This document shows, in pieces, positions 1 to 64,000 of a stretch of 64,000 nt of DNA. The stretch comes from Paralcaligenes ureilyticus (GTDB taxonomy: Bacteria > Pseudomonadota > Gammaproteobacteria > Burkholderiales > Burkholderiaceae_B), in assembly GCF_004346225.1 (NCBI RefSeq), contig NZ_SMAJ01000015.1, forward strand, positions 44,223 through 108,222. The letters are read 5' to 3'. The notes under the pieces were generated by a model. It searched no databases and was not told the origin of the DNA. It saw only the letters and a list, made by a program, of their open reading frames with translations. The stretch's first letter is position 1. Each line of letters begins with the position of its first letter. Made by a program: the position numbers and the translations under genes.

Positions 1-890
1 AGCAAGCCCAGGATCGCCACCGCTGCGAAAACGGCCAAAACCGGCCACTGCCAGCGGCCCAGAGACAGCACCACCGTTGCACGCCGCGTGCCACGGCCCA
101 CACGGGCCAGTTGCGTGCGGCCACGCATACGCAGCTCGACAAGGATAATCGGCAGGCACAAGAGCAACAGCACGAAGGCCAGCAAGGCAGCCGAGGCGTT
201 GCTGAATTCCAGCTCGTACTCTTCGAAGATAGCGGTGGTAAAGGTCTGATAACGCAATAGCGCCAAAGCGCCGAATTCGGCCAGCATGTGCAGGCTGACC
301 AGCAAGGCGCCGCCACCTAAAGCGGGCTTCAATTGCGGCAGCACGACCCCTCGAAACGTCTGCCAGCGATTGCGCCCCAACGACTGGCTGACCTCTTCCA
401 GGGCCGGGTCCAGGCCTTTCAACGCAGCGGCCACCGGCAAATACACCAGTGGATACGTGGCCAACGAAAGGATCAGCACCGCGCCGCCGAAACCCTCGAA
501 AATCGAACTGATGGACACCCAGGTATAGCTGCTGACAAAGGCCGGGATACACAAGGGCAAACTGGCAAGCACCGACCAGACCGGGCGGCCCGCCAGGTTC
601 GTGCGTTCGATGCACCACGCCGCGCCCGCGCCCAGAAACACCGCAATGGCCGTCACTGTCACCATCAACGCAATGGTATTGAACAGCAACTGCGCGACCC
701 GTTCGCGCCACAGCAATGCGATGCTGCGCTCCAGGCCGACCTGCGCGGCACGCCAGATGACGTAAAGAAAAGGCAAACAGACCGCGACGAGAACCAGCGC
801 CACGATCACGGAATGCCAAAACGGAGGCAGCCAGACCGGCCGCCTCACGCTACCGCGCCGCCACAGTGACGCAAGAACACCGGAAGGCAT
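1..890 (-). CDS. Iron(III) ABC transporter permease, FbpB/AfuB-like (partial, runs off the left edge)
   Basis: This is the first ~296 residues of an inner-membrane permease that would import Fe3+ delivered by the periplasmic receptor encoded just upstream. The ATG at 890 lies 3 bases after the receptor's stop codon, so the two genes are co-transcribed. The product begins MPSGVLASLWRRG. It has a hydrophobic helix at about residues 27-48, further membrane segments, and a binding-protein-dependent permease (EAA-type) loop with LEEVSQSLGRNRWQTFRGV near residues 160-180. The family is usually 500-600 residues with two fused permease halves, so about half the gene is missing. The ATPase gene expected after it would lie outside the window. 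Family assignment is firm; substrate rests on the neighbouring receptor. Confidence 0.85.
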   Translation of the reverse strand, partial: MPSGVLASLWRRGSVRRPVWLPPFWHSVIVALVLVAVCLPFLYVIWRAAQVGLERSIALLWRERVAQLLFNTIALMVTVTAIAVFLGAGAAWCIERTNLAGRPVWSVLASLPLCIPAFVSSYTWVSISSIFEGFGGAVLILSLATYPLVYLPVAAALKGLDPALEEVSQSLGRNRWQTFRGVVLPQLKPALGGGALLVSLHMLAEFGALALLRYQTFTTAIFEEYELEFSNASAALLAFVLLLLCLPIILVELRMRGRTQLARVGRGTRRATVVLSLGRWQWPVLAVFAAVAILGL

Positions 891-893
891 TAT

Positions 894-1904
894 TTAGCTC
901 AATCCCGCCTCGCGAATCAGTTCGGTGGCTTCGTGCGCATCGCCCAGATCGGCCGCCGACACATCGGGCGGGTCCAGTTCGCTAAATGGCTTCAAATCAA
1001 ACGGCGATTTGATACTCGGATTCAGAGGGTACTCGGCCACATCATTGACAATGACCTGCTGCCCCTGCGGGCTGGCAAGGAAGGCCACGAATTTCTGTGC
1101 AAGCGCCTGTTTCTTGCTGGATTTCAAAATACCGATGCCCGCGGCCGTGACCAAAGCGCCGGCATCTTTATGGCCTACATAATCCAAGGCGGAGGCCATG
1201 TTCTTCGCTCCTTTTTCCTTGGCGAGCGCATACCAGTAGTAGTTGTTGATCAGCGCTACATCAACCTCGCCGCGCTCCACCCCGTTGAGTGCCGCCGCAT
1301 TCTTGTTATAGGCCTTGCCATATTTCTTCAGGCCTTTTAGCCACTCCAGTGCGGCATCGCGCCCTTTGAGCTTGACGATGGCCACGATCTGCTGCTGAAA
1401 CGCGCCGCTGGTTGGCACAAAACCCACCTTGCCGGCCCATTTCTGGCTTGCGTAATTCAATACCGAAGGTTCCAGATCGCCCGGTTTGAGCTTGGCCTTG
1501 TTATAGGCCACTACCCGCACGCGCGCCGAAGTGGCCAGCCAGTCGCCGTCCTTGGCGTGATAATTACCCGGCAGCAATGCCAACGTCTTGGCGTCGATAG
1601 GGGCCAGCAAGCCTTTTTCAGCCAAAGCCGCCAGGGGCGGGGTTTCTTCCGAATAGAAGAGATCCGCAGGCGACTTGTTTCCTTCTTCGGCAATCAGGTT
1701 TGCCAGTTGCGAACTGGAGCCGTTACGCAATTCGATCTTCACACCCGTGGCCTTTTCGAACGCCTGGGCGGCGCCGTTTGCCGTGACTTTGTGCTGACCG
1801 TTATAAATCAGCAAGGTCTCGGCGTGCGAGACTTGGACCGAGAGTACTGTGGCGACGGCAAACATCGCGGCGACCCGTAATTTACCGAACAGAGGATGCT
1901 TCAT
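894..1904 (-). CDS. Iron(III) ABC transporter periplasmic substrate-binding protein, FbpA/FutA-like
   Basis: A 336-residue periplasmic receptor for ferric iron that hands its ligand to the permease 3 bases downstream. It starts with a Sec signal peptide (MKHPLFGKL, hydrophobic core, predicted cleavage after SHA near residue 28). The mature protein opens with LLIYNGQH, typical of this extracellular solute-binding family. Later stretches such as INNYYWYALAKEKGAKN resemble the tyrosine-pair region that binds iron in FbpA/FutA proteins. A Fur-box-like site lies 23-41 bp upstream of the ATG, which fits iron-repressed expression. The ATG at 1904 is preceded by AGGAAATG. A thiamine or polyamine receptor is the main alternative, less likely given the tyrosine-rich C-terminal half and the Fur site. 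Confidence 0.85.
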   Translation of the reverse strand: MKHPLFGKLRVAAMFAVATVLSVQVSHAETLLIYNGQHKVTANGAAQAFEKATGVKIELRNGSSSQLANLIAEEGNKSPADLFYSEETPPLAALAEKGLLAPIDAKTLALLPGNYHAKDGDWLATSARVRVVAYNKAKLKPGDLEPSVLNYASQKWAGKVGFVPTSGAFQQQIVAIVKLKGRDAALEWLKGLKKYGKAYNKNAAALNGVERGEVDVALINNYYWYALAKEKGAKNMASALDYVGHKDAGALVTAAGIGILKSSKKQALAQKFVAFLASPQGQQVIVNDVAEYPLNPSIKSPFDLKPFSELDPPDVSAADLGDAHEATELIREAGLS

Positions 1905-1926
1905 GGGTAGTTCATTTCCTATGAGT

Positions 1927-1945
1927 GAAGATGCGAATCATTATT
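1927..1945 (-). promoter_or_regulatory. Fur-box-like operator upstream of the iron receptor gene
   Basis: Read on the minus strand, the 19 bases are AATAATGATTCGCATCTTC. About 13 of 19 positions match the classical Fur consensus of alternating GATAAT/ATTATC hexamers. The site sits 23-41 bp upstream of the receptor's start codon, where it could cover the promoter. Binding is inferred. Confidence 0.5.
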
Positions 1946-2027
1946 GTTTATTATTCCATCTCTACCGTATGGCGTCAAACGCAAAACAAGTACGCTCGGT
2001 CAGTGGCAACCGGACACGCGCCTTTAC

Positions 2028-2124
2028 ATGGCAGCCACAAGGGCTGCCGCTACGAAAACAGACGGGCTGCCGCTACATAAGCGATGAGTACGTTTGTAGC
2101 GGCAGCCCTTGTGGCTGCCATTTT
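2028..2124. repeat. 26-bp palindromic repeat, two inverted copies plus a half copy
   Basis: Copy 1 (2028-2053) is in minus orientation and copy 2 (2096-2121) in plus orientation, with a half copy at 2064-2077. Each full copy is GTAGC followed by arm GGCAGCC, loop CTTGT, arm GGCTGCC, then AT. The plus copy is followed by TTT. Paired inverted copies resemble REP/BIME arrangements of other bacteria. Confidence 0.85.
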
Positions 2125-2134
2125 CAACGATATA

Positions 2135-2235
2135 GCGCCATGGGTGGTTAAGGTGAGGCGCGGGAAGTCCTGGCGCAGCCAGGACCGGGCACGTCGGAGC
2201 CCGACTTGCCTTAACCACCCATGGCGCGGGACTAG
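2135..2235 (+). repeat. Large palindromic element, copy P1
   Basis: A perfect 19-bp inverted repeat (2135-2153 with 2209-2227, GCGCCATGGGTGGTTAAGG) encloses two smaller hairpins. One is GTCCTGGC-GCA-GCCAGGAC (2167-2185) and the other GTCGG-AGC-CCGAC (2193-2205). The single strand could form a three-way junction. The core reappears at 48362-48429 and, more diverged, at 38323-38360. No coding potential. Confidence 0.75.
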
Positions 2236-2272
2236 GATATTCTAGGCAAGATACATCAATGCGAAAGGATGA

Positions 2273-2298
2273 ATGCCACCCACAAGGGGTGGCGCTAC
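2273..2298 (-). repeat. 26-bp palindromic repeat, GCCACCC/GGGTGGC version
   Basis: Same layout as the other copies (GTAGC, arm, 5-base loop, arm, AT) but with arms GCCACCC and GGGTGGC. Both arms differ from the GGCAGCC/GGCTGCC version in a way that keeps pairing. It lies 64 bp past the 3' end of trpS. Confidence 0.8.
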
Positions 2299-2361
2299 AA
2301 ACAAGGGATGCCATTTACGCAAGCCAGCAGTATCAGCAACCAGATTTGATACGTGCAATGG

Positions 2362-3708
2362 CTACTTGACGCCCTGATCCTCCTCCATTTCGCGCAACGC
2401 GATGCGCAACTGCGGCAGGGAGCTTACCGGGCAACGGCCTACCACCTGACCGGCCACATTAAAAGTAGCCACGCCATCGTGCTCGACCAGAATGTCGTCC
2501 AGCACGGCCGATCGCAGGCTTTGAATGGCCTGGCCAGCCGCCTGCGGATGGGTGAACGGTTCGGACTGGAGTAGCTCGCTTGCATCGGCGCCCAGCAGCC
2601 GGAAACGGAATTGGCCTGTTTCGTCGCGAAAACTCACAAAACGCGCGCGCTTGCCGCCCGTTTTTTGTTTCACTATGTTTGACGCCGCTACCTGCGCCGG
2701 CTGGCGCAAGCCTACGGCCTCACGCAGCTGCGACATAAACACCGACGATAATTTACGTGCCTTTACTGCACCCGCCTGCAAGATATCTTCAATACGATCA
2801 GGCCGCGCCATGAGCTCGGCATACTGCGCACGCATGGGCGCCAGGTCTTGCTCAATGCGCTTGTACAGCAATTCCTTCGCCTCGCCCCAGCCCAGTCCCT
2901 GCTCCAGGTCAAGTCTGAACCGTGCCGATTCTTCATGCGTAGCAAAGGCGCGATACAGCGTATACAAATGCGAGCCCTCGGCGTCTTTGGGCTGGCCAGG
3001 CTGGCGCGAATCGGTCACGATGCGCATGACGGCAGCGCGCATGGCGCCTGCCCCCCCTTCAAACAGAGGAATCGTATTGTCGTAGCTTTTGGACATTTTG
3101 CGCCCATCGAGCCCCGGCAAGGTTGCGACCTCTTCTTCGATCTGCACCTCGGGTAATACAAAATAATCCTTGCCCCGGCCATACAGGTGATTAAAGCGTT
3201 GCGCAATGTCGCGCGTCATTTCCAGGTGCTGGATCTGATCGCGGCCGACCGGTACCTTGTTCGCATTGAACATCAATATGTCCGCAGCCATCAGCACGGG
3301 ATACGAGAATAAGCCCATGGTGATTCCGTCATCGGGATCAAGCTGCTTGAGCTGATTCTGATCGACCGAGGCTTTGTACGCGTGTGCGCGATTCATCAAA
3401 CCTTTGGGCGTGACGCAGGTGAGCATCCAGCACAATTCCGGAATTTCCGGAATATCGGACTGACGATAAAACGTGACCTTATCGGTATCCAGGCCTGCGG
3501 CGATCCACGTGGCGGCAATCTCCAGGCGCGAACGCGCGATGCGCTGCGGATCGTCGCATTTGATCAGGGCGTGGTAGTCGGCCATAAAATAAAAGGCATC
3601 GACCCCCGCTTGAGCGCTGGCACGGATCGACGGGCGAATCGCCCCCGCGTAATTCCCCAGATGCGGAGTTCCAGAGGTGGTAATGCCGGTCAATACACGG
3701 GTATTCAT
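2362..3708 (-). CDS. trpS: Tryptophan--tRNA ligase with C-terminal extension
   Basis: Class I aminoacyl-tRNA synthetase that charges tRNA-Trp in the cytoplasm. The ATG at 3708 gives 448 residues beginning MNTRVLTGITTSG. The frame is open further upstream, but that extra sequence does not look like protein. The HIGH-type signature is TPHLGN (residues 14-19) and the KMSKS signature is GRKMSKSYDNT (204-208). Compact TrpS enzymes end near residue 335-350. Here about 100 more residues follow, including GQFRFRLLGADASELLQSE and repeated SLR/A patterns that resemble a DUF1508 (YegP-like) module; that resemblance is my reading. It follows zapE on the same strand with a 70-bp gap and no clear terminator. 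Confidence 0.95.
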   Translation of the reverse strand: MNTRVLTGITTSGTPHLGNYAGAIRPSIRASAQAGVDAFYFMADYHALIKCDDPQRIARSRLEIAATWIAAGLDTDKVTFYRQSDIPEIPELCWMLTCVTPKGLMNRAHAYKASVDQNQLKQLDPDDGITMGLFSYPVLMAADILMFNANKVPVGRDQIQHLEMTRDIAQRFNHLYGRGKDYFVLPEVQIEEEVATLPGLDGRKMSKSYDNTIPLFEGGAGAMRAAVMRIVTDSRQPGQPKDAEGSHLYTLYRAFATHEESARFRLDLEQGLGWGEAKELLYKRIEQDLAPMRAQYAELMARPDRIEDILQAGAVKARKLSSVFMSQLREAVGLRQPAQVAASNIVKQKTGGKRARFVSFRDETGQFRFRLLGADASELLQSEPFTHPQAAGQAIQSLRSAVLDDILVEHDGVATFNVAGQVVGRCPVSSLPQLRIALREMEEDQGVK

Positions 3709-3778
3709 GAGCCTAGGTCTGAAGAAAGAATGGATGGGACAAACAGGCGCCGGCCCAAAACCGGCAAGCTGCCAGAGA

Positions 3779-4870
3779 TCACAGAAGCACGGCTTCCCGG
3801 CGTTCTGACTCAATATATTCAAGCGACTGCATTTCCATGATACGGGAAACCGTACGCTGGAATTCGTTGGCCAAAGCTCCGTGGGTATAGAGCTCATCGG
3901 GCGCGCATTCAGCCGATATGATCATCTGGACTTTATGATCATAAAGCACATCGACAAGCCAGGTGAATCGCCGCGCTTCCGAGGCGTAGCGCGGCCCCAT
4001 GCAAGGCACATCCGACAGCATGATGGTGTGAAAGCGGCTGGCCAGATCCATATAGTCGATCTGCGAGCGCGGGCCGCCGCACAGGGTGGCGAAATCAAAC
4101 CACACTACGCTGCCGCTCAGGGCAATGGCCTTGATCTGGCGGCCTTCAATCGTCAGCACCGGATCCTGCGGCGCCGTGTCCGACAAGCGGTCAAACGCCG
4201 CACGCAACTCGATTCGGGTCGACTCGGTGATGGGCGACATGTACATGCGCAACTGCGCCAGCGTACGTCGGCGATAGTCCACGCCCGTATCGACGTTGAG
4301 CACATCCATGCGATCCTGGATCAGTTTGATCGCCGGCAAAATCCGGTCGCGTTGCAAGCCATCGGGGTACAGGGTGGACGGCTCGTAGTTGGAAGTCATG
4401 ACAAACGAGGTGCCCAGCTCGAACAACTTAAGCAGCAGGCGGTAAAGAATCATGGCGTCGGCGATGTCGGACACATGAAACTCATCGAAGCAAATCAGGC
4501 GATAACGGCGAGCCACGCGCCGCGCCACTTCGTCCAGCGGATTCTCCTGGCCCTTGACCTCTTGCAATTCGCGATGCACGCCGCGCATGAATTCATGAAA
4601 ATGCAAACGGATCTTGCGCTTGACGGGCACCGTCAGGTAAAACGCATCCATCAAAAAGCTTTTTCCCCGGCCGACTCCGCCCCACAGGTACACGCCACGC
4701 GGAACCTCGGGCCGGGCAAAGATTTTTTTCAGTCGGGTTGAGCGCGCCTGCTTGAAATCCAGCCATTCGTCGAAATAGCGCTGCAAGCGATCGACAGCAG
4801 CCGATTGGGCCGCATCGGACTCATAGCCGCGCTCGACCAGCACCTGCCGATAATATTCGCGCACGTTCAT
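3779..4870 (-). CDS. zapE: Cell division ATPase ZapE (AFG1-like)
   Basis: P-loop ATPase of the AFG1/ZapE family; ZapE acts at the Z-ring in gamma-proteobacteria. With the ATG at 4870 the product is 363 residues, starting MNVREYYRQVL. An in-frame GTG at 4885 would add five residues. From the ATG, the Walker A motif is GGVGRGKS near residues 64-71, Walker B is LICFDEF near 124-130, and the sensor-like MTSNYEP follows. Length matches the family (about 360-375). It sits 39 bp from the start of lpd's 3' end and upstream of trpS on the same strand, and may be read from the odh transcript. Confidence 0.9.
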   Translation of the reverse strand: MNVREYYRQVLVERGYESDAAQSAAVDRLQRYFDEWLDFKQARSTRLKKIFARPEVPRGVYLWGGVGRGKSFLMDAFYLTVPVKRKIRLHFHEFMRGVHRELQEVKGQENPLDEVARRVARRYRLICFDEFHVSDIADAMILYRLLLKLFELGTSFVMTSNYEPSTLYPDGLQRDRILPAIKLIQDRMDVLNVDTGVDYRRRTLAQLRMYMSPITESTRIELRAAFDRLSDTAPQDPVLTIEGRQIKAIALSGSVVWFDFATLCGGPRSQIDYMDLASRFHTIMLSDVPCMGPRYASEARRFTWLVDVLYDHKVQMIISAECAPDELYTHGALANEFQRTVSRIMEMQSLEYIESERREAVLL

Positions 4871-4924
4871 TTCAGATAAACCCACGCGAAACTGACAAAA
4901 TACACGGTCCGGTCAAAATTGAAA

Positions 4925-6352
4925 TTAGAAATTCAAGGCACGCTTGTCAACCGCCAGAGCCGCTTCCTTGAGCGCCTCGGACAAGGTTGGATGAGCATGG
5001 CAAACCCGGCCGATATCTTCGGCCGCGCCGCGGAATTCCATCACCATCACCGCCTCGGCAATCAGCTCCGAGGCCATGGGCCCAATGATATGCACACCCA
5101 GCACCTCGTCGGTTTTGGCATCGGCCAGCACCTTCACAAAGCCGGTCGTGTCGCCCAGAGCGCGAGCGCGGCCATTGGCCAGGAACGGGAAACTCCCTGC
5201 CTTGTATTCGCGGCTTTCGGTTTTCAGCTGCTGCTCGGTTTTACCGACCCAGGCGATTTCAGGGGAGGTATAAATCACCCACGGAATGGTGCCGAAATTG
5301 ACATGGCCATGCTGGCCGGCAATACGTTCGGCAACCGCCACGCCCTCTTCTTCAGCCTTGTGCGCCAGCATGGGGCCGCGCACCACATCGCCCACCGCCC
5401 ACACATTGGGCAGATTGGTTTTGCAATCTTCGTCCACCACCACGAAACCGCGATCATCGAGCTTCAGGCCAACCGTGTCCACGCCCAGCCCTTCGGTGTG
5501 CGGCACCCGGCCAATCGAGACAATGAGCTTGTCGACCACCAGCTTCTGCTCGGCACCCGCCGCGTCGGTATAGGCGATCGAAAGGCTCTTGGCACTGACC
5601 TTGACCTCGCCAATCTTGACGCCCGTCTGGATCACCAGATTCTGTTTGGCAAAAGCCTTTTGTGCTTCTTTGGCGACCTGCTGATCGGCCGCAGCCAAAA
5701 AGTCGGGCATCGCCTCCAGAATGGTGACCTCGGCACCCAAACGACGCCAGACGCTGCCCAATTCCAGGCCGACCACACCCGCGCCAATCACACCCAGTTT
5801 TTTAGGAACCGCCGGAATACGCAAGGCGCCATCATTGGACAACACCTGCTTTTCATCGAAGGGCAGGCCCGGCAAGGCACGCGGCGCAGAACCGGTGGCC
5901 ACCACCACATGACGAGCCACCAGGTCTTCGTCGGAAGCGCCGGAAACTTTAATCGACCAGCCGCCATCCACCTGCGACACAAACGAACCCATGCCATGGA
6001 AAAACGTGATCTTGTTCTTTTTAAACAGATACAAAATGCCATCGTTGTTCTGCTTGACGACATTGCTCTTGCGTCCGATCAGCGTGTCGAGCTTGAGCGC
6101 AACGTCTTTGACGTCGATGCCGTGTTCGGCCAAATGGTGATTGACCTGCTCGTAATGTTCGGACGATTGCAGCAAAGCCTTGGACGGAATGCAGCCTACA
6201 TTGGTGCAAGTGCCGCCTGGCGCAGGCTTGCCGTCGCTCGTGCTCCAGGCATCGATGCACGCAACAGTCAGCCCCAGCTGCGCCGCGCGTATGGCGGCAA
6301 TATACCCGCCAGGCCCCGCGCCAATAACGACCACGTCAAATTGTTTAGCCAT
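4925..6352 (-). CDS. lpdA: Dihydrolipoyl dehydrogenase (E3) of the 2-oxoglutarate dehydrogenase complex
   Basis: FAD-dependent E3 subunit that reoxidises the lipoyl groups of OdhB with NAD+. The 475-residue protein starts MAKQFDVVVIGAGPGGY, an FAD-binding dinucleotide fold. The redox-active disulfide is GGTCTNVGCIPSK (Cys49, Cys54). A second nucleotide fold is GVIGAGVVGLELGS near residue 187. The C-terminal catalytic His-Glu region is HAHPTLSEALKEAA. It is the third gene of odhA-odhB-lpd, though 192 bp separate it from odhB, more than usual inside an operon. The position next to odhB argues for service in this complex rather than pyruvate dehydrogenase. In Bordetella this gene is called odhL. 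Confidence 0.95.
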   Translation of the reverse strand: MAKQFDVVVIGAGPGGYIAAIRAAQLGLTVACIDAWSTSDGKPAPGGTCTNVGCIPSKALLQSSEHYEQVNHHLAEHGIDVKDVALKLDTLIGRKSNVVKQNNDGILYLFKKNKITFFHGMGSFVSQVDGGWSIKVSGASDEDLVARHVVVATGSAPRALPGLPFDEKQVLSNDGALRIPAVPKKLGVIGAGVVGLELGSVWRRLGAEVTILEAMPDFLAAADQQVAKEAQKAFAKQNLVIQTGVKIGEVKVSAKSLSIAYTDAAGAEQKLVVDKLIVSIGRVPHTEGLGVDTVGLKLDDRGFVVVDEDCKTNLPNVWAVGDVVRGPMLAHKAEEEGVAVAERIAGQHGHVNFGTIPWVIYTSPEIAWVGKTEQQLKTESREYKAGSFPFLANGRARALGDTTGFVKVLADAKTDEVLGVHIIGPMASELIAEAVMVMEFRGAAEDIGRVCHAHPTLSEALKEAALAVDKRALNF

Positions 6353-6544
6353 ATTTTTGCTCGATAAGATGATGAATAACGCAAAGCCGCGCGCGCTATA
6401 TTTTGGAAAGGGGCTGCGCCCGGCTGTCTGTCAGACAGGGGTGCTACAACTTCGCACAAAGCCCTGACAGTGTATGCGAGCGGTATATTCTCATGCAACG
6501 AATACACCGCTCATGGCGCAGACATGAATCGGCACCCTGCAACC

Positions 6545-7753
6545 TCATACGTCCAGCAACAGGCGTTGGGGATCTTCGAGCGCCTCTTTCATGGCCACCA
6601 GGGCAAGAACGGCCTCGCGGCCATCGATAAGCCGGTGATCATAGGAAAGCGCCAGGTAATTCATGGGTCGGATAACGATCTGGCCGTTTTCAACCACCGC
6701 GCGATCCTTGGTGGCGTGAACACCCAGAATGGCCGCCTGCGGCGGGTTGATAATGGGAGTGGACAACATCGATCCAAACACCCCGCCGTTCGAAATCGAG
6801 AACGTGCCGCCGGTCAGGTCTTCAAGAGTGATTTTGCCATCGCGCGCACGAACGCCAAAATCGGCAATCTGCTTCTCGATGTCGGCAATCGACATCTGAT
6901 CGGCGTTGCGCAAAATAGGCACCACCAGGCCGCGAGGGCTACCCACCGCAATACCGATATCGAAATAGCCGTGATAAATAATGTCTTTGCCATCGACCGA
7001 GGCATTGACCACGGGATACTTCTTTAACGCGGCAACCACGGCCTTGACAAAGAACGACATGAAACCCAGCTTTACACCATGCTCTTTTTCGAACTTTTCT
7101 TTGTACTTGTTGCGCAGGTCGATCACGCCTTGCATGTTCACTTCGTTGAACGTGGTGAGGATGGCGTTTTCAGATTGCGACTGCAACAGGCGCTCGGCCA
7201 CGCGGGCGCGCAGGCGGCTCATGGGTACACGTTGTTCGGGGCGGCCATCGAGCGACAAGGTGGCAGGAGCCACCGGCGCGGCGGCAGGCTTGACGGCAGC
7301 CGTGGCACTGGCCTGCAACGCGTCTCCCTTGGTGATGCGCCCGCCTCGTCCTGAACCTTCGACCGAAGCCGGATCAACCCCCTTGTCGGCCAGAATCTTT
7401 GCAGCCGCAGGCGAAGCGATGGACGACGCTGCCGGGACGGCCGTTGCAGGCGCGGCCACCTGGGCGGCCGGAGCCGCGGCAGCCGCCTGCGCCGCTGGCG
7501 CAGCCGCTTTGGCAGAGCTATCGATACGCGCCAGGACCTCGCCCGAGCTTACAGTGCTGCCATCGCCCTTGACGATTTCGCTGAGCACACCCGAAGCGGG
7601 CGCCGGAACTTCAAGCACCACTTTATCGGTTTCGACTTCGATCAGAATTTCATCTTCAGTCACAGCCTCACCGGGCTGCTTTTTCCAGTTCAGCAAAGTG
7701 GCTTCGGAAACCGATTCGGAAAGCTGGGGGACGAGAACGTCTGTGATAGCCAT
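6545..7753 (-). CDS. odhB: Dihydrolipoyllysine succinyltransferase (E2) of the 2-oxoglutarate dehydrogenase complex
   Basis: Core E2 subunit (402 residues) that moves the succinyl group from the E1 thiamine intermediate to CoA. Domains in order: one lipoyl domain with the modified lysine in ETDKVVLEV (Lys44); an Ala/Pro-rich linker (about 80-110); a peripheral-subunit-binding domain near 110-145 ([19 protein letters not shown]); and the acyltransferase domain ending in [12 protein letters not shown], with catalytic His373 and Asp377. A single lipoyl domain and this length are typical of SucB/OdhB. It lies 31 bp after odhA and is clearly co-transcribed with it. Confidence 0.96.
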
Positions 7754-7784
7754 AATTTTTTAATCCGTTATTTAGAAATATTCA

Positions 7785-10655
7785 TTACTTGGTCAGCATA
7801 TAACCCTTGAACTTGGCTGCAAGCGCAGCCTCGATCAAGGCCTTTTGCTGTTCCTGGTGCTTGGCCAGATAACCCACGGCCGGGGATCCTGAAGCCACGC
7901 GCCCTGCGTATCCGAGCCGTTGGCCTTCGGCCATGTTTTCGTACAGATGATGCTGAACATAAAACCACGCCCCCTGATTCTGCGGCTCATCCTGAACCCA
8001 GACGACCTCGCGGGCGGCAGAGTACTTTTGCAATTCGGCCTGGAACGCTTTATGCGCAAAGGGGTACAACTGCTCGACACGCAAAATGGCTACGTCGCTG
8101 CGGCTGCCTTCGGTACGTGCATGCACCAGGTCGTAATACACTTTCCCCGAGCACACCAGCACGCGTTTGACGTCGGCCGCGACAATGTTTTCGTCCTGCT
8201 CGCCGATGACCGGCAGGAAATGGCTGGTCGCCAGATCGGACAGCGGCGAGGTGGCGTCTTTGTTGCGCAGCAAAGACTTGGGCGTAAAGATAACCAGCGG
8301 CTTGCGGAACGGCCGGATCATCTGGCGGCGCAATACGTGGAAAATCTGGGCGCTGTTGGTCGGCTGGACGACTTGAATGTTATTGTCTGCGCACAACTGC
8401 AGGAAGCGCTCGATACGCGCGGACGAATGCTCGGGGCCCTGGCCTTCGTAGCCATGGGGCAGCATCAGTGTCAGGCCGCACTGACGGCCCCACTTCGCTT
8501 CGCCCGAAGTAATGAACTGGTCTATCACCACCTGTGCGCCGTTGACGAAATCGCCGAACTGGGCTTCCCAGATGGTCAGGGTGTGCGGGTCGGCCGAGGC
8601 ATAGCCGTATTCGAACCCCAGCACGGCCTCTTCGGACAGGACGGAATCGATAACGGTAAACGGCGCCTGGCTGTCCGATACGTTCTGAAGAGGAATGTAC
8701 GTGCCGTCGTCCCAGCGTTCGCGTTTCTGGTCGTGCAACACGGCATGACGATGCGAGAACGTGCCACGCCCGGAATCCTGCCCGGTAATCCGCACGCCGT
8801 ATCCCGACGAAACCAGGGTCGCGAAGGCCAGATGCTCGCCCATGCCCCAATCCAGCTTGTGCTCGCCACGGGCCATGAGCCGGCGGTCGTTGAGCATTTT
8901 GCTGACCAGGGGATGCACGGTAAAATTCTCGGGAACGGCCGTGATGCGTTCGCCGATGCGGGTCAGCTCGGCCACCGGAATGCCCGTGTCGGCCTGGTCT
9001 GTCCATTTGGCGCCCAGAAAAGCCGACCAGTCGGTCGCATACTTGTTCTTGAAGTCGGTCAACACCGGCTCGATGGAGCGCTGGCCGTCTTCAAGCAGCT
9101 GGCGGTAGTCTTTAACAAGCTGATCGGGTTCGCCCTCGGCCAGCACGCCCTGGGCCACCAGTTTGTCGGCATACACCTTGCGGGTGCCCGGATGCTTGCC
9201 GATGCTTTTGTACATAAGGGGCTGCGTGAGCGATGGCGTGTCTTGTTCGTTGTGCCCCAACTTACGGAAGCACACGATATCGACCACGACATCGTGATGA
9301 AACTGCAGGCGATAATCGAGCGCCAGCTGCGTCACATACACGACCGCTTCGGGATCGTCGCCATTCACGTGAAAAACCGGCGCTTCGATCATTTTGACGA
9401 CATCGGTGCAATACAGCGTGGAACGCGTATCGCGCGGATCGGAGGTCGTAAAGCCGATCTGGTTATTGATGACGATATGCAGGGTGCCGCCGGTGCCATA
9501 GCCGCGGGTCTGCGCCAGATTGAGCGTTTCCATGACCACGCCCTGCCCTGCAAAGGCGGCATCGCCGTGTACCAGAACCGGCAAAACCTCGTTGCCCTCT
9601 TCATCGCCGCGGCGATCCTGGCGGGCGCGCACGCTGCCTTCGACGACCGGGTTGACGATCTCCAGATGCGATGGGTTGAACGCCAGCGACAAATGCACCG
9701 GGCCGCCACGTGTGGAAAGGTCGCTGGAAAAGCCGTTGTGGTATTTGACGTCGCCATCGGTCAGGCCTTCGGTGTGCTTGCCCTCGAACTCGGCAAACAG
9801 ATCACCGGGCATCTTGCCCATGATATTGACCAGCATGTTCAGGCGGCCCCGATGCGCCATGCCCACAACCAGTTCCTGCACGCCATTTTCGCCGGCATGG
9901 TTGACGACCTCGTCCATGGACGCGATGAAGCTCTCGCCCCCCTCGAGGGAAAAGCGCTTCTGCCCCACGTACTTGGTATGCAGGAAGCGCTCCAGGCCTT
10001 CTGCTTCGGTCAATTGCCGCAATATGTAGCGCTTGCGCTCGGTGGAATACGCCGGCACGCCGATGGTGGACTCCAGACGTTCCTGGATCCAGCGCTTGGC
10101 AGCCTGGTCGGAGATGTGCATGAACTCGGCGCCCACGCTACGGCAATAAGTGTCGCGCAACGCCTTTAGCAGGTTGCGCATGGTCATGGTGTCGGCTTTG
10201 GTGAAATACGAATTGCTCGCCGCATACACCTGATCGAGATCGGATTCGGTCAGACCATAAAAACTGGGGTCCAATTCGGGGATGACCGGGCGATCGTGGC
10301 GCTTGAGCGGATCGAGCTCGGCAAACCGGGCTCCCAGAGAGCGATAAGCGGCAATCAGCGACTGTACGTAAACCTGTTTGCCCGCCACAGCCAGATCGGG
10401 CTCCTGGGCACGGGCCACAAAGGCATTGGCGCGGGCACGCTGGGCAAAGGACTCGACAATGGGCGCATGAGCCTGATCCCGCGTGGCTTCTCGACCGTCG
10501 GAGGCTGGCAGATGCTGGAGCTGATCGAAGTAATCGCGCCACTGGTCGGCAACCGACCCGGGGTTGTCCAGATAGGACTCGTAGAGTTCCTCTACATAAG
10601 GTGCGTTACTGCCGAAAAGGTATGAATTGGATTGAAGTTCTATTTCCGATGACAT
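7785..10655 (-). CDS. odhA: 2-oxoglutarate dehydrogenase E1 component
   Basis: Thiamine-diphosphate-dependent E1 (956 residues) that decarboxylates 2-oxoglutarate in the TCA cycle. The N-terminus has the SucA-type segment NSYLFGSNAPYVEELYESYL, used in E1-E2 contact. Later hallmarks are GMAHRGRLNML, the thiamine-pyrophosphate region GDAAFAGQGVVMETLNL, INNQIGFTTSDPRD, and the C-terminal VWVQDEPQNQGAW. Length is normal (about 930-960). It is the first gene of odhA-odhB-lpd, with a good promoter candidate about 130 bp upstream and a long untranslated leader. Confidence 0.97.
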   Translation of the reverse strand: MSSEIELQSNSYLFGSNAPYVEELYESYLDNPGSVADQWRDYFDQLQHLPASDGREATRDQAHAPIVESFAQRARANAFVARAQEPDLAVAGKQVYVQSLIAAYRSLGARFAELDPLKRHDRPVIPELDPSFYGLTESDLDQVYAASNSYFTKADTMTMRNLLKALRDTYCRSVGAEFMHISDQAAKRWIQERLESTIGVPAYSTERKRYILRQLTEAEGLERFLHTKYVGQKRFSLEGGESFIASMDEVVNHAGENGVQELVVGMAHRGRLNMLVNIMGKMPGDLFAEFEGKHTEGLTDGDVKYHNGFSSDLSTRGGPVHLSLAFNPSHLEIVNPVVEGSVRARQDRRGDEEGNEVLPVLVHGDAAFAGQGVVMETLNLAQTRGYGTGGTLHIVINNQIGFTTSDPRDTRSTLYCTDVVKMIEAPVFHVNGDDPEAVVYVTQLALDYRLQFHHDVVVDIVCFRKLGHNEQDTPSLTQPLMYKSIGKHPGTRKVYADKLVAQGVLAEGEPDQLVKDYRQLLEDGQRSIEPVLTDFKNKYATDWSAFLGAKWTDQADTGIPVAELTRIGERITAVPENFTVHPLVSKMLNDRRLMARGEHKLDWGMGEHLAFATLVSSGYGVRITGQDSGRGTFSHRHAVLHDQKRERWDDGTYIPLQNVSDSQAPFTVIDSVLSEEAVLGFEYGYASADPHTLTIWEAQFGDFVNGAQVVIDQFITSGEAKWGRQCGLTLMLPHGYEGQGPEHSSARIERFLQLCADNNIQVVQPTNSAQIFHVLRRQMIRPFRKPLVIFTPKSLLRNKDATSPLSDLATSHFLPVIGEQDENIVAADVKRVLVCSGKVYYDLVHARTEGSRSDVAILRVEQLYPFAHKAFQAELQKYSAAREVVWVQDEPQNQGAWFYVQHHLYENMAEGQRLGYAGRVASGSPAVGYLAKHQEQQKALIEAALAAKFKGYMLTK

Positions 10656-10994
10656 AAATGCGCTTCACCTATCCGAGTGTCTGACTCGTTATGATGCAGG
10701 GAAAAACCTTCCGCGACACGGCCAGACCGGTTAGCGGATAGCAGGGCAGAAGGCAACGTACGACGCCTTAATAAGCCGTATTCGATACAGTATAGCCCTC
10801 GGACCCGCAGAAAGTAAGCACGGGAGGTGCAAACCCGCCCAAATACGATCCCGACGTTGGCATTAACAAACACCCGGGCTATCGGGGGCCATGCGGGCGG
10901 CCGATATTGCATTGCAAAACCACGCGCCTGAAAACTCTGCTGAAATACGCACTTGTCTATCAATTCGCAGCATGCCACCCGGAGTACTCCCATC
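10656..10994. other. Divergent intergenic region odhA/maeB
   Basis: 339 bases between the odhA and maeB start codons. I see the odhA promoter candidate and a Shine-Dalgarno GGAG (10981-10984) for maeB, but no repeat copy, no RNA gene and no convincing coding frame. Confidence 0.6.
10789..10817 (-). promoter_or_regulatory. Candidate sigma70 promoter of odhA
   Basis: On the minus strand, TTACTT (10812-10817) and TATACT (10789-10794) are separated by exactly 17 bp. The start of transcription would fall near 10782, leaving a leader of about 125 nt before odhA. A small palindrome CTTATTAAG follows just downstream of the predicted start. Confidence 0.5.
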
Positions 10995-13292
10995 ATGGAC
11001 ACCAACGCCGATCTCACCAAACTGGCCCTCGACTATCACGCCTACCCTACTCCCGGCAAGATTTCGGTTACGCCCACCAAAACCCTGGCCAATCAGGACG
11101 ATCTGTCGCTGGCCTACACGCCCGGCGTAGCCATCGCATGCATGGCCATCCACGCCGACGGCAACCCCGCAGCGGCCAAATACACCTCGCGCTCCAACCT
11201 GGTGGGCGTTGTCACCAACGGGACGGCGGTGCTGGGTCTGGGTAATATCGGCCCGCTGGCGGCCAAACCGGTCATGGAAGGCAAAGCCTGTTTATTTAAA
11301 AAATTTGCCGGCATCGACGTCTTCGATATCGAGCTGGCCGAAACAGACCCCGACAAGCTGGTCGACATCATCGCCGCGCTCGAACCCACACTGGGCGGCA
11401 TCAACCTCGAGGACATCAAGGCGCCGGAATGCTTTTACATCGAGAAAAAGCTGCGCGAGCGCATGAAAATCCCGGTGTTTCACGACGACCAGCACGGCAC
11501 GGCGATTATTTCGTCGGCCGCCATTCTCAACGGCCTGAAAGTGCTCGACAAGAAAATCGGCCAGATCAAGCTGGTCTGCTCGGGCGCCGGCGCCGCGGCC
11601 ATTGCCTGCCTGGATCTGCTGGTTCATCTTGGCGTACAGCGCTCCAACATCTACGTGGCGGACTCGCGCGGCGTCATCTGGGCTGGCCGCGACCCCAGCA
11701 TGGAACCGAACAAAGCCCGCTACGCCCAGGCCACCGATGCACGCACCCTGGCCGATGTGTGTCGCGACGCCGATGTTTTCCTGGGGTGCTCCACGGCCGG
11801 CGTGCTGACGGCCGATATGGTCAAAAGCATGGGTCCGCGGCCGTTTATCCTGGCCCTGGCCAACCCCGAGCCCGAGATACGCCCTGAAATCGCCAAGGCG
11901 GCACGGCCCGACTGCATTATTGCCACAGGCCGCTCCGACTACCCCAATCAGGTCAATAATGTGCTGTGCTTCCCTTTCATTTTCAGGGGTGCCCTGGACG
12001 CGGGCGCCTCGCGCATTACCGACGAGATGAAGCTGGCCTGCGTCAAGGCCATCGCCGAACTGGCCCAGGCCGAACAAAACGATGAAGTGGCCAATGCCTA
12101 CGCCGGCCAGGAACTGTCGTTCGGCCCGGACTACATTATCCCCAAGCCATTCGATCCGCGCCTGATCGTAAAAATTGCGCCTGCTGTGGCGCAGGCGGCG
12201 GCCGACTCGGGCGTGGCGGCGCGCCCCATTGAAGACATGGAGGCATACCGGCAGAAACTCATGAGCCTGGTGTATCACACCGGCCAATTGATGCGGCCGC
12301 TCTTCATGCAGGCCAAAACCGCCCCCAAGCGGGTTCTATATGCCGATGGCGAAGATGAGCGCGTATTGCGGGCGGTACAAACCGTGGTTGATGAAAACAT
12401 TGCCCACCCCACGCTGATAGGCCGTCCCGCTGTCATCAATATGCGGATCGAAAAATTCGGCCTGAGGCTGAAAGCCGGTGACAACATCGAAATCGTCAAT
12501 CCCGAGTCCGATGAGCGGTTCAACGAAACCTGGACAGCCTACTACAAGCTTATGGGCCGCGAAGGAGTGACCCCCGAAATCGCCAAGGCCATGGTCCGCA
12601 AGCACAATTCGCTGATTGGCGTCATGCTGCTTACACGCGGCGACGGCGACGCGCTGTTGTGCGGCATTGCCAGCCGTTTCGACAATCAGCTGAAATACGT
12701 ACAGGAAGTGATCGGCCTGAAGCCCGGCGCCCAAACCTTCGCGGCCATGAATGTATTGATGCTGCCCGAACAGACTCTGTTCATTTGCGACACGCACGTC
12801 AACGAAAACCCCAGCGCAGAACAGATCGCAGACATGACGATACTGGCCGCCGAAGAGATTCTGCGCTTCGGGGTGACGCCCAAGATAGCGCTGCTGTCGC
12901 ATTCAAATTTCGGCAGCCGGCCCACCGAGTCGTCGCGCAAAATGGCGCGGGCGCGGCAATTGATCAACGAACGGGCGCCCCATCTGGAAGTAGACGGAGA
13001 AATGCACGCCGATTCCGCCCTGTCTGAAAAGATCCGCCTGCAGGCCTACCCCGACTCCCGTCTCAAAGGCCCCGCCAATTTGCTGATCATGCCTAACCTG
13101 GATACGGGCAACATCACCTACAACATGCTGAAGATGACGGGCAGCAACGGCGTGGCCATGGGGCCGGTGCTGCTGGGTGCCGCGCGCCCCGTACACGTGC
13201 TGACCACCAGCGCCACCGTGCGCCGCATCGTCAACATGACCGCGCTGGCCGTCGTCGACGCGCAACAAGAGGCCGGCCAGGTTCGTCTGTAA
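10995..13292 (+). CDS. maeB: NADP-dependent malic enzyme with phosphotransacetylase-like C-terminal domain
   Basis: Oxidative decarboxylation of malate to pyruvate, giving NADPH. The ATG at 10995 ([15 protein letters not shown]) follows GGAGTACTCCCATC; an upstream in-frame TTG at 10953 is unlikely. The 765 residues match the hybrid MaeB type: an N-terminal malic enzyme domain of about 425 residues ([42 protein letters not shown](P) fold [15 protein letters not shown]) followed by a phosphate-acetyltransferase-like domain (from about 430, with [11 protein letters not shown]). In known MaeB enzymes the C-terminal domain binds acetyl-CoA as a regulator. It is convergent with gltA; the gap is full of palindromic repeats. 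Confidence 0.95.
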
Positions 13293-13440
13293 AAGCAGCC
13301 CTTGTAGCGGCAGCCCTTGTAGCGGCAGCCCTTGTAGCGGCAGCCCTTGTGGCTGCCATCGGCGCTACAAGGGACGTGGCAGTCGAAGATACAAAAATGG
13401 CACCCACAAGGGGTGCCGCTACACACAAGGGGCGCTACAA
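13289..13440. repeat. Tandem and inverted array of the 26-bp palindromic repeat
   Basis: Directly after the maeB stop, the 15-bp left half GTAGCGGCAGCCCTT occurs at 13304, 13319 and 13334, exactly 15 bp apart, with a truncated unit before them. The last unit continues into a full palindrome ending at 13359. A minus-orientation GGCACCC/GGGTGCC copy follows at 13397-13422, with half copies at 13361-13371 and 13425-13440. The array fills the gap between the convergent maeB and gltA genes. Confidence 0.85.
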
Positions 13441-13451
13441 CCGCCCGCCGA

Positions 13452-14756
13452 TTAACGGCGCTTGGCCACGTCGCGTACCGCCGAGCCGGTGTACAACTGG
13501 CGCGGGCGGCCGATCTTGTAGTCGGGATCGGACAGCATTTCGTTCCATTGGGCAATCCAGCCCACCGTACGCGCCAGAGCAAAAATGGCGGTGAACAACG
13601 AAGTAGGAATACCAATGGCGCGCTGCACGATGCCGGAATAGAAATCGACATTGGGGTACAACTTGCGCTCGACGAAGTAAGGATCTTCAAGGGCGATGCG
13701 TTCAAGTTCCATGGCCAGCTTGAACAGGGGGTCCTTCTCCAGGCCCAGCGCCGCCAACACTTCCTTGCAAGTCTGTTGCATCAGCTTGGCGCGCGGGTCG
13801 TAGTTTTTATAAACGCGATGGCCAAAGCCCATCAAACGCACACCCGACGTTTTGTCCTTGACCTGCTGCATGAACTCGCCCACTTTCTCGACGCCGCCGT
13901 TGGCCTGCAGGTGTTCGAGCATTTGCAGGCAGGCTTCGTTGGCACCGCCGTGGGCGGGGCCCCACAGGCAAGCCACCCCGGCGGCAATCGCGGCAAAAGG
14001 ATTGGTACCCGACGAACCGCACAGCCGCACCGTCGAGGTCGATGCGTTTTGCTCGTGGTCGGCGTGCAGGATGAAAATCCGGTCCAGCGCGCGCTCGACG
14101 ACCTCATTGACCTGATAGTCTTCGCACGGATTGGCGAACATCATGCGTACAAAATTGCCGGTATACGACAGATTGTTCTGCGGATAGATGGAAGGCTGGC
14201 CCTGCGAAAACTTGTACGCCATCGCCACCAGCGTAGGCATTTTGGCGATCAGCCGAATTGCCGATACCTCACGATGACGCGGATTGGTGATGTCGGTGGA
14301 ATCGTGATAGAACGCCGCCATGGCGCCCACCAGACCGGTCAGCACCGCCATGGGGTGCGCATCGCGGCGAAAGCCGCGCAGGAAGAAATGCAATTGTTCA
14401 TGCACCATGGTGTGATGCGTAACCAGCGAGTCGAATTCTGTCTTCTGGGCTGCATTGGGCAAATCGCCGTTCAGGATGAGATAGCTGACATCCATGAAGT
14501 CGCAATTGGTAGCGAGCTGATCGATGGGGTAGCCGCGATACAGCAGTTGCCCCTTGTCGCCGTCAATGAACGTGATGGCCGATTCGCACGCGGCCGTAGC
14601 CATAAAGCCCGGGTCGTAAGTAAACATGCCCGTCTGACCGTACAGCTTGCGGATATCGATAACATCGGGGCCCACAGTACCCTGATAAACGGGGAAATCA
14701 ATCGGCGCACTGCCGTCGGAAAACGATAATGTGGCTTTTTTGTCTGACAGATGCAT
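13452..14756 (-). CDS. gltA: Citrate synthase (type II, hexameric class)
   Basis: Condenses acetyl-CoA and oxaloacetate to citrate. The ATG at 14756 gives 434 residues starting [15 protein letters not shown]. The open frame extends 44 codons upstream into sdhE, but that part is not protein-like. Catalytic regions are [23 protein letters not shown] (His), [14 protein letters not shown] (His) and NVDFYSG (Asp). The long N-terminal beta domain is typical of the NADH-sensitive Gram-negative enzyme. It is the last gene of sdhC-sdhD-sdhA-sdhB-sdhE-gltA and lies 19 bp after sdhE. A separate methylcitrate synthase is encoded at 21420. Confidence 0.97.
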
Positions 14757-14775
14757 TACTTTATTCCTTAAAAAT

Positions 14776-15036
14776 TTACAGCTCTCGCATTTGCGCCACC
14801 AATCGACGAATTGCCACCGTATCGTACGGCCCGTCAAGCTCGGTGCGAGCCAGCAGGACATCCAGCAATTCGTTGTCGCCCATCTCAAACAAGGCCGTCA
14901 GCGCAGAAACGTCGGTATCGGTCAACTGGGTTTCGTAGTGATCCAGAAACCGGGTAAGGATCAGGTCGTTTTCCAACAACCCACGGCGCGCCCGCCAACG
15001 CAGACGGGCGCGTTCCAGCTCGGATAAGGTACTCAT
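14776..15036 (-). CDS. sdhE: Succinate dehydrogenase flavinylation factor SdhE
   Basis: Small soluble protein (86 residues) of the SdhE/YgfY family that promotes covalent attachment of FAD to SdhA. The signature is [15 protein letters not shown] near residues 12-27, containing the RGxxE motif contacted by the flavoprotein. The family is 80-95 residues. Its place between sdhB and gltA, 13 bp after sdhB, fits its job. It starts at ATG 15036. Confidence 0.93.
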
Positions 15037-15049
15037 GCTTATGTAAGCC

Positions 15050-15766
15050 CTAGACAGCGCGTCGGACCAGCATTTCCTTGATTTTCCCTATGGCATGCGA
15101 GGGGTTCAATCCCTTGGGGCAAACGTCCACGCAATTCATGATGGTATGGCAGCGGAACAGACGATACGGGTCTTCAAGATTATCCAGCCGGTCGCTGGTC
15201 GCTTCGTCGCGGCTGTCGACAATAAAGCGATAAGCTTGCAGCAAGCCAGCGGGACCCACGAACTTGTCGGGATTCCACCAGAAAGACGGGCATGCCGTCG
15301 AACAGCAGGCGCACAAAATACATTCGTACAGGCCATTGAGCTCTTCGCGCGCTTCAGGTGTTTGCAGACGCTCTTTTTCAGGAGGCGGCTGGTCGTTGAT
15401 CAGATAAGGCTTGATCGAATGGTACTGGTTGAAAAAATCGGTCATGTCGACGACCAGGTCGCGCACCACCGGCAAGCCGGGCAAAGGCCGCAGCACAATG
15501 GGTTCTTTCAGGTCGAGCAGGTTGGTAATACAGGCCAGACCATTCTTGCCATTGATATTCATGGCGTCGGACCCGCACACGCCTTCACGGCACGACCGGC
15601 GCAATGTCAGGCTGTCGTCGACGTCGTTTTTAATGCGCAGTATGGCATCGAGCAACATTTTGTCGGTGGGCTGCAGCTCGACCTCGAGCTTTTGCATGTA
15701 GGGGCGCTCGTCCTTGTCGGGATCATAGCGATAAATTTCAAACTTAACGATACGTTTTTGAGTCAT
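15050..15766 (-). CDS. sdhB: Succinate dehydrogenase iron-sulfur subunit
   Basis: Electron-transfer subunit (238 residues) linking the SdhA flavin to the quinone site. It has an N-terminal [2Fe-2S] ferredoxin domain with CREGVCGSDAM and a later GLAC cysteine. The C-terminal [4Fe-4S]/[3Fe-4S] domain has CILCACCSTACP and CHTIMNCVDVCPKG. Normal length. It lies 13 bp downstream of sdhA in the sdhCDAB operon. Confidence 0.97.
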   Translation of the reverse strand: MTQKRIVKFEIYRYDPDKDERPYMQKLEVELQPTDKMLLDAILRIKNDVDDSLTLRRSCREGVCGSDAMNINGKNGLACITNLLDLKEPIVLRPLPGLPVVRDLVVDMTDFFNQYHSIKPYLINDQPPPEKERLQTPEAREELNGLYECILCACCSTACPSFWWNPDKFVGPAGLLQAYRFIVDSRDEATSDRLDNLEDPYRLFRCHTIMNCVDVCPKGLNPSHAIGKIKEMLVRRAV

Positions 15767-15779
15767 TTCAATATCCTGC

Positions 15780-17558
15780 TTAGAACGTCCGCGGTTTGGG
15801 CGGGAAGCTGCCTACCGTCAACGGCGTCATTTGCACCGGTTTGTACTCAAGTCGGCGGCCTTCGGAATACCATAAGGTGTGACGCAACCAGTTCACGTCA
15901 TCGCGTTCGGGGTAGTTGCTTAGAGAATGAGCGCCACGGCTTTCGAAACGATTGGCCGCCGACTTGGTGGTGGCCAGCGCCACCTCTATCATGTTAGTCA
16001 GTTCAAGCGCTTCGACGCGGGCCGTATTGAACACCCGAGACTTATCGGCATACGAAATATTATTCACCTGCTGGGCGATGTTCTCGATTTGCGTGACGCC
16101 TTCGTTGAGCAAATCGAGCGAGCGGAATACGCCGCAGTGATGTTGCATGGAAACACGAATGGCATTGGCCACATCCGCCACTTTTTCGCCCGACTTGCGA
16201 GACTCGAGCTTGTTGACCCGATCGACGGAATAATCGATGGCCGATTCGGGAATGGGCTGGTGCGCGTGCTTGCGCTCGGGGTGCGAATTGACAATGTGAT
16301 TGCCCGCCGCGCGGCCGAATACAACCAGGTCGAGCAAGGAATTGGTGCCCAGGCGATTGGCCCCGTGCACCGAAACCGCCGCGCATTCGCCAATGGCATA
16401 CAAGCCATTGACGACTTTATTTTCACTATTCTGAGTGGTAACCACCTGACCGTACAGGTTGGCGGGAATACCCCCCATTTGATAGTGTATGGTCGGCACA
16501 ACCGGGATCGGCTCCTTGATGGGGTCGACGTTGGCGAACTTGATGGCGATTTCGCGAATCGACGGCAGGCGCTTTTGGATAGTCTCGGCGCCCAGATGAT
16601 CGAGCTTGAGCAGCACGTAACTGCCATCCGTACCACAGCCCCGCCCTTCCTTGATTTCCTGATCCATCGAACGCGATACGAAGTCGCGCGGCGCCAGGTC
16701 TTTAAGGGTAGGCGCATAACGCTCCATGAAGCGCTCGCCATCTTTATTCAGCAAGATTCCGCCTTCGCCGCGCACACCTTCGGTAATGAGTACGCCGGCG
16801 CCGGCCACCCCGGTGGGGTGAAACTGCCAGAATTCCAGATCCTGCAAGGGCAAGCCTGCGCGCGCCGCCATGCCCAGGCCGTCGCCGGTATTGATGTAGG
16901 CATTGGTCGAAGCCGCCCAGATGCGGCCGGCGCCGCCGGTAGCCAGCACCGTGGTTTTGGCTTCCAGCACGTAAATATCGCCGGTTTCCATTTCAAGCGC
17001 GGTCACGCCCAGCACGTCACCCGCTTCATTGCGCAGCAGATCGAGCGCCATCCACTCGACAAAGAATTGGGTACGGGCCGCCACATTGCGCTGATACAGC
17101 GTATGCAATAAAGCGTGTCCGGTACGGTCGGCCGCCGCACAGGCGCGCTGCACCGGCTTTTCACCGAAGTTGGCCGTGTGACCACCGAACGGACGCTGAT
17201 AAATCGTGCCGTTGGGGTTGCGGTCGAAAGGCATGCCGAAGTGTTCCAGCTCGTACACGGCATTGGGTGCTTCGCGGCACATGAACTCGATGGCATCCTG
17301 GTCGCCGAGCCAGTCGGAACCCTTGATGGTGTCGTACATATGCCAATACCAGCTGTCTTCGCTCATGTTGGACAGCGACGCACTGATACCGCCCTGAGCA
17401 GCCACCGTATGCGAACGGGTGGGAAACACTTTGGACAATACCGCTACGGACAAGCCCGCCTGCGCCAGTTGCAAAGAGCAACGCATGCCGGCCCCGCCGG
17501 CGCCCACCACCACCACATCGAACTGACGGCGAGGTAGGGAATTTTTGACAGCAGCCAC
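15780..17558 (-). CDS. sdhA: Succinate dehydrogenase flavoprotein subunit
   Basis: Catalytic subunit (592 residues) oxidising succinate to fumarate on the inner face of the membrane. The FAD fold is VVVVGAGGAGMRCSLQLA, and the histidine carrying covalent FAD is in PTRSHTVAAQGG (His50). The active-site region HGANRLGTNSLLDLVVFGR and the C-terminal RRLEYKPVQM are both present. It is 3 bp after sdhD and 13 bp before sdhB. The encoded SdhE supports its flavinylation. Confidence 0.97.
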   Translation of the reverse strand: MAAVKNSLPRRQFDVVVVGAGGAGMRCSLQLAQAGLSVAVLSKVFPTRSHTVAAQGGISASLSNMSEDSWYWHMYDTIKGSDWLGDQDAIEFMCREAPNAVYELEHFGMPFDRNPNGTIYQRPFGGHTANFGEKPVQRACAAADRTGHALLHTLYQRNVAARTQFFVEWMALDLLRNEAGDVLGVTALEMETGDIYVLEAKTTVLATGGAGRIWAASTNAYINTGDGLGMAARAGLPLQDLEFWQFHPTGVAGAGVLITEGVRGEGGILLNKDGERFMERYAPTLKDLAPRDFVSRSMDQEIKEGRGCGTDGSYVLLKLDHLGAETIQKRLPSIREIAIKFANVDPIKEPIPVVPTIHYQMGGIPANLYGQVVTTQNSENKVVNGLYAIGECAAVSVHGANRLGTNSLLDLVVFGRAAGNHIVNSHPERKHAHQPIPESAIDYSVDRVNKLESRKSGEKVADVANAIRVSMQHHCGVFRSLDLLNEGVTQIENIAQQVNNISYADKSRVFNTARVEALELTNMIEVALATTKSAANRFESRGAHSLSNYPERDDVNWLRHTLWYSEGRRLEYKPVQMTPLTVGSFPPKPRTF

Positions 17559-17561
17559 GGC

Positions 17562-17945
17562 TTATAGACTCCAGAGAATTTTTGCAAAAAAGATGACCGA
17601 TCCTGCCAGCCACAGCACGGTGAGCACTTCCAGCAGCAAGCGCACGCCGGTAGGCTTGGCATAGTCCATCCAGATATCGCGCACACCTATCCAGGCATGC
17701 CAGGCAAGCGACAGAAAAGCCAGCGTTGCCAGCAACTGCCCAAGCGGTATGCCTATGAAATGAAAGGTGAACAGATGGCGCCAGCCATTGAAATCAAGGC
17801 TGGACGTGAAAACGGCTCCGATGAGGAGGATCAGGGTGTAAACAGCCATGATGATGGCCGTCATGCGCTGAATCAGGAAATCCCGTGAGCCGTAATGCGC
17901 GCCCACCACCAGGCGCCGGGTACCGATACGTTCTTGCGTCGCCAT
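17562..17945 (-). CDS. sdhD: Succinate dehydrogenase membrane anchor subunit
   Basis: Small integral membrane protein (127 residues from ATG 17945) that with SdhC binds haem b and ubiquinone. Three hydrophobic helices are visible. The characteristic SdhD patterns are GSRDFLIQRMTAIIMAVYT and LAWHAWIGVRDIWMDYAKP. The ATG overlaps the sdhC stop by one base (TAATG), implying translational coupling. A GTG at 17951 would add two residues but is less likely. Confidence 0.93.
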   Translation of the reverse strand: MATQERIGTRRLVVGAHYGSRDFLIQRMTAIIMAVYTLILLIGAVFTSSLDFNGWRHLFTFHFIGIPLGQLLATLAFLSLAWHAWIGVRDIWMDYAKPTGVRLLLEVLTVLWLAGSVIFFAKILWSL

Positions 17946-18358
17946 TACCACGCTCCAAACAATTTAAGGCCAAAGACCAACGTGAGCGCCAGGCTGACGC
18001 CGAACACGATGCCCGCGCTTTTTTGGGCGCTGACTTTATCGACACCGATGTGCAAATCGATGGTCAGATAACGAATACCGGCACAGAAATGATGCAGATA
18101 GCCCCAAATCAATACCAGCAGGACCAACTTGCACAGCGGGTGGGCCGTATAGGCCTGCATGGAAGCAAACGATTCGGGCGATGAGACGCTCAACGCAAAG
18201 AGCGGCAGTATCACCAAAGGCAGGCTTAAGAATAACAAGGCGCCGCTGACGCGATGAAAGATTGACGATTTACCGGCAGGGGGCAGTCGATAACTCAGGA
18301 TTTGAGAAATACCGATATTACGAAACTGCGGACGCGGCTTTGAAGCTGAACCGGACAT
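17945..18358 (-). CDS. sdhC: Succinate dehydrogenase cytochrome b556 subunit
   Basis: First gene of the sdh operon, 137 residues with three membrane helices. The N-terminus contains SYRLPPAGKSSIFHRVSGALL, a quinone-site-adjacent pattern of SdhC. The haem-ligand region is YLHHFCAGIRYLTIDLHIG. Start is the ATG at 18358. The 96-bp gap to the GntR gene must hold the sdh promoter, since the regulator gene upstream reads the same way; no strong -35/-10 pair stands out there. Confidence 0.94.
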   Translation of the reverse strand: MSGSASKPRPQFRNIGISQILSYRLPPAGKSSIFHRVSGALLFLSLPLVILPLFALSVSSPESFASMQAYTAHPLCKLVLLVLIWGYLHHFCAGIRYLTIDLHIGVDKVSAQKSAGIVFGVSLALTLVFGLKLFGAW

Positions 18359-18454
18359 GATGGCCTCGAAGTTATAACAAGCTATTTTTGATAAAGCACT
18401 AGGGGTATTTTCGCCTATTTACGCTAGTCGCATCAAATCGGCGAAAAACTCGTT

Positions 18455-19225
18455 CTAATTCAAACTGTTTCTATAATGAAACCGTTCTGTAACATATAAC
18501 CCACGGCGCAGTTCCATGGGGCGGTCTCCGTAGGTGTAAGACACCCGCTCAACTTGCAGCAGAGGGTCGGCGGCCTTTATTTTCAACAATTGCGCCTGTT
18601 CCGCTGTGGCGGCAACTGCCTTGATTTTTTCGTCGGCGCGCACCATGCTCACGCCAAATTCGGATTCGAACAAGCCGTACAGCGGCCCCCGGTAACGCGC
18701 CAGCGATTCGGCCGTCAGGCCGCGAAACACCGAGCCGGGCAGCCAGATATCGTCAAGAATGGTGGGCGTCAGGTCAAACGACAGCAAACGGCGCAAGTTG
18801 ACGACCATATCGGCTGCGCGCACGTCCAGCAAACGGGCCACGTCGACGGGTGCCTTGACCCGCCGGCAGTCCAGAATCTGGCTGCCTGAAACTGGAGGTT
18901 TGCCGTCATCGGCGGCCAGCCGCAGAAAGCGGTAGCGCACCTTGGCCTCGCTGTGAGTGGCGACAAACGTGCCCTTGCCTTGCCGGCGCAACAGAAGGTT
19001 CTCGGCCGCGAGGTCGTCGATGGCCTTGCGCACCGTGCCCTGGCTGACTTGAAAGCGCGCCGCCAGCTCGAATTCGCTGGGTATAGCCTCGCCTGGCTTC
19101 CATTCGCCTCGATCCAGGCTTTGCACCAATAGCCCTTTGATCTGCTGATACAGCGGGCTAAAGGCCGCACTGCCGGCAGTACGATCGGCGTCGGAGGCGC
19201 GATCCAGGGAAGGGGTGTCAGACAT
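18455..19225 (-). CDS. GntR-family transcriptional regulator (HutC/UTRA type), candidate TCA-cycle regulator
   Basis: A 256-residue DNA-binding regulator. The N-terminal winged helix-turn-helix is clear (IPSEFELAARFQVSQGTVRKA, then LLRRQGKGTFVATH). The remainder (about 95-256) fits a UTRA effector domain of the HutC subfamily, with PLLQVERVSYTYGDRPMELR near the end. The ATG at 19225 is chosen; a GTG at 19246 is possible. It is divergent from mdh, with a 19-bp operator-like site between them that recurs at acnB. This points to a regulator of TCA or methylcitrate genes, perhaps sensing a dicarboxylate. Function is inferred from position. Confidence 0.85.
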   Translation of the reverse strand: MSDTPSLDRASDADRTAGSAAFSPLYQQIKGLLVQSLDRGEWKPGEAIPSEFELAARFQVSQGTVRKAIDDLAAENLLLRRQGKGTFVATHSEAKVRYRFLRLAADDGKPPVSGSQILDCRRVKAPVDVARLLDVRAADMVVNLRRLLSFDLTPTILDDIWLPGSVFRGLTAESLARYRGPLYGLFESEFGVSMVRADEKIKAVAATAEQAQLLKIKAADPLLQVERVSYTYGDRPMELRRGLYVTERFHYRNSLN

Positions 19226-19307
19226 AACGCAGGCGGGAAGAATCACGAAAAGTTTGCAACGTTTTCCATTGTCGCACGCCGGCGCTTTCGTGTCGAATAC
19301 TCTTGTG

Positions 19308-19327
19308 TCTTATATAAGATATAAGAT
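19308..19327 (+). promoter_or_regulatory. Operator-like site of the GntR regulator upstream of mdh
   Basis: Contains TCTTATATAAGATATAAGA (19308-19326). It is built from the perfect palindrome TCTTATATAAGA followed by another TATAAGA half-site. The same 19 bases occur at 28793-28811 before acnB with identical spacing to the -35 element. It lies between the divergent GntR and mdh genes. Confidence 0.7.
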
Positions 19328-19329
19328 GG

Positions 19330-19358
19330 TTGACGTTAACGTCAATTTCGACTACTCT
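19330..19358 (+). promoter_or_regulatory. Candidate mdh promoter overlapping a perfect 16-bp palindrome
   Basis: TTGACG (19330-19335) and TACTCT (19353-19358) are 17 bp apart. The -35 element is the left part of TTGACGTTAACGTCAA (19330-19345), a perfect 16-bp palindrome that could bind a further regulator. The operator-like site ends 3 bp upstream. Confidence 0.5.
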
Positions 19359-19432
19359 TTTTCGCATTGCAAAGGAATTAAACTGTCGGGTGATGTTCAT
19401 TCACCTAACCTGTTATCTATCGGAGATTTTTC

Positions 19433-20422
19433 ATGTCCAAACCCGCCATGCGTGTCGCCGTCACGGGCGCAGCCGGCCAAATTGGTTACGCCCTTCTATT
19501 CCGTATTGCCTCGGGCGAAATGCTCGGCAAAGATCAACCCGTCATCCTGCAATTGCTCGAAATTCCCGACGAAAAAGCGCAAAAAGCGCTCAAGGGCGTC
19601 ATGATGGAACTTGACGACTGCGCTTTCCCCTTGCTGGCCGGCATGAGCGCGCACAGCGACGCTCGCCAGGCATTCAAAGATGTCGATGTGGCCCTGCTGG
19701 TAGGCGCGCGCCCTCGCGGCCCCGGCATGGAACGCAAGGACCTGTTGCACGTCAACGCGCAAATCTTTACGGCGCAGGGCAAGGCGCTCAATGACGTTGC
19801 CAGCCGCAACGTTAAAGTACTGGTGGTGGGCAACCCGGCCAACACCAATGCCTACATCGCCATGAAATCGGCGCCCGACCTGCCGGCGAAGAACTTCACC
19901 GCCATGCTGCGCCTGGATCATAACCGCGCGCTCTCGCAACTGGCGGCCAAATCGGGCAAGCCGGTCGCCGACATCGAACGCCTCGTCGTCTGGGGCAACC
20001 ACTCTCCCACCATGTACCCCGATTTCCGTTTCGCGACGGTGGGGGGCAAAAGCCTGACCCAGCTCATCAACGACGACAAGTGGAACCGCGAGGTCTTCAT
20101 TCCCACCGTAGGCAAACGCGGCGGCGCCATTATCGAAGCGCGCGGCCTGTCCTCGGCGGCATCGGCCGCCAATGCCGCCATCGACCACGTGCACGATTGG
20201 GTATTGGGCACTCACGGCAAGTGGGTCACCATGGGCATTCCCTCCAATGGTTCTTACGGCATACCCAAAGACATCATCTACGGCGTGCCGGTGACCACCG
20301 TCAACGGCGAGTACACGCGTGTGGACGATCTGGAGATCGACGCCTTTTCGCGCGAGCGCATGGATTTCACCCTGAAAGAATTGCTCGAAGAACGCGACGG
20401 CGTGCAAGACCTGCTTAAGTAA
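19433..20422 (+). CDS. mdh: Malate dehydrogenase
   Basis: NAD-dependent malate/oxaloacetate interconversion in the TCA cycle. 329 residues, starting [20 protein letters not shown], the NAD-binding fold of the long MDH type shared with cytosolic-type enzymes. Substrate-binding arginines are in [15 protein letters not shown] and in MLRLDHNRA; the catalytic histidine is in [12 protein letters not shown]. The ATG at 19433 follows CGGAG. A good intrinsic terminator follows the stop. It is divergent from the GntR gene. Confidence 0.97.
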
Positions 20423-20431
20423 GCTGCCGGA

Positions 20432-20459
20432 CAAAGGCCCACCCATGGGCCTTTGTTTT
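20432..20459 (+). terminator. Intrinsic terminator after mdh
   Basis: Stem CAAAGGCCC (20432-20440), loop ACCCAT, matching arm GGGCCTTTG (20447-20455), then TTTT. A 9-bp perfect GC-rich stem with a short U tract, 10 bp after the mdh stop. Confidence 0.85.
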
Positions 20460-20508
20460 GATTCCTGAAGTACCCGTTTGCAAAAGCTCTACCCATCCGG
20501 AGATTCCC

Positions 20509-21402
20509 ATGACCCGACCCGCCTCCCCGGGCGCCTTGTTCCGCCAGGCGCTGAAAGATGAACAACCGCTGCAAATCATGGGGGCGATCAACGCCAACCA
20601 TGCTCTGCTGGCCAAGCGCGCAGGCTATCGCGCCATTTATCTTTCTGGCGGCGGCGTCGCGGCCGGATCACTGGGCCTGCCCGATCTGGGCATCAATACA
20701 CTTGACGATGTCCTGACCGATATACGCCGCATCACCGATGTCTGCGATGTGCCGCTGGCCGTCGACATCGATACAGGCTTTGGCCCATCGGCGTTCAACA
20801 TCGCCCGCACCATCAAAAGCCTGATCAAATTCGGCGCCGCGGCCTGCCATATCGAAGACCAGGTCGGCGCCAAGCGCTGCGGCCACCGGCCCGGCAAGGA
20901 AATCGTCTCTACATCGGAAATGGCCGATCGCGTCAAAGCGGCGGTCGATGCCCGCACCGATTCGGATTTTTTCATTATCGCGCGCACCGACGCCATCGCG
21001 GTCGATGGCGTTGACGCGGCGCTGGACCGCGCCCAGGCCTGCGTGGCGGCCGGCGCCGATGCCATATTCGCCGAGGCGTCGTACGATCTAGCCACCTACC
21101 AACGATTTTCCAGTGCACTGAATGTACCGATTCTGGCCAACATTACCGAGTTCGGCCAAACCCCCTTGTTCAGCGTGCCGGAGCTGGCCGGCGCCGGCGT
21201 GGCCATGGTGCTCTATCCCTTGTCGGCCTTTCGCGCCATGAACAAAGCGGCAGAAACGGTTTACCAGACAATACGCCGCGACGGCCACCAGAAAAACGTC
21301 ATCAATTTAATGCAGACTCGCGACGAGCTTTACGACCGTATCGACTATCACACGTATGAGTCCAAGCTCGACGCGCTTTTCGCACAAGGCAAATCCAAAT
21401 AA
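20509..21402 (+). CDS. prpB: 2-methylisocitrate lyase
   Basis: Cleaves 2-methylisocitrate to pyruvate and succinate, the last step of the 2-methylcitrate cycle for propionyl-CoA. 297 residues from ATG 20509, preceded by CCGGAG. The isocitrate-lyase/PEP-mutase barrel shows [18 protein letters not shown], the metal-binding VDIDTGFG, and the active-site loop [10 protein letters not shown] with catalytic Cys124. It heads prpB-prpC-prpD. Only 49 bp separate it from the mdh terminator and I see no strong promoter there, so partial read-through from mdh is possible. Confidence 0.93.
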
Positions 21403-21419
21403 TTTTCGGGAGCGCAGAC

Positions 21420-22583
21420 ATGGCAAGCACAGCACCAAAGACCAACCCGGGCTTCAAGCCCAAAAAATCCGTGGCGCTATCGGGTATTGTGGCGGGCAAT
21501 ACCGCCCTGTGCACGGTCGGGCGCAGCGGCAACGACCTGCACTATCGAGGCTACAACATCCTGGACATTGCGGAAACCTGCGAATTCGAAGAAATCGCCC
21601 ATCTGCTGATCCACGGCAAACTGCCTACCAAGGCGGAACTGGCCGCCTACAAGAAGAAACTGCATGGCCTGCGCGGCTTGCCCGCCGCTTTGCAAACTGC
21701 ACTCGAGTCGCTTCCCGCGGCCAGCCACCCCATGGATGTGATGCGCACGGCCGTGTCGGTGCTGGGCTGCGTGTTGCCCGAAAAAGACGACCATAACCTG
21801 CCCGACGCACGCGACATTGCCGATCGTCTGATGGCCAATCTGGGCTCGGCCCTGCTTTATTGGTACCACTACAGTCACAACGGCCGCATCATCGACGTTC
21901 AGACCGACGACGACAGCATAGGCGGCCATTTCCTGCACCTGCTGCATGGCACCGTGCCCAGCGACGACTGGGTGCGCGCCATGCACACCTCGCTGATTCT
22001 GTACGCAGAGCACGAATTCAACGCGTCGACCTTTACCAGCCGGGTGATTGCCGGCACGGGCTCAGACATGTACTCGGCCATAGCCGGCGGGATCGGCGCG
22101 TTGCGCGGCCCCAAGCATGGCGGCGCGAACGAAGTCGCCTTCGAAATACAGAAACGCTACGATACGCCCGCCCAGGCCGACGCCGACATTCGCCGCCGGG
22201 TCGAAAACAAAGAAGTCATCATAGGCTTCGGCCATCCCGTGTACACCGTGTCCGACCCGCGCAATCAGGTCATCAAGGAAGTCGCTCGCAAGCTGTCGAA
22301 AAAATCGCAGAACATGAATATGTTCAATATCGCGGCGCGTCTGGAAACCACCATGTGGGACATCAAGAAAATGTTCCCCAATCTGGATTGGTTCTCGGCC
22401 GTGTCCTATCACATGATGGGCGTGCCCACCGCCATGTTCACGCCGCTGTTCGTGATCGCACGCACGGCCGGCTGGTCGGCCCATATCATCGAACAACGCA
22501 TCGACAACAAGATCATCCGCCCCACCGCCAACTATGTCGGCCCGGAAGATCAAAAATTCGTTCCACTCGATAAACGCAAATAA
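21420..22583 (+). CDS. prpC: 2-methylcitrate synthase
   Basis: Condenses propionyl-CoA with oxaloacetate. 387 residues, shorter than the GltA at 13452 and lacking its N-terminal beta domain, as usual for PrpC. Catalytic stretches are [35 protein letters not shown] and [11 protein letters not shown]; the last two are typical of PrpC rather than GltA. The ATG at 21420 follows TCGGGAG and is 17 bp after prpB. Confidence 0.93.
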
Positions 22584-22606
22584 ATTCAGCTACCCGGGAA
22601 AACTTT

Positions 22607-24058
22607 ATGTCCTCGCCTATTTCCAACATTCGACCCACACCGGATCAGGTGCTGGTCGATATCGTCGATTACGTTCTCAATTACCAGATCAAAAGCGAAC
22701 TGGCGTACGAAACGGCCCGCAACTGCCTGATCGATACGTTGGGCTGCGGCCTGGAGGCGCTGGAATATCCCGCCTGCAAAAAACTGATGGGGCCGATCGT
22801 TCCGGGCACCGTTGTGCCCAACGGCGCCAAAGTGCCGGGCACCCAATTCCAGCTCGATCCCGTACAGGCGGCCTTCAACATCGGCGCCATGATCCGCTGG
22901 CTCGACTTCAACGACACCTGGCTGGCGGCCGAATGGGGTCATCCGTCGGATAATCTGGGGGGCATTCTGGCCACGGCCGACTGGCTGTCGCGCAATGCCG
23001 TGGCCATGGGCAAAGCACCCCTGCTCATGCGCGATGTCCTTACGGGATTGATCAAGGCGCACGAAATCCAGGGCTGCATCGCACTGGAAAACTCCTTTAA
23101 CAAGGTCGGGCTCGATCACGTCGTACTGGTTAAAGTAGCGTCTACGGCAGTGGTCTCGCAAATGCTCGGCCTGACCCGCGACGAAACCATCAACGCCGTA
23201 TCGCTGGCCTGGGTCGATGGCCAAAGCCTGCGCACCTATCGTCACGCCCCCAACACCGGCAGCCGTAAAAGCTGGGCGGCGGGCGACGCCACCAGCCGCG
23301 CGGTTCGTCTGGCGCTGATCGCCAAAACCGGCGAAATGGGCTACCCATCGGTTTTGTCGGCCAAAACCTGGGGATTCTACGATGTCCTGTTCAAAGGCCA
23401 GCCCTTCAAGTTCCAGCGTCCCTACGGCAGTTACGTCATGGAAAACGTGCTCTTCAAAATTTCCTTCCCGGCCGAATTCCATTCGCAGACCGCCGTCGAA
23501 TGCGCCATGGACCTTCATCGGGAGCTGAAGAAGGCCGGCAAAAGCGATGCGGACATCAAACACATCACCATCCGCACCCACGAAGCCTGCATCCGCATCA
23601 TCGACAAAAAAGGGCCCCTCAACAATCCGGCCGACCGCGACCACTGCATCCAGTACATGGTGGCCATCCCCGTGATCTTTGGCCGCCTGACGGCCGGCGA
23701 CTACGAAGACTCGGTCGCGTCCGACCCGCGTATCGATGCCCTGCGCAGCAAAATCGAATGCGTCGAAGATCCGGCCTTTACCCAGGATTATCACAATCCT
23801 GAAAAACGTTCGATTGCCAACGCCCTGACCGTCGAATTCAACGATGGCAGCAAGCTGGCCGAGATCGTCTGCGAATATCCGATCGGCCACAAGCGCCGCC
23901 GCAAAGACGGCATACCCCTGTTGGAAGAGAAGTTCCGCACCAACCTGGCGCGCCAGTTCCCGGCCAAACAGCAAGAACGCATCCTGACTGTTTCGCTGAA
24001 CCAGAAGGCGCTTGAAGCCATGCCCGTGCACGAATACGTGGATATGTATGTGATTTGA
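22607..24058 (+). CDS. prpD: 2-methylcitrate dehydratase (PrpD/MmgE family)
   Basis: Cofactor-independent dehydration of 2-methylcitrate to 2-methyl-cis-aconitate. 483 residues, starting [20 protein letters not shown]. Family landmarks are [59 protein letters not shown] and [11 protein letters not shown]. It completes prpBCD; acnB downstream could rehydrate the product. No prpE, prpF or sigma54-type prpR is in the window. The stop codon is followed at once by a variant palindromic repeat. Confidence 0.94.
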
Positions 24059-24225
24059 TGGCGCCCGTAGGGGCGCCACGGCAGATAGGCCAGGCCGGTG
24101 CGGATTGCTGGACGGGTGGCACCCACAAGGGGTGCCGCTACAAAAACGTGCTGGCCGCTAGTGTAGCGGCAGCCCTTGCGGCTGCCATTTTGAATCATCC
24201 CGACGGCAGCCCTTGCGACTGCCAA
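24058..24225. repeat. Cluster of 26-bp palindromic repeats after prpD
   Basis: Four elements lie here: a variant with GGCGCCC-GTA-GGGGCGCC (24058-24080), a GGCACCC/GGGTGCC copy in minus orientation (24117-24142), a GGCAGCC/GGCTGCC copy with loop CTTGC in plus orientation (24163-24188), and a degraded copy (24204-24225). They separate prpD from the small acetyltransferase gene. Confidence 0.8.
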
Positions 24226-24248
24226 TTCGGGCTCAAAGGACGCACAAT

Positions 24249-24524
24249 ATGGCTCGCGCCATCACTCATAACGCAGAACAGCATCAGTTCGAATGGGTCG
24301 AAGACGGGACCTTGTGCGTCCTTGTCTACACCTTGGAGGCCGATGTGATGACGATTTCCTATACCGGGGTTCCCGAAGTGGTTGGCGCCCGCGGCATTGC
24401 CGCGGAGCTTACCCAATTCGCACTAGGCACCGCTCGGGCCAAAGGCTGGAAGGTGCGCCCCGTGTGCAGTTACGCCGCAGCTTATGTGCGGCGCCATTCC
24501 GAATATCAGGAATTGGTTGTGTAG
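24249..24524 (+). CDS. Small GNAT-type N-acetyltransferase (YidJ/YjdJ-like)
   Basis: A 91-residue protein of the short acetyltransferase group (Acetyltransf_CG type), whose members are 85-100 residues. The core is VMTISYTGVPEVVGARGIAAEL, with the acetyl-CoA pyrophosphate loop GARG, followed by GWKVRPVCSYAAAYVRRHSEY, a highly typical ending. The ATG at 24249 follows AAAGGAC. Substrate unknown. The stop codon TAG is supplied by the first bases of a palindromic repeat copy (24521-24544). Confidence 0.85.
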   Translation: MARAITHNAEQHQFEWVEDGTLCVLVYTLEADVMTISYTGVPEVVGARGIAAELTQFALGTARAKGWKVRPVCSYAAAYVRRHSEYQELVV

Positions 24525-24544
24525 CGGCAGCCCTTGTGAGTGCC
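24521..24544 (+). repeat. 26-bp palindromic repeat overlapping the acetyltransferase stop codon
   Basis: GTAGCGGCAGCC, loop CTTGT, then GAGTGCC, an imperfect right arm. The TAG within GTAGC is the stop codon of the acetyltransferase gene, so insertion of the repeat may have set the protein's C-terminus. Confidence 0.75.
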
Positions 24545-24580
24545 AAAAATGTCCGCAACGTTTGCGATCCACCACCCGCG

Positions 24581-25609
24581 CTATCGAGCCGCTTGCTTGT
24601 TCGCGCGCGCATCCGTCCTGGCTTGTCCATCGTTACGCGCCAAGCCCGGATTTCCCATCAGTTCCTGAGTCGAAGCCATCTCGCTTTTCAATGTCGTCAG
24701 AAACTCCTGGGGAGAAGTGCCGCTGGGATTAAATCCTTGAACCGCAAATTGTGCTTTGACTTTTTTCAGGCCTATAACCTGATGAACCTTGGCTTGCAAT
24801 AATTTTGTTATGGAAGCCGGCAACCCCGCTGGCCCGATCAAGCCTATCCAGGGCACATAATGGTAGCCGGCAACCCCCGATTCATTCAAAGTGGGTACAT
24901 TGGGCAAAGACGGCAGGCGTTCCAGCGTGCTCACCGCCAACGCTCGAATAGTCCCCGCCTTGATCTGCGCCTCGGCGGTAGAAATGGCCAGAAATGCAGT
25001 CTGCACCTGTCCCGACATCAGATCCGTCGTCAAGGCATTGCCGCCGCGATACGGAATATGCATCAGTTTGATATGTGCCTTTTTTTCCAACATCAAGCCG
25101 GCAATGTCCAGCGCGCTGCCCGGGCCGGATGAGCCAAAATTGATGGCACCCGGCTTGGCCTTGGCGGCTGCGAGCAAATCGCGCAGGGTACGAAACGGAG
25201 AGCTTTTTGGTACTGTCAGTACGACTGGCACCGTGCCAATAATAGTGACGGGCGTAATATCCTTGATCGTGTCGTAGGGCAGGCTGACATGAGCGCTAGG
25301 ATTGATCGCATGATTGGAAGACACCAGGCCCAGCGTATAACCATCCGCCTTCGACGCCACAATGTCGCGGGTTCCCGGAATTCCCGCCGCGCCCGCCTTG
25401 TTCTCAACCACGATAGATTGTTTCAGAGCCGCGCCCAGATCGGGGCCGATGGCCCTGGCGACCAGATCCAAACCGGATCCTGGCGCACTCGTTACGATCA
25501 GGCGAATGGGATGATCGGGGTAAGAGCCAGCCGCCATGCCCGGCACAACGATCACGGCGCAACCCAGGGTCAAAAGGCATGTCGCCAACAATCGAAAATT
25601 TGATTTCAT
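24581..25609 (-). CDS. Bug/TctC-family periplasmic solute receptor 1
   Basis: Periplasmic binding protein of the Bordetella uptake gene (Bug) family, which captures carboxylated solutes for TctAB-type transporters. 342 residues from ATG 25609. A signal peptide is present (MKSNFRLLATCLLTLG, cleavage near GMAAGS). The family opening YPDHPIRLIVTSAPGSGLDLVARAIG is followed by VVENKAGAAGIPGTRDIVASKADGYTLG. It is divergent from a LysR regulator. It is likely co-regulated with the hydro-lyase beyond it, which suggests a di- or tricarboxylate ligand. No membrane subunits are nearby. Confidence 0.9.
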   Translation of the reverse strand: MKSNFRLLATCLLTLGCAVIVVPGMAAGSYPDHPIRLIVTSAPGSGLDLVARAIGPDLGAALKQSIVVENKAGAAGIPGTRDIVASKADGYTLGLVSSNHAINPSAHVSLPYDTIKDITPVTIIGTVPVVLTVPKSSPFRTLRDLLAAAKAKPGAINFGSSGPGSALDIAGLMLEKKAHIKLMHIPYRGGNALTTDLMSGQVQTAFLAISTAEAQIKAGTIRALAVSTLERLPSLPNVPTLNESGVAGYHYVPWIGLIGPAGLPASITKLLQAKVHQVIGLKKVKAQFAVQGFNPSGTSPQEFLTTLKSEMASTQELMGNPGLARNDGQARTDARANKQAAR

Positions 25610-25825
25610 TTTTTCTCTCAATGATGAGTCCAGCCATTAAAACCACCTGCCTGCATAAGCCTGGCTGCAAGCGTTTCTCGACAACTGCGTTCGATTCTAG
25701 GTGCCGGCTGCCGAATTCCGTAGAGTTAATTCGTGATGCCCCATATCTCCAATGACGATGCCGATCCACGCCCGCGCTAAACTACATTTCCTTAACGCCC
25801 CATATCCTCGATCAGTGCAAATACC

Positions 25826-26713
25826 ATGGCTCGCCGCATAGATCCTTATAGCCTCCGCCTTTTCGTCACGACTGCAGCCGAAGGATCCATCGCGCGTGCG
25901 GCAGCCAAAGAAAACATTGCACCCTCTGCCCTAAGCCGCCGCATCGCCGATCTGGAGCACGCGTTCGACGTCAAACTGCTGGTGCGATCTCCCAAGGGAA
26001 TAGAACTGACCCATGCCGGTGTCGTCGTATGCGAACGGGGCCGGCAATTTGACAAAGACCTGCAAACCCTGGCGCGTGATGTGCTTGAACTCGATGGTCA
26101 GGTCGGCGGCGTGGTCCGGTTATTTGCCAACATGTCGTCAATGATCGGCTTTTTGCCCGAACGTCTGAAGGCCTTCAGCGCCTTGCACCCTTCTGTGCGG
26201 ATAGCGCTCTCGGAGCGCGATACAAGCGACGTCGTGCGCGCCTGCCTGGACGATGAAACAGACGTCGGAGTGTGCGTCAAAACCGATTCGTCTGCCGGAC
26301 TGGAATGTTGGCCATTTGCTCTTGACCCGCTTATTGTCGTTCTGCCCAACAGGCATCCTTTAAGCCGGGAAGACAGGCTCGGCTTTGCAACCGCAATGGA
26401 CTACCCGCTGATCCGGGTCCATCCGGGAGGAGCGCTGGACAATCTCCTCGGCGCCAATGCTGCCAAAATCGGCAAGCAATTCAAGCCTGCGGTCGTTGTC
26501 AGCAGCTTCGATATTGCCTGCCGCATGATCGAAGTCGGCCTGGGAATCGCAGTTATGCCGCAAAGCGCCGCCACAGCCTACGCCGGCTCGCGCAAGTTTG
26601 TACGGCGGCCGCTGGCCGAAACCTGGGCGGCCCGTGAACTATGCATTTACGCCCTGAGGAAATCACCCCGCCATCGCGCCGTTCAAGAACTGATTGAAGC
26701 GCTCAGAGGCTAG
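25826..26713 (+). CDS. LysR-family transcriptional regulator 1
   Basis: 295-residue LysR regulator: N-terminal helix-turn-helix (LRLFVTTAAEGSIARAAAKENIAPSALSRRIADLE) and a C-terminal periplasmic-binding-protein-like effector domain (about 90-295). It sits between a divergent Bug receptor and a downstream aconitase-family enzyme, so the effector may be the transported acid or its metabolite. The 216-bp divergent region holds a 10-bp direct repeat GCCCCATATC at 25738 and 25797, of uncertain meaning. The ATG at 25826 has no strong ribosome binding site. Confidence 0.9.
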   Translation: MARRIDPYSLRLFVTTAAEGSIARAAAKENIAPSALSRRIADLEHAFDVKLLVRSPKGIELTHAGVVVCERGRQFDKDLQTLARDVLELDGQVGGVVRLFANMSSMIGFLPERLKAFSALHPSVRIALSERDTSDVVRACLDDETDVGVCVKTDSSAGLECWPFALDPLIVVLPNRHPLSREDRLGFATAMDYPLIRVHPGGALDNLLGANAAKIGKQFKPAVVVSSFDIACRMIEVGLGIAVMPQSAATAYAGSRKFVRRPLAETWAARELCIYALRKSPRHRAVQELIEALRG

Positions 26714-26787
26714 TCGTCGCTATTTGCGATGGCCCCTTCCCTATCTAAACACTTGTTCGTCCCGCCAGTACACGACACAATCCAATC

Positions 26788-28791
26788 ATGACCCTGCCTG
26801 ACCAAAACCTGGCGCCATTCGGACGCATCCTGTTCCTGTCCTCGAACCCTGCCAACATCAGGGCTCAACTCGACGGGCGCAATCTGAGCCTGTCCGGCGC
26901 CTGCCCACTGCGCGACGACATCTCCACCGACGAGATCACGCCCATGCCTGTTCTGGCAAACTACGACGAAAGGCTCGGCCGCTACCCCTACACCGGCGTA
27001 CAAGCCAACGGCGAAACACTTATCGCACCCGATGCCGTCATCAATGGACGATTCACCGTGACCGTCGGCGGCAAACGCTATGGCAAGGGATCGTCGCGCG
27101 AACACAGTCCCGTCGCCGAAAAACGGGCCGGCATTCGGCTGGTCATTGCCAAGGGTTTCGAACGACTTTACCGGCAAAACGCCGATAATATAGGCCTCTT
27201 CACGTCCACCGATTTCGGCCTGATTGAACGCATCCAGCGTGGCGAAGCCATTTCGCTGCGGGAGCTGACCAAAGACCGCGATACGCTGGCGGCGACTATC
27301 CTGGCCAGCGGGGGGTTGCTGGGCTTTGGCCGCGAACACATGGCGAGCATCGCCAGCGCCGGCCAAACCACCAGTCGGCAACCGCAAACCCTATTCGAAA
27401 AAATCATTGCCCGCCACTTGTTGGAAGCCGACTGCGCAGGGCGGCGCAACGCACCCGGCGACGGGGCCTTCGTACGAGCCGACTGGCGCTTCATACACGA
27501 GTATTACACCGGCATGTGCGCACACATGCTGCATTCAACTTTCGGCAAGCCTATCACTCTGTATGACAAGGAATCCATTGTTGCATTCGAAGACCATACC
27601 TCCTATGTAGAAACCAGCTTTGCACATCTGTCGCGCGGGCTGGTGCCCAATATCCTGCGCATGTGCCAGGCGCATCGCGATTTTGTCGCCGACTACGGTC
27701 TGCGCTCACACCGCACCTTGACCGAAGCCGAAGCGGCCAGCGACAACGGTGGCAATGCGGCCGGCATATCACACGCCATGATGAGCGAACACTATGCCCT
27801 GCCCGGCCAGGTTGTAGTCGGCACGGATTCTCACACTCCGCATAGCGGGGCGCTGGGCTGCGCGGCATTCGGTGTCGGCACCACCGACATGGCCAATGCC
27901 TTTGTCACCGGCGCAGTCCGCATGACCCTGCCCGAATCGCTGCTGGTCAGGCTCGACGGCAGGCTTCCCCCTGGCGTCACGGCCAAAGATATTGTTCTGG
28001 AGCTACTGGCCCGGCCCGAAATTCGCGACGGCCTGGGCATCGGCAAGGTTTTTGAATTCACCGGACCGTCAGTGGATACTCTCTCGACCGACGAGCGGGC
28101 TACCTTGACCAACATGACGGCGGAGCTTGGCGGCCTGACGGGCATCGTGGCTCCCGACCAGGAAACCGTCCGCTTTCTGCGGGAACGCCGCGGCGTCGAA
28201 TTCGCCCTTGAAGAATGGATGCACAGCGACCCCGATGCTCACTATGCCGCCACCCTGCACATCGACTGCGCGCAGCTCTCGCCCATGGTGGCCCGCCCTG
28301 GCGACCCGGGCCACGGCGTTTCAATCAAGGATTTGCAGGAACGCGTAATAATCGGCATCGCTTACGGAGGATCCTGCACCGCAGGCAAGCGTGCAGACTT
28401 CGATCATTACCATGCCGTGCTGGCCTGGGGGCTGGAGCACGGCCTGCGCGTACCCTCCTCGGTCACGCTTTACCTGCAATACGGCACGACCGCCGTCAGG
28501 GACTACTGCGTGGCGCGCGGCTACGATCGCGTATTCAACGCCGTAGGGGCACACATGCTGGAGCCCTCTTGCGGGGCTTGCGCCAACTGCGGCCCCGGTT
28601 CATCGACCCAAGCGGACCAAGTCACCGTCAGCGCCATCAACCGCAATTTCCCCGGCCGATCCGGCCCCGGAAAAGTCTGGCTGGCCAGCCCGCCTACCGT
28701 CGCGGCCAGCGCCCTGGCGGGAGAATTGATTTCGTTTGAAGAGTTGCAGAGACGAACAGCCGTCATATTTTCGCCACACTCTATTTCTTAA
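26788..28791 (+). CDS. Aconitase-family hydro-lyase with swivel domain first (LeuD-LeuC-type fusion), substrate unknown
   Basis: A 667-residue member of the aconitase superfamily with reversed domain order. The small swivel domain comes first (about 30-175; GDD-like CPLRDDISTDEITPMP; YGKGSSREHSPVAEKRAG with GSSRE at 101-105). The large [4Fe-4S] domain follows from about residue 195 (LFEKIIARHLLEA, GTDSHTPHSGALGC). Cluster ligands are likely Cys530 (GGSCTAGKRADF) plus Cys595 and Cys598 (EPSCGACANCGPGSS); Cys601 is extra. The usual SCTN motif reads SCTA. AcnB shares the domain order but adds a HEAT-like domain; AcnA and LeuC differ in layout. Candidates include hydratases of methylated or unsaturated dicarboxylates. 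It lies 74 bp after the LysR gene. Confidence 0.8.
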   Translation: MTLPDQNLAPFGRILFLSSNPANIRAQLDGRNLSLSGACPLRDDISTDEITPMPVLANYDERLGRYPYTGVQANGETLIAPDAVINGRFTVTVGGKRYGKGSSREHSPVAEKRAGIRLVIAKGFERLYRQNADNIGLFTSTDFGLIERIQRGEAISLRELTKDRDTLAATILASGGLLGFGREHMASIASAGQTTSRQPQTLFEKIIARHLLEADCAGRRNAPGDGAFVRADWRFIHEYYTGMCAHMLHSTFGKPITLYDKESIVAFEDHTSYVETSFAHLSRGLVPNILRMCQAHRDFVADYGLRSHRTLTEAEAASDNGGNAAGISHAMMSEHYALPGQVVVGTDSHTPHSGALGCAAFGVGTTDMANAFVTGAVRMTLPESLLVRLDGRLPPGVTAKDIVLELLARPEIRDGLGIGKVFEFTGPSVDTLSTDERATLTNMTAELGGLTGIVAPDQETVRFLRERRGVEFALEEWMHSDPDAHYAATLHIDCAQLSPMVARPGDPGHGVSIKDLQERVIIGIAYGGSCTAGKRADFDHYHAVLAWGLEHGLRVPSSVTLYLQYGTTAVRDYCVARGYDRVFNAVGAHMLEPSCGACANCGPGSSTQADQVTVSAINRNFPGRSGPGKVWLASPPTVAASALAGELISFEELQRRTAVIFSPHSIS

Positions 28792-28792
28792 G

Positions 28793-28811
28793 TCTTATAT
28801 AAGATATAAGA
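28793..28811 (+). promoter_or_regulatory. Operator-like site upstream of acnB, identical to the mdh site
   Basis: TCTTATATAAGATATAAGA, identical over 19 bases to 19308-19326. It begins 2 bp after the preceding gene's stop and ends 3 bp before the acnB -35 element, the same spacing as at mdh. Confidence 0.7.
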
Positions 28812-28814
28812 CAT

Positions 28815-28843
28815 TTGCCTGATTGCGTGCTTCCTCTTACAAT
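28815..28843 (+). promoter_or_regulatory. Candidate acnB promoter
   Basis: TTGCCT (28815-28820) and TACAAT (28838-28843) are separated by 17 bp; TACAAT matches the -10 consensus at five of six positions. Transcription would start about 35 nt before the acnB ATG. Confidence 0.6.
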
Positions 28844-28886
28844 TCGGGGGTCAGCTTTCCCACCCCTTAATCGAAGGGCACGCACC

Positions 28887-31472
28887 ATGCTAAATACGTA
28901 CCGTCAACATGTGGCCGAGCGCGCAGCGCTTGGCACTGTCCCCCTGCCGCTATCGGCACAACAAACCGCAGACCTGATCGAATTGCTTAAAAACCCGCCC
29001 GCTGGCGAGGCCGATTTTTTGCTTGATCTGATTACACACCGAGTTCCTGCGGGCGTAGACGATGCGGCCAAGGTCAAGGCGTCTTATCTGGCCGCGGTGG
29101 CGCTGGGAAAAGAAACCTGCCCCCTGATCGACCGCAAACACGCAACCAAGCTGCTGGGCACGATGCTGGGGGGCTACAACATAAGCCCTCTCATTGGGCT
29201 GCTGGATAACGCCGACCTGGCCCCTGTCGCGGCCGACGCACTGAAAAACAGCTTGCTGGTATTCGACGCTTTCCACGACGTGCAGGAAAAGGCCGAAAAA
29301 GGCAATCAGTACGCCAAGGCGATTCTGCAAAGCTGGGCCGATGCCGAATGGTTCACCAGCCGCCCCGAAGTTCCGCAAAGCCTGACACTGACCGTGTTCA
29401 AGGTCAACGGCGAAACCAATACCGACGACTTGTCTCCCGCACCCGATGCATGGAGCCGCCCCGACATCCCTCTGCATGCGCTGGCCATGCTGAAGAACCC
29501 GCGTCCCGGCATCGAGCCTGATGAACCGGGTAAAGTCGGCCCCATGAAATTCATTGAACGCCTGAAGGAAAAAGGCCACCTGGTGGCCTATGTCGGCGAC
29601 GTGGTCGGCACCGGTTCCTCGCGCAAGTCTGCAACGAACTCGGTCCTTTGGCTGACGGGCGAAGACATCCCCTTTGTACCCAACAAGCGCTTTGGCGGCG
29701 TCTGTCTGGGTAGCAAGATTGCCCCGATTTTCTATAACACCATGGAAGACTCCGGCGCCTTGCCCATCGAGCTGGACGTATCCAAGATGGAAATGGGCGA
29801 CGTGATCGAGCTGCGCCCCTACGAGGGTCGTGCGCTTAAAGACGGCAAAGTCATTGCACAGTTCGAACTCAAGTCCGACGTGCTGCTCGACGAAGTGCGC
29901 GCCGGCGGCCGCATTCCACTGATCATCGGTCGAGGCCTGACGGCCAAGGCACGGGCCGCGCTGGGCCTGCCCGCCACCACCCTGTTTCGCCTGCCGCACA
30001 ATCCGGCCGACTCGGGCAAGGGCTACACCCTGGCGCAAAAAATCGTGGGTCGGGCCTGCGGCCTGCCCGAAGGCACTGGCATCCGTCCCGGAACCTATTG
30101 CGAGCCCAAGATGACCTCGGTCGGCAGCCAGGACACGACCGGCCCCATGACACGCGACGAGCTCAAAGACTTGGCCTGCCTGGGCTTCTCGGCCGACCTG
30201 GTGATGCAATCGTTCTGCCACACGGCGGCCTATCCCAAACCTGTCGACGTCAAAACCCATCACGAACTGCCCGCGTTCATGAGCACTCGCGGCGGCGTAT
30301 CGCTGCGCCCGGGCGACGGCATCATCCACTCCTGGTTGAACCGCATGTTGCTGCCCGACACCGTGGGCACCGGCGGCGACTCGCATACGCGCTTCCCCAT
30401 CGGCATCAGCTTTCCGGCCGGCTCGGGCCTGGTGGCCTTTGCCGCGGCCACCGGCGTGATGCCTCTGGACATGCCTGAATCCGTTCTGGTGCGCTTCAAA
30501 GGCAAGCTGCAGCCGGGCGTCACATTGCGCGATCTGGTCAACGCCATTCCGCTTTATGCCATCAAGCAGGGCCTGCTTACGGTTGAAACCAAGGGCAAGA
30601 AGAATATTTTCTCGGGCCGCATCCTGGAAATCGAAGGCCTGCCCAATCTGAAGATCGAACAGGCTTTCGAGCTGTCGGACGCATCAGCCGAGCGCTCGGC
30701 CGCCGGTTGCACCGTGCGCCTGGGCAAAGAGCCCATCATCGAATACATCAACAGCAACATCACCTTGCTGAAATGGATGATTGCCAACGGCTACGAAGAC
30801 GAGCGCACGCTGGGCCGCCGCATCAAGGCCATGCAGGCGTGGCTGGCCAACCCGCAACTGATCGAGCCCGACGCCGACGCGCAATACGCGGCCGTGATAA
30901 ATATCGACCTGGCCGAAGTGCATGAGCCCATTCTGGCCTGCCCCAACGATCCCGATGACGTCAAAACGTTGTCCGATGTCGCCGGCACGCATATCGATGA
31001 AGTATTCATAGGCAGCTGCATGACCAATATCGGGCACTTCCGCGCAGCCTCCAAGCTGCTTGAAGGCAAACGCGATATCCCCGTCAAGCTGTGGGTTGCC
31101 CCGCCCACCAAAATGGACCAGAAACAGCTCACCGAAGAAGGTCACTACGGCGTTCTGGGGAGTGCCGGCGCACGCATGGAAATGCCGGGATGCTCGCTGT
31201 GCATGGGCAACCAGGCGCAGGTGCGCGAAGGCGCCACCGTCATGTCGACCAGCACGCGCAATTTCCCCAACCGTCTGGGCAAGAACGCCAATGTGTTCCT
31301 GGGTTCGGCCGAACTGGCTGCGATTTGTTCACGACTGGGCAGAATCCCCACCAAGGCCGAGTACATGGCCGATATGGGCGTCCTGAACCAGGATAGCGAT
31401 CAAATCTACCGTTACATGAACTTCGATCAGATCGAAGACTTCAAGGAAATCGCCGACGCGGTTAGTGTCTAG
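28887..31472 (+). CDS. acnB: Bifunctional aconitate hydratase B / 2-methylisocitrate dehydratase
   Basis: Aconitase B, 861 residues from ATG 28887 ([16 protein letters not shown]) after GAAGGG; the open frame begins 24 codons earlier but is not protein-like there. Domains in order: HEAT-like N-terminal domain (1-160), swivel domain with [16 protein letters not shown] (about 245-260), then the catalytic domains with [12 protein letters not shown] and [13 protein letters not shown] holding the cluster cysteines. AcnB handles citrate/isocitrate and in methylcitrate-cycle bacteria also hydrates 2-methyl-cis-aconitate, which fits the prpBCD genes upstream. It has its own promoter and GntR-type operator. 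Confidence 0.96.
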
Positions 31473-31782
31473 GGATCGCTAAACACGACAATGGCACCCA
31501 CAAGGGGTGCCGCTACAAATAACATGCCCGTGAATCATGTAGTGGCACCCCTCGTGGGTGCCATTTTTTAATCATATCAGGCAATTATCACTCCCAGGAC
31601 TACCCAGCCAAAACGCCTCTCCAGTTGGAAAAAACCGGCTCTGCAAAATTTTGGCAATCAGGCCTAAAATGGTGTGATCGCCGGCAGCGATCCTGTGGTC
31701 TCAATTGATATGCTACTGTCTCTTCAGAATCCCGCCGCCCCACTCAGGTTCATGCTAACGTCATCCTTCCACGGAGCTCACT
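31473..31782. other. Intergenic region acnB/acnA: inverted repeat pair, no gene
   Basis: 310 bases. The first 95 hold two inverted palindromic repeats. A GATCGC-CGGCA-GCGATC hairpin lies at 31677-31693. No convincing promoter was found for acnA, which has a CGGAG ribosome binding site just before its ATG. Confidence 0.6.
31491..31569. repeat. Inverted pair of 26-bp palindromic repeats after acnB, second copy terminator-like
   Basis: A GGCACCC/GGGTGCC copy in minus orientation (31491-31516) faces a plus-orientation copy (31539-31564, GTAGT start, loop CTCGT). The second is followed by an uninterrupted T run (ATTTTTT), so it has the full form of an intrinsic terminator. Confidence 0.8.
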
Positions 31783-34488
<2,706 letters not shown>

Positions 34489-34496
34489 CCTCGCAC

Positions 34497-35708
34497 ATGC
34501 CACGTACCCCCGCCACCCCCCATGCCCCGCGCCAGTCTCGCGACGTTCAGCTCCTTGTTGCGCTGGCGGGGTCGCTGGCTTCGTCCGGATGCCGCCTGGA
34601 AGATGTCTACTGGGAAAACCTGCTGGCTGCGCATATCAACAAACTGCTGCAGGGCCGCAAGAACAAGGCCATCGAAACGGCGCTTGAACATCTGGTCGAG
34701 CAAAATCTGAATGCCTACGAAATTCTCGTCGAGCAATCCGAAACGCTGTCAGAGTCCACTCAACTGACCGTCGACGGTGTCGAATACGACGTGCTTCTAT
34801 TCTCGGCCCCGATCGTGGCCTGGACACGTTATCAGTTGCCCGAGGGCCGTTTGGGCAAAGCTGTGCAGCAGGCCATCGACAAACAGTTGCGCACCCATAT
34901 CGTGGCCGGCGACGCACGGTTGGCGCTGGTCCCGCAACTGGTCTGTTTTGATCAAATGCCGCAATCCTTCCAGGAAACCTGGGCATGGACCCGGCACCTG
35001 GGCATGGCTGCCATCAACGCGGGACCAGACTCGCCTCTGATCAAGGCCGCGGCCGACTCGCAAGGCATGCTGGCCGATGCACGCTTCATTGTCGGCGCCA
35101 TCGTGGTGCCCAAGGGTGGAGCGCTATTTCGTTGGCAATCGCCCGAGGCGGGCCATGCGGCAACGCGCGAGCAATGCTTTGCCAACTGGTCCCATGACAA
35201 TGCCCAAACCCTGGCTACGTTATTTACAGGGTGCAATTTCGAGCATCTTGCGCCCGACGCCTATTACATCAGCAATCGTGAAGCGGATCGCCATCTGCGC
35301 CCCCTGGCGCTGAAGGCGTCGGTCACTTGGCTGCAAACGGTAGCCGCCATACCGGCCGGCGACCTGCGCGCCGCCGTTGTCGGCTGCGGCGACGGCCTGG
35401 TCGAAGAATACCGGATCGGCTTTAGCACCCGGCACAACAATGACGTGATCTACGGGTGCATCTGGCCTATTCTGAGCAAGGACGAAGCAGCCGCCGAAAG
35501 TACCGATGGTGCGCAAGCCGAGATCCCCGACGATATCGCCGCGCTCATCAAGGAGCTGGGCATAAATGACACGCGACGCCTGCCGGGCCTTTACCCGGCC
35601 GAGTTCTGCGACGACTGCGGCGCGCCCTACTTCCCCAGTCCGCTAGGCGAGATGATGCACCCTGAGCTTCCCGAAGAAATCGATACGAATCCGGTTCATT
35701 TTCATTAA
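34497..35708 (+). CDS. Conserved protein of unknown function, DUF2863-like
   Basis: 403 residues with no signal peptide or membrane segment, so probably cytoplasmic. I recognise it as resembling the DUF2863 proteins of Burkholderiales, based on overall length and style rather than a catalytic motif. Features: an N-terminal helical part (LEDVYWENLLAAHINKLLQGRKNKAIETALEHL), a central alpha/beta region (YDVLLFSAPIVAWTRYQLPEG), and a C-terminal CDDCGAPYFPSP that could bind zinc. It starts 8 bp after acnA, so it is probably co-transcribed with it. A palindromic repeat follows the stop immediately. Confidence 0.75.
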   Translation: MPRTPATPHAPRQSRDVQLLVALAGSLASSGCRLEDVYWENLLAAHINKLLQGRKNKAIETALEHLVEQNLNAYEILVEQSETLSESTQLTVDGVEYDVLLFSAPIVAWTRYQLPEGRLGKAVQQAIDKQLRTHIVAGDARLALVPQLVCFDQMPQSFQETWAWTRHLGMAAINAGPDSPLIKAAADSQGMLADARFIVGAIVVPKGGALFRWQSPEAGHAATREQCFANWSHDNAQTLATLFTGCNFEHLAPDAYYISNREADRHLRPLALKASVTWLQTVAAIPAGDLRAAVVGCGDGLVEEYRIGFSTRHNNDVIYGCIWPILSKDEAAAESTDGAQAEIPDDIAALIKELGINDTRRLPGLYPAEFCDDCGAPYFPSPLGEMMHPELPEEIDTNPVHFH

Positions 35709-35751
35709 TGTAGCGCCGCCCCTTTGTAGCGCCACCCCTTGTGGGTGGCGA
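35709..35751 (+). repeat. 26-bp palindromic repeat with duplicated left half, overlapping the earP start
   Basis: A half copy (35709-35725) is followed by a full GCCACCC/GGGTGGC copy (35726-35751). The only plausible earP start codons, TTG 35739 and GTG 35745, lie in the loop and right arm of the full copy. Confidence 0.8.
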
Positions 35752-36911
35752 TTTCCAACCTCGACCACCACGCCCCCATAAACTCCAACCTTCCTGCCCC
35801 CCCGCTCAGCTTCGACATCTTTTGCCGGGTCGTCGACAATTTTGGCGATATCGGCGTCTGCTGGCGCCTCGCGCGGCAATTGGCGGATATGCCCAGCGGC
35901 CACCGCGTGCGCCTGTGGGTCGACGACCTGCACAGCTTCGCCAAAATCGAAACGCACGTCGACCCGACGCAAGATCGGCAAATCGTTCGGCGCATCGACC
36001 TGGTGCACTGGACTGTCGAGCCGCCCGACCTGCAACCCCACGAAATCGTAATCGAAGCCTTCGCCTGTGACCCGCCCAAGGGCTTTATCCAGCGCATGAC
36101 CGCAGAACGTAGCGTCTGGATCAACCTTGAATATCTCAGCGCCGAACCCTGGGTCGAAGGCTGCCATGCCCTTGCCTCCATACATGCCAGCGGCTTGCGC
36201 AAAAGCTTTTTTTTCCCCGGATTTACGATACGAACCGGCGGCCTATTGCGCGAACCGAAACTGATCAAAACCCGCGACCACTGGCTGTCCGAGCCGGGCA
36301 ATGCAAACACCCTGCGGCAAGCCCTGCACCTGCCTGGCGACCTGTCCCAGAGCCTGCAACAGGGCTGTCGACAGGTATTTCTGTTCTGCTACCCCAGCGC
36401 GCCTGCATTGGGTCTGCTGCAAGGCCTCGCACGCAATTCCATGCCCTCGGTCGTACTCGTGCCGGCCGGTGTCTACCCACGGCTTGTCATGCACCAAACA
36501 CCCCATGTACGCGTCCACGAAATCCCCTTCGTGGACCAGACCGCCTTCGACCACCTGTTATGGAGCAGCGACCTGAATTGCGTGCGAGGTGAAGATTCGC
36601 TCATCCGCGCAATGTGGGCGGGTAAGCCGTTCTTGTGGCAAATCTATCGGCAAAACGAAGACGCTCATCTGACCAAATTGCAGGCATGGCTTGCACAAAC
36701 CTCATTTTCACCTGCCGTCCATGCCCTGATGCAGGCATGGAACACAGGCACAGACGCCGAATTCGGCGAACGGATCAGCCAGATAATGAGCCCGCCCGCA
36801 TGGCGCCAATGGCAGCACGACACGCATTCATGGACAGAAAAAATGGCCCGGCAACCCGATATGGCGAGCTCTTTGCTGGAGCTTTGCGTGAAAATGCTCC
36901 AAACAGGTTAA
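35745..36911 (+). CDS. earP: EF-P arginine rhamnosyltransferase EarP
   Basis: Transfers rhamnose from dTDP-rhamnose to Arg32 of elongation factor P, needed for efficient translation of polyproline stretches. The family signature is FDIFCRVVDNFGDIGVCWRLARQLA near residues 23-47. The C-terminal HQTPHVRVHEIPFVDQTAFDHLLWSSDLNCVRGEDSLIRA contains the nucleotide-sugar site. About 389 residues, as expected. No ATG exists before the conserved region: the usable starts are GTG 35745 or TTG 35739, both inside a palindromic repeat and without a clear ribosome binding site. The partner efp lies 84 bp downstream. Confidence 0.9.
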   Translation: MAISNLDHHAPINSNLPAPPLSFDIFCRVVDNFGDIGVCWRLARQLADMPSGHRVRLWVDDLHSFAKIETHVDPTQDRQIVRRIDLVHWTVEPPDLQPHEIVIEAFACDPPKGFIQRMTAERSVWINLEYLSAEPWVEGCHALASIHASGLRKSFFFPGFTIRTGGLLREPKLIKTRDHWLSEPGNANTLRQALHLPGDLSQSLQQGCRQVFLFCYPSAPALGLLQGLARNSMPSVVLVPAGVYPRLVMHQTPHVRVHEIPFVDQTAFDHLLWSSDLNCVRGEDSLIRAMWAGKPFLWQIYRQNEDAHLTKLQAWLAQTSFSPAVHALMQAWNTGTDAEFGERISQIMSPPAWRQWQHDTHSWTEKMARQPDMASSLLELCVKMLQTG

Positions 36912-36995
36912 AATGCTGAGTTTTGTAGAAAATTGTGCTCCGAACCGGCAGTTTCACCATCTGGCGGAGCAAATCACCCCGGAGCTTTTTTAAAC

Positions 36996-37553
36996 ATGAA
37001 AACCGCACAAGAACTGCGCGTTGGCAACGTTGTCATGGTGGGCAGCGACGCCCAGATCATCCTGAAGGCCGAATACAACAAATCGGGCCGTAACTCTGCC
37101 GTTGTAAAACTGAAATTCAAAAACCTCCTCACCGGGTCGGGCAGCGAACTGGTGTACAAGGCCGATGAGAAGTTCGATATCGTTGTTCTGGACCGCAAAG
37201 AATGCACCTATTCGTACTTTGCCGATCCCATGTATGTCTTTATGGACGAAGAATACAATCAGCACGAAATCGAAGTCGAAAGCATGGGCGACGCCCTGAA
37301 CTACCTTGAAGAAGGCATGAAAGTCGAAGTCGTGTTCTACGGCGAACGGGCTCTTTCGGTTGATCTGCCCACCATCGTTGTGCGCGAAATCATCTATACC
37401 GAACCCGCCGTGCGCGGCGACACCTCGGGCAAAGTGCTCAAGCCCGCCAAAATCAACACCGGCATGGATCTTAACGTACCGCTGTTTTGCGCAATTGGCG
37501 ACAAAATCGAAATCGACACGCGCACCGGAGAATACCGCAGCCGCGTCATGTAA
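36996..37553 (+). CDS. efp: Elongation factor P (Arg32 type)
   Basis: Ribosome-binding factor that rescues stalling at consecutive prolines. 185 residues from ATG 36996 ([16 protein letters not shown]), preceded by CGGAG. The three-domain fold is evident. The loop that reaches the peptidyl-transferase centre is [12 protein letters not shown], with Arg32 where lysine-modified forms have Lys34. This matches rhamnosylation by the EarP encoded just upstream. The stop is 8 bp from the stop of the convergent DUF1178-like gene. Confidence 0.97.
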
Positions 37554-37561
37554 AAGCTTGT

Positions 37562-38029
37562 TTACTGCAGGCGATCATCATCCAGATAATCAGGAATAGG
37601 CATTACGACAATGCCGTCCTGAGCCAGCGATTCGCGCTCCTGCGCCGTGGCAGTGCCGCGGATGGCGCGCTCTTCAATGACACCCTCGTGCATGCGGCGG
37701 GCTTCTTCGGAAAACTGCTCACCGACGTTTTCAGTGCTGCGCACAATCTGACGCAGATGGCGCAGAATCTCGCCCTGCAGTTGCATCAATTGCGAGCTGG
37801 CCGGTGCCGCAACCGCTGTTTTATCAGTCTTTTCAGGGGCTTGCGGCTCGCGTGCATGGCCCACATTAATGCGAGGCGCCGACAATTTCTTGCCGACCTT
37901 GCTGCTGCCGCACACCGGACACGCCAACAGGCCACGAGCCTGCTGCGATTCGTAGCCATCGGCCGAGCCGAACCAGCCTTCAAAAATATGGCCGGATTCA
38001 CACTGAAGATCGAAAACTTTTAATGTCAT
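37562..38029 (-). CDS. DUF1178-family protein
   Basis: 155-residue small soluble protein. The N-terminus MTLKVFDLQCESGHIFEGWFGS and LLACPVCGSSKVGKKLSAPR define the DUF1178 family. Cys9 and His13 together with the CPVC pair could form a zinc site. A C-terminal helical segment (about 85-125) contains ILRHLRQIVRSTENVGEQF and NVGEQFSEEARRMHEG. Function unknown in the family. Convergent with efp. Confidence 0.88.
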   Translation of the reverse strand: MTLKVFDLQCESGHIFEGWFGSADGYESQQARGLLACPVCGSSKVGKKLSAPRINVGHAREPQAPEKTDKTAVAAPASSQLMQLQGEILRHLRQIVRSTENVGEQFSEEARRMHEGVIEERAIRGTATAQERESLAQDGIVVMPIPDYLDDDRLQ

Positions 38030-38112
38030 GGGAACACTATGGGGGCGTTTGGCCTTAAAACAAGATTGTATCCTCTGATTCCATTCTAAACCGACCGTAC
38101 ACTTTTATTGAC

Positions 38113-38274
38113 GACGCCCCAAAGGGTGCCGCTGCGAAAACGTTGCGGTGGATCATGTCAAAAACGTAGCAGCGAATCATGTAGCGGCAGCCCTTGTGGC
38201 TGCCATCGGTGTTCCGTTCTATCAATACCACGACGGTTAGCAACGATTTTGGCAGCCACAAGGGCTGCCGCTAC
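38113..38274. repeat. 26-bp palindromic repeats, one decayed and two inverted full copies
   Basis: A decayed minus copy (38113-38135) is followed by a perfect plus copy (38181-38206) and a perfect minus copy (38250-38274), both of the GGCAGCC/GGCTGCC version. A GTAGC half also occurs at 38166. Confidence 0.8.
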
Positions 38275-38287
38275 ATGAGACGGTCAT

Positions 38288-38395
38288 ACAAACATCAACC
38301 ACACGAGCGGCGTGGGCAGTTGGCAAAGCCAGGATCGGACGAGGCGAGCACCACCCTGCCTGGGCCGTCACCCCCGTGCCCAAAGAACGAAAAAG
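38288..38395 (+). repeat. Large palindromic element, copy P2 (diverged)
   Basis: Starts with ACAAACATCAACCACACGAG (38288-38307), identical to 48185-48204. The core at 38323-38360 aligns without gaps to the 38-base core of P1 (2173-2210), keeping AGCCAGGA and the terminal TGCC. The internal hairpin is reduced to TGGC-AAA-GCCA. Confidence 0.6.
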
Positions 38396-38449
38396 CCAAT
38401 CACTCGCTCCCATTCCAAACACCAGCATCTGTTTTAGCCTTTGCCCATA

Positions 38450-38466
38450 ATTTCATCTAATGAAAT
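38450..38466 (+). promoter_or_regulatory. Candidate IclR operator upstream of the catabolic operon
   Basis: ATTTCATCTAATGAAAT is an inverted repeat (ATTTCAT, CTA, ATGAAAT), 95 bp before the first Bug start codon. A related 17-mer, GTTTCTTCTGATGAAAT, overlaps the start codon of the IclR gene at 47286-47302. Confidence 0.4.
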
Positions 38467-38560
38467 CATGATGCGACAGATGGAATATGTCGCTATTATG
38501 CGCACAATCGCTTCCTTCATTAGCGCTTACAAAAACCGGACCCTCAAATCAGGAGAAGAC

Positions 38561-39547
38561 ATGAAACTGCTGGCTAAATTAGTGTACGGCCTGACTATTG
38601 CCTTGATTTCATCCACAGCGGCAACCGCGGCAACCACCCGAAACTATCCCGATCACGCCATCAAACTGATCGTTCCGTTTCCCCCCGGAGGTGGTACGGA
38701 TTTGATTGCCCGCGACCTGGCCAAGACGCTCGCACAGCAGAGCGGGTGGACTATCATCGTGGAAAATCGTGCGGGCGCCGGCGGCGATATTGGCATCGCC
38801 GCCGCGGCTAAAGCAAGCCCGGATGGCTACACATGGGTGCTTGGGCAAACCAGCAACCTGGCCATCAACCCCACATTGCACTCGAACCTTCCCTACGACC
38901 CATTCAAGAGCTTCATCCCGATCAGCCTGGTGGCGGATTCTGCCCTAGTCATGGTGGCTCCCGGCAATGCCAAGTACAGCACCGTGCCGGAATTCGTCAA
39001 AGCAGTGAACGAAGGAGCGCCCGACAGCATGAATTTCGGGCTGCCGGGCATAGGCACGGTTGCGCAGCTGACCACTGTCCTGTTCGAACACACCGCCCAG
39101 ATCAAGATCACCAACGTTCCCTATAAAGGCGCATCGGACGGATTGCCAGCGCTGATGGGTAATCAGATCCAGGCCTATATGTCTTCAATTCCCACCCTGC
39201 TGGGCTCGATAAAAGCCGGTCAGATCAAGGCCCTGGGCGTAACGTCGAAAAGCCGCGCCAGCGTGCTGCCCGATGTACCCACAATTGATGAGTCAGGCTA
39301 CAAGGGTTTCAACGCCACGACCTGGTTCGGCATTCTCGTTCCCGCCAATACACCCAAAGACATCACTGTCACCTTGAATGCCGCCATCAACAAAGCGGTC
39401 AAGAATCCCGACTTCATCAAGCGCATGAGCATGCAAGGCGCGACCACCCTGGGCGGAACCTCGGAAGACTTTACAAACAGGCTGCGTACCGATTACGACA
39501 TGTGGGCCGACGTCATCAAGAAAGCACATATCACCCTTGCACATTAA
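38561..39547 (+). CDS. Bug/TctC-family periplasmic solute receptor 2
   Basis: 328-residue periplasmic receptor from ATG 38561 (MKLLAKLVYGL), preceded by AGGAGAAGAC. Signal peptide with cleavage near ATAATT. The family opening YPDHAIKLIVPFPPGGGTDLIARDLA and IIVENRAGAGGDIGIAAAAKASPDGYTW define the fold and ligand pocket. It is the first gene of the 38561-46125 catabolic series, so it probably delivers that pathway's substrate. No TctA/TctB genes accompany it. Confidence 0.92.
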   Translation: MKLLAKLVYGLTIALISSTAATAATTRNYPDHAIKLIVPFPPGGGTDLIARDLAKTLAQQSGWTIIVENRAGAGGDIGIAAAAKASPDGYTWVLGQTSNLAINPTLHSNLPYDPFKSFIPISLVADSALVMVAPGNAKYSTVPEFVKAVNEGAPDSMNFGLPGIGTVAQLTTVLFEHTAQIKITNVPYKGASDGLPALMGNQIQAYMSSIPTLLGSIKAGQIKALGVTSKSRASVLPDVPTIDESGYKGFNATTWFGILVPANTPKDITVTLNAAINKAVKNPDFIKRMSMQGATTLGGTSEDFTNRLRTDYDMWADVIKKAHITLAH

Positions 39548-39572
39548 TTCAAATACCCCGGAAACACGAACC

Positions 39573-40259
39573 ATGAAAACGCTACCCTATATCCGTAAAG
39601 ACATCGAACGCGTCGCCCCTGATCTCGTCAAGAAAGCCAGCCGGTTTCAAGCCGCCATCCTGGCCGATGTGGGAGGCCGCCGTGGCACGCTGGGAGGGCA
39701 AATAAAGCCTTTGCACCCTTCCATGAAAGTGGCCGGTCCCGCATTCACCGTCGAAGTCCGGCCCGGCGACAACCTGATGTTTCATGCTGCCCTGGCGATG
39801 GCCCAGCCCGGCGATGTCATCGTCGTCGAGGGGAAAGGCGATCTTTCGGCCGCATTGTGCGGCACGATTATGGTCACCCAGGCACAGGCCTCTGGCCTGG
39901 CCGGCTTTGTGGTGGACGCGGCAACCCGGGACTCGGAAGAAATCGTTGCGGGCAGCTTCCCGGTATTTTCCGCCGGCACCAATCCCAATGGGCCGACCAA
40001 AGCCCTGGGCGGGCGCGTGAACTGGCCCGTGACACTGGCCGGAACGACAGTCAACCCGGGCGACCTGATTGTCGGCGATGCCGATGGCGTGGTCGTCGTT
40101 CCCCGGGAAAACGTGGAAGAGATCCTGGTCCTAGCCCAGAAAAAAGTCGATGCCGAGGCCACGCGGATTGCCGCCATAAAGAGTGGTGACCTAGGCGCGT
40201 CATGGTTGCAACAAACCTTGGTGCAGGCGGGCGTGATAAAGGAAGGCGAAGTACTATGA
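39573..40259 (+). CDS. RraA-like aldolase (HMG/CHA aldolase family)
   Basis: 228 residues from ATG 39573. The family includes class II aldolases that split 4-hydroxy-4-methyl-2-oxoglutarate or 4-carboxy-4-hydroxy-2-oxoadipate into pyruvate and pyruvate or oxaloacetate, and the RNase E inhibitor RraA. The decisive motif is GLAGFVVDAATRDSEEI, with Arg119-Asp120 that bind substrate and divalent metal in the aldolases. The acidic residue after RD (SEE) favours aldolase over RraA. Its ATGA overlap with the next gene and its catabolic neighbours support an aldolase role. Exact substrate unknown. Confidence 0.85.
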   Translation: MKTLPYIRKDIERVAPDLVKKASRFQAAILADVGGRRGTLGGQIKPLHPSMKVAGPAFTVEVRPGDNLMFHAALAMAQPGDVIVVEGKGDLSAALCGTIMVTQAQASGLAGFVVDAATRDSEEIVAGSFPVFSAGTNPNGPTKALGGRVNWPVTLAGTTVNPGDLIVGDADGVVVVPRENVEEILVLAQKKVDAEATRIAAIKSGDLGASWLQQTLVQAGVIKEGEVL

Positions 40260-41176
40260 GCGTGGCAAAACGCGCAGTTCTGGTGACTGCGGCCGATCTT
40301 GCCCCTGAAGCGCTTCATCTGCTGAAAGATTTCGAGATAGTCTTTACCGGATTGGCGCCCCAGGAAGAAGATATCCTGGCCTTGATAAAACGGCATGACC
40401 CCGCCGGCATCATAGTTCGGTACGGGAAAATCACCTCCGGGATCATTCAAGCCGCACCATCCCTGAAAGTGATTTCCAAGCATGGCAGCGGTATCGATAC
40501 CATTGACGTATCGGCCGCGCAGGCCAAAGGTATTGCCGTGTGCGCCGCCACCGGAGTCAATGCATCCGCTGTGGCGGAACATGCCATTGCCTTGATCCTG
40601 GCCTGCGCAAAATCCGTTACCAGAATGAATCTGCGGATGCATGCCGGATACTGGGACAAAGCCAGCCATAAAAGCATGGAACTGGCTGGACGCACCCTGG
40701 GCCTGATTGGACTGGGTGCCATTGGCGGCCGCGTGGCGCAAATTGCCCATGCCATGGGCATGCACGTCATCGGCCGCGACCCTTACGCAAAAAAAATTCC
40801 CGACTCTGTAAAAGAGGTCAGCCTGGATGAAATCTGGCACGACTCCGATATCATTTCCCTGCATTGCCCATTGACCGATGACAACAAGAATCTGGTGAAT
40901 CAGGACACGCTGGATCGAAGTAAACCCGGCGTCATTATCGTCAACACCGCTCGCGGTGGTCTGATCGATGAAGGCGCTCTCCTGAGCGCGGTACAAAGCG
41001 GCCATGTCTTCGCCGCGGGGCTTGACAGCTTTCAGCAGGAACCTCCTCCGGCCGATCACCCTTTCCTGGGCGAGGAAAATATCCTGTTGAGCCCGCATAT
41101 CGGCGGAGTCACCCGGGACGCCTACGTGAACATGGGGTTGGCCGCCGTACGCAACCTGCTCAGCCATCTGAACTAG
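40256..41176 (+). CDS. D-2-hydroxyacid dehydrogenase (SerA/phosphoglycerate-dehydrogenase-like)
   Basis: 306-residue NAD(P)-dependent oxidoreductase. The nucleotide fold is LGLIGLGAIGGRVAQIAHAMG (GxGxxG at 152-157). Active-site elements are KHGSGIDTID, NTARGGLIDEGAL (Arg), and SPHIGGVT (His), with the Glu in QQEPPPADH. It lacks the C-terminal regulatory domain of true SerA, so it is more likely a catabolic reductase or dehydrogenase. Translation starts at an ATG overlapping the previous stop (ATGA). Confidence 0.88.
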   Translation: MSVAKRAVLVTAADLAPEALHLLKDFEIVFTGLAPQEEDILALIKRHDPAGIIVRYGKITSGIIQAAPSLKVISKHGSGIDTIDVSAAQAKGIAVCAATGVNASAVAEHAIALILACAKSVTRMNLRMHAGYWDKASHKSMELAGRTLGLIGLGAIGGRVAQIAHAMGMHVIGRDPYAKKIPDSVKEVSLDEIWHDSDIISLHCPLTDDNKNLVNQDTLDRSKPGVIIVNTARGGLIDEGALLSAVQSGHVFAAGLDSFQQEPPPADHPFLGEENILLSPHIGGVTRDAYVNMGLAAVRNLLSHLN

Positions 41177-41202
41177 CGCACGACATAACAGAGGAGATAG
41201 CC

Positions 41203-42117
41203 GTGCTTCTACGATCCAATATTGAAATAAAGGACGCCGAGGTCTATAGCTCGATGCCTGAGCATTTCCGGCGAACGGGAGTCGCATCGGAGTGGGCCCA
41301 TGCCAATCGCGGCGGTGTGCCCGTTGACTCATTCCTTGAAGGCCCGGTCTTTGACGCCGACGGGAATCTATACGTGACCGATATTCCATTCGGGCGAATA
41401 TTCAGGATATCACCCAACAAGGAATGGAGCCTGGTCGTCGAATACGATGGCGAGCCTAACGGCATGAAATTCCTGGGCCAGAACGAGCTGATCATCGCCG
41501 ACTATAAAAATGGCTTGATGAAACTGGATCTGCGCAGCAAAGAAGTCGAGCCCTATTTGCTCCGCCGCAATACCGAGCGATTCAAGGGCGTCAACGATCT
41601 GATCTTCGACTCGAAAAAGAATCTGTACTTCACCGACCAGGGCCAATCGGGCATGCACGACCCAAGCGGCCGGGTATATCGGCTTTGCCCCGACGGCCAA
41701 CTCGACCTGCTGATCGGCAATATACCCAGCCCCAATGGAATCGCCCTCAGTCCGGACGAGAAAGTCCTGTACATCGCCGTGACCAGGGGAAATTGCATAT
41801 GGCGCGCGCCATTGATGGCGGACGGCAGCGTTGCCAAGGTTGGCCAATTTTTCACGTCGTACGGGCCAAGCGGGCCGGATGGCCTGGCCGTCGACCAGGA
41901 CGGCCATCTGATCATCGCTAATCCGGGTCTAGGGTATGTGTGGGTTTTGAACGAACTCGCCGAACCCACTGAAGTCTGGCGCAGCCCGCTAGGGAAATCA
42001 TTGACCAATATCGCGTTCGGCGGGTCCGGACGGAAAACGCTGTATTGCACCGAGTCGGTCAGCGGATCGATATTAACCATACCAATGTGGCAACCGGGGT
42101 TGAAACTTGCCGTCTGA
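41203..42117 (+). CDS. SMP-30/gluconolactonase-family lactonase
   Basis: 304-residue beta-propeller hydrolase. It starts at GTG 41203 after GAGGAGATAGCC, an ideal ribosome binding site. Propeller strands repeat with FEGPVFDADGNLYVTD-like elements (LEGPVFDADGNLYVTDIPFG near 47; NDLIFDSKKNLYFTD; PNGIALSPDEKVLYIA; GPDGLAVDQDGHLIIANPG). The glutamate in EGPVF, the Asn of NDLIF and the Asp of GPDGLAVD correspond to the metal ligands of the family. It probably opens a lactone in the local pathway. The next gene's start overlaps its stop. Confidence 0.88.
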   Translation: MLLRSNIEIKDAEVYSSMPEHFRRTGVASEWAHANRGGVPVDSFLEGPVFDADGNLYVTDIPFGRIFRISPNKEWSLVVEYDGEPNGMKFLGQNELIIADYKNGLMKLDLRSKEVEPYLLRRNTERFKGVNDLIFDSKKNLYFTDQGQSGMHDPSGRVYRLCPDGQLDLLIGNIPSPNGIALSPDEKVLYIAVTRGNCIWRAPLMADGSVAKVGQFFTSYGPSGPDGLAVDQDGHLIIANPGLGYVWVLNELAEPTEVWRSPLGKSLTNIAFGGSGRKTLYCTESVSGSILTIPMWQPGLKLAV

Positions 42118-42970
42118 CATTCCCTATACCTCTGGAATCTCTTTACCGAGAACTGCCATCCCGGAAGGCTCGTGCGACTGCCATATGCATCTTTACAGTC
42201 GTCATTATCCTACTGTAGCGGGTGCACGACTGAACCCTCCCGATGCGTCAATAGACGATTACAGGAAACTACAGCATCGCCTTGGAACGGATCGGGCAGT
42301 CATTGTTACTCCATCTACCTATGGTACTAACAATCAGCCCATTCTCGATGGATTGGCGATATTGGGCAATAGCGGGCGCGGTATCGCGGTAGTAGATCCG
42401 TCAATATCAATGAACCACCTGGAGGACCTGCATAACTCAGGAGTCCGTGGGGTTCGCCTCAACCTGTCGCTGGGTGTGACAAGTTCCATCGATATGCTGG
42501 AATTGCTGGCTGAAAAGATCGGGCATTTGGGATGGCATATCCAGATCCTGATGCCATCCCGCCAACTTGTCCAGAACAGACAACGTTTGCGAGCGCTCCG
42601 TGTACCTCTGGTATTTGACCATATGGGGCGAATCGATCCCGACCATCTCAGCGACAACGAAGCTCATAAAGCCATCCTGGACCTGATCGTTGCCGGCAAA
42701 GCCTGGGTAAAGCTGTCTGGCACTTATATTTTGAGCCATCGCGGCCCGCCCTCCTATTCAGACATGAGGGAGTTAGTTCGCACTTATACCCAAATTGGCC
42801 CCGGCCGGCTTGTTTGGGGTAGCGATTGGCCCCATGCCTCGGCAACGGCCGGCTTCCAGCCGATTCCCGACGATGCACACTTGCTTGACCTGATCGCCGA
42901 CTGGGTGAACGACGATCAGATATTTCAACAGATCCTGGTTAAGAACCCCGCGAATCTATACCAATTCTAA
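42107..42970 (+). CDS. Amidohydrolase of the PDC-hydrolase (LigI)-like group 1
   Basis: 287-residue TIM-barrel metal hydrolase of the amidohydrolase-2 family, whose members include 2-pyrone-4,6-dicarboxylate lactonase. The HxH motif is CDCHMHLYSRHYP (His26, His28). Later elements are PLVFDHMGRID (His) and LVWGSDWPHAS (Asp), the last typical of the LigI group. The only suitable start is TTG 42107, overlapping the previous stop by 11 bases, which implies coupling. A lactone or cyclic ester of a carboxylate is the expected substrate. Confidence 0.85.
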   Translation: MPSDIPYTSGISLPRTAIPEGSCDCHMHLYSRHYPTVAGARLNPPDASIDDYRKLQHRLGTDRAVIVTPSTYGTNNQPILDGLAILGNSGRGIAVVDPSISMNHLEDLHNSGVRGVRLNLSLGVTSSIDMLELLAEKIGHLGWHIQILMPSRQLVQNRQRLRALRVPLVFDHMGRIDPDHLSDNEAHKAILDLIVAGKAWVKLSGTYILSHRGPPSYSDMRELVRTYTQIGPGRLVWGSDWPHASATAGFQPIPDDAHLLDLIADWVNDDQIFQQILVKNPANLYQF

Positions 42971-42994
42971 ATATATTTCTTCAAAGGAAATCCG

Positions 42995-43984
42995 ATGAAT
43001 CTATTGGTCAAAAACATTGCGAGAATAATCTTCGTTGGCACCGCCTTTATTTCCGCGACGACAGCTATGGCCGAGAGCACATGGCCCGAAGGCGAGCCCA
43101 TTAACTATGTCGTTCCCTATCCTCCCGGGGGAACAACCGATATTCTGGGTAGAAATATTGCAAAACTGCTGGGCGATAGCCTGGGCGCCAACATTATTGT
43201 TGAAAACAAAGCCGGCGCAACCGGGACTATCGGCTCAGGATATGTAGCTCGTGCGAAACCAGATGGATATACGATGCTGGGTACTTCCATCGGCCCTCAA
43301 TCCATAGTTCCTCATTTTTTTCACAAGCTGCCTTACGACCCCGACAAGGGGTTTGAGCCTGTCATCCTCGTGGGCACAATTCCGCATGTTCTAGTCGTCA
43401 ACGCCAATTCGCCCTATAAAACCTTGGCCCAATTGATTGCGGCAGGCAAAGCCGACCCCAAGGCTTTATCTTATGCGTCTGGCGGGGCGGGTACGGTTCT
43501 CCATATGCAGGGGGAATTGTTAAAGCTGAAAACAGGCATCAGCGCAATTCACATTCCTTATAAAGGAGATACACCGGCCATACAGGGTGTCATGGGCGGG
43601 CAAGTGACATTCATGTTTGCGCCTATAGCTGCCGCATTCCCCCAGATCCAGGCAGGCAGGTTGCGGGCTCTTGCCGTCACCTCGTCGGAAAGGCTGGGCA
43701 ATCTGAAAGACATACCCACCATGAAAGAAGTTGGAGTTTCCGATTTTGTGGTCGAGCAATGGCAAGGTATTTATGTGCCCGCCGGGACTCCTAAAAACAT
43801 CGTCATGCATTTGAATCGCGCAATCAATGACATATTGAAAACTCCAAAGATGATCGATCTTGCCGACACGTTGAAAATTACGCTGGCGGGCGGCACACCA
43901 GAAGATTTAGGCAATCGGCAACGGAACGATTTCGAGCAATGGGGAAAACTCATTGCCGCCGCCAAGATCCATCTCAACAATTAA
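42995..43984 (+). CDS. Bug/TctC-family periplasmic solute receptor 3
   Basis: 329 residues, ATG 42995 after AAAGGAAATCCG. Signal peptide with cleavage near AMAES. The family opening is INYVVPYPPGGTTDILGRNIA, followed by IVENKAGATGTIGSGYVARAKPDGYTM. It lies 24 bp after the amidohydrolase, in the same direction. Sequence differs clearly from receptors 2 and 4, so it may bind a different acid. Confidence 0.92.
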   Translation: MNLLVKNIARIIFVGTAFISATTAMAESTWPEGEPINYVVPYPPGGTTDILGRNIAKLLGDSLGANIIVENKAGATGTIGSGYVARAKPDGYTMLGTSIGPQSIVPHFFHKLPYDPDKGFEPVILVGTIPHVLVVNANSPYKTLAQLIAAGKADPKALSYASGGAGTVLHMQGELLKLKTGISAIHIPYKGDTPAIQGVMGGQVTFMFAPIAAAFPQIQAGRLRALAVTSSERLGNLKDIPTMKEVGVSDFVVEQWQGIYVPAGTPKNIVMHLNRAINDILKTPKMIDLADTLKITLAGGTPEDLGNRQRNDFEQWGKLIAAAKIHLNN

Positions 43985-44065
43985 GCAGCACCCTCAAGCA
44001 ACACAGCTTCGCTGTCGAAAAATGACAGCGATCCACCTCAGAACCAAAACACAGGAGATATGTTT

Positions 44066-45022
44066 GTGAAGAAGTTATTAATCAGCACTCTTTTTGCCGC
44101 CGCAATTCTGCCCTCGCTGGCATCCGCTGCCTACCCGGACAGGGCCATCAGCATTGTCGTACCCTACGCACCGGGCGGAACGGCAGATGCCCTGGCGCGA
44201 GTCATTGCACTGAACCTGGGCAAGAAACTGAACCAAAGCATTGTGGTCGAAAACAAGTCGGGGGCCAGCGGCATGATAGGCGAAGCCTACGTGGCCCGCG
44301 CCAAAGGCGATGGCTACACCCTTCTTTACGACGCAACGCCTCTATCCATTAATCCTTTTCTGCACAAACTACGCTTCAATCCGAAAACGGATCTAGCGCC
44401 TCTGACTCTGGTATCGGTCACCCCCAACATCCTGGTGGTTCCAAAAAGCTCCAAGCTCAACAATCTTGCCGATGTCGTCAAGGCTGCCAAAGCCGAGCCG
44501 GGCCGGCTGACCTTCACCTCGGGCGGTACGGGCACAGTCCAATACATGGCCGGAGAGCTTTTCAATCAGGGTTTTGGCCTCAAGATGCTGCATGTTCCGT
44601 TTAAGAGCGGCGGGCCGGCAATCATGGCTACCGTCGCCGGACAGGTAAATATGATGTTCACCAACATCGCATCCACTCTTGCCTTGGTAAAAAACGGGCA
44701 ATTGAAAGCCTTGGCCATCACATCGCCCAAGCGCAACCCGCTGCTGCCTGATGTACCTACCATTGCCGAATCCGGCATTGATGGCTATAAAGTCTACGAA
44801 TGGAATGGCATGTTCGCCCCCAAGGGAACACCCAAAGAAATTGTCGACTTGCTTCAAAAGAGTATCAAAGATGTGCTCAAACAACCCGATGTCAAGGCGA
44901 AATTCGATTCGCTTGGCGCAGATATCGTTGCCTCCACTCCCGAAGGTTTCAAACAGTATCTGAGTTCGGAATCCGAAAAATGGGGGAAAGTGGTGAAGAA
45001 CGCGGGTATCGTAAAGCAATGA
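44066..45022 (+). CDS. Bug/TctC-family periplasmic solute receptor 4
   Basis: 318 residues if started at GTG 44066, which lies 8 bases after AGGAG and gives a classical signal peptide (MKKLLISTLFAAAILPSLASA). The ATG at 44060 is only two bases from the same ribosome binding site. The mature protein starts AYPDRAISIVVPYAPGGTADALARVIA. It is followed 29 bp later by an intrinsic terminator. The third receptor gene in this one cluster. Confidence 0.9.
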   Translation: MKKLLISTLFAAAILPSLASAAYPDRAISIVVPYAPGGTADALARVIALNLGKKLNQSIVVENKSGASGMIGEAYVARAKGDGYTLLYDATPLSINPFLHKLRFNPKTDLAPLTLVSVTPNILVVPKSSKLNNLADVVKAAKAEPGRLTFTSGGTGTVQYMAGELFNQGFGLKMLHVPFKSGGPAIMATVAGQVNMMFTNIASTLALVKNGQLKALAITSPKRNPLLPDVPTIAESGIDGYKVYEWNGMFAPKGTPKEIVDLLQKSIKDVLKQPDVKAKFDSLGADIVASTPEGFKQYLSSESEKWGKVVKNAGIVKQ

Positions 45023-45051
45023 CGCTTTGTCTCTGAACTTTCGTGAACAGG

Positions 45052-45075
45052 AGCCGGGCCGCAGCCCGGCTTTTT
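45052..45075 (+). terminator. Intrinsic terminator directly before an amidohydrolase start codon
   Basis: Stem AGCCGGGC (45052-45059), loop CGCA, matching arm GCCCGGCT (45064-45071), U tract through 45075. The next gene's ATG is at 45079, three bases after the last T. Confidence 0.85.
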
Positions 45076-45078
45076 ACT

Positions 45079-46125
45079 ATGCAAGAAAACCCAGACATTA
45101 AAATTTCACCGCACGGGCAAATCAGAACCGATTGGCTCGATAAACGCCGCGAAGACATCATCTGGCCAGACCTTCCCATCATCGACCCGCATCACCATCT
45201 TTGGGACAGGCCGGGGTCCAAATACCTATTTGACGAACTGCGCGAAGACATCACTTCCGGCCACAATATCGTCGGCACCCTATTTGTCCAGTGCCGCAGC
45301 ATGTATAAAGAAACTGGAAATGATCATTACAAACCGGTGGGCGAAGTCGAGTTTGCCAACGGCATAGCCGCCCGGTTTGCAAGCGGGCTCTATGGAAAAC
45401 AACGAGGATGCGCCGGCATCGTGGGCTGTGCCGACCTGACGCTGGGCCATGACATACAACCGATCCTCGAGAGTCTGATTGCCGCGGGCGGCATGCGTTT
45501 GAAAGGCATACGCAACTCCACCGCGTGGCATGAGCACGAAGCCGTGCGCAGCAATCCCATATTGCCGCCTAAAAATCTTCTGATTGACCCCCGGTTCTCC
45601 GAAGGGGTGGGTCATCTTGAAAAATATGGACTCAGGCTTGATGTCTGGGCTTATCACACACAATTGCCGCTACTGCACGATTTGGCGAAAGCCCACGCCA
45701 ATGTCCACATTATCATCAATCACCTGGGCGGCCCTTTGGGTGTGGGGCCCTACACAAATCGTAAAAAGGAAGTTTTCCAGACGTGGCAAAGCGAAATGCG
45801 CAGGCTCGCCGGCCTGCCCAATACTTCCGTAAAACTGGGCGGCTTCGGCTTGATGGTCATGGGGCATCAATATCACAAACTGGAGACTCCCCCCTCATCC
45901 GATCTGCTTGCCGCCGAATGGCGCCCCTATGTTGAAACACTGATAGAAATGTTTGGCACGAAGCGATGCATGTACGAAAGCAACTTTCCTGTCGATAAAG
46001 GGATGTTCTCGTATCACGTACTATGGAATGCATTCAAGAAATTGAGTCAGGCTTGTTCACAGGATGAAATTGCCGATTTGTTCCATGAAACCGCCAGACG
46101 CATTTATGATCTGGACCTGTCCTGA
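45079..46125 (+). CDS. Amidohydrolase of the PDC-hydrolase-like group 2
   Basis: 348-residue metal-dependent hydrolase (amidohydrolase-2 family). The metal site begins with LPIIDPHHHLWDRP (His38-His40). Later elements are HIIINHLGGPLGVGPY (His) and CMYESNFPVDKGMFSYHVLW (Asp-containing, VDK). It is larger than the product of 42107 and of a different subgroup. The ATG at 45079 follows a terminator and has no ribosome binding site. An upstream in-frame GTG at 45043 would be translated through the terminator stem and is unlikely, though the AGGAG at 45049 makes the true start uncertain. Confidence 0.85.
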   Translation: MQENPDIKISPHGQIRTDWLDKRREDIIWPDLPIIDPHHHLWDRPGSKYLFDELREDITSGHNIVGTLFVQCRSMYKETGNDHYKPVGEVEFANGIAARFASGLYGKQRGCAGIVGCADLTLGHDIQPILESLIAAGGMRLKGIRNSTAWHEHEAVRSNPILPPKNLLIDPRFSEGVGHLEKYGLRLDVWAYHTQLPLLHDLAKAHANVHIIINHLGGPLGVGPYTNRKKEVFQTWQSEMRRLAGLPNTSVKLGGFGLMVMGHQYHKLETPPSSDLLAAEWRPYVETLIEMFGTKRCMYESNFPVDKGMFSYHVLWNAFKKLSQACSQDEIADLFHETARRIYDLDLS

Positions 46126-46206
46126 ATACGCGGGAAGGTTCCGGGAATCTTCAATGCCCAATGGCCAACAACGCATACTTCGGCCATCTAGCGTGTAGCA
46201 ACGGCC

Positions 46207-47175
46207 TCAGTTTTTAAGCCCAAGTCTCTTTGCCAATTCAGTATAGGTCGCGACTTCGGTTTTTATTTCAGAAGCGAAATCAAATCCGCACGTTGCGTCG
46301 GGCTCGAGGCCAAGGGCTTTCAGCCTTTTCTGCGCATCTGGATCTGCCTGAAACGCTTTGACGTAGTCCGTCAGAACCGAGAGGGCATTTTGCGGTGTCC
46401 CGACAGGAGCCAGTAAGCCATACCATGCGTCAGCAGAATAGCCTTTTATTCCTTCCTCCTCAAACGTCGGAACCTTGGGCAAGGACTGTAAGCGTCGGCT
46501 GGAGGCAACCGCCAGTATTTTTATCCTGCCGGAACCAACCTGCGAAAGCACGGAAGCCAGTGTTGCGAACGACATGTCCACTTGCCCGCCCATCAAGGCA
46601 TTGATCGCAGGAGCGGCACCGTTGTAGGGAATGTGATTGAAATGAACACCAGCCATTTTTTCGAACAAAGCCGTAGCAAAGTCCCCGGAACTTCCGACAC
46701 CCGCCGACGCGGCCGAGAACTTTCCGGGACTCTTTCTTACGTGCTCCAGAAATTCATTCAGACTGGCAACGGGAAACGACGGCCCCACCACCAGCACCGT
46801 TGGGCTTTTGGCAAAAGTGCAAATCGGCGTAAAGGATTTTTCGACATCGAACTTTATTCGACTCCCATACAAGGCCGGAATCATCGTATAGTTGGTGGCC
46901 GCTCCTAACAAGGTATAGCCGTCGGGCCTTGCCTGGCTAACATATTGGGTGGCAATTATCGAGTTTGCGCCGGGTTTATTTTCAACGATAAAGTTCTTGC
47001 CGGTTCGGGCACCTGCAAAATTCGCAAAAGCGCGGATCACTACATCGGTGGGACCTCCGGCGCTGAATCCAACCACAATATTTACCGGCTTTGCGGGATA
47101 TGTCGCCGCTTTGGCGTGTGTGACGACAGCCATGGTCAGTATCGACAGCGCCAAGCCATAAATTATTTTCTTCAT
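46207..47175 (-). CDS. Bug/TctC-family periplasmic solute receptor 5
   Basis: 322 residues from ATG 47175 (MKKIIYGLALSIL) with a signal peptide cleaved near AKAAT. The family segments are VNIVVGFSAGGPTDVVIRAFA and IVENKPGANSIIATQYVSQARPDGYTLL. It is divergent from the IclR regulator, which probably controls it. It converges on the upstream amidohydrolase gene with an 81-bp gap that contains a weak hairpin (GAAGGTTCCGGGAATCTTC). A single cysteine near the C-terminus (ATCGFDF) is unusual. Confidence 0.9.
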   Translation of the reverse strand: MKKIIYGLALSILTMAVVTHAKAATYPAKPVNIVVGFSAGGPTDVVIRAFANFAGARTGKNFIVENKPGANSIIATQYVSQARPDGYTLLGAATNYTMIPALYGSRIKFDVEKSFTPICTFAKSPTVLVVGPSFPVASLNEFLEHVRKSPGKFSAASAGVGSSGDFATALFEKMAGVHFNHIPYNGAAPAINALMGGQVDMSFATLASVLSQVGSGRIKILAVASSRRLQSLPKVPTFEEEGIKGYSADAWYGLLAPVGTPQNALSVLTDYVKAFQADPDAQKRLKALGLEPDATCGFDFASEIKTEVATYTELAKRLGLKN

Positions 47176-47285
47176 TTTCCATTCCTTGGGAATATACGAT
47201 TTTTGTGACGCGAACGTGGCAACACGACCGCCTTTCTGTTTTTTCGTGATTGACTATAAAATCAAATTTCGCACAATACAACTGA

Positions 47286-47302
47286 GTTTCTTCTGATGAA
47301 AT
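47286..47302 (+). promoter_or_regulatory. Candidate IclR operator overlapping its own start codon
   Basis: GTTTCTTCTGATGAAAT matches the palindrome at 38450-38466 at 14 of 17 positions and spans the IclR ATG at 47296. Such a position would allow autorepression. Confidence 0.35.
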
Positions 47303-48084
47303 CCAATGTGTTAAACAAAACGGAGCCCGCCTTGAAATCCACGCCTAACCACAAGCCGGATGCAACGGGTGTCATTGCTGTCACAAGAGCCATCAGCCTG
47401 CTTGAGTCATTTGGCGTTCAAGACGAATACCTGTCGTTGGCCGAACTAAGCCGACGCAGTGGATTACACAAAACCACCGTGCTGCGTATAGCGCGAACAC
47501 TCGCCACCCATCAGTATCTGGTCTACAGAGACGATGGCGCATGGCGCCTGGGGCCGGCGGCGGGCTGGCTAGGCGCCCGATACCAGGCCTCTTTCGATGT
47601 CACGGCATCGGTTGAGCCCGTGCTGCAGGAGCTGTCGAAACTGTCCGGCGAGAGCTCGACTTTCTTTGTACGCGAAGGCAATACACGAACCTGTTTGTAT
47701 CGGGTGGAAGGACCGCAGGCAATCCGCTTCCATATTCGGGTAGGGCAAGTCCTGCCTCTGGAGAAAGGCTCGCCTGGCAAGGTGATACTTGCCTTTACCG
47801 GCACTCCAGGATCCGAATTCGATGGCATCAGGCGCAAGGGCTATTACATTTCCATAGGAGAACGCGACGCCGATGTAGCCAGCGTTTCAGCCCCCGTATA
47901 TGGGGTGAACTGGCAACTGCTCGGCGCCATCAGCATCTCCGGCCCGGCTAGCCGATTGACAAAAAAGAAACTCGAAGCGTTTGTAGAAACGCTTGTCGGC
48001 AAAGCCAATCAATTATCCATCACTCTAGGGGGAAAAAGAGGAGCCAACTTGTCAGGGCTGAAGGAAAGCCGCTGGCATCCTTGA
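47296..48084 (+). CDS. IclR-family transcriptional regulator
   Basis: 262-residue IclR regulator: N-terminal winged helix (AVTRAISLLESFGVQDEYLSLAELSRRSGLHKTTVLRIARTLA, about 30-70) and a C-terminal GAF-like effector domain (about 95-255; VGQVLPLEKGSPGKVILAF, VYGVNWQLLGAISISGP). IclR proteins often control aromatic-acid and organic-acid pathways. It is divergent from Bug receptor 5 and adjacent to the catabolic series, its most likely target. Confidence 0.9.
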   Translation: MKSNVLNKTEPALKSTPNHKPDATGVIAVTRAISLLESFGVQDEYLSLAELSRRSGLHKTTVLRIARTLATHQYLVYRDDGAWRLGPAAGWLGARYQASFDVTASVEPVLQELSKLSGESSTFFVREGNTRTCLYRVEGPQAIRFHIRVGQVLPLEKGSPGKVILAFTGTPGSEFDGIRRKGYYISIGERDADVASVSAPVYGVNWQLLGAISISGPASRLTKKKLEAFVETLVGKANQLSITLGGKRGANLSGLKESRWHP

Positions 48085-48184
48085 CCAAAACGTGAGGCGA
48101 AGAATAAAGGCCACGCTTGATCAGCGACCGTCATGTCATCCAAAACCATCAACGATCACGCCAATCAAAATCAATGACGATCTC

Positions 48185-48440
48185 ACAAACATCAACCACA
48201 CGAGTGTCGTGGTCGGTTAAGGTGGGGCGGGCGACTCGGACACGCCGCGCGCAGGGCCGGCTTCGGGGATGCAAGGCGTGCGCTGTGTGAGCGAGACGCT
48301 TGCGAATAGCCCAGTGGGCTATTCGCCTCGCGAGTTCGCACGCCGCCCCGAAGCCGGTCCTGCGCGCGGGAAGTCATGGCGCAGCCATGACCGTGCCCGT
48401 CAGAGCCCGATCCACCTTGGCCGGCCACGACGCGGGGCTA
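48185..48440 (+). repeat. Large palindromic element, copy P3 with nested long hairpin
   Basis: Outer arms 48208-48225 and 48412-48429 pair over 18 bases with G-U type differences. Inside, arms 48245-48268 and 48346-48369 pair over 24 bases with a single G-T. The tip is GCGAATAGCCC-AGT-GGGCTATTCGC (48302-48326). The right flank carries GTCATGGC-GCA-GCCATGAC (48373-48391), the counterpart of the P1 hairpin with a C-G pair changed to A-T. The left start is shared with P2. Confidence 0.75.
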
Positions 48441-48495
48441 GAAGGTTTTAATGCGGAGCTAGAAGGTTTTAAGCAAGAAAGGATTGATACAAAAA

Positions 48496-48538
48496 AATGC
48501 CACCTACAGCGAATGCCACCCACAAGGGGTGGCGCTAC
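48496..48538 (-). repeat. 26-bp palindromic repeat, GCCACCC/GGGTGGC version, plus half copy
   Basis: Full copy at 48513-48538 in minus orientation, preceded by a half copy (48496-48511). It lies 14 bp beyond the stop of the ABC ATPase gene. Confidence 0.8.
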
Positions 48539-48551
48539 AAGGCTGCCGGAA

Positions 48552-50273
48552 TCATAAACGCGGCACAGCAGCCAACAAACGCCTGGTCTGGGCATGTTGG
48601 GGCGCACCGAGTACCGATTCCGTGTCCCCGGTTTCAACAATCTTGCCCTCATGCATCACCGCAATCCGATGCGACAGATATTCAACGACCCCAAAATTAT
48701 GGGTAATGAACAAGTAGGCAATGCCATACTCCCGCTGCAAATCGTTCAATAACTCAAGAATCTGGGCCTGCACCGACACATCCAGTGCCGAGGTAGGCTC
48801 ATCGCACACCAACACGGCCGGCTCCACCGCCAAAGCGCGAGCGATGGCTATCCGTTGCCGCTGCCCGCCCGAAAACTCGTGCGGATAGCGATCCAGAGTG
48901 TTCTTGGGCAAACCCACCCGGTCGAGCAGGCTGCGCACGCTTGCAATGCGAGCGGGCCCAGTCCGATCGGGTCTCAAGGCGGCAACGCCCTCATCGAGTA
49001 TCTCGCCCACCCGCATACGCGGATCAAGCGAGGAATAAGGGTCCTGGAACACAATCTGTATCTTCCGACGCAAGCGCCTAAGGCGGCCGCCACGGGCCGA
49101 CAGGAGCGCCGCGCCATCCAGGCTGGCATGGCCCCCGACCCGCGCATCCTTGTCCAGCAGGCGCAGCAATGCCTTGGCCGTTGTGGTTTTACCGCAGCCC
49201 GACTCCCCCAGCAAAGCCAGCGTTTCACCGGCGCACAGTTCAAACGACACGCCGTCGACGATCTGCGTCGATCCGGTCACGCGATGCAGCATGCCGCTGC
49301 GTATGGGATACCGCACAGACAGATGATCGACACGCAGAATCGGCGTTCCAGCCCCCAACGCCATTGCCGCCGCATGCGCCGACGGCTCACGCGGCGGCTC
49401 CGAACGCCCCAGGCCGCCGGCGGTCAGCGACTGGCCGCGTTTCGCAAGATTCGGGACGGCCGCCAGCAACTCCAGCGCATAGGGATGCCTGGGCGCTGCA
49501 AAAAATCCGGCAACATCCCGCGTCTCGACAATTTCCCCGGCACGCATCAGCGCCACATAATCGGCCACGTTTTTGACAACAGCCAGGTCGTGGGTGATAA
49601 GCAAAATAGCCATGCCCAATTCACGCTGGATGTCGGCCAGCAAATCCAGAATCTGCGCCTGCACCGTCACATCCAGCGCCGTGGTGGGTTCGTCGGCAAT
49701 CAACAGGCTGGGTTCGGCAGCCAGCGCCATGGCAATCATGACCCGCTGTTTCTGCCCTCCCGAAAACTGGAATGGATAATCGTTAAAACGGCGCTCGGGC
49801 TCAGGAATGCCCACACGGGCAAGCCACCATTGCGCCCGCTTGGTGGCCGCCGCGCCACGGTACGAGGTGTGGGCCGCCAGCGTCTCGACAATTTGCTGGC
49901 CTATCGTCAGCACCGGGTTCAGGCTGGTTGCGGGCTCTTGAAAGATGATGCCTATTTGTCCGCCACGCACCGCCCTCATGTGCGCCTCGGGCAGGCGGTT
50001 CAAATCCTCCCCGCCCAGCCGGATTTCCCCGGCGGTGATCTGTCCGGCCTCGGGCAATAAGCGCAGCAAAGCCAGGGCGGTCATGCTCTTGCCGCAACCC
50101 GACTCGCCCACCAGAGCAAAGGTTTGCCCACGCTCGACAGCCAATTGCAAAGACTTGACGGCGTCGAACAGACCAGCGTCGCTCGCCACCTGCACCGACA
50201 GGCCACGCACCGACAGGACCGTCCGGCGCGCGTTGTCTGGGCTATTCGAAGCACCGATCGCCTCGGCCGTCAT
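48552..50273 (-). CDS. Peptide ABC transporter ATP-binding protein with two fused ATPase domains (YejF-like)
   Basis: 573 residues from ATG 50273. Two complete ATPase modules are fused. Module 1 has Walker A VGESGCGKSM (about 56-64), signature FSGGQKQRVMIAMALA and Walker B LLIADEPTTALD. Module 2 has LGESGCGKTTTAKALL, signature FSGGQRQRIAIARALA and Walker B VLVCDEPTSALDVSVQ. The fused form matches YejF and GsiA; oligopeptide importers of the Dpp type usually keep the two halves separate. It powers uptake through the two permeases upstream. The start overlaps the preceding permease stop (ATGA). Confidence 0.93.
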   Translation of the reverse strand: MTAEAIGASNSPDNARRTVLSVRGLSVQVASDAGLFDAVKSLQLAVERGQTFALVGESGCGKSMTALALLRLLPEAGQITAGEIRLGGEDLNRLPEAHMRAVRGGQIGIIFQEPATSLNPVLTIGQQIVETLAAHTSYRGAAATKRAQWWLARVGIPEPERRFNDYPFQFSGGQKQRVMIAMALAAEPSLLIADEPTTALDVTVQAQILDLLADIQRELGMAILLITHDLAVVKNVADYVALMRAGEIVETRDVAGFFAAPRHPYALELLAAVPNLAKRGQSLTAGGLGRSEPPREPSAHAAAMALGAGTPILRVDHLSVRYPIRSGMLHRVTGSTQIVDGVSFELCAGETLALLGESGCGKTTTAKALLRLLDKDARVGGHASLDGAALLSARGGRLRRLRRKIQIVFQDPYSSLDPRMRVGEILDEGVAALRPDRTGPARIASVRSLLDRVGLPKNTLDRYPHEFSGGQRQRIAIARALAVEPAVLVCDEPTSALDVSVQAQILELLNDLQREYGIAYLFITHNFGVVEYLSHRIAVMHEGKIVETGDTESVLGAPQHAQTRRLLAAVPRL

Positions 50274-51739
50274 GACGCTTTCTCCTTGGCCAGGCTTTTC
50301 ACCTGCGCCGCAGCGCGGCGCCGCAAATACGCAGGACTGAACTTGCGCACGCGTGGATCGAAAGCGTCCTGCACGGCATCGGCAAAGATATTCGCGGCAA
50401 GAACCAGCGCCAGCAAAAACATAAAGGCTGTCAGCAGATTCCACCAGATCATGGGATCGCGCGACATCTCAAGACGCGCCGAATCGATCATGGTGCCAAA
50501 CGACGGGGTATTGGGGTCGACCCCTATACCCAGGTAAGACAGGACCGCCTCATACAACACCAGGCTGGAAAATTCCAGCACCATGGTAATGAGCACGATA
50601 TGCATGACATTGGGTAGCAAATGCCTGCGCATGATGCGCCAGTGCGACACACCAAACGCGCGCGCCGCCTGCACATAGTCAAGCTCGCGCAACTTCAGCG
50701 TTTCGGCGCGCAGCAAACGGCACAACCCCGCCCACCCGGTCAGCCCCAGAATCAGGCACAACAGAAACAGACGCAGATCGGCGCGCGCCGCCACCGTGGT
50801 AAAGAGGTTCGGGTTGTTGTCGATATACACCTGCATCATCAACACACAGGCCGCAATCAGCAACACACCCGGAATCGACGTAAGTGTGGTGTAGATATAC
50901 TGAATGACATCGTCGACCCGGCCTTTGAAGTAGCCTGCCGAAATGCCAAAAATCAAGGCCGGCGGCAACATGGTGATGGTGGTGAGCGTGCCAATGATTA
51001 GCGCAGTGCGTACGCTTTTGAGCGCTTGCCGCAATACATCGTTGCCGGTGCGGTCCGTGCCCAGGACATGGTAGTTGGTGGCGAGCGCCGCCGCCGCACA
51101 CACAACCAGCATCAGCACGCAAAACGTCAGCCACATGGCGCGCCACGGCACACCGGACTCCGAACGCCACCACCCGCCCCAGGCGAGCCTGTTCGTGTCA
51201 GCCCGCATTCGATGCGCCAAAGTCAGCAACAAGGCCGAGCCCGCCGCGCACGCCGCAGCCGCCAGCAAGCCGAACAACAAACGCCGCATGATATCCCTGC
51301 CGCTGTCGGCATCCTTGCTCAAACCCAGGCCGACATTTTGCAAACGCGGATAGTCGCGTACAGGCTTGCCGTGGACAATTTCATTTTCTTTGGTGAATTG
51401 CCGCAAGGCCAAAGGCGCGGAGTAGGTTTTTTCAGGCTTGTCCAACCGGGTCAAAGCCAGCACATCGTCGAGCACCGAACGCAGGGACTGTGCGTAAACG
51501 ACCGCCGCGGATCCCGGCTTGGCGGGCAGTTGGGGGCGATAGTGCATGGAATCGAGCAACCCCACCAGCACGAACGCGCCCAGCACCACGGCCGCGCACA
51601 TCGCCGAAGAGCTGCGCGACACACTGGCCCAGGTCGCCCGCAACGCCGGCGAGCGCGCCACCCTGAAGGCGTAAAGCAACAGGACCAGCAGCAGGCTGAA
51701 AACAAAAATATCGGTCCAGAGGAAAACGATCTTGGGCAT
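50270..51739 (-). CDS. Peptide ABC transporter permease (YejE/DppC-like), long form
   Basis: 489-residue inner-membrane permease. The C-terminal half is the standard DppC domain: TDRTGNDVLRQALKSVRTALIIG, the EAA-type loop ELDYVQAARAFGVSHWRIMRRHLLPN, and LSYLGIGVDPNTPSFGTMI. The N-terminal ~240 residues are longer than in YejE (about 340 residues in total). They contain an initial helix, a second near residues 48-65, a soluble stretch (about 70-165) and another helix. It starts 3 bp after the YejB-like permease. Confidence 0.9.
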   Translation of the reverse strand: MPKIVFLWTDIFVFSLLLVLLLYAFRVARSPALRATWASVSRSSSAMCAAVVLGAFVLVGLLDSMHYRPQLPAKPGSAAVVYAQSLRSVLDDVLALTRLDKPEKTYSAPLALRQFTKENEIVHGKPVRDYPRLQNVGLGLSKDADSGRDIMRRLLFGLLAAAACAAGSALLLTLAHRMRADTNRLAWGGWWRSESGVPWRAMWLTFCVLMLVVCAAAALATNYHVLGTDRTGNDVLRQALKSVRTALIIGTLTTITMLPPALIFGISAGYFKGRVDDVIQYIYTTLTSIPGVLLIAACVLMMQVYIDNNPNLFTTVAARADLRLFLLCLILGLTGWAGLCRLLRAETLKLRELDYVQAARAFGVSHWRIMRRHLLPNVMHIVLITMVLEFSSLVLYEAVLSYLGIGVDPNTPSFGTMIDSARLEMSRDPMIWWNLLTAFMFLLALVLAANIFADAVQDAFDPRVRKFSPAYLRRRAAAQVKSLAKEKAS

Positions 51740-51742
51740 GGG

Positions 51743-52720
51743 CTACTCGAACCGGATCCGGGGATCGGCCAGCGTATAGGAGACATCGGCCAGGATCAGG
51801 CCCACGATATACAGCGCCGAACCTAGAAAGACCATCGCCCGGACGATCGAAAAGTCCTGGGCGTTGATCGCATCGATGGTGTAGCTGCCCAGGCCCGGAA
51901 TGCCGAAAAACGATTCCGAAATCAGGCTGCCCATGAATAGCAGAGGGATCGCCGATACGGTTCCCGTAAGGATGGGCAACATGCCATTGCGCAGCACGTG
52001 CCGAAACAGCACGATATGCTCCGACAAGCCTTTGGCGCGCGCTGTACGCACATAGTCTTTACTCATTTCCTCCAGAAAAAGCGTCCGATAAAACCGCGCT
52101 TCGCCTCCCATGCGCGACAAAATGCCCACCAACACAGGCAACACCAGGAACCGGGCGCTGTCCCATCCTCCCGCAAAGCCCGAATAAGGCACCCAGCGCA
52201 AGATCTTGGCAAATAACCACTGGCCGGCGATGATATAAAACAGCCCGGAAATCGATAACAGGAGAACGCATACCACCACCCCCGAAAAATCCAGCGGCGT
52301 GCCCTTGAAGAACACCAGCAACAAGGCAAAGACAATACACACAAACAGGCCCAGCACAAAAGTCGGCAAGGCCAAGGCCAAGCTGGGGCCCATGCGCTCT
52401 ACGATCTGGTGCCCGATATCGCGGCCTTCGTCGGAGAAGCCGAAATCGAAACGCAGCAAAGGCACCGAACGGGCATAGAAGATGGTATCGGTCCATTGCG
52501 CCGCGCCGCTAGCCTGCGAATTGAAAAACAAGGGTTTGTCGTAACCCCGTTCGACTTTCCACTTGTCGATTGAAGTCTGGCTGACCCGTTGCCCGCCTAT
52601 AGCCAGGCGCGCCATGTCGTCGGGCGTGTTGACGGCAAAAAACAGCGCAAAGGTCAGCAGGTTGACGCCTATCAACACCAGCACGCCATAGAGCAGGCGG
52701 CGCACAATATAGTTCATCAT
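51743..52720 (-). CDS. Peptide ABC transporter permease (YejB/DppB-like)
   Basis: 325 residues from ATG 52720 (MMNYIVRRLLYGVLVLIGVN), overlapping the receptor's stop codon (ATGA). Typical DppB start with a membrane helix and SIDKWKVERGYDKP. The permease loop is KDYVRTARAKGLSEHIVLFRHVLRN and the ending ADVSYTLADPRIRFE is a family hallmark. The open frame extends 40 codons upstream inside the receptor gene, but that part is not protein-like. Confidence 0.93.
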   Translation of the reverse strand: MMNYIVRRLLYGVLVLIGVNLLTFALFFAVNTPDDMARLAIGGQRVSQTSIDKWKVERGYDKPLFFNSQASGAAQWTDTIFYARSVPLLRFDFGFSDEGRDIGHQIVERMGPSLALALPTFVLGLFVCIVFALLLVFFKGTPLDFSGVVVCVLLLSISGLFYIIAGQWLFAKILRWVPYSGFAGGWDSARFLVLPVLVGILSRMGGEARFYRTLFLEEMSKDYVRTARAKGLSEHIVLFRHVLRNGMLPILTGTVSAIPLLFMGSLISESFFGIPGLGSYTIDAINAQDFSIVRAMVFLGSALYIVGLILADVSYTLADPRIRFE

Positions 52721-54972
52721 GGCCGCGGGGCTCCTGTGTGGTCCGACGCAAGCGCTGTGGCGCGTTCTCGCCGGCGTATCACCCGCCACGCGGGATACAG
52801 GCCCAGCACCAGCAGACCTGCGATCAACCACAATGGCCACCAGACCGGTGGATTCCAGAGCAAGATGCTCTTTTCACGGGACACCGGGTCAATCTTGTAA
52901 TACTGCAAGGTATTGCGCACCATCTGCGTCGGCTTGGCGTTGCCTACCCAAGACTGATAAGCCGCTCCGGATTTTGGAAAAAAACCAAACATCCAGGGCG
53001 CATCGGCCTGGACAATGGCCACCATGCGATGCACGATCTGCTCTTTTTGCGGACCGTCATCAAGAAATCGCATCTGCCCAAACAGATGATCGAATTCAGG
53101 GTTGTGATAATTGGCCGCGTTTTCGCCGCCCGTCGAGACCTTGGCGTTGGGGCCATAAAGCAGGAACAGGAAATTTTCCGCATCCGGATAGTCCGCGACC
53201 CAGCCCCACATAAACATTTGCGTGCTGCCTCGACGCATTTTGTCTTGAAAGCGGTTGTAGTCGGTCGCGCGCACCTCCAGCTGGATATTCAAGGCGCTTA
53301 ACTGGCGCCGCATCCAATCCTGCGTCGCATCCGAGCCCATGCCGGCAGCCGAATCAAAATGCAGAATCAGCGGTGCGCCCGTTTTGGCATTGCGTCCATC
53401 GGGATAGCCGGCCTCAGCCAGCAACCGCTTGGCCGTGTCCAGAGATTTGCGCACGGGCCGGTTTCCCGTCAAATCGTAAACATAAGGGTCGATGCCCAAA
53501 GGTGGCGCCTGATAACCCGGAATGCCGGGAGGAACAGGACCATACGCCACCTGCGCCTGGTCATTCTGAAAAATCGAAACGTACTGTTCCCAGTTGAAGG
53601 CAATACTGATCGCACGCCGCAACTTGCGGTTTTTCTCCTGCTGCTCGGGCGTATCGCCCTGCCCCACGACCGGATCGAGCCAATTGAAACCAAAGTAATA
53701 AATCTGCGCTTCGGTCGACTCCGGCAATTGAATGCCATGACTCTTGTACAGCGAGGCTTTTTCAGCGGAGTCGCCGGCCGCCACCCGCATGGCTACGCCG
53801 ATCCCGCTGCCATCGACCTGCGGCACATCGTAGTAGCCCTGAAGGAATTTGCCCATCAGCGGCACACTTTCTTTTTCCATCGTGAACACGATCTTGTCGA
53901 TAAATGGCGTAGGCTTGCCGCAATCGGCCAGCAGGCCCGCCGCACGATCGGCCGCCTCGCCTTCGCAGGGGTAAGGCTCCCCCCGGAAGTTCGGATTTCT
54001 GGACAATACGTGGCGCCGGTTCTGAATGGATTCGGTCAACATATAGGGCCCGGTACCCACCGGCCAGGTGTTGAGCGACAAATTGTGCTCGGCCATACCT
54101 GGCTGCTGATAAAAACGATCCGCCTCCCAGGGCACGGGCGCCGTAAAAGTCATGGCCAGCCAATACTTGAACTGCGGATACTTGCCGACGACCTTGATGC
54201 GCAAAGTATGCGCATCAAGGGCCTGCACACCGTCAAAACCGAATTGCCGCAAATCAAGCCAAGGCAAGGCAGCGCCCGCCGCACGCGTGGCGCGCAAGGC
54301 CTTGTCACGTGCTTTAAGCTGCTCGCCATACGCACGCATCCCGACAACATGTTCGGCCATGACCGCATAAATGGGCGACACCACACGCGGGCTGGCCAGG
54401 CGGCGAAACGCGTAGACGTAATCGTCGGCGGTTAATTCACGCGTGCCGGTTTCTTTGAAGTCGCCAATTGAAAACCGATGCTCGAGCGCCCCGGCGGCCA
54501 GCGGCCAATAGCGGTACTGGCCCGAAGGCTCGCGTGCAAACGCCGGGTGCGGCGCAAACAGAATGCCCGGCTTGATATGAATGTCGTAGACACTGACGGC
54601 AATTGATGCCCCCGGAGCCTGCTCGGGCAAACGCTGACCCGCTTTATCCAGATAAAACGGCTGCGCAACAGCGACCGCTGCTCGCGGCGCCAGCTTATAA
54701 GGCCGCACCAGGTATTCATAGCCATACAAAGGCTCATAAATGGAATAGGTAAACGGCGTTTCATCGGTCGAGTAGGAGCTGGCCGGATCCAGGTACTTCG
54801 GTGAACGCTGGGAAAATGCCGTATATAAAGTATTGCTTTGTTCCGCGCCTTGCGCGTACGGACTGTTGACGGGGCTGCGCGTACAGGCGGCCAGCAGCAA
54901 CACACAGGCCAGACTGGCCAGCCCGCCGCCGTAGCGCCGCCGCGCGTTCAACACTGCGCCTTTTTCCAGCAT
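52717..54972 (-). CDS. Peptide ABC transporter substrate-binding lipoprotein (family 5, YejA-like)
   Basis: 751 residues from ATG 54972. The lipoprotein signal peptide has the lipobox LLLAAC near residue 30. The solute-binding family 5 fold follows (YSTDETPFTYSIYEPLYGYEYL; TADDYVYAFRRLASP; RRAISIAFNWEQYVSIF). It is longer than OppA/YejA (about 540-610). A C-terminal hydrophobic helix followed by WRVIRRRERA (about 715-735) looks like a second membrane anchor, unusual for this family. It heads the transporter operon and begins 25 bases inside the nuclease gene. Confidence 0.9.
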   Translation of the reverse strand: MLEKGAVLNARRRYGGGLASLACVLLLAACTRSPVNSPYAQGAEQSNTLYTAFSQRSPKYLDPASSYSTDETPFTYSIYEPLYGYEYLVRPYKLAPRAAVAVAQPFYLDKAGQRLPEQAPGASIAVSVYDIHIKPGILFAPHPAFAREPSGQYRYWPLAAGALEHRFSIGDFKETGTRELTADDYVYAFRRLASPRVVSPIYAVMAEHVVGMRAYGEQLKARDKALRATRAAGAALPWLDLRQFGFDGVQALDAHTLRIKVVGKYPQFKYWLAMTFTAPVPWEADRFYQQPGMAEHNLSLNTWPVGTGPYMLTESIQNRRHVLSRNPNFRGEPYPCEGEAADRAAGLLADCGKPTPFIDKIVFTMEKESVPLMGKFLQGYYDVPQVDGSGIGVAMRVAAGDSAEKASLYKSHGIQLPESTEAQIYYFGFNWLDPVVGQGDTPEQQEKNRKLRRAISIAFNWEQYVSIFQNDQAQVAYGPVPPGIPGYQAPPLGIDPYVYDLTGNRPVRKSLDTAKRLLAEAGYPDGRNAKTGAPLILHFDSAAGMGSDATQDWMRRQLSALNIQLEVRATDYNRFQDKMRRGSTQMFMWGWVADYPDAENFLFLLYGPNAKVSTGGENAANYHNPEFDHLFGQMRFLDDGPQKEQIVHRMVAIVQADAPWMFGFFPKSGAAYQSWVGNAKPTQMVRNTLQYYKIDPVSREKSILLWNPPVWWPLWLIAGLLVLGLYPAWRVIRRRERATALASDHTGAPRP

Positions 54973-55583
54973 TGATAGCGCCACACCCAGGGCTGGACCG
55001 GGTTGGGATCCTGCCACAGACCCACCCGGGCCTGTCGCGCATGCGCTTCGAGTTCGGGAATCCTGGCGTCGCGCATGTACTTGCCGCGACCTTGCATATT
55101 GGCCCAGGCCATGCCGGCGGCAACCTGCTTCTGGTTGGCTGTGGTGCCGTCGCCCAAAGGCACGTCGCACACACTGCGCTCGTACTGATCATGCTCAAAA
55201 CAGGCAAGGCTGAGTGTCTTCCCGGCAATCAGGCCGGCCAGCGCCTTTTTCGACGCCTGGGCCATGGGTTGACCGGGCTGCTGCCGATCGTGAGTCGTTT
55301 CGGGCGCATCGATGCTTGCCAGGCGAATGCGTTCCTGGCGGCCATCGACCAGTAGCGTAAAGGTGTCGCCATCGGCCACACGCACCACTTTTCCGGTTAG
55401 CGTATAGGCCCCTTCGTGCACCTGCTGGCCAGCAGGGCGCGCCGTCGCGCGCGGCTGCAAAAGATTGAGGGTTCCCAGCCCGGCCAGAATCAAGGCTCCA
55501 AGCAGAGTCAGCACTTGCGAATGCCGGCTGGCCAGCAATCGCCCTCCCAGCGTGCGCAGCAACATCGTTAAAAAACGACCCAT
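54948..55583 (-). CDS. Membrane-anchored thermonuclease-family protein (SNase-like)
   Basis: 211 residues from ATG 55583, preceded by AAAGGGTG. An N-terminal hydrophobic segment (VLTLLGALILAGLGTLNLL, about 23-41) could be an uncleaved anchor or signal. The staphylococcal-nuclease domain follows: GKVVRVADGDTFTLLVDG, ERIRLASIDAPET, and FEHDQYERSVCDVPLGDG, with the catalytic Arg/Glu/Arg pattern (RIRL, a following acidic site, ERSV). It probably degrades nucleic acid outside the cytoplasm. The last 25 bases overlap the next gene's start and it follows aidB by 13 bp. Confidence 0.88.
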   Translation of the reverse strand: MGRFLTMLLRTLGGRLLASRHSQVLTLLGALILAGLGTLNLLQPRATARPAGQQVHEGAYTLTGKVVRVADGDTFTLLVDGRQERIRLASIDAPETTHDRQQPGQPMAQASKKALAGLIAGKTLSLACFEHDQYERSVCDVPLGDGTTANQKQVAAGMAWANMQGRGKYMRDARIPELEAHARQARVGLWQDPNPVQPWVWRYQCWKKAQC

Positions 55584-55596
55584 ATCACCCTTTACA

Positions 55597-57237
55597 TTAC
55601 TGACGCCAGGCGCGATCGAACAAGCCCGCAGGCAGGGCTCCCAAGCCCGAAACCCCAAATACGCGACCGCCCCGGCCGCCAAAGCGCGTTTGTATGAATA
55701 AATCGGCCATCGCCTGGGGCGCATGGCGGCGCAACAGATTCGCCTGAACCAAAAGCACCAGTTCCTGCGCCACATAGCGGCCAGCCGATTCAATTCCCGC
55801 TTGCGCGCCGGAGAGCAATGATAGCAAGCTATTGGCGCTGTCGGCCAGCAATGGCTCGCCGGCGCTGTCGCGTACCAGAGAGGCAAGAAGGGCCTGCGCC
55901 AGATCGGGCTTGCTTTTCAGGGCACGCAGGACATCCAGGCACATGACATTGCCCGAGCCTTCCCAAATGGAATTCACCGGCGCCTCGCGATACAGGCGCG
56001 GCATGGGCCCCTCTTCGATATAGCCGTTGCCGCCCCACACCTCCATGCCTTCTGCCGCGGCTTCGATGGCCCGCTTGCATATCCAGAATTTGGCGGCCGG
56101 CGTCAGAATACGCCGGTACGCCCAATCCAGCGGCTCGTCGCTGGCGTCGTAAGCACGCGCCAGCCGCATCGCCAGCACCGTCGCCGCCTCGCTCTCCACG
56201 ACCAGATCAAGCAGTACGGATCGCATCAAATCCTGTTCGATCAAGGCGCGGCCAAACGCACGGCGATGGCGGGCATGATGCAAGGCCTGCACCACAGCCT
56301 GCCGCAGCAGGGCAGCGCTGCCCAGCACGCAATCCAGGCGCGTGCAGGACGCCATCTCGATCAGGGTTGCAATGCCGCGCCCTTCCTCGCCCACCAAAAT
56401 GGCGCGGGCGTCGTTGAACTCCACCTCGGCGCTGGCATTGGACCGGTTTCCCATTTTGTTCTTCAGGCGCTGTATCTGTACCGGATTTTTACTGCCATCG
56501 TCGCGCCAACGCGGCACATAAAAACACGAAAGCCGGTCTTCATGACGAGCCAGAACCAGGTGCGCGTCGGACGTGGGCGAGGAAAAAAACCACTTGTGGC
56601 CAAGCAGAGAATACTCTGCTCCCCTGCCGCCAGCGCCCACAGGAGTAGCTTGCGTGGTGTTGCTGCGCAAATCCGAGCCGCCCTGTTTTTCGGTCATGCC
56701 CATGCCTATCATCATGCCGGCCTTATCGGCCACAGGCAGGTCGCGCTCATCGTATTGCAAGGAATACAACCTGGAGGACAAGGTATCGAACAGGGGTTCC
56801 TTGGACAGCACCGGAATCGCCGCCGACGTCATGGTGACAGGGCACAACGAGCCCGCCTCGATTTGCCCATGAAGCAAATACGCCGCGGCTCGCGCCGCCT
56901 GTGCGCCGGGTTTGGGATCGGCCCAGGCGCTGGCATGCATGCCCTGCAAAAATGCCATGCGCATGAAGCGGTGCCAGTCAGGATGGAAGTGGACACGATC
57001 GACGCGATGGCCGCAGCGGTCGAAGGCTTCGAGCTCGGGAGCGCAACGATTGGCCTCGTGCGCCCATTGCCGGGTTTGCATCAGGCCCAGCCGCGCCCCA
57101 TAGGCCGCGAGCGACGCGTGGCGCCACTGCGCCCCCTCGCGCTGCACCGCTTCCTGCAAGGCCGGATCGCTCAAATACAGGTTGTAATCGCCAAGCTCGG
57201 GGACCTGATTCGTTACTTCATGAGTCGTATAGACCAA
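55597..57237 (-). CDS. aidB: AidB-like acyl-CoA dehydrogenase family protein
   Basis: Flavoprotein related to isovaleryl-CoA dehydrogenase. E. coli AidB is induced on alkylation stress and binds DNA. A TTG at 57237, six bases after GAGGTGG, gives 546 residues, close to the E. coli 541; the open frame from a GTG at 57312 would add 25 unrelated residues. Aligned landmarks are NLYLSDPALQEAVQREGA, HPDWHRFMRMA, IGMGMTEKQGGSDLRSNTT, GHKWFFSSPTSDAHLVLA, KNKMGNRSNASAEVEF and PRLYREAPVNSIWEGSGN. It is 29 bp downstream of corA and likely co-transcribed. Confidence 0.9.
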   Translation of the reverse strand: MVYTTHEVTNQVPELGDYNLYLSDPALQEAVQREGAQWRHASLAAYGARLGLMQTRQWAHEANRCAPELEAFDRCGHRVDRVHFHPDWHRFMRMAFLQGMHASAWADPKPGAQAARAAAYLLHGQIEAGSLCPVTMTSAAIPVLSKEPLFDTLSSRLYSLQYDERDLPVADKAGMMIGMGMTEKQGGSDLRSNTTQATPVGAGGRGAEYSLLGHKWFFSSPTSDAHLVLARHEDRLSCFYVPRWRDDGSKNPVQIQRLKNKMGNRSNASAEVEFNDARAILVGEEGRGIATLIEMASCTRLDCVLGSAALLRQAVVQALHHARHRRAFGRALIEQDLMRSVLLDLVVESEAATVLAMRLARAYDASDEPLDWAYRRILTPAAKFWICKRAIEAAAEGMEVWGGNGYIEEGPMPRLYREAPVNSIWEGSGNVMCLDVLRALKSKPDLAQALLASLVRDSAGEPLLADSANSLLSLLSGAQAGIESAGRYVAQELVLLVQANLLRRHAPQAMADLFIQTRFGGRGGRVFGVSGLGALPAGLFDRAWRQ

Positions 57238-57266
57238 GGCGCCACCTCGCCAATGAAGATCCAGCC

Positions 57267-58349
57267 TTAGAGCCACCGGGTCTTTTTGAATTTCCAGTAA
57301 AGAAACCCGCACAACGCCGCTGTCACAGCCAGCACCAGCGGATAACCGTAAGGCCAGGACAGCTCGGGCATGTCTTTGAAGTTCATGCCGTAAATCCCTG
57401 CTATCGCTGTGGGCACCGCCAGAATGGCCGCCCAGGCCGCCAATTTCTTGGTAATGTCTGTTTGCTGGGACTGCCCTATCATTAGACTCGCCTCGAATGC
57501 GAAAGCCAAGGCCTCCCTAAGGCTGTTGATGAGCTCATCGACCCGTTGCACCCGGTCGGCGACTTCGCCAAAGTAGCCGCGGCAATTCTCATCGATATGG
57601 CGTGTCTCGACACGGGCGAGGCGCCGGCAAATTTCGACCAGCGGTGAAATCGCCACGTGAATACGCAACAAATCGCGGCGCTGCCGGTATAAACGGCGCA
57701 CGTCATTGTCGTGAAATCCGCGCAACAGGAATTTTTGTTCAACCACCTCAATGCCTGACTCGAGCCGGCTGGCCGCCGTCACATACCGGTCTACCAGCAA
57801 GTCCAGCAATGCCGAGGCGATATAGTCGCTGCCCCGGTCCAGAAATTCGGGCGAACTTTCGAGATGGGTGCGCAAGTCCCGATGCGAAGCCATCGCGCCG
57901 CGACGCACGGTAAGCAAAAACCCGCGGCCAATCAGAAGCTGGGTTTCGCCAAAAGCCGGCTTCATATGCTCGACTTCGACCGTCACCGCGACCACCTGGG
58001 TCAATTCGGCATACTCAATGATTTTCGGGCGCCGATGGACCTCGTTGATCTCTTCAATGGCCTTGTGCGAAAAGCCCAGTTCGACGCCAATTTCCTGCAC
58101 CAGAGCCGGTGATGGATCCTTCAAGCCGATCCACAGCAAATTCTTTTGCGGGTCGATATAGCTCTTGATCTGCTCGACCGAAACATCCAGAGGCGGGTGG
58201 CCCTTGCGGTACACAACCGACGCAACCACCGAGTTGGCCTGCGAGCCGGAGGGTTCGTCGGTCGACACTCGGGCCGCACTGGAATCCGCAGTGGGGTCAT
58301 TCCGGGGCGGAGGTAGATTCGTATCGGGCATAACGGCATCGCTCGGCAT
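57267..58349 (-). CDS. corA: CorA-family magnesium/divalent cation transporter
   Basis: 360 residues from ATG 58349 after GGAAGG. The reading frame continues upstream through a palindromic repeat, which would add a non-homologous N-terminus. A large cytoplasmic alpha/beta plus helical domain is followed by two C-terminal membrane helices. The signature is AIAGIYGMNFKDMPEL (GMN selectivity motif), and the end is the basic KFKKTRWL. Functions as a pentamer in the inner membrane. First gene of the corA-aidB-nuclease-transporter series. Confidence 0.92.
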   Translation of the reverse strand: MPSDAVMPDTNLPPPRNDPTADSSAARVSTDEPSGSQANSVVASVVYRKGHPPLDVSVEQIKSYIDPQKNLLWIGLKDPSPALVQEIGVELGFSHKAIEEINEVHRRPKIIEYAELTQVVAVTVEVEHMKPAFGETQLLIGRGFLLTVRRGAMASHRDLRTHLESSPEFLDRGSDYIASALLDLLVDRYVTAASRLESGIEVVEQKFLLRGFHDNDVRRLYRQRRDLLRIHVAISPLVEICRRLARVETRHIDENCRGYFGEVADRVQRVDELINSLREALAFAFEASLMIGQSQQTDITKKLAAWAAILAVPTAIAGIYGMNFKDMPELSWPYGYPLVLAVTAALCGFLYWKFKKTRWL

Positions 58350-58376
58350 AGGATGGCAACCTTCCAATCGGGTTTT

Positions 58377-58402
58377 GTAGCGGCACCCCTTGTGGGTGCC
58401 AT
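58377..58402 (+). repeat. 26-bp palindromic repeat, GGCACCC/GGGTGCC version
   Basis: Perfect copy between the divergent corA and DUF423 genes, 28 bp upstream of the corA start. It would be in the corA leader if the promoter lies beyond it. This is the one locus where a copy precedes two divergent genes. Confidence 0.8.
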
Positions 58403-58608
58403 CAATGCTCAACAGATCACTCTGGCAAAAACCACATGATCAATCGTCCGATGATATCACCAAGGCGCCGCCTCAACCCCGGCCCGGTTATACACTAGTA
58501 GCCGGAATTTGCATTGTCCCGCAATCCCGGACGTATCTCGTTACGACGCTGGGTCGGACCGACCTCGAACCACCACCGAATCACCATTTTCCACCCGGAG
58601 CCCATCGC

Positions 58609-58983
58609 ATGACTGACCGCCAACTCATTATCGTCGCCGCCCTCACCTTGCTGGCAGGCGTTGCGGCCGGCGCCTTCGGAGCGCACGCCCTCAAACGCAT
58701 CGTCACTCCCGATATGCTGTCGGTCTGGCACACCGCCGTGTTGTATCAACTGGTCCACGGCCTCGCCCTCTTGATGATGGCGTCCCTCGGAGCCCGCTTC
58801 GGCTCGCCACTGATGAGCAACGCCGCAATCGTCATGTTTGCCGGCATTATTCTGTTCAGCGGCAGCCTGTACCTGCTGGTGTTTACCGGCGAAAAATGGT
58901 TGGGCGCGATTACGCCCATAGGCGGGCTGGCCTTTATCGCCGCCTGGGCCATGGTTGCCCTGGCCGCATACCGGGCCAACTAA
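58609..58983 (+). CDS. DUF423-family membrane protein (YgdD-like)
   Basis: 124 residues from ATG 58609 after CCGGAG. Four membrane helices. The DUF423 hallmarks are GVAAGAFGAHALK, WHTAVLYQLVHGLAL, and FSGSLYLLVFTGEKWLGAITPIGGLAFI. Function unknown. It stops 12 bp from the stop of the convergent CoA-transferase gene. Confidence 0.92.
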   Translation: MTDRQLIIVAALTLLAGVAAGAFGAHALKRIVTPDMLSVWHTAVLYQLVHGLALLMMASLGARFGSPLMSNAAIVMFAGIILFSGSLYLLVFTGEKWLGAITPIGGLAFIAAWAMVALAAYRAN

Positions 58984-58995
58984 GCCTATGGCTGA

Positions 58996-60132
58996 TCACA
59001 CGGCGCCAAACTCTTCATTGTGCTGGCCAAACGCGGGGGGTAAACGTCTTAGCGTCGCGGGAGTGCGTGAAAGCTTGATCGGGGACGCAATCGCCCGATA
59101 AGATCCTTCTTCAATCACCATGCCTCGATGATGCGTGTGGGGATGATTCAAAAGCTCACCCGCATTGAGGACAGGAGCGGCGGGAACCCCGGTTTCCAGC
59201 AGTGTCTGGGCCAGATCGGCGGCAACATGCCCTTTAAGAAGATCCGTCAACAGGGCACGAAGGATCTGCCTGTTCTTCAAACGATCCGCATTGGACGCAA
59301 ACCGTTCGTCCCGCGCCAGCCACGGGGCTTCCAGTACCTTGCCCAAGAGCTCGAATTGACGATTATTGCCCACGGCAAGAAATATTTCGCCATCGCGGGT
59401 CGGAAACGAATCGTAGGGCGCAATGTTGGGATGTGCATTTCCGGTGCGCTGCGGAATATCTCCACTCAAGAAATAATTGGCAGCATGCGGATGCAGCAGG
59501 GAAATGGCGCAATCAAACAAGGTAATGTCCAAAAACTGACCCTTGCCGCTTCTATTGCGTTCATTGATCGCCAATAAAATGGCCAGCGCTGCATTCAAGC
59601 CCGTTACCATATCGACGACCGGCAAGCCCACGCGTGTCGGTGCTCCGTCTGCATTGCCGTTCACGCTCATCAAGCCGCAAAGAGCCTGGGCGCACGCGTC
59701 ATAGCCGGGCAACCCTCCCAGAGGGCCGTCGGCGCCAAAGCCGCTGATGCGACAGTGAACCAAACGTGGAAACTCATCGGCCAGGCTCTTCGAATCAAGA
59801 CCCCATTTTTCCAGCGTGCCCGGCTTGAAATTTTCCACGAGAACATCGGCATCCTTTAGCAAGGTTCTCAGGAATGCCTGGCCCTGCGGAAGCGAAAGGT
59901 CCAGCGACAAGCCGTATTTATTACGATTTACGCCTAAAAAATAGGAAGCCGTACCATCCAGGAACGGTGGCCCCCAGCCACGGGTTTCATCTCCGGCAGG
60001 CGGCTCGATCTTGATGACATCGGCGCCATGATCACCCAAAATCTGGGTGCAATACGGCCCGCCCAAGACACGCGACAGGTCAACCACTTTGCAGCCCGAT
60101 AAAGCGCCGGCGCCGGTTTGATTCATTTGCAT
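58996..60132 (-). CDS. CoA-transferase of family III (CaiB/BaiF)
   Basis: 378 residues from ATG 60132; TTG 60141 (overlapping the previous stop as TTGA) and ATG 60126 are alternatives. The family catalytic Asp is Asp174 in VGLPVVDMVTGLNAAL. The N-terminal VVDLSRVLGGPYCTQILGDHGADVIKIE and GNAHPNIAPYDSFPT are typical. It likely transfers CoA to a free carboxylic acid. With the receptor and acyl-CoA dehydrogenase upstream it forms an uptake-activation-oxidation set. Confidence 0.92.
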   Translation of the reverse strand: MQMNQTGAGALSGCKVVDLSRVLGGPYCTQILGDHGADVIKIEPPAGDETRGWGPPFLDGTASYFLGVNRNKYGLSLDLSLPQGQAFLRTLLKDADVLVENFKPGTLEKWGLDSKSLADEFPRLVHCRISGFGADGPLGGLPGYDACAQALCGLMSVNGNADGAPTRVGLPVVDMVTGLNAALAILLAINERNRSGKGQFLDITLFDCAISLLHPHAANYFLSGDIPQRTGNAHPNIAPYDSFPTRDGEIFLAVGNNRQFELLGKVLEAPWLARDERFASNADRLKNRQILRALLTDLLKGHVAADLAQTLLETGVPAAPVLNAGELLNHPHTHHRGMVIEEGSYRAIASPIKLSRTPATLRRLPPAFGQHNEEFGAV

Positions 60133-60137
60133 TGCGA

Positions 60138-61118
60138 TCAATCCAGAGAAATATGGGCGCTATGAACCAGCTCGGCCCATTTGGGAACCTGTTTATCAAT
60201 GAATGTCGCCAGGCCATGGGGCGTCCTGTCATCGGCCTCCACGATTCCCTGGCTGGCCAGGGTGCTTTTGACATCAGGATCCGACATGGCCTGAACAAAG
60301 GCCTGGTTCAACTTCGTGACGACGGGTTCGGGCGTGCCCTTGGGAGCGACAATGCCAAAAAACACACTCACGTCATAACCTTTCAAACCTTCTTCGCTAA
60401 GCGTGGGCAAGTCCGGCAACGCCGCCGAACGCTCTGCGCTCGCCAGGCCGATCGCACGCAAAGTGCCGTTTTTGACATGCGGCAGTGCCGTCAGGATGTC
60501 GGTGAATGACATCGTCACCTGGCCGCCCAACAAGTCATTCAATGCCGGCCCCGTTCCCTTGTACGGAATATGCAAAATATGAGTGCCCGCCATTTGGTTG
60601 AACAAAACGCCGGCCAGGTGCGACGAAGCACCGTTACCCGAGGAGGCAAAAGTGAGCTTATCCGGATTCTGCTTGGCATAAGCGATCAGTTCCTGCAGAT
60701 TCTTGGCGGGAACCTTGGGATTCAAAACGAGAATATTCGGCAAATGGCCTATGCGGATGATAGGCGTAAAACTGGTTCGCGGGTCGTAGCGCAAATTTTT
60801 GTACAAACTGATATTAATGGCCAACGGCCCGGACGTGCCGAACAAGAGCGTATAGCCATCCGCCTTTGCGTGCGCCACATAGTCGGATCCGATATTGCCG
60901 CCTGCTCCGGCTTTGTTTTCAACAATGACACTCTGCCCCAGAGGCTTGCTCAACCCTTGCGCCAGCCTGCGCGCCAAAGCATCGGTAGGCCCGCCGGGGG
61001 GAAACGGCACAATCAATTTAATGGGTTGAGACGGGAAGCTGTCAGCCGCCACGGCAGGCGCCAAGCCGTATAGCGCCCCGGCTCCCAACAACAAGAAGGA
61101 AAATAATTTGTTCAACAT
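60138..61118 (-). CDS. Bug/TctC-family periplasmic solute receptor 6
   Basis: 326 residues from ATG 61118 after TTGGAGAC. Signal peptide MLNKLFSFLLLGAGALYGL with cleavage near AVAADS. The family segments are IKLIVPFPPGGPTDALARRLA and VIVENKAGAGGNIGSDYVAHAKADGYTLL. Middle gene of the acyl-CoA dehydrogenase / receptor / CoA-transferase operon, so its ligand is probably the acid that becomes the CoA ester. Confidence 0.92.
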   Translation of the reverse strand: MLNKLFSFLLLGAGALYGLAPAVAADSFPSQPIKLIVPFPPGGPTDALARRLAQGLSKPLGQSVIVENKAGAGGNIGSDYVAHAKADGYTLLFGTSGPLAINISLYKNLRYDPRTSFTPIIRIGHLPNILVLNPKVPAKNLQELIAYAKQNPDKLTFASSGNGASSHLAGVLFNQMAGTHILHIPYKGTGPALNDLLGGQVTMSFTDILTALPHVKNGTLRAIGLASAERSAALPDLPTLSEEGLKGYDVSVFFGIVAPKGTPEPVVTKLNQAFVQAMSDPDVKSTLASQGIVEADDRTPHGLATFIDKQVPKWAELVHSAHISLD

Positions 61119-61179
61119 GATGTCTCCAATCCTTTTATAGTCAAGAAAATGCTTCATCGATAAAACTTGCATGCGGCCA

Positions 61180-62874
61180 TCAACGCGCCGGCTTCAAAAT
61201 CGCCAGATAGTCGTCCGGGCTATTTTCTGCGGTACAGGGATCCCGCGCGGCGAGCCTGTGCAACAGCACCAGGTTCGCCAAATCATTACGCGTTCGCATT
61301 TCGCCATGCCGGGATTCCCACCGCATGGCGGCCATCGACACCACGTTGTACAAGGCAGACGCCACCTGTCGCGCCAGATCGGAGCGCCCGTTCAGAGCCG
61401 CTTGTTCCGCCAGTTCAAAGGTCTTTTCCAGACTTGCATTTTGTAAGGAGGACAAAGGTTCGGGACAGGCAAGCCCCTCATCCAGCAACTCGGCCACGAG
61501 CCCTCGAAGCGCCGCGAGCGCATCGTTCTTCTGTATGGCTCGCAACACGTCGAGAGCCACAATATTGCTCGTGCCTTCCCATATTGAGCCCAGATGAGCA
61601 TCCCGCACCAGGCGCGGTTCGACCCATTCTTCGATATAGCCGCAGCCGCCGCGAACTTCCATGCCGTCTGCAGTCACTTTCCTGGCATCGCGGCACGCCC
61701 GAAATTTGATCAAAGGCGTCATGATGCGAACCAGCGTTTTGGCTTGCATGTCACCCTGATCCGCGCGCCCCAAGGCGCGCGCGGTCTGGAACACGAAAGA
61801 ACGGGCCTGCTCGGTGAGCAAAGTCATCTTGAGCAATTGCTTCTGCATCAGGGGCATGTCGATCAAGCGTTTACCGAAGGCCCGTCGATTTTCGGCCACA
61901 TACATGGCCTCGCTGAGCGCCCGGCGCATCAGGCCGGCGGCGCGCATCCCATTGGAAAGGCGTGAATTGTTGACCATATCCGCCATTTGCTGGAAGCCCC
62001 GCCCCCTCTCTCCGACCAGCCAGGCAAAAGCCCCCTCAAGCCGGATCTCGCCGCTGGCCATGGAGCGCGTCCCCAGCTTGTCCTTCAAGCGCAGAATACG
62101 GTAGTGATTGTGTTCACCGCCGGGAAGATCTCTGGGCAGCAAAAACAACGAAACGCCCCCGAGCCCATCCTTCGCTTCACTGCGTGCCAGCACCATGGCA
62201 AAACCGGCGTCGGGATTCGAACAAAACCATTTATCGCCAGACAAACGCCAACGGCCGTCCGGCTGCAATTCCGCCTGAGTCTGCGTGGCGCCGATATCGG
62301 AACCGGCCGCCAGCTCGGTCATGAACATGGCGCCCTGACGCAACTCATCGAAGTCCAGCGCAGTCACCTGCGGCAGCACCTTTTCCACCAAATCAGGTTC
62401 GCCATATTTTCTGAGGGTACGAGCGAGCGAGTCCGTCATGCTGACCGGACAGCACAGGCCGAACTCGGCCTGCACGAACAAATAGGTCAAGGCATATTTA
62501 GCGGCGCCGGGCATCGGCGCCCCCCAACCTAAAACCCCTGGCCTATGCGACATGGCAGCCAGGCCAAATCGCTCATAGGCCATTTTTTCAAGCTGGACAT
62601 AGGCGGGATGCTTCAAAATGACCGACTCGTCCAGACCTGAACGGCTTCTCATTGATAATTCGGGCGGGTGCTTGTCGGCGACAGCGGCCAGTTCATCGAG
62701 CGTGGAGCCGGCCAAACGCCCCAACTCTTCAAAGTGAGGCAATAAATGAGCACACAAATCGCTTGGCAGGTATTTTTCAAGCATCGGCCTGGCGTACGGA
62801 TCAACCTGAAACAGATTGATTCCCCGGGAATCCGGGATATTCGGCAGCAGCGCTTCTACAGAAGGTTCACGCAT
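61180..62874 (-). CDS. AidB-like long acyl-CoA dehydrogenase
   Basis: 564 residues from ATG 62874 (GTG 62877 possible), well above the ~380 of ordinary acyl-CoA dehydrogenases. Flavin-binding landmarks are MTELAAGSDIGATQTQAE, GDKWFCSNPDAGFAMVLARSE, LKDKLGTRSMASGEIRLEGA, and GGCGYIEEWVEPRLVRDAHLGSIWEGTSNIVALDVL. The layout is the same as the AidB-like protein at 55597, but identity appears low. First gene of the operon, divergent from a LysR regulator, so it probably oxidises the acyl-CoA formed by the CoA-transferase. Confidence 0.88.
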   Translation of the reverse strand: MREPSVEALLPNIPDSRGINLFQVDPYARPMLEKYLPSDLCAHLLPHFEELGRLAGSTLDELAAVADKHPPELSMRSRSGLDESVILKHPAYVQLEKMAYERFGLAAMSHRPGVLGWGAPMPGAAKYALTYLFVQAEFGLCCPVSMTDSLARTLRKYGEPDLVEKVLPQVTALDFDELRQGAMFMTELAAGSDIGATQTQAELQPDGRWRLSGDKWFCSNPDAGFAMVLARSEAKDGLGGVSLFLLPRDLPGGEHNHYRILRLKDKLGTRSMASGEIRLEGAFAWLVGERGRGFQQMADMVNNSRLSNGMRAAGLMRRALSEAMYVAENRRAFGKRLIDMPLMQKQLLKMTLLTEQARSFVFQTARALGRADQGDMQAKTLVRIMTPLIKFRACRDARKVTADGMEVRGGCGYIEEWVEPRLVRDAHLGSIWEGTSNIVALDVLRAIQKNDALAALRGLVAELLDEGLACPEPLSSLQNASLEKTFELAEQAALNGRSDLARQVASALYNVVSMAAMRWESRHGEMRTRNDLANLVLLHRLAARDPCTAENSPDDYLAILKPAR

Positions 62875-62920
62875 CACAATGAGCCACTAAAAAATAAAGT
62901 AGCTCAAATCTTAGAGTTCA

Positions 62921-62961
62921 GTATTAATATAGACAAATACTGTATTTATTCAAATTAATAC
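62921..62961 (+). promoter_or_regulatory. Two tandem 20-bp operators for the divergent LysR regulator
   Basis: GTATTAATATAGACAAATAC (62921-62940) and GTATTTATTCAAATTAATAC (62942-62961) both have the form GTATT-N10-AATAC and lie 21 bp centre to centre, two helical turns. They fill the divergent promoter region, as expected for LysR recognition and activation sites (T-N11-A class). Confidence 0.65.
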
Positions 62962-62977
62962 AAAAAAAGTATGGATT

Positions 62978-63871
62978 ATGGATATGGATCTGGACCCTCG
63001 CCTATTGCGGTACTTTGTAGCCGTCGCCGAAGAACTCAACTTCAGTCGCGCCGCCCATCGCCTGCATATTTCGCAACCGCCCCTGAGCTACGCCATCAAG
63101 CAGCTCGAAAGCGCCATCCAGGCGCAATTGCTGGTGCGTACCAGCCGTCACGTAGAGCTCACTGCAGCCGGCCGGGCCCTGTATAACGAGTCTCTTTTTC
63201 TATTGCGGAAAAACGCCGATGTCCAAAAGCTGATCCAGCGCATCGACGCCGGCCTGCACGGGCAAATTAAAATCGGTTTCGTGGGGTCCATGCTGTATCG
63301 GCGCCTGTCCGAAGTCATAACTTTGTTTCAACAACACTATCCTGATATTGAACATGTGCTGCTCGAACTGAATTCCGCCGAGCAAATTGAATTGATCGAA
63401 CACGGCGGGCTGGACATCGGTTTTATCCATGCCAACCCAGTGCCTTCCGCCATTTCCCGGCTGGATCTGGTGTCCGAGTCTTTCTCCATCTGTCTGCCCG
63501 ACACCCATCCTCTGGCCGACGAAGCCTATCTGGATTTGAACGAACTCGCGCAAGACGATTTCATTTTTTTTTCACGATCTTTTTCGCCCAGCTACTACGA
63601 AACCTTGTTATCCATGTGCCTTCAGGCAGGCTTCTTTCCCAAGGTAAAAAACGAAGCGCGGCATTGGCTAAGCGTCGCCTCGCTCGTCTCACAAGGCATG
63701 GGGGTGTCCATCGTTCCAGAATGCCTCTCGCGCAGCGGCCTTTCGGGCATTCGATTTCTGCCCTTCGAGCACGAGCAAAAATCGATCTGCAGCTTGATCT
63801 GGTCTGAACTGCCTCCATCGCAGATCAAAGAAAAGCATATCAAGCTGGTTCGCAACGTATATGGCTGCTAG
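62978..63871 (+). CDS. LysR-family transcriptional regulator 2
   Basis: 297 residues. N-terminal helix-turn-helix LRYFVAVAEELNFSRAAHRLHISQPPLSYAIKQLE (about 9-44) and a C-terminal effector domain. The N-terminal sequence resembles the CatR/BenM group of aromatic-acid regulators. It is divergent from the acyl-CoA dehydrogenase operon with tandem operators between them. The start at 62978 is the first ATG of MDMDLD; an ATG at 62984 is also possible. Confidence 0.92.
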   Translation: MDMDLDPRLLRYFVAVAEELNFSRAAHRLHISQPPLSYAIKQLESAIQAQLLVRTSRHVELTAAGRALYNESLFLLRKNADVQKLIQRIDAGLHGQIKIGFVGSMLYRRLSEVITLFQQHYPDIEHVLLELNSAEQIELIEHGGLDIGFIHANPVPSAISRLDLVSESFSICLPDTHPLADEAYLDLNELAQDDFIFFSRSFSPSYYETLLSMCLQAGFFPKVKNEARHWLSVASLVSQGMGVSIVPECLSRSGLSGIRFLPFEHEQKSICSLIWSELPPSQIKEKHIKLVRNVYGC

Positions 63872-63928
63872 AGCACTTTTGGTCAAACGGTATACGGCAT
63901 GGGACGTATTGGTATTTGAAGACGCCGT

Positions 63929-64000
63929 CTATGGGGGCCGGGGCGGGGCCGGCACGGCGTGCTTGATCCGGATCTGCCTCGTCCAGGCGGGCGTCGGGCC
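63929..64000 (-). CDS. Possible C-terminal end of a gene running off the right edge
   Basis: On the minus strand one frame is open from the window edge to a TAG at 63929-63931, ending ...QIRIKHAVPAPPRPP, with nearly all third positions G or C. A second frame, open to 63840, reads ...APIDGVFKYQYVPCRIPF and would overlap the LysR gene. Only 23 residues are visible in the first. I cannot name a product. Confidence 0.25.
   Translation of the reverse strand, partial: GPTPAWTRQIRIKHAVPAPPRPP

Follow-up and report, generated by a model that had tools for sequence, protein, structure and literature searches.

A gene module spanning positions 38561 to 48084 of the window (the whole 64,000-nucleotide stretch of Paralcaligenes ureilyticus DNA analysed here) was shown to be a conserved gene grouping rather than a chance island. 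Its core consists of an IclR-family regulator, a Bug solute-binding protein, an RraA-like protein and a D-2-hydroxyacid dehydrogenase (DHD), while its lactonase-type enzymes and transporters are swappable. With roughly even confidence, the module is proposed to import a 2-hydroxy acid, which would be oxidized with NAD to a 2-oxo acid and probably cleaved to pyruvate by a retro-aldol reaction.

Gene content of the module

The following genes were identified:

38561-39547, plus strand: bug1, solute-binding protein of a tripartite tricarboxylate transporter (TTT), which opens the core (PF03401, 207.5 bits)
39573-40259, plus strand: rraA, RraA-like/HMG-CHA-aldolase-like protein (PF03737, 158.8 bits)
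40256-41176, plus strand: dhd, PGDH-like NAD-type D-2-hydroxyacid dehydrogenase (PF02826, 194.1 bits; PF00389)
41203-42117, plus strand: smp, predicted lactonase of the SMP-30/gluconolactonase family (PF08450, 141.4 bits)
42107-42970, plus strand: ah1, COG3618-type amidohydrolase, LigI/D-galactarolactone-isomerase-like, predicted lactone hydrolase (PF04909)
42995-43984, plus strand: bug2, TTT solute-binding protein (PF03401, 229.6 bits)
44060-45022, plus strand: bug3, TTT solute-binding protein (PF03401, 224.4 bits)
45079-46125, plus strand: ah2, second COG3618-type amidohydrolase, predicted fuconolactonase-like fold (PF04909)
46207-47175, minus strand: bug4, TTT solute-binding protein, oriented divergently to iclR (PF03401, above cut-off)
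47296-48084, plus strand: iclR, IclR-family regulator tied to the core (PF01614 and PF09339)

Profile matches placed the genes between 38561 and 46125 exactly where an earlier note on this DNA had described them, although the module itself runs on to 48084, thereby including bug4 and iclR. The three receptor genes of that note correspond to bug1, bug2 and bug3, with bug4 as a fourth, and all four pass PF03401 (207-230 bits against a cut-off of 27). The ATGA overlap between rraA and dhd is present (40256-40259), and the reported 11-base overlap between smp and ah1 (42107-42117) holds provided that AH1 starts at its TTG. For ah2, an alternative longer GTG frame begins at 45043. Canonical promoters of the sigma-70 type were not more numerous than in shuffled sequences (6 sites against a mean of 7.7), and terminator-like sites exceeded the shuffles (17 against a mean of 11.4, sd 3.0).

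The window also contains the TCA and methylcitrate genes mdh, prpB, prpC, acnB and acnA upstream of the module, and the module had been suggested to feed these neighbours. However, matches to acnA, earP and efp were found in none of 57 loci, including that of the nearest relative (L031), for which about 6 kb upstream of the module was covered, and an acnA-like gene occurred in one of 108 relatives' loci (L169, the bug-rraA-dhd locus of Cupriavidus metallidurans CH34, about 5 kb away). As this neighbourhood is not conserved, a functional tie to the upstream genes was rejected.

Conservation of the core and exchange of accessory genes

Across 268 genomes of the family, where DHD orthologues were defined by an identity of 58% or more, rraA was located directly upstream of dhd and on the same strand in 59 of 60 orthologues (59 of the 268 genomes), the sole exception beginning at base 1 of its contig. 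In the same survey, 14 of 73 RraA matches had no DHD downstream. The module was also found on plasmids of Variovorax, Paraburkholderia, Caballeronia, Cupriavidus and Pantoea.

Minimal loci, comprising IclR, Bug, RraA and DHD, accounted for 12 (L189-L200) of the 15 loci of one sample. Within these 12 stretches no SMP-30, AH1, AH2 or cyclase match was present, suggesting that oxidation and RraA action are enough for a function, and relatives of bug1 (45-59%) were positioned directly upstream of rraA in all 12. An IclR relative (33% or more) accompanied each minimal locus and 54 of the 62 unique rraA-dhd loci obtained from 94 examined. Among these 62 loci, SMP-30 was observed in 51, AH1 in 33, AH2 in 11 and a cyclase-family gene in 22, with 11 loci carrying none of these; the two amidohydrolases are optional and not equivalent.

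Receptor genes displayed conserved positions of their own. In a 57-locus comparison, 26 loci had an ah1 match, and in 24 of them ah1 was directly followed by a bug2-type gene; the position and orientation of bug4 beside iclR were retained in L031 (module genes 86-98% identical), L079 and L080. Around the constant core, transporters varied from Bug only to MFS and porin (L173, L174, L176), MFS (L171), TctCBA (L182) or ABC and Tct genes (L179). Furthermore, an FMN alpha-hydroxy-acid oxidase gene was present at about 12 kb or less from rraA in six of 109 loci (L109, L164, L174, L179, L197 and L203), the L174 gene matching PF01070; L164 was the one locus with an IlvD/EDD-type dehydratase gene near the module, on the opposite strand. 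SMP-30 orthologues also occurred without rraA or dhd at 15 loci from two genera with unrelated neighbours (yncE-, deacetylase- and hydroxylase-type genes with tcuAB on the opposite strand, or near selD), indicating that SMP-30 is not specific to this gene grouping; it was consequently dropped as an anchor of the system.

Active-site residues of the core enzymes

In DHD, the triad R233, E262 and H281 and the Rossmann glycines G152, G154 and G157 were invariant among 71 relatives, as was D175, which we take to be a mark of NAD-type rather than NADPH-type enzymes. DHD does not satisfy the curated definition of 3-phosphoglycerate dehydrogenase, as it scored 261.1 bits against a cut-off of 454 (TIGR01327), with a match stopping at position 299 of 525, and is devoid of the regulatory C-terminal domain. 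Its NCBIfam matches, which include glyoxylate and hydroxypyruvate reductases, were all below their cut-offs. Relatives in the PDB include McyI, the substrate of which is presumably malate-type.

RraA shares its fold family with the HMG/CHA aldolases (LigK/ProA/GalC type, PDB 3NOJ), and residues equivalent to R40, R123, D124, K147 and E199 of 3NOJ were invariant in all 71 aligned relatives; the catalytic Arg and the metal ligands are represented by R119, D120 and E195 (71/71). In contrast, Asp102 of 3NOJ is replaced by Thr98, the residue at this position among the relatives being Thr in 50, Glu in 15 and Asp in one, and the genetic partner is DHD rather than a hydratase. RraA scored just below the cut-off of the CHA aldolase model NF006731 (173.6 against 179 bits) and far below that of TIGR02798 (157.8 against 304.5), its top NCBIfam model being the 'hypothetical protein' PRK06201 (220.3 against 231). 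According to parts of a published study, HMG/CHA aldolases split 4-hydroxy-2-oxo acids to pyruvate and also decarboxylate oxaloacetate via the same enolate (PMC5065237). RraA is predicted to be a class II pyruvate aldolase or an oxaloacetate-type decarboxylase. The genome encodes seven RraA-like proteins, and relatives carry annotations such as RNase E regulator, methyltransferase and diguanylate cyclase. The closest paralogue (53%) is located elsewhere in the genome beside a PIG-L gene (L168); this gene was considered as a possible GalB-type hydratase, and its only NCBIfam match was BshB1, below cut-off.

Lactonase-type enzymes

SMP-30 residues E46, N131, N178 and D226, which we take to be the metal-binding positions of SMP-30 lactonases, were present in 68 of 68 relatives, in a family that also includes non-lactonases such as DFPase.

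The earlier note had listed two LigI-like hydrolases, a description that fits AH1, whereas AH2 is nearer to the L-fuconolactonase type of COG3618. The folds of both enzymes were taken from models. AH1 retains the LigI catalytic residues as H26, H28, H172 and D240 in 30 of 30 relatives (LigI D248 mutants appear in PDB titles). The LigI arginines R130 and R217, which presumably hold the carboxylates of 2-pyrone-4,6-dicarboxylate (PDC), have no equivalents: Gly123 occupies the former position in all 30 relatives, and position 208, corresponding to the latter, is Ile in 19, Leu in 10 and Met in one. These residues set AH1 apart from LigI within a comparison that also covered 4mup, which we take to be D-galactarolactone isomerase, and 4-sulfomuconolactone hydrolase, to whose model AH1 scored far below cut-off (NF042924, 160.3 against 500 bits).

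In AH2, Asn302 replaces the usual beta-8 Asp in 15 of 15 relatives and in all 38 rows of alignment A3, and its hydrolase activity is therefore uncertain. A fold search ranked COG3618 enzymes first; compared with the L-fucono-1,5-lactonase type (4dlf/4do7), AH2 exhibited 24% identity and scored 67.8 bits against a cut-off of 400 (NF052480). A LigJ-type hydratase was set aside as less likely, LigJ being absent from the matches listed.

Proposed function and alternatives

The catabolic character assigned by the earlier note is retained inasmuch as lactonase-type enzymes, a redox step, a member of a pyruvate-type aldolase family and carboxylate receptors occur together; its protocatechuate branch and TCA link are not. 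A Bug receptor would take up a small 2-hydroxy acid, part of which may arrive as lactone. DHD would convert this acid with NAD to the 2-oxo acid, which RraA would likely cleave to pyruvate and a second small acid. In expanded loci, SMP-30, AH1 and AH2 may open lactones derived from this substrate or from close relatives of it, and a number of entry compounds would thereby converge on a single oxidation and a single cleavage, presumably under regulation by IclR.

On chemical grounds, the best-fitting substrates would be 2,4-dihydroxy dicarboxylates (2,4-dihydroxyglutarate or 4-substituted relatives) together with their gamma-lactones; as ring closure can take either of two directions, more than one lactonase would be needed. 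2,4-Dihydroxyglutarate is described, in the part of the source consulted, as a natural metabolite existing as diastereomers (PMC13117884). The FMN oxidase would make sense as an enzyme for the opposite 2-hydroxy epimer. Combined, these elements would constitute a dehydratase-free route from 2,4-dihydroxy dicarboxylates and both their gamma-lactones to two central metabolites, in which exchangeable lactonases precede oxidation to a 4-hydroxy-2-oxo acid by DHD, with the FMN oxidase handling the opposite epimer in some strains, and cleavage by a new RraA subfamily yields pyruvate and glyoxylate or a second oxo acid; in this full form the proposal is speculative and rather unlikely. Points against the proposed function are the sub-cut-off aldolase scores of RraA, its Asp102-to-Thr replacement, decarboxylation within the RraA family, SMP-30 orthologues outside the module, RraA matches lacking DHD, the uncertain hydrolase activity of AH2, the L164 dehydratase and the low frequency of the oxidase.

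Decarboxylation has a real, if minor, chance of being the actual function: DHD would oxidize a substituted acid resembling D-malate, and from the resulting 2-oxo acid of the oxaloacetate type RraA would release CO2 with no aldol cut. The oxaloacetate decarboxylation recorded for HMG/CHA aldolases (PMC5065237, in part) and the relationship of DHD to McyI are consistent with this, but plain oxaloacetate requires no such enzyme, and multiple lactonase-type enzymes appear to suit hydroxylated, lactone-forming acids better than malates. D-2-Hydroxyacid dehydrogenases are frequently reductases, and the reductase models matched by DHD likewise suggest a reverse direction, in which DHD reduces a toxic 2-oxo acid and RraA splits or builds a 4-hydroxy-2-oxo acid as a detoxification or overflow unit. 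Such a unit is unlikely, since uptake and degradation are suggested by the solute-binding proteins, the lactonase-type enzymes and the MFS, porin or ABC genes found alongside, and Asp175 suggests NAD over NADPH.

A sugar-acid lactone route, with AH1 as D-galactarolactone isomerase and SMP-30 as gluconolactonase feeding aldarate or aldonate breakdown, is quite improbable, as a sugar-acid dehydratase was found neither in the module of the window nor among the extra gene clusters common to at least four of 38 loci, and AH1 is one among several optional enzymes. The earlier note had recognized parts of the PDC branch of protocatechuate 4,5-cleavage, and a LigI-like AH1 and a LigK-like RraA do share one cluster. 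However, in addition to the AH1 substitutions described above, no LigB-type ring-cleavage dioxygenase (LigAB/PmdAB or gallate dioxygenase) was found in the draft genome (99.28% complete), which holds only two PF02900 matches. Both fit 4,5-DOPA dioxygenase best, their sole NCBIfam match at 1e-10, with scores below cut-off (168.2 and 203.4 against 233), and the nearest RraA paralogue lies outside the cluster. The AH1 residues and the missing ring-cleavage enzyme led to dismissal of this branch, and breakdown of protocatechuate or gallate through PDC is regarded as extremely improbable.

Relation to known systems

Lactone-to-pyruvate sugar-acid routes proceed through a lactonase, a dehydratase and an aldolase; the module shares with them the lactonase and the predicted pyruvate-forming aldolase, and has a D-2-hydroxyacid dehydrogenase in place of the dehydratase. 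The L-ascorbate pathway of Cupriavidus necator H16, as we understand it, similarly employs gluconolactonase-family and amidohydrolase-family lactone openers, but uses a PdxA-type decarboxylase and lacks RraA and DHD. In the last steps of riboflavin (lumichrome) breakdown, as outlined in parts of PMC12746152, lactonase LumW, hydratase LumY and retro-aldolase LumX follow the same logic of lactone ring opening and a retro-aldol cut to pyruvate, although there a hydratase rather than a dehydrogenase supplies the aldolase substrate; the comparison is one of reaction steps.

The earlier note had considered a new route possible, and no known pathway with the same gene set, nor a report of it in work on the gene combination or the context of RraA, was found among the matches listed in the open-access literature. 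The consulted parts of an Advenella proteomics study (PMC5373536) did not name the module genes by the terms tried. The module is thus apparently an undescribed, conserved variant of known chemistry. The very tight linkage of rraA and dhd (59 of 60) provides a concrete metabolic partner for the poorly understood RraA-like proteins, and in the minimal form the problem comes down to a pair of enzymes and a single receptor. Furthermore, the swappable lactonase-type enzymes and transporters offer an example of a pathway core re-equipped with entry points.

Gene layout of the module

All genes named in the earlier note were identified in the window, each with a clear Pfam match, and the tight packing it described was corroborated: rraA and dhd, encoding an RraA-type enzyme and a D-2-hydroxyacid dehydrogenase (DHD), share 4 bases (ATGA, 40256-40259), while the overlap between the SMP-30 gene and that of the first COG3618-type amidohydrolase (AH1) is 11 bases, provided that AH1 begins at TTG. 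This early start is supported by Gly10, which is at least 90% conserved in an alignment of AH1 relatives (A2). The bug1-rraA, dhd-smp and ah1-bug2 spacings are 24-26 bases each, where bug denotes genes for Bug/TctC-type solute-binding receptors. A terminator-like GC-rich hairpin (45056-45072), followed by a T run, is located between bug3 and the second amidohydrolase gene (AH2), flanked by AGGAG and the AH2 ATG (45048-45081). The gene set extends to 48084 and includes a Bug gene, on the minus strand, as well as an IclR gene; both also accompany the cluster in L031, L079 and L080.

Elsewhere in the window, a further aconitase/isopropylmalate-dehydratase-like ORF (26788-28791, 667 aa) lies upstream of acnB and acnA; its matches start near residue 200, and for each of the six models listed the score is below the curated cut-off. 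Allowing up to 3 mismatches, the 4.37-Mb genome carries 974 copies of the REP-like palindrome TGTAGCGGCAGCCCTTGTGGCTGCC, approximately one per 4.5 kb, against 0 for the reversed control; 13 of the matches fall in the window (those at 38166-38289 and 11 further ones). A genome search at E 0.001 returned no Y1_Tnp (RAYT-type) transposase.

Conservation of the core across relatives

In total, 94 loci (the window, 57 and 36) were compared, picked by similarity to AH1, SMP-30, RraA or AH2, so that the fractions carry this selection. RraA (at least 38% identity) was present in 72 of the 94, 71 of them different, and DHD was adjacent in 62 of these 71. The 62 rraA-dhd loci frequently carried IclR (54), a Bug gene (56) and SMP-30 (51), followed by AH1 (33), a cyclase-family gene (22) and AH2 (11); SMP-30, AH1, AH2 and the cyclase-family gene were all missing from 11. 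Where present, the cyclase-family gene was positioned 18-123 bases 3' of dhd on the same strand (22/22), the single copy scanned being:

L082:10465-11529, cyclase-family gene, 354 aa, PF04199, no NCBIfam match

Fifteen extra loci were added to cover cases in which the first searches had not returned SMP-30 or DHD. Twelve (L189-L200) carry IclR, bug1, rraA and dhd, and no SMP-30, AH1, AH2 or cyclase matches were found in them. These minimal loci suggest that a single receptor, DHD and RraA are enough for function. Other arrangements were:

L201, rraA present, DHD absent
L202 (genome G241), DHD matches in two pieces
L203, RraA near an alpha-hydroxy-acid oxidase, dehydrogenase distant

RraA, DHD and SMP-30 each served as a separate query against 268 genomes of the bacterial family. 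DHD gave 62 matches (E <=1e-80), 60 with at least 58% identity, spread over 59 genomes. In 59 of these 60, dhd is immediately preceded by an RraA gene on the same strand; the remaining dhd begins at contig base 1. RraA matches at 1e-70 numbered 73, with DHD downstream in 59 and absent there in 14. SMP-30 orthologues (at least 60% identity; next matches <=55%) were detected in 65 genomes, 41 of which also possess DHD (Fisher p 8e-18, shared ancestry ignored); 18 genomes encode DHD without such an orthologue. At the order level, 25 of 399 sampled genomes contained RraA matches at 1e-55; among 20 stretches followed up (one surrounds the own-genome paralogue, 19 belong to other families, and some are short contigs), DHD directly follows RraA in 14.

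The core (IclR, Bug, RraA and DHD) was also observed on named plasmid records:

Variovorax, L172 and L184
Comamonadaceae isolate, L178
Paraburkholderia largidicola, L173
Caballeronia, L174 and L176
Cupriavidus, L169, L175 and L177 (rraA of L177 matched in two pieces)
Pantoea, L170 and L171

Split, looser or rearranged cores on such plasmid records were represented by:

Klebsiella aerogenes LR134125.1, L180:12747-14694, IclR and DHD each matching in two pieces
Rhizobium binae L179 and Alloyangia pacifica L182, looser or rearranged

No module was found around the AH2 relatives in L181 and L183. The transporter varies (Bug proteins, MFS and porin, MFS, TctCBA or ABC) while the core stays constant. 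The own genome contains 58 TctC/Bug-type matches versus only three to the TctA membrane component, and membrane partners would therefore have to be shared; the four module Bug proteins need not bind one common compound.

Eleven loci of genus g27 (among L086-L113) place SMP-30 orthologues (65-75%) in a different recurring gene row; in the only one scanned (L094:9303-16245), SMP-30 is accompanied by genes for three other proteins (YncE-like propeller, polysaccharide deacetylase, OlsE-like hydroxylase), and the opposite strand carries tcuAB.

Proposed route and substrate

The earlier note had compared parts of the module with the 2-pyrone-4,6-dicarboxylate (PDC) branch of protocatechuate 4,5-cleavage. 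Alignment with the PDC hydrolase LigI revealed that AH1 retains R124 (as R117), not R130 or R217, presumably the residues holding the PDC carboxylates. The genome contains just two LigB-family matches, whose sole NCBIfam model is 4,5-DOPA-extradiol-dioxygenase, at 168.2 and 203.4 below the cut-off of 233. The pyrone branch was rejected on both grounds. A second RraA-type gene (L168; 53% identical) is located elsewhere in the genome, next to a PIG-L gene.

The simplest two-step chemistry would be oxidation by DHD of a 2-hydroxy acid bearing a suitable C4 group, upon which the RraA-type enzyme would act, by aldol cleavage (4-hydroxy) or decarboxylation (carboxylate). We give this general route about an even chance. 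Fitting substrates would be 2,4-dihydroxy dicarboxylates, whose lactones may close in two directions, which would explain several lactonases; that this class is the actual substrate is rather unlikely. PMC13117884 describes 2,4-dihydroxyglutarate as a known metabolite occurring as diastereomers, and PMC11117870 also names it. An FMN alpha-hydroxy-acid oxidase, present in 6 of 109 loci, could handle the other epimer.

Several features count against the predicted route. RraA scores below the curated CHA aldolase cut-offs, its best model being an unnamed subfamily, and position 98 (equivalent to Asp102 of the HMG/CHA aldolase structure 3NOJ) is Thr in 50 and Glu in 15 of 71 sequences; the 21 non-Thr sequences comprise the own-genome paralogue (L168) and genomes or plasmids outside the window's family. 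AH2 lacks the beta-8 aspartate, 15 of the loci examined have SMP-30 orthologues that are not part of the module, and the Bug ligands possibly differ. Finally, L164 encodes an IlvD/EDD-type dehydratase (12002-13708; PRK06131, 892.5 versus a cut-off of 539) ~1 kb past dhd on the opposite strand, with an alpha-hydroxy-acid oxidase upstream.

All families involved are already known, and the literature searches made did not find the gene combination in print. Known lactone-to-pyruvate routes, such as those for sugar acids, typically employ a dehydratase at the step where DHD stands here; in the predicted route, the module would instead use a dehydrogenase.
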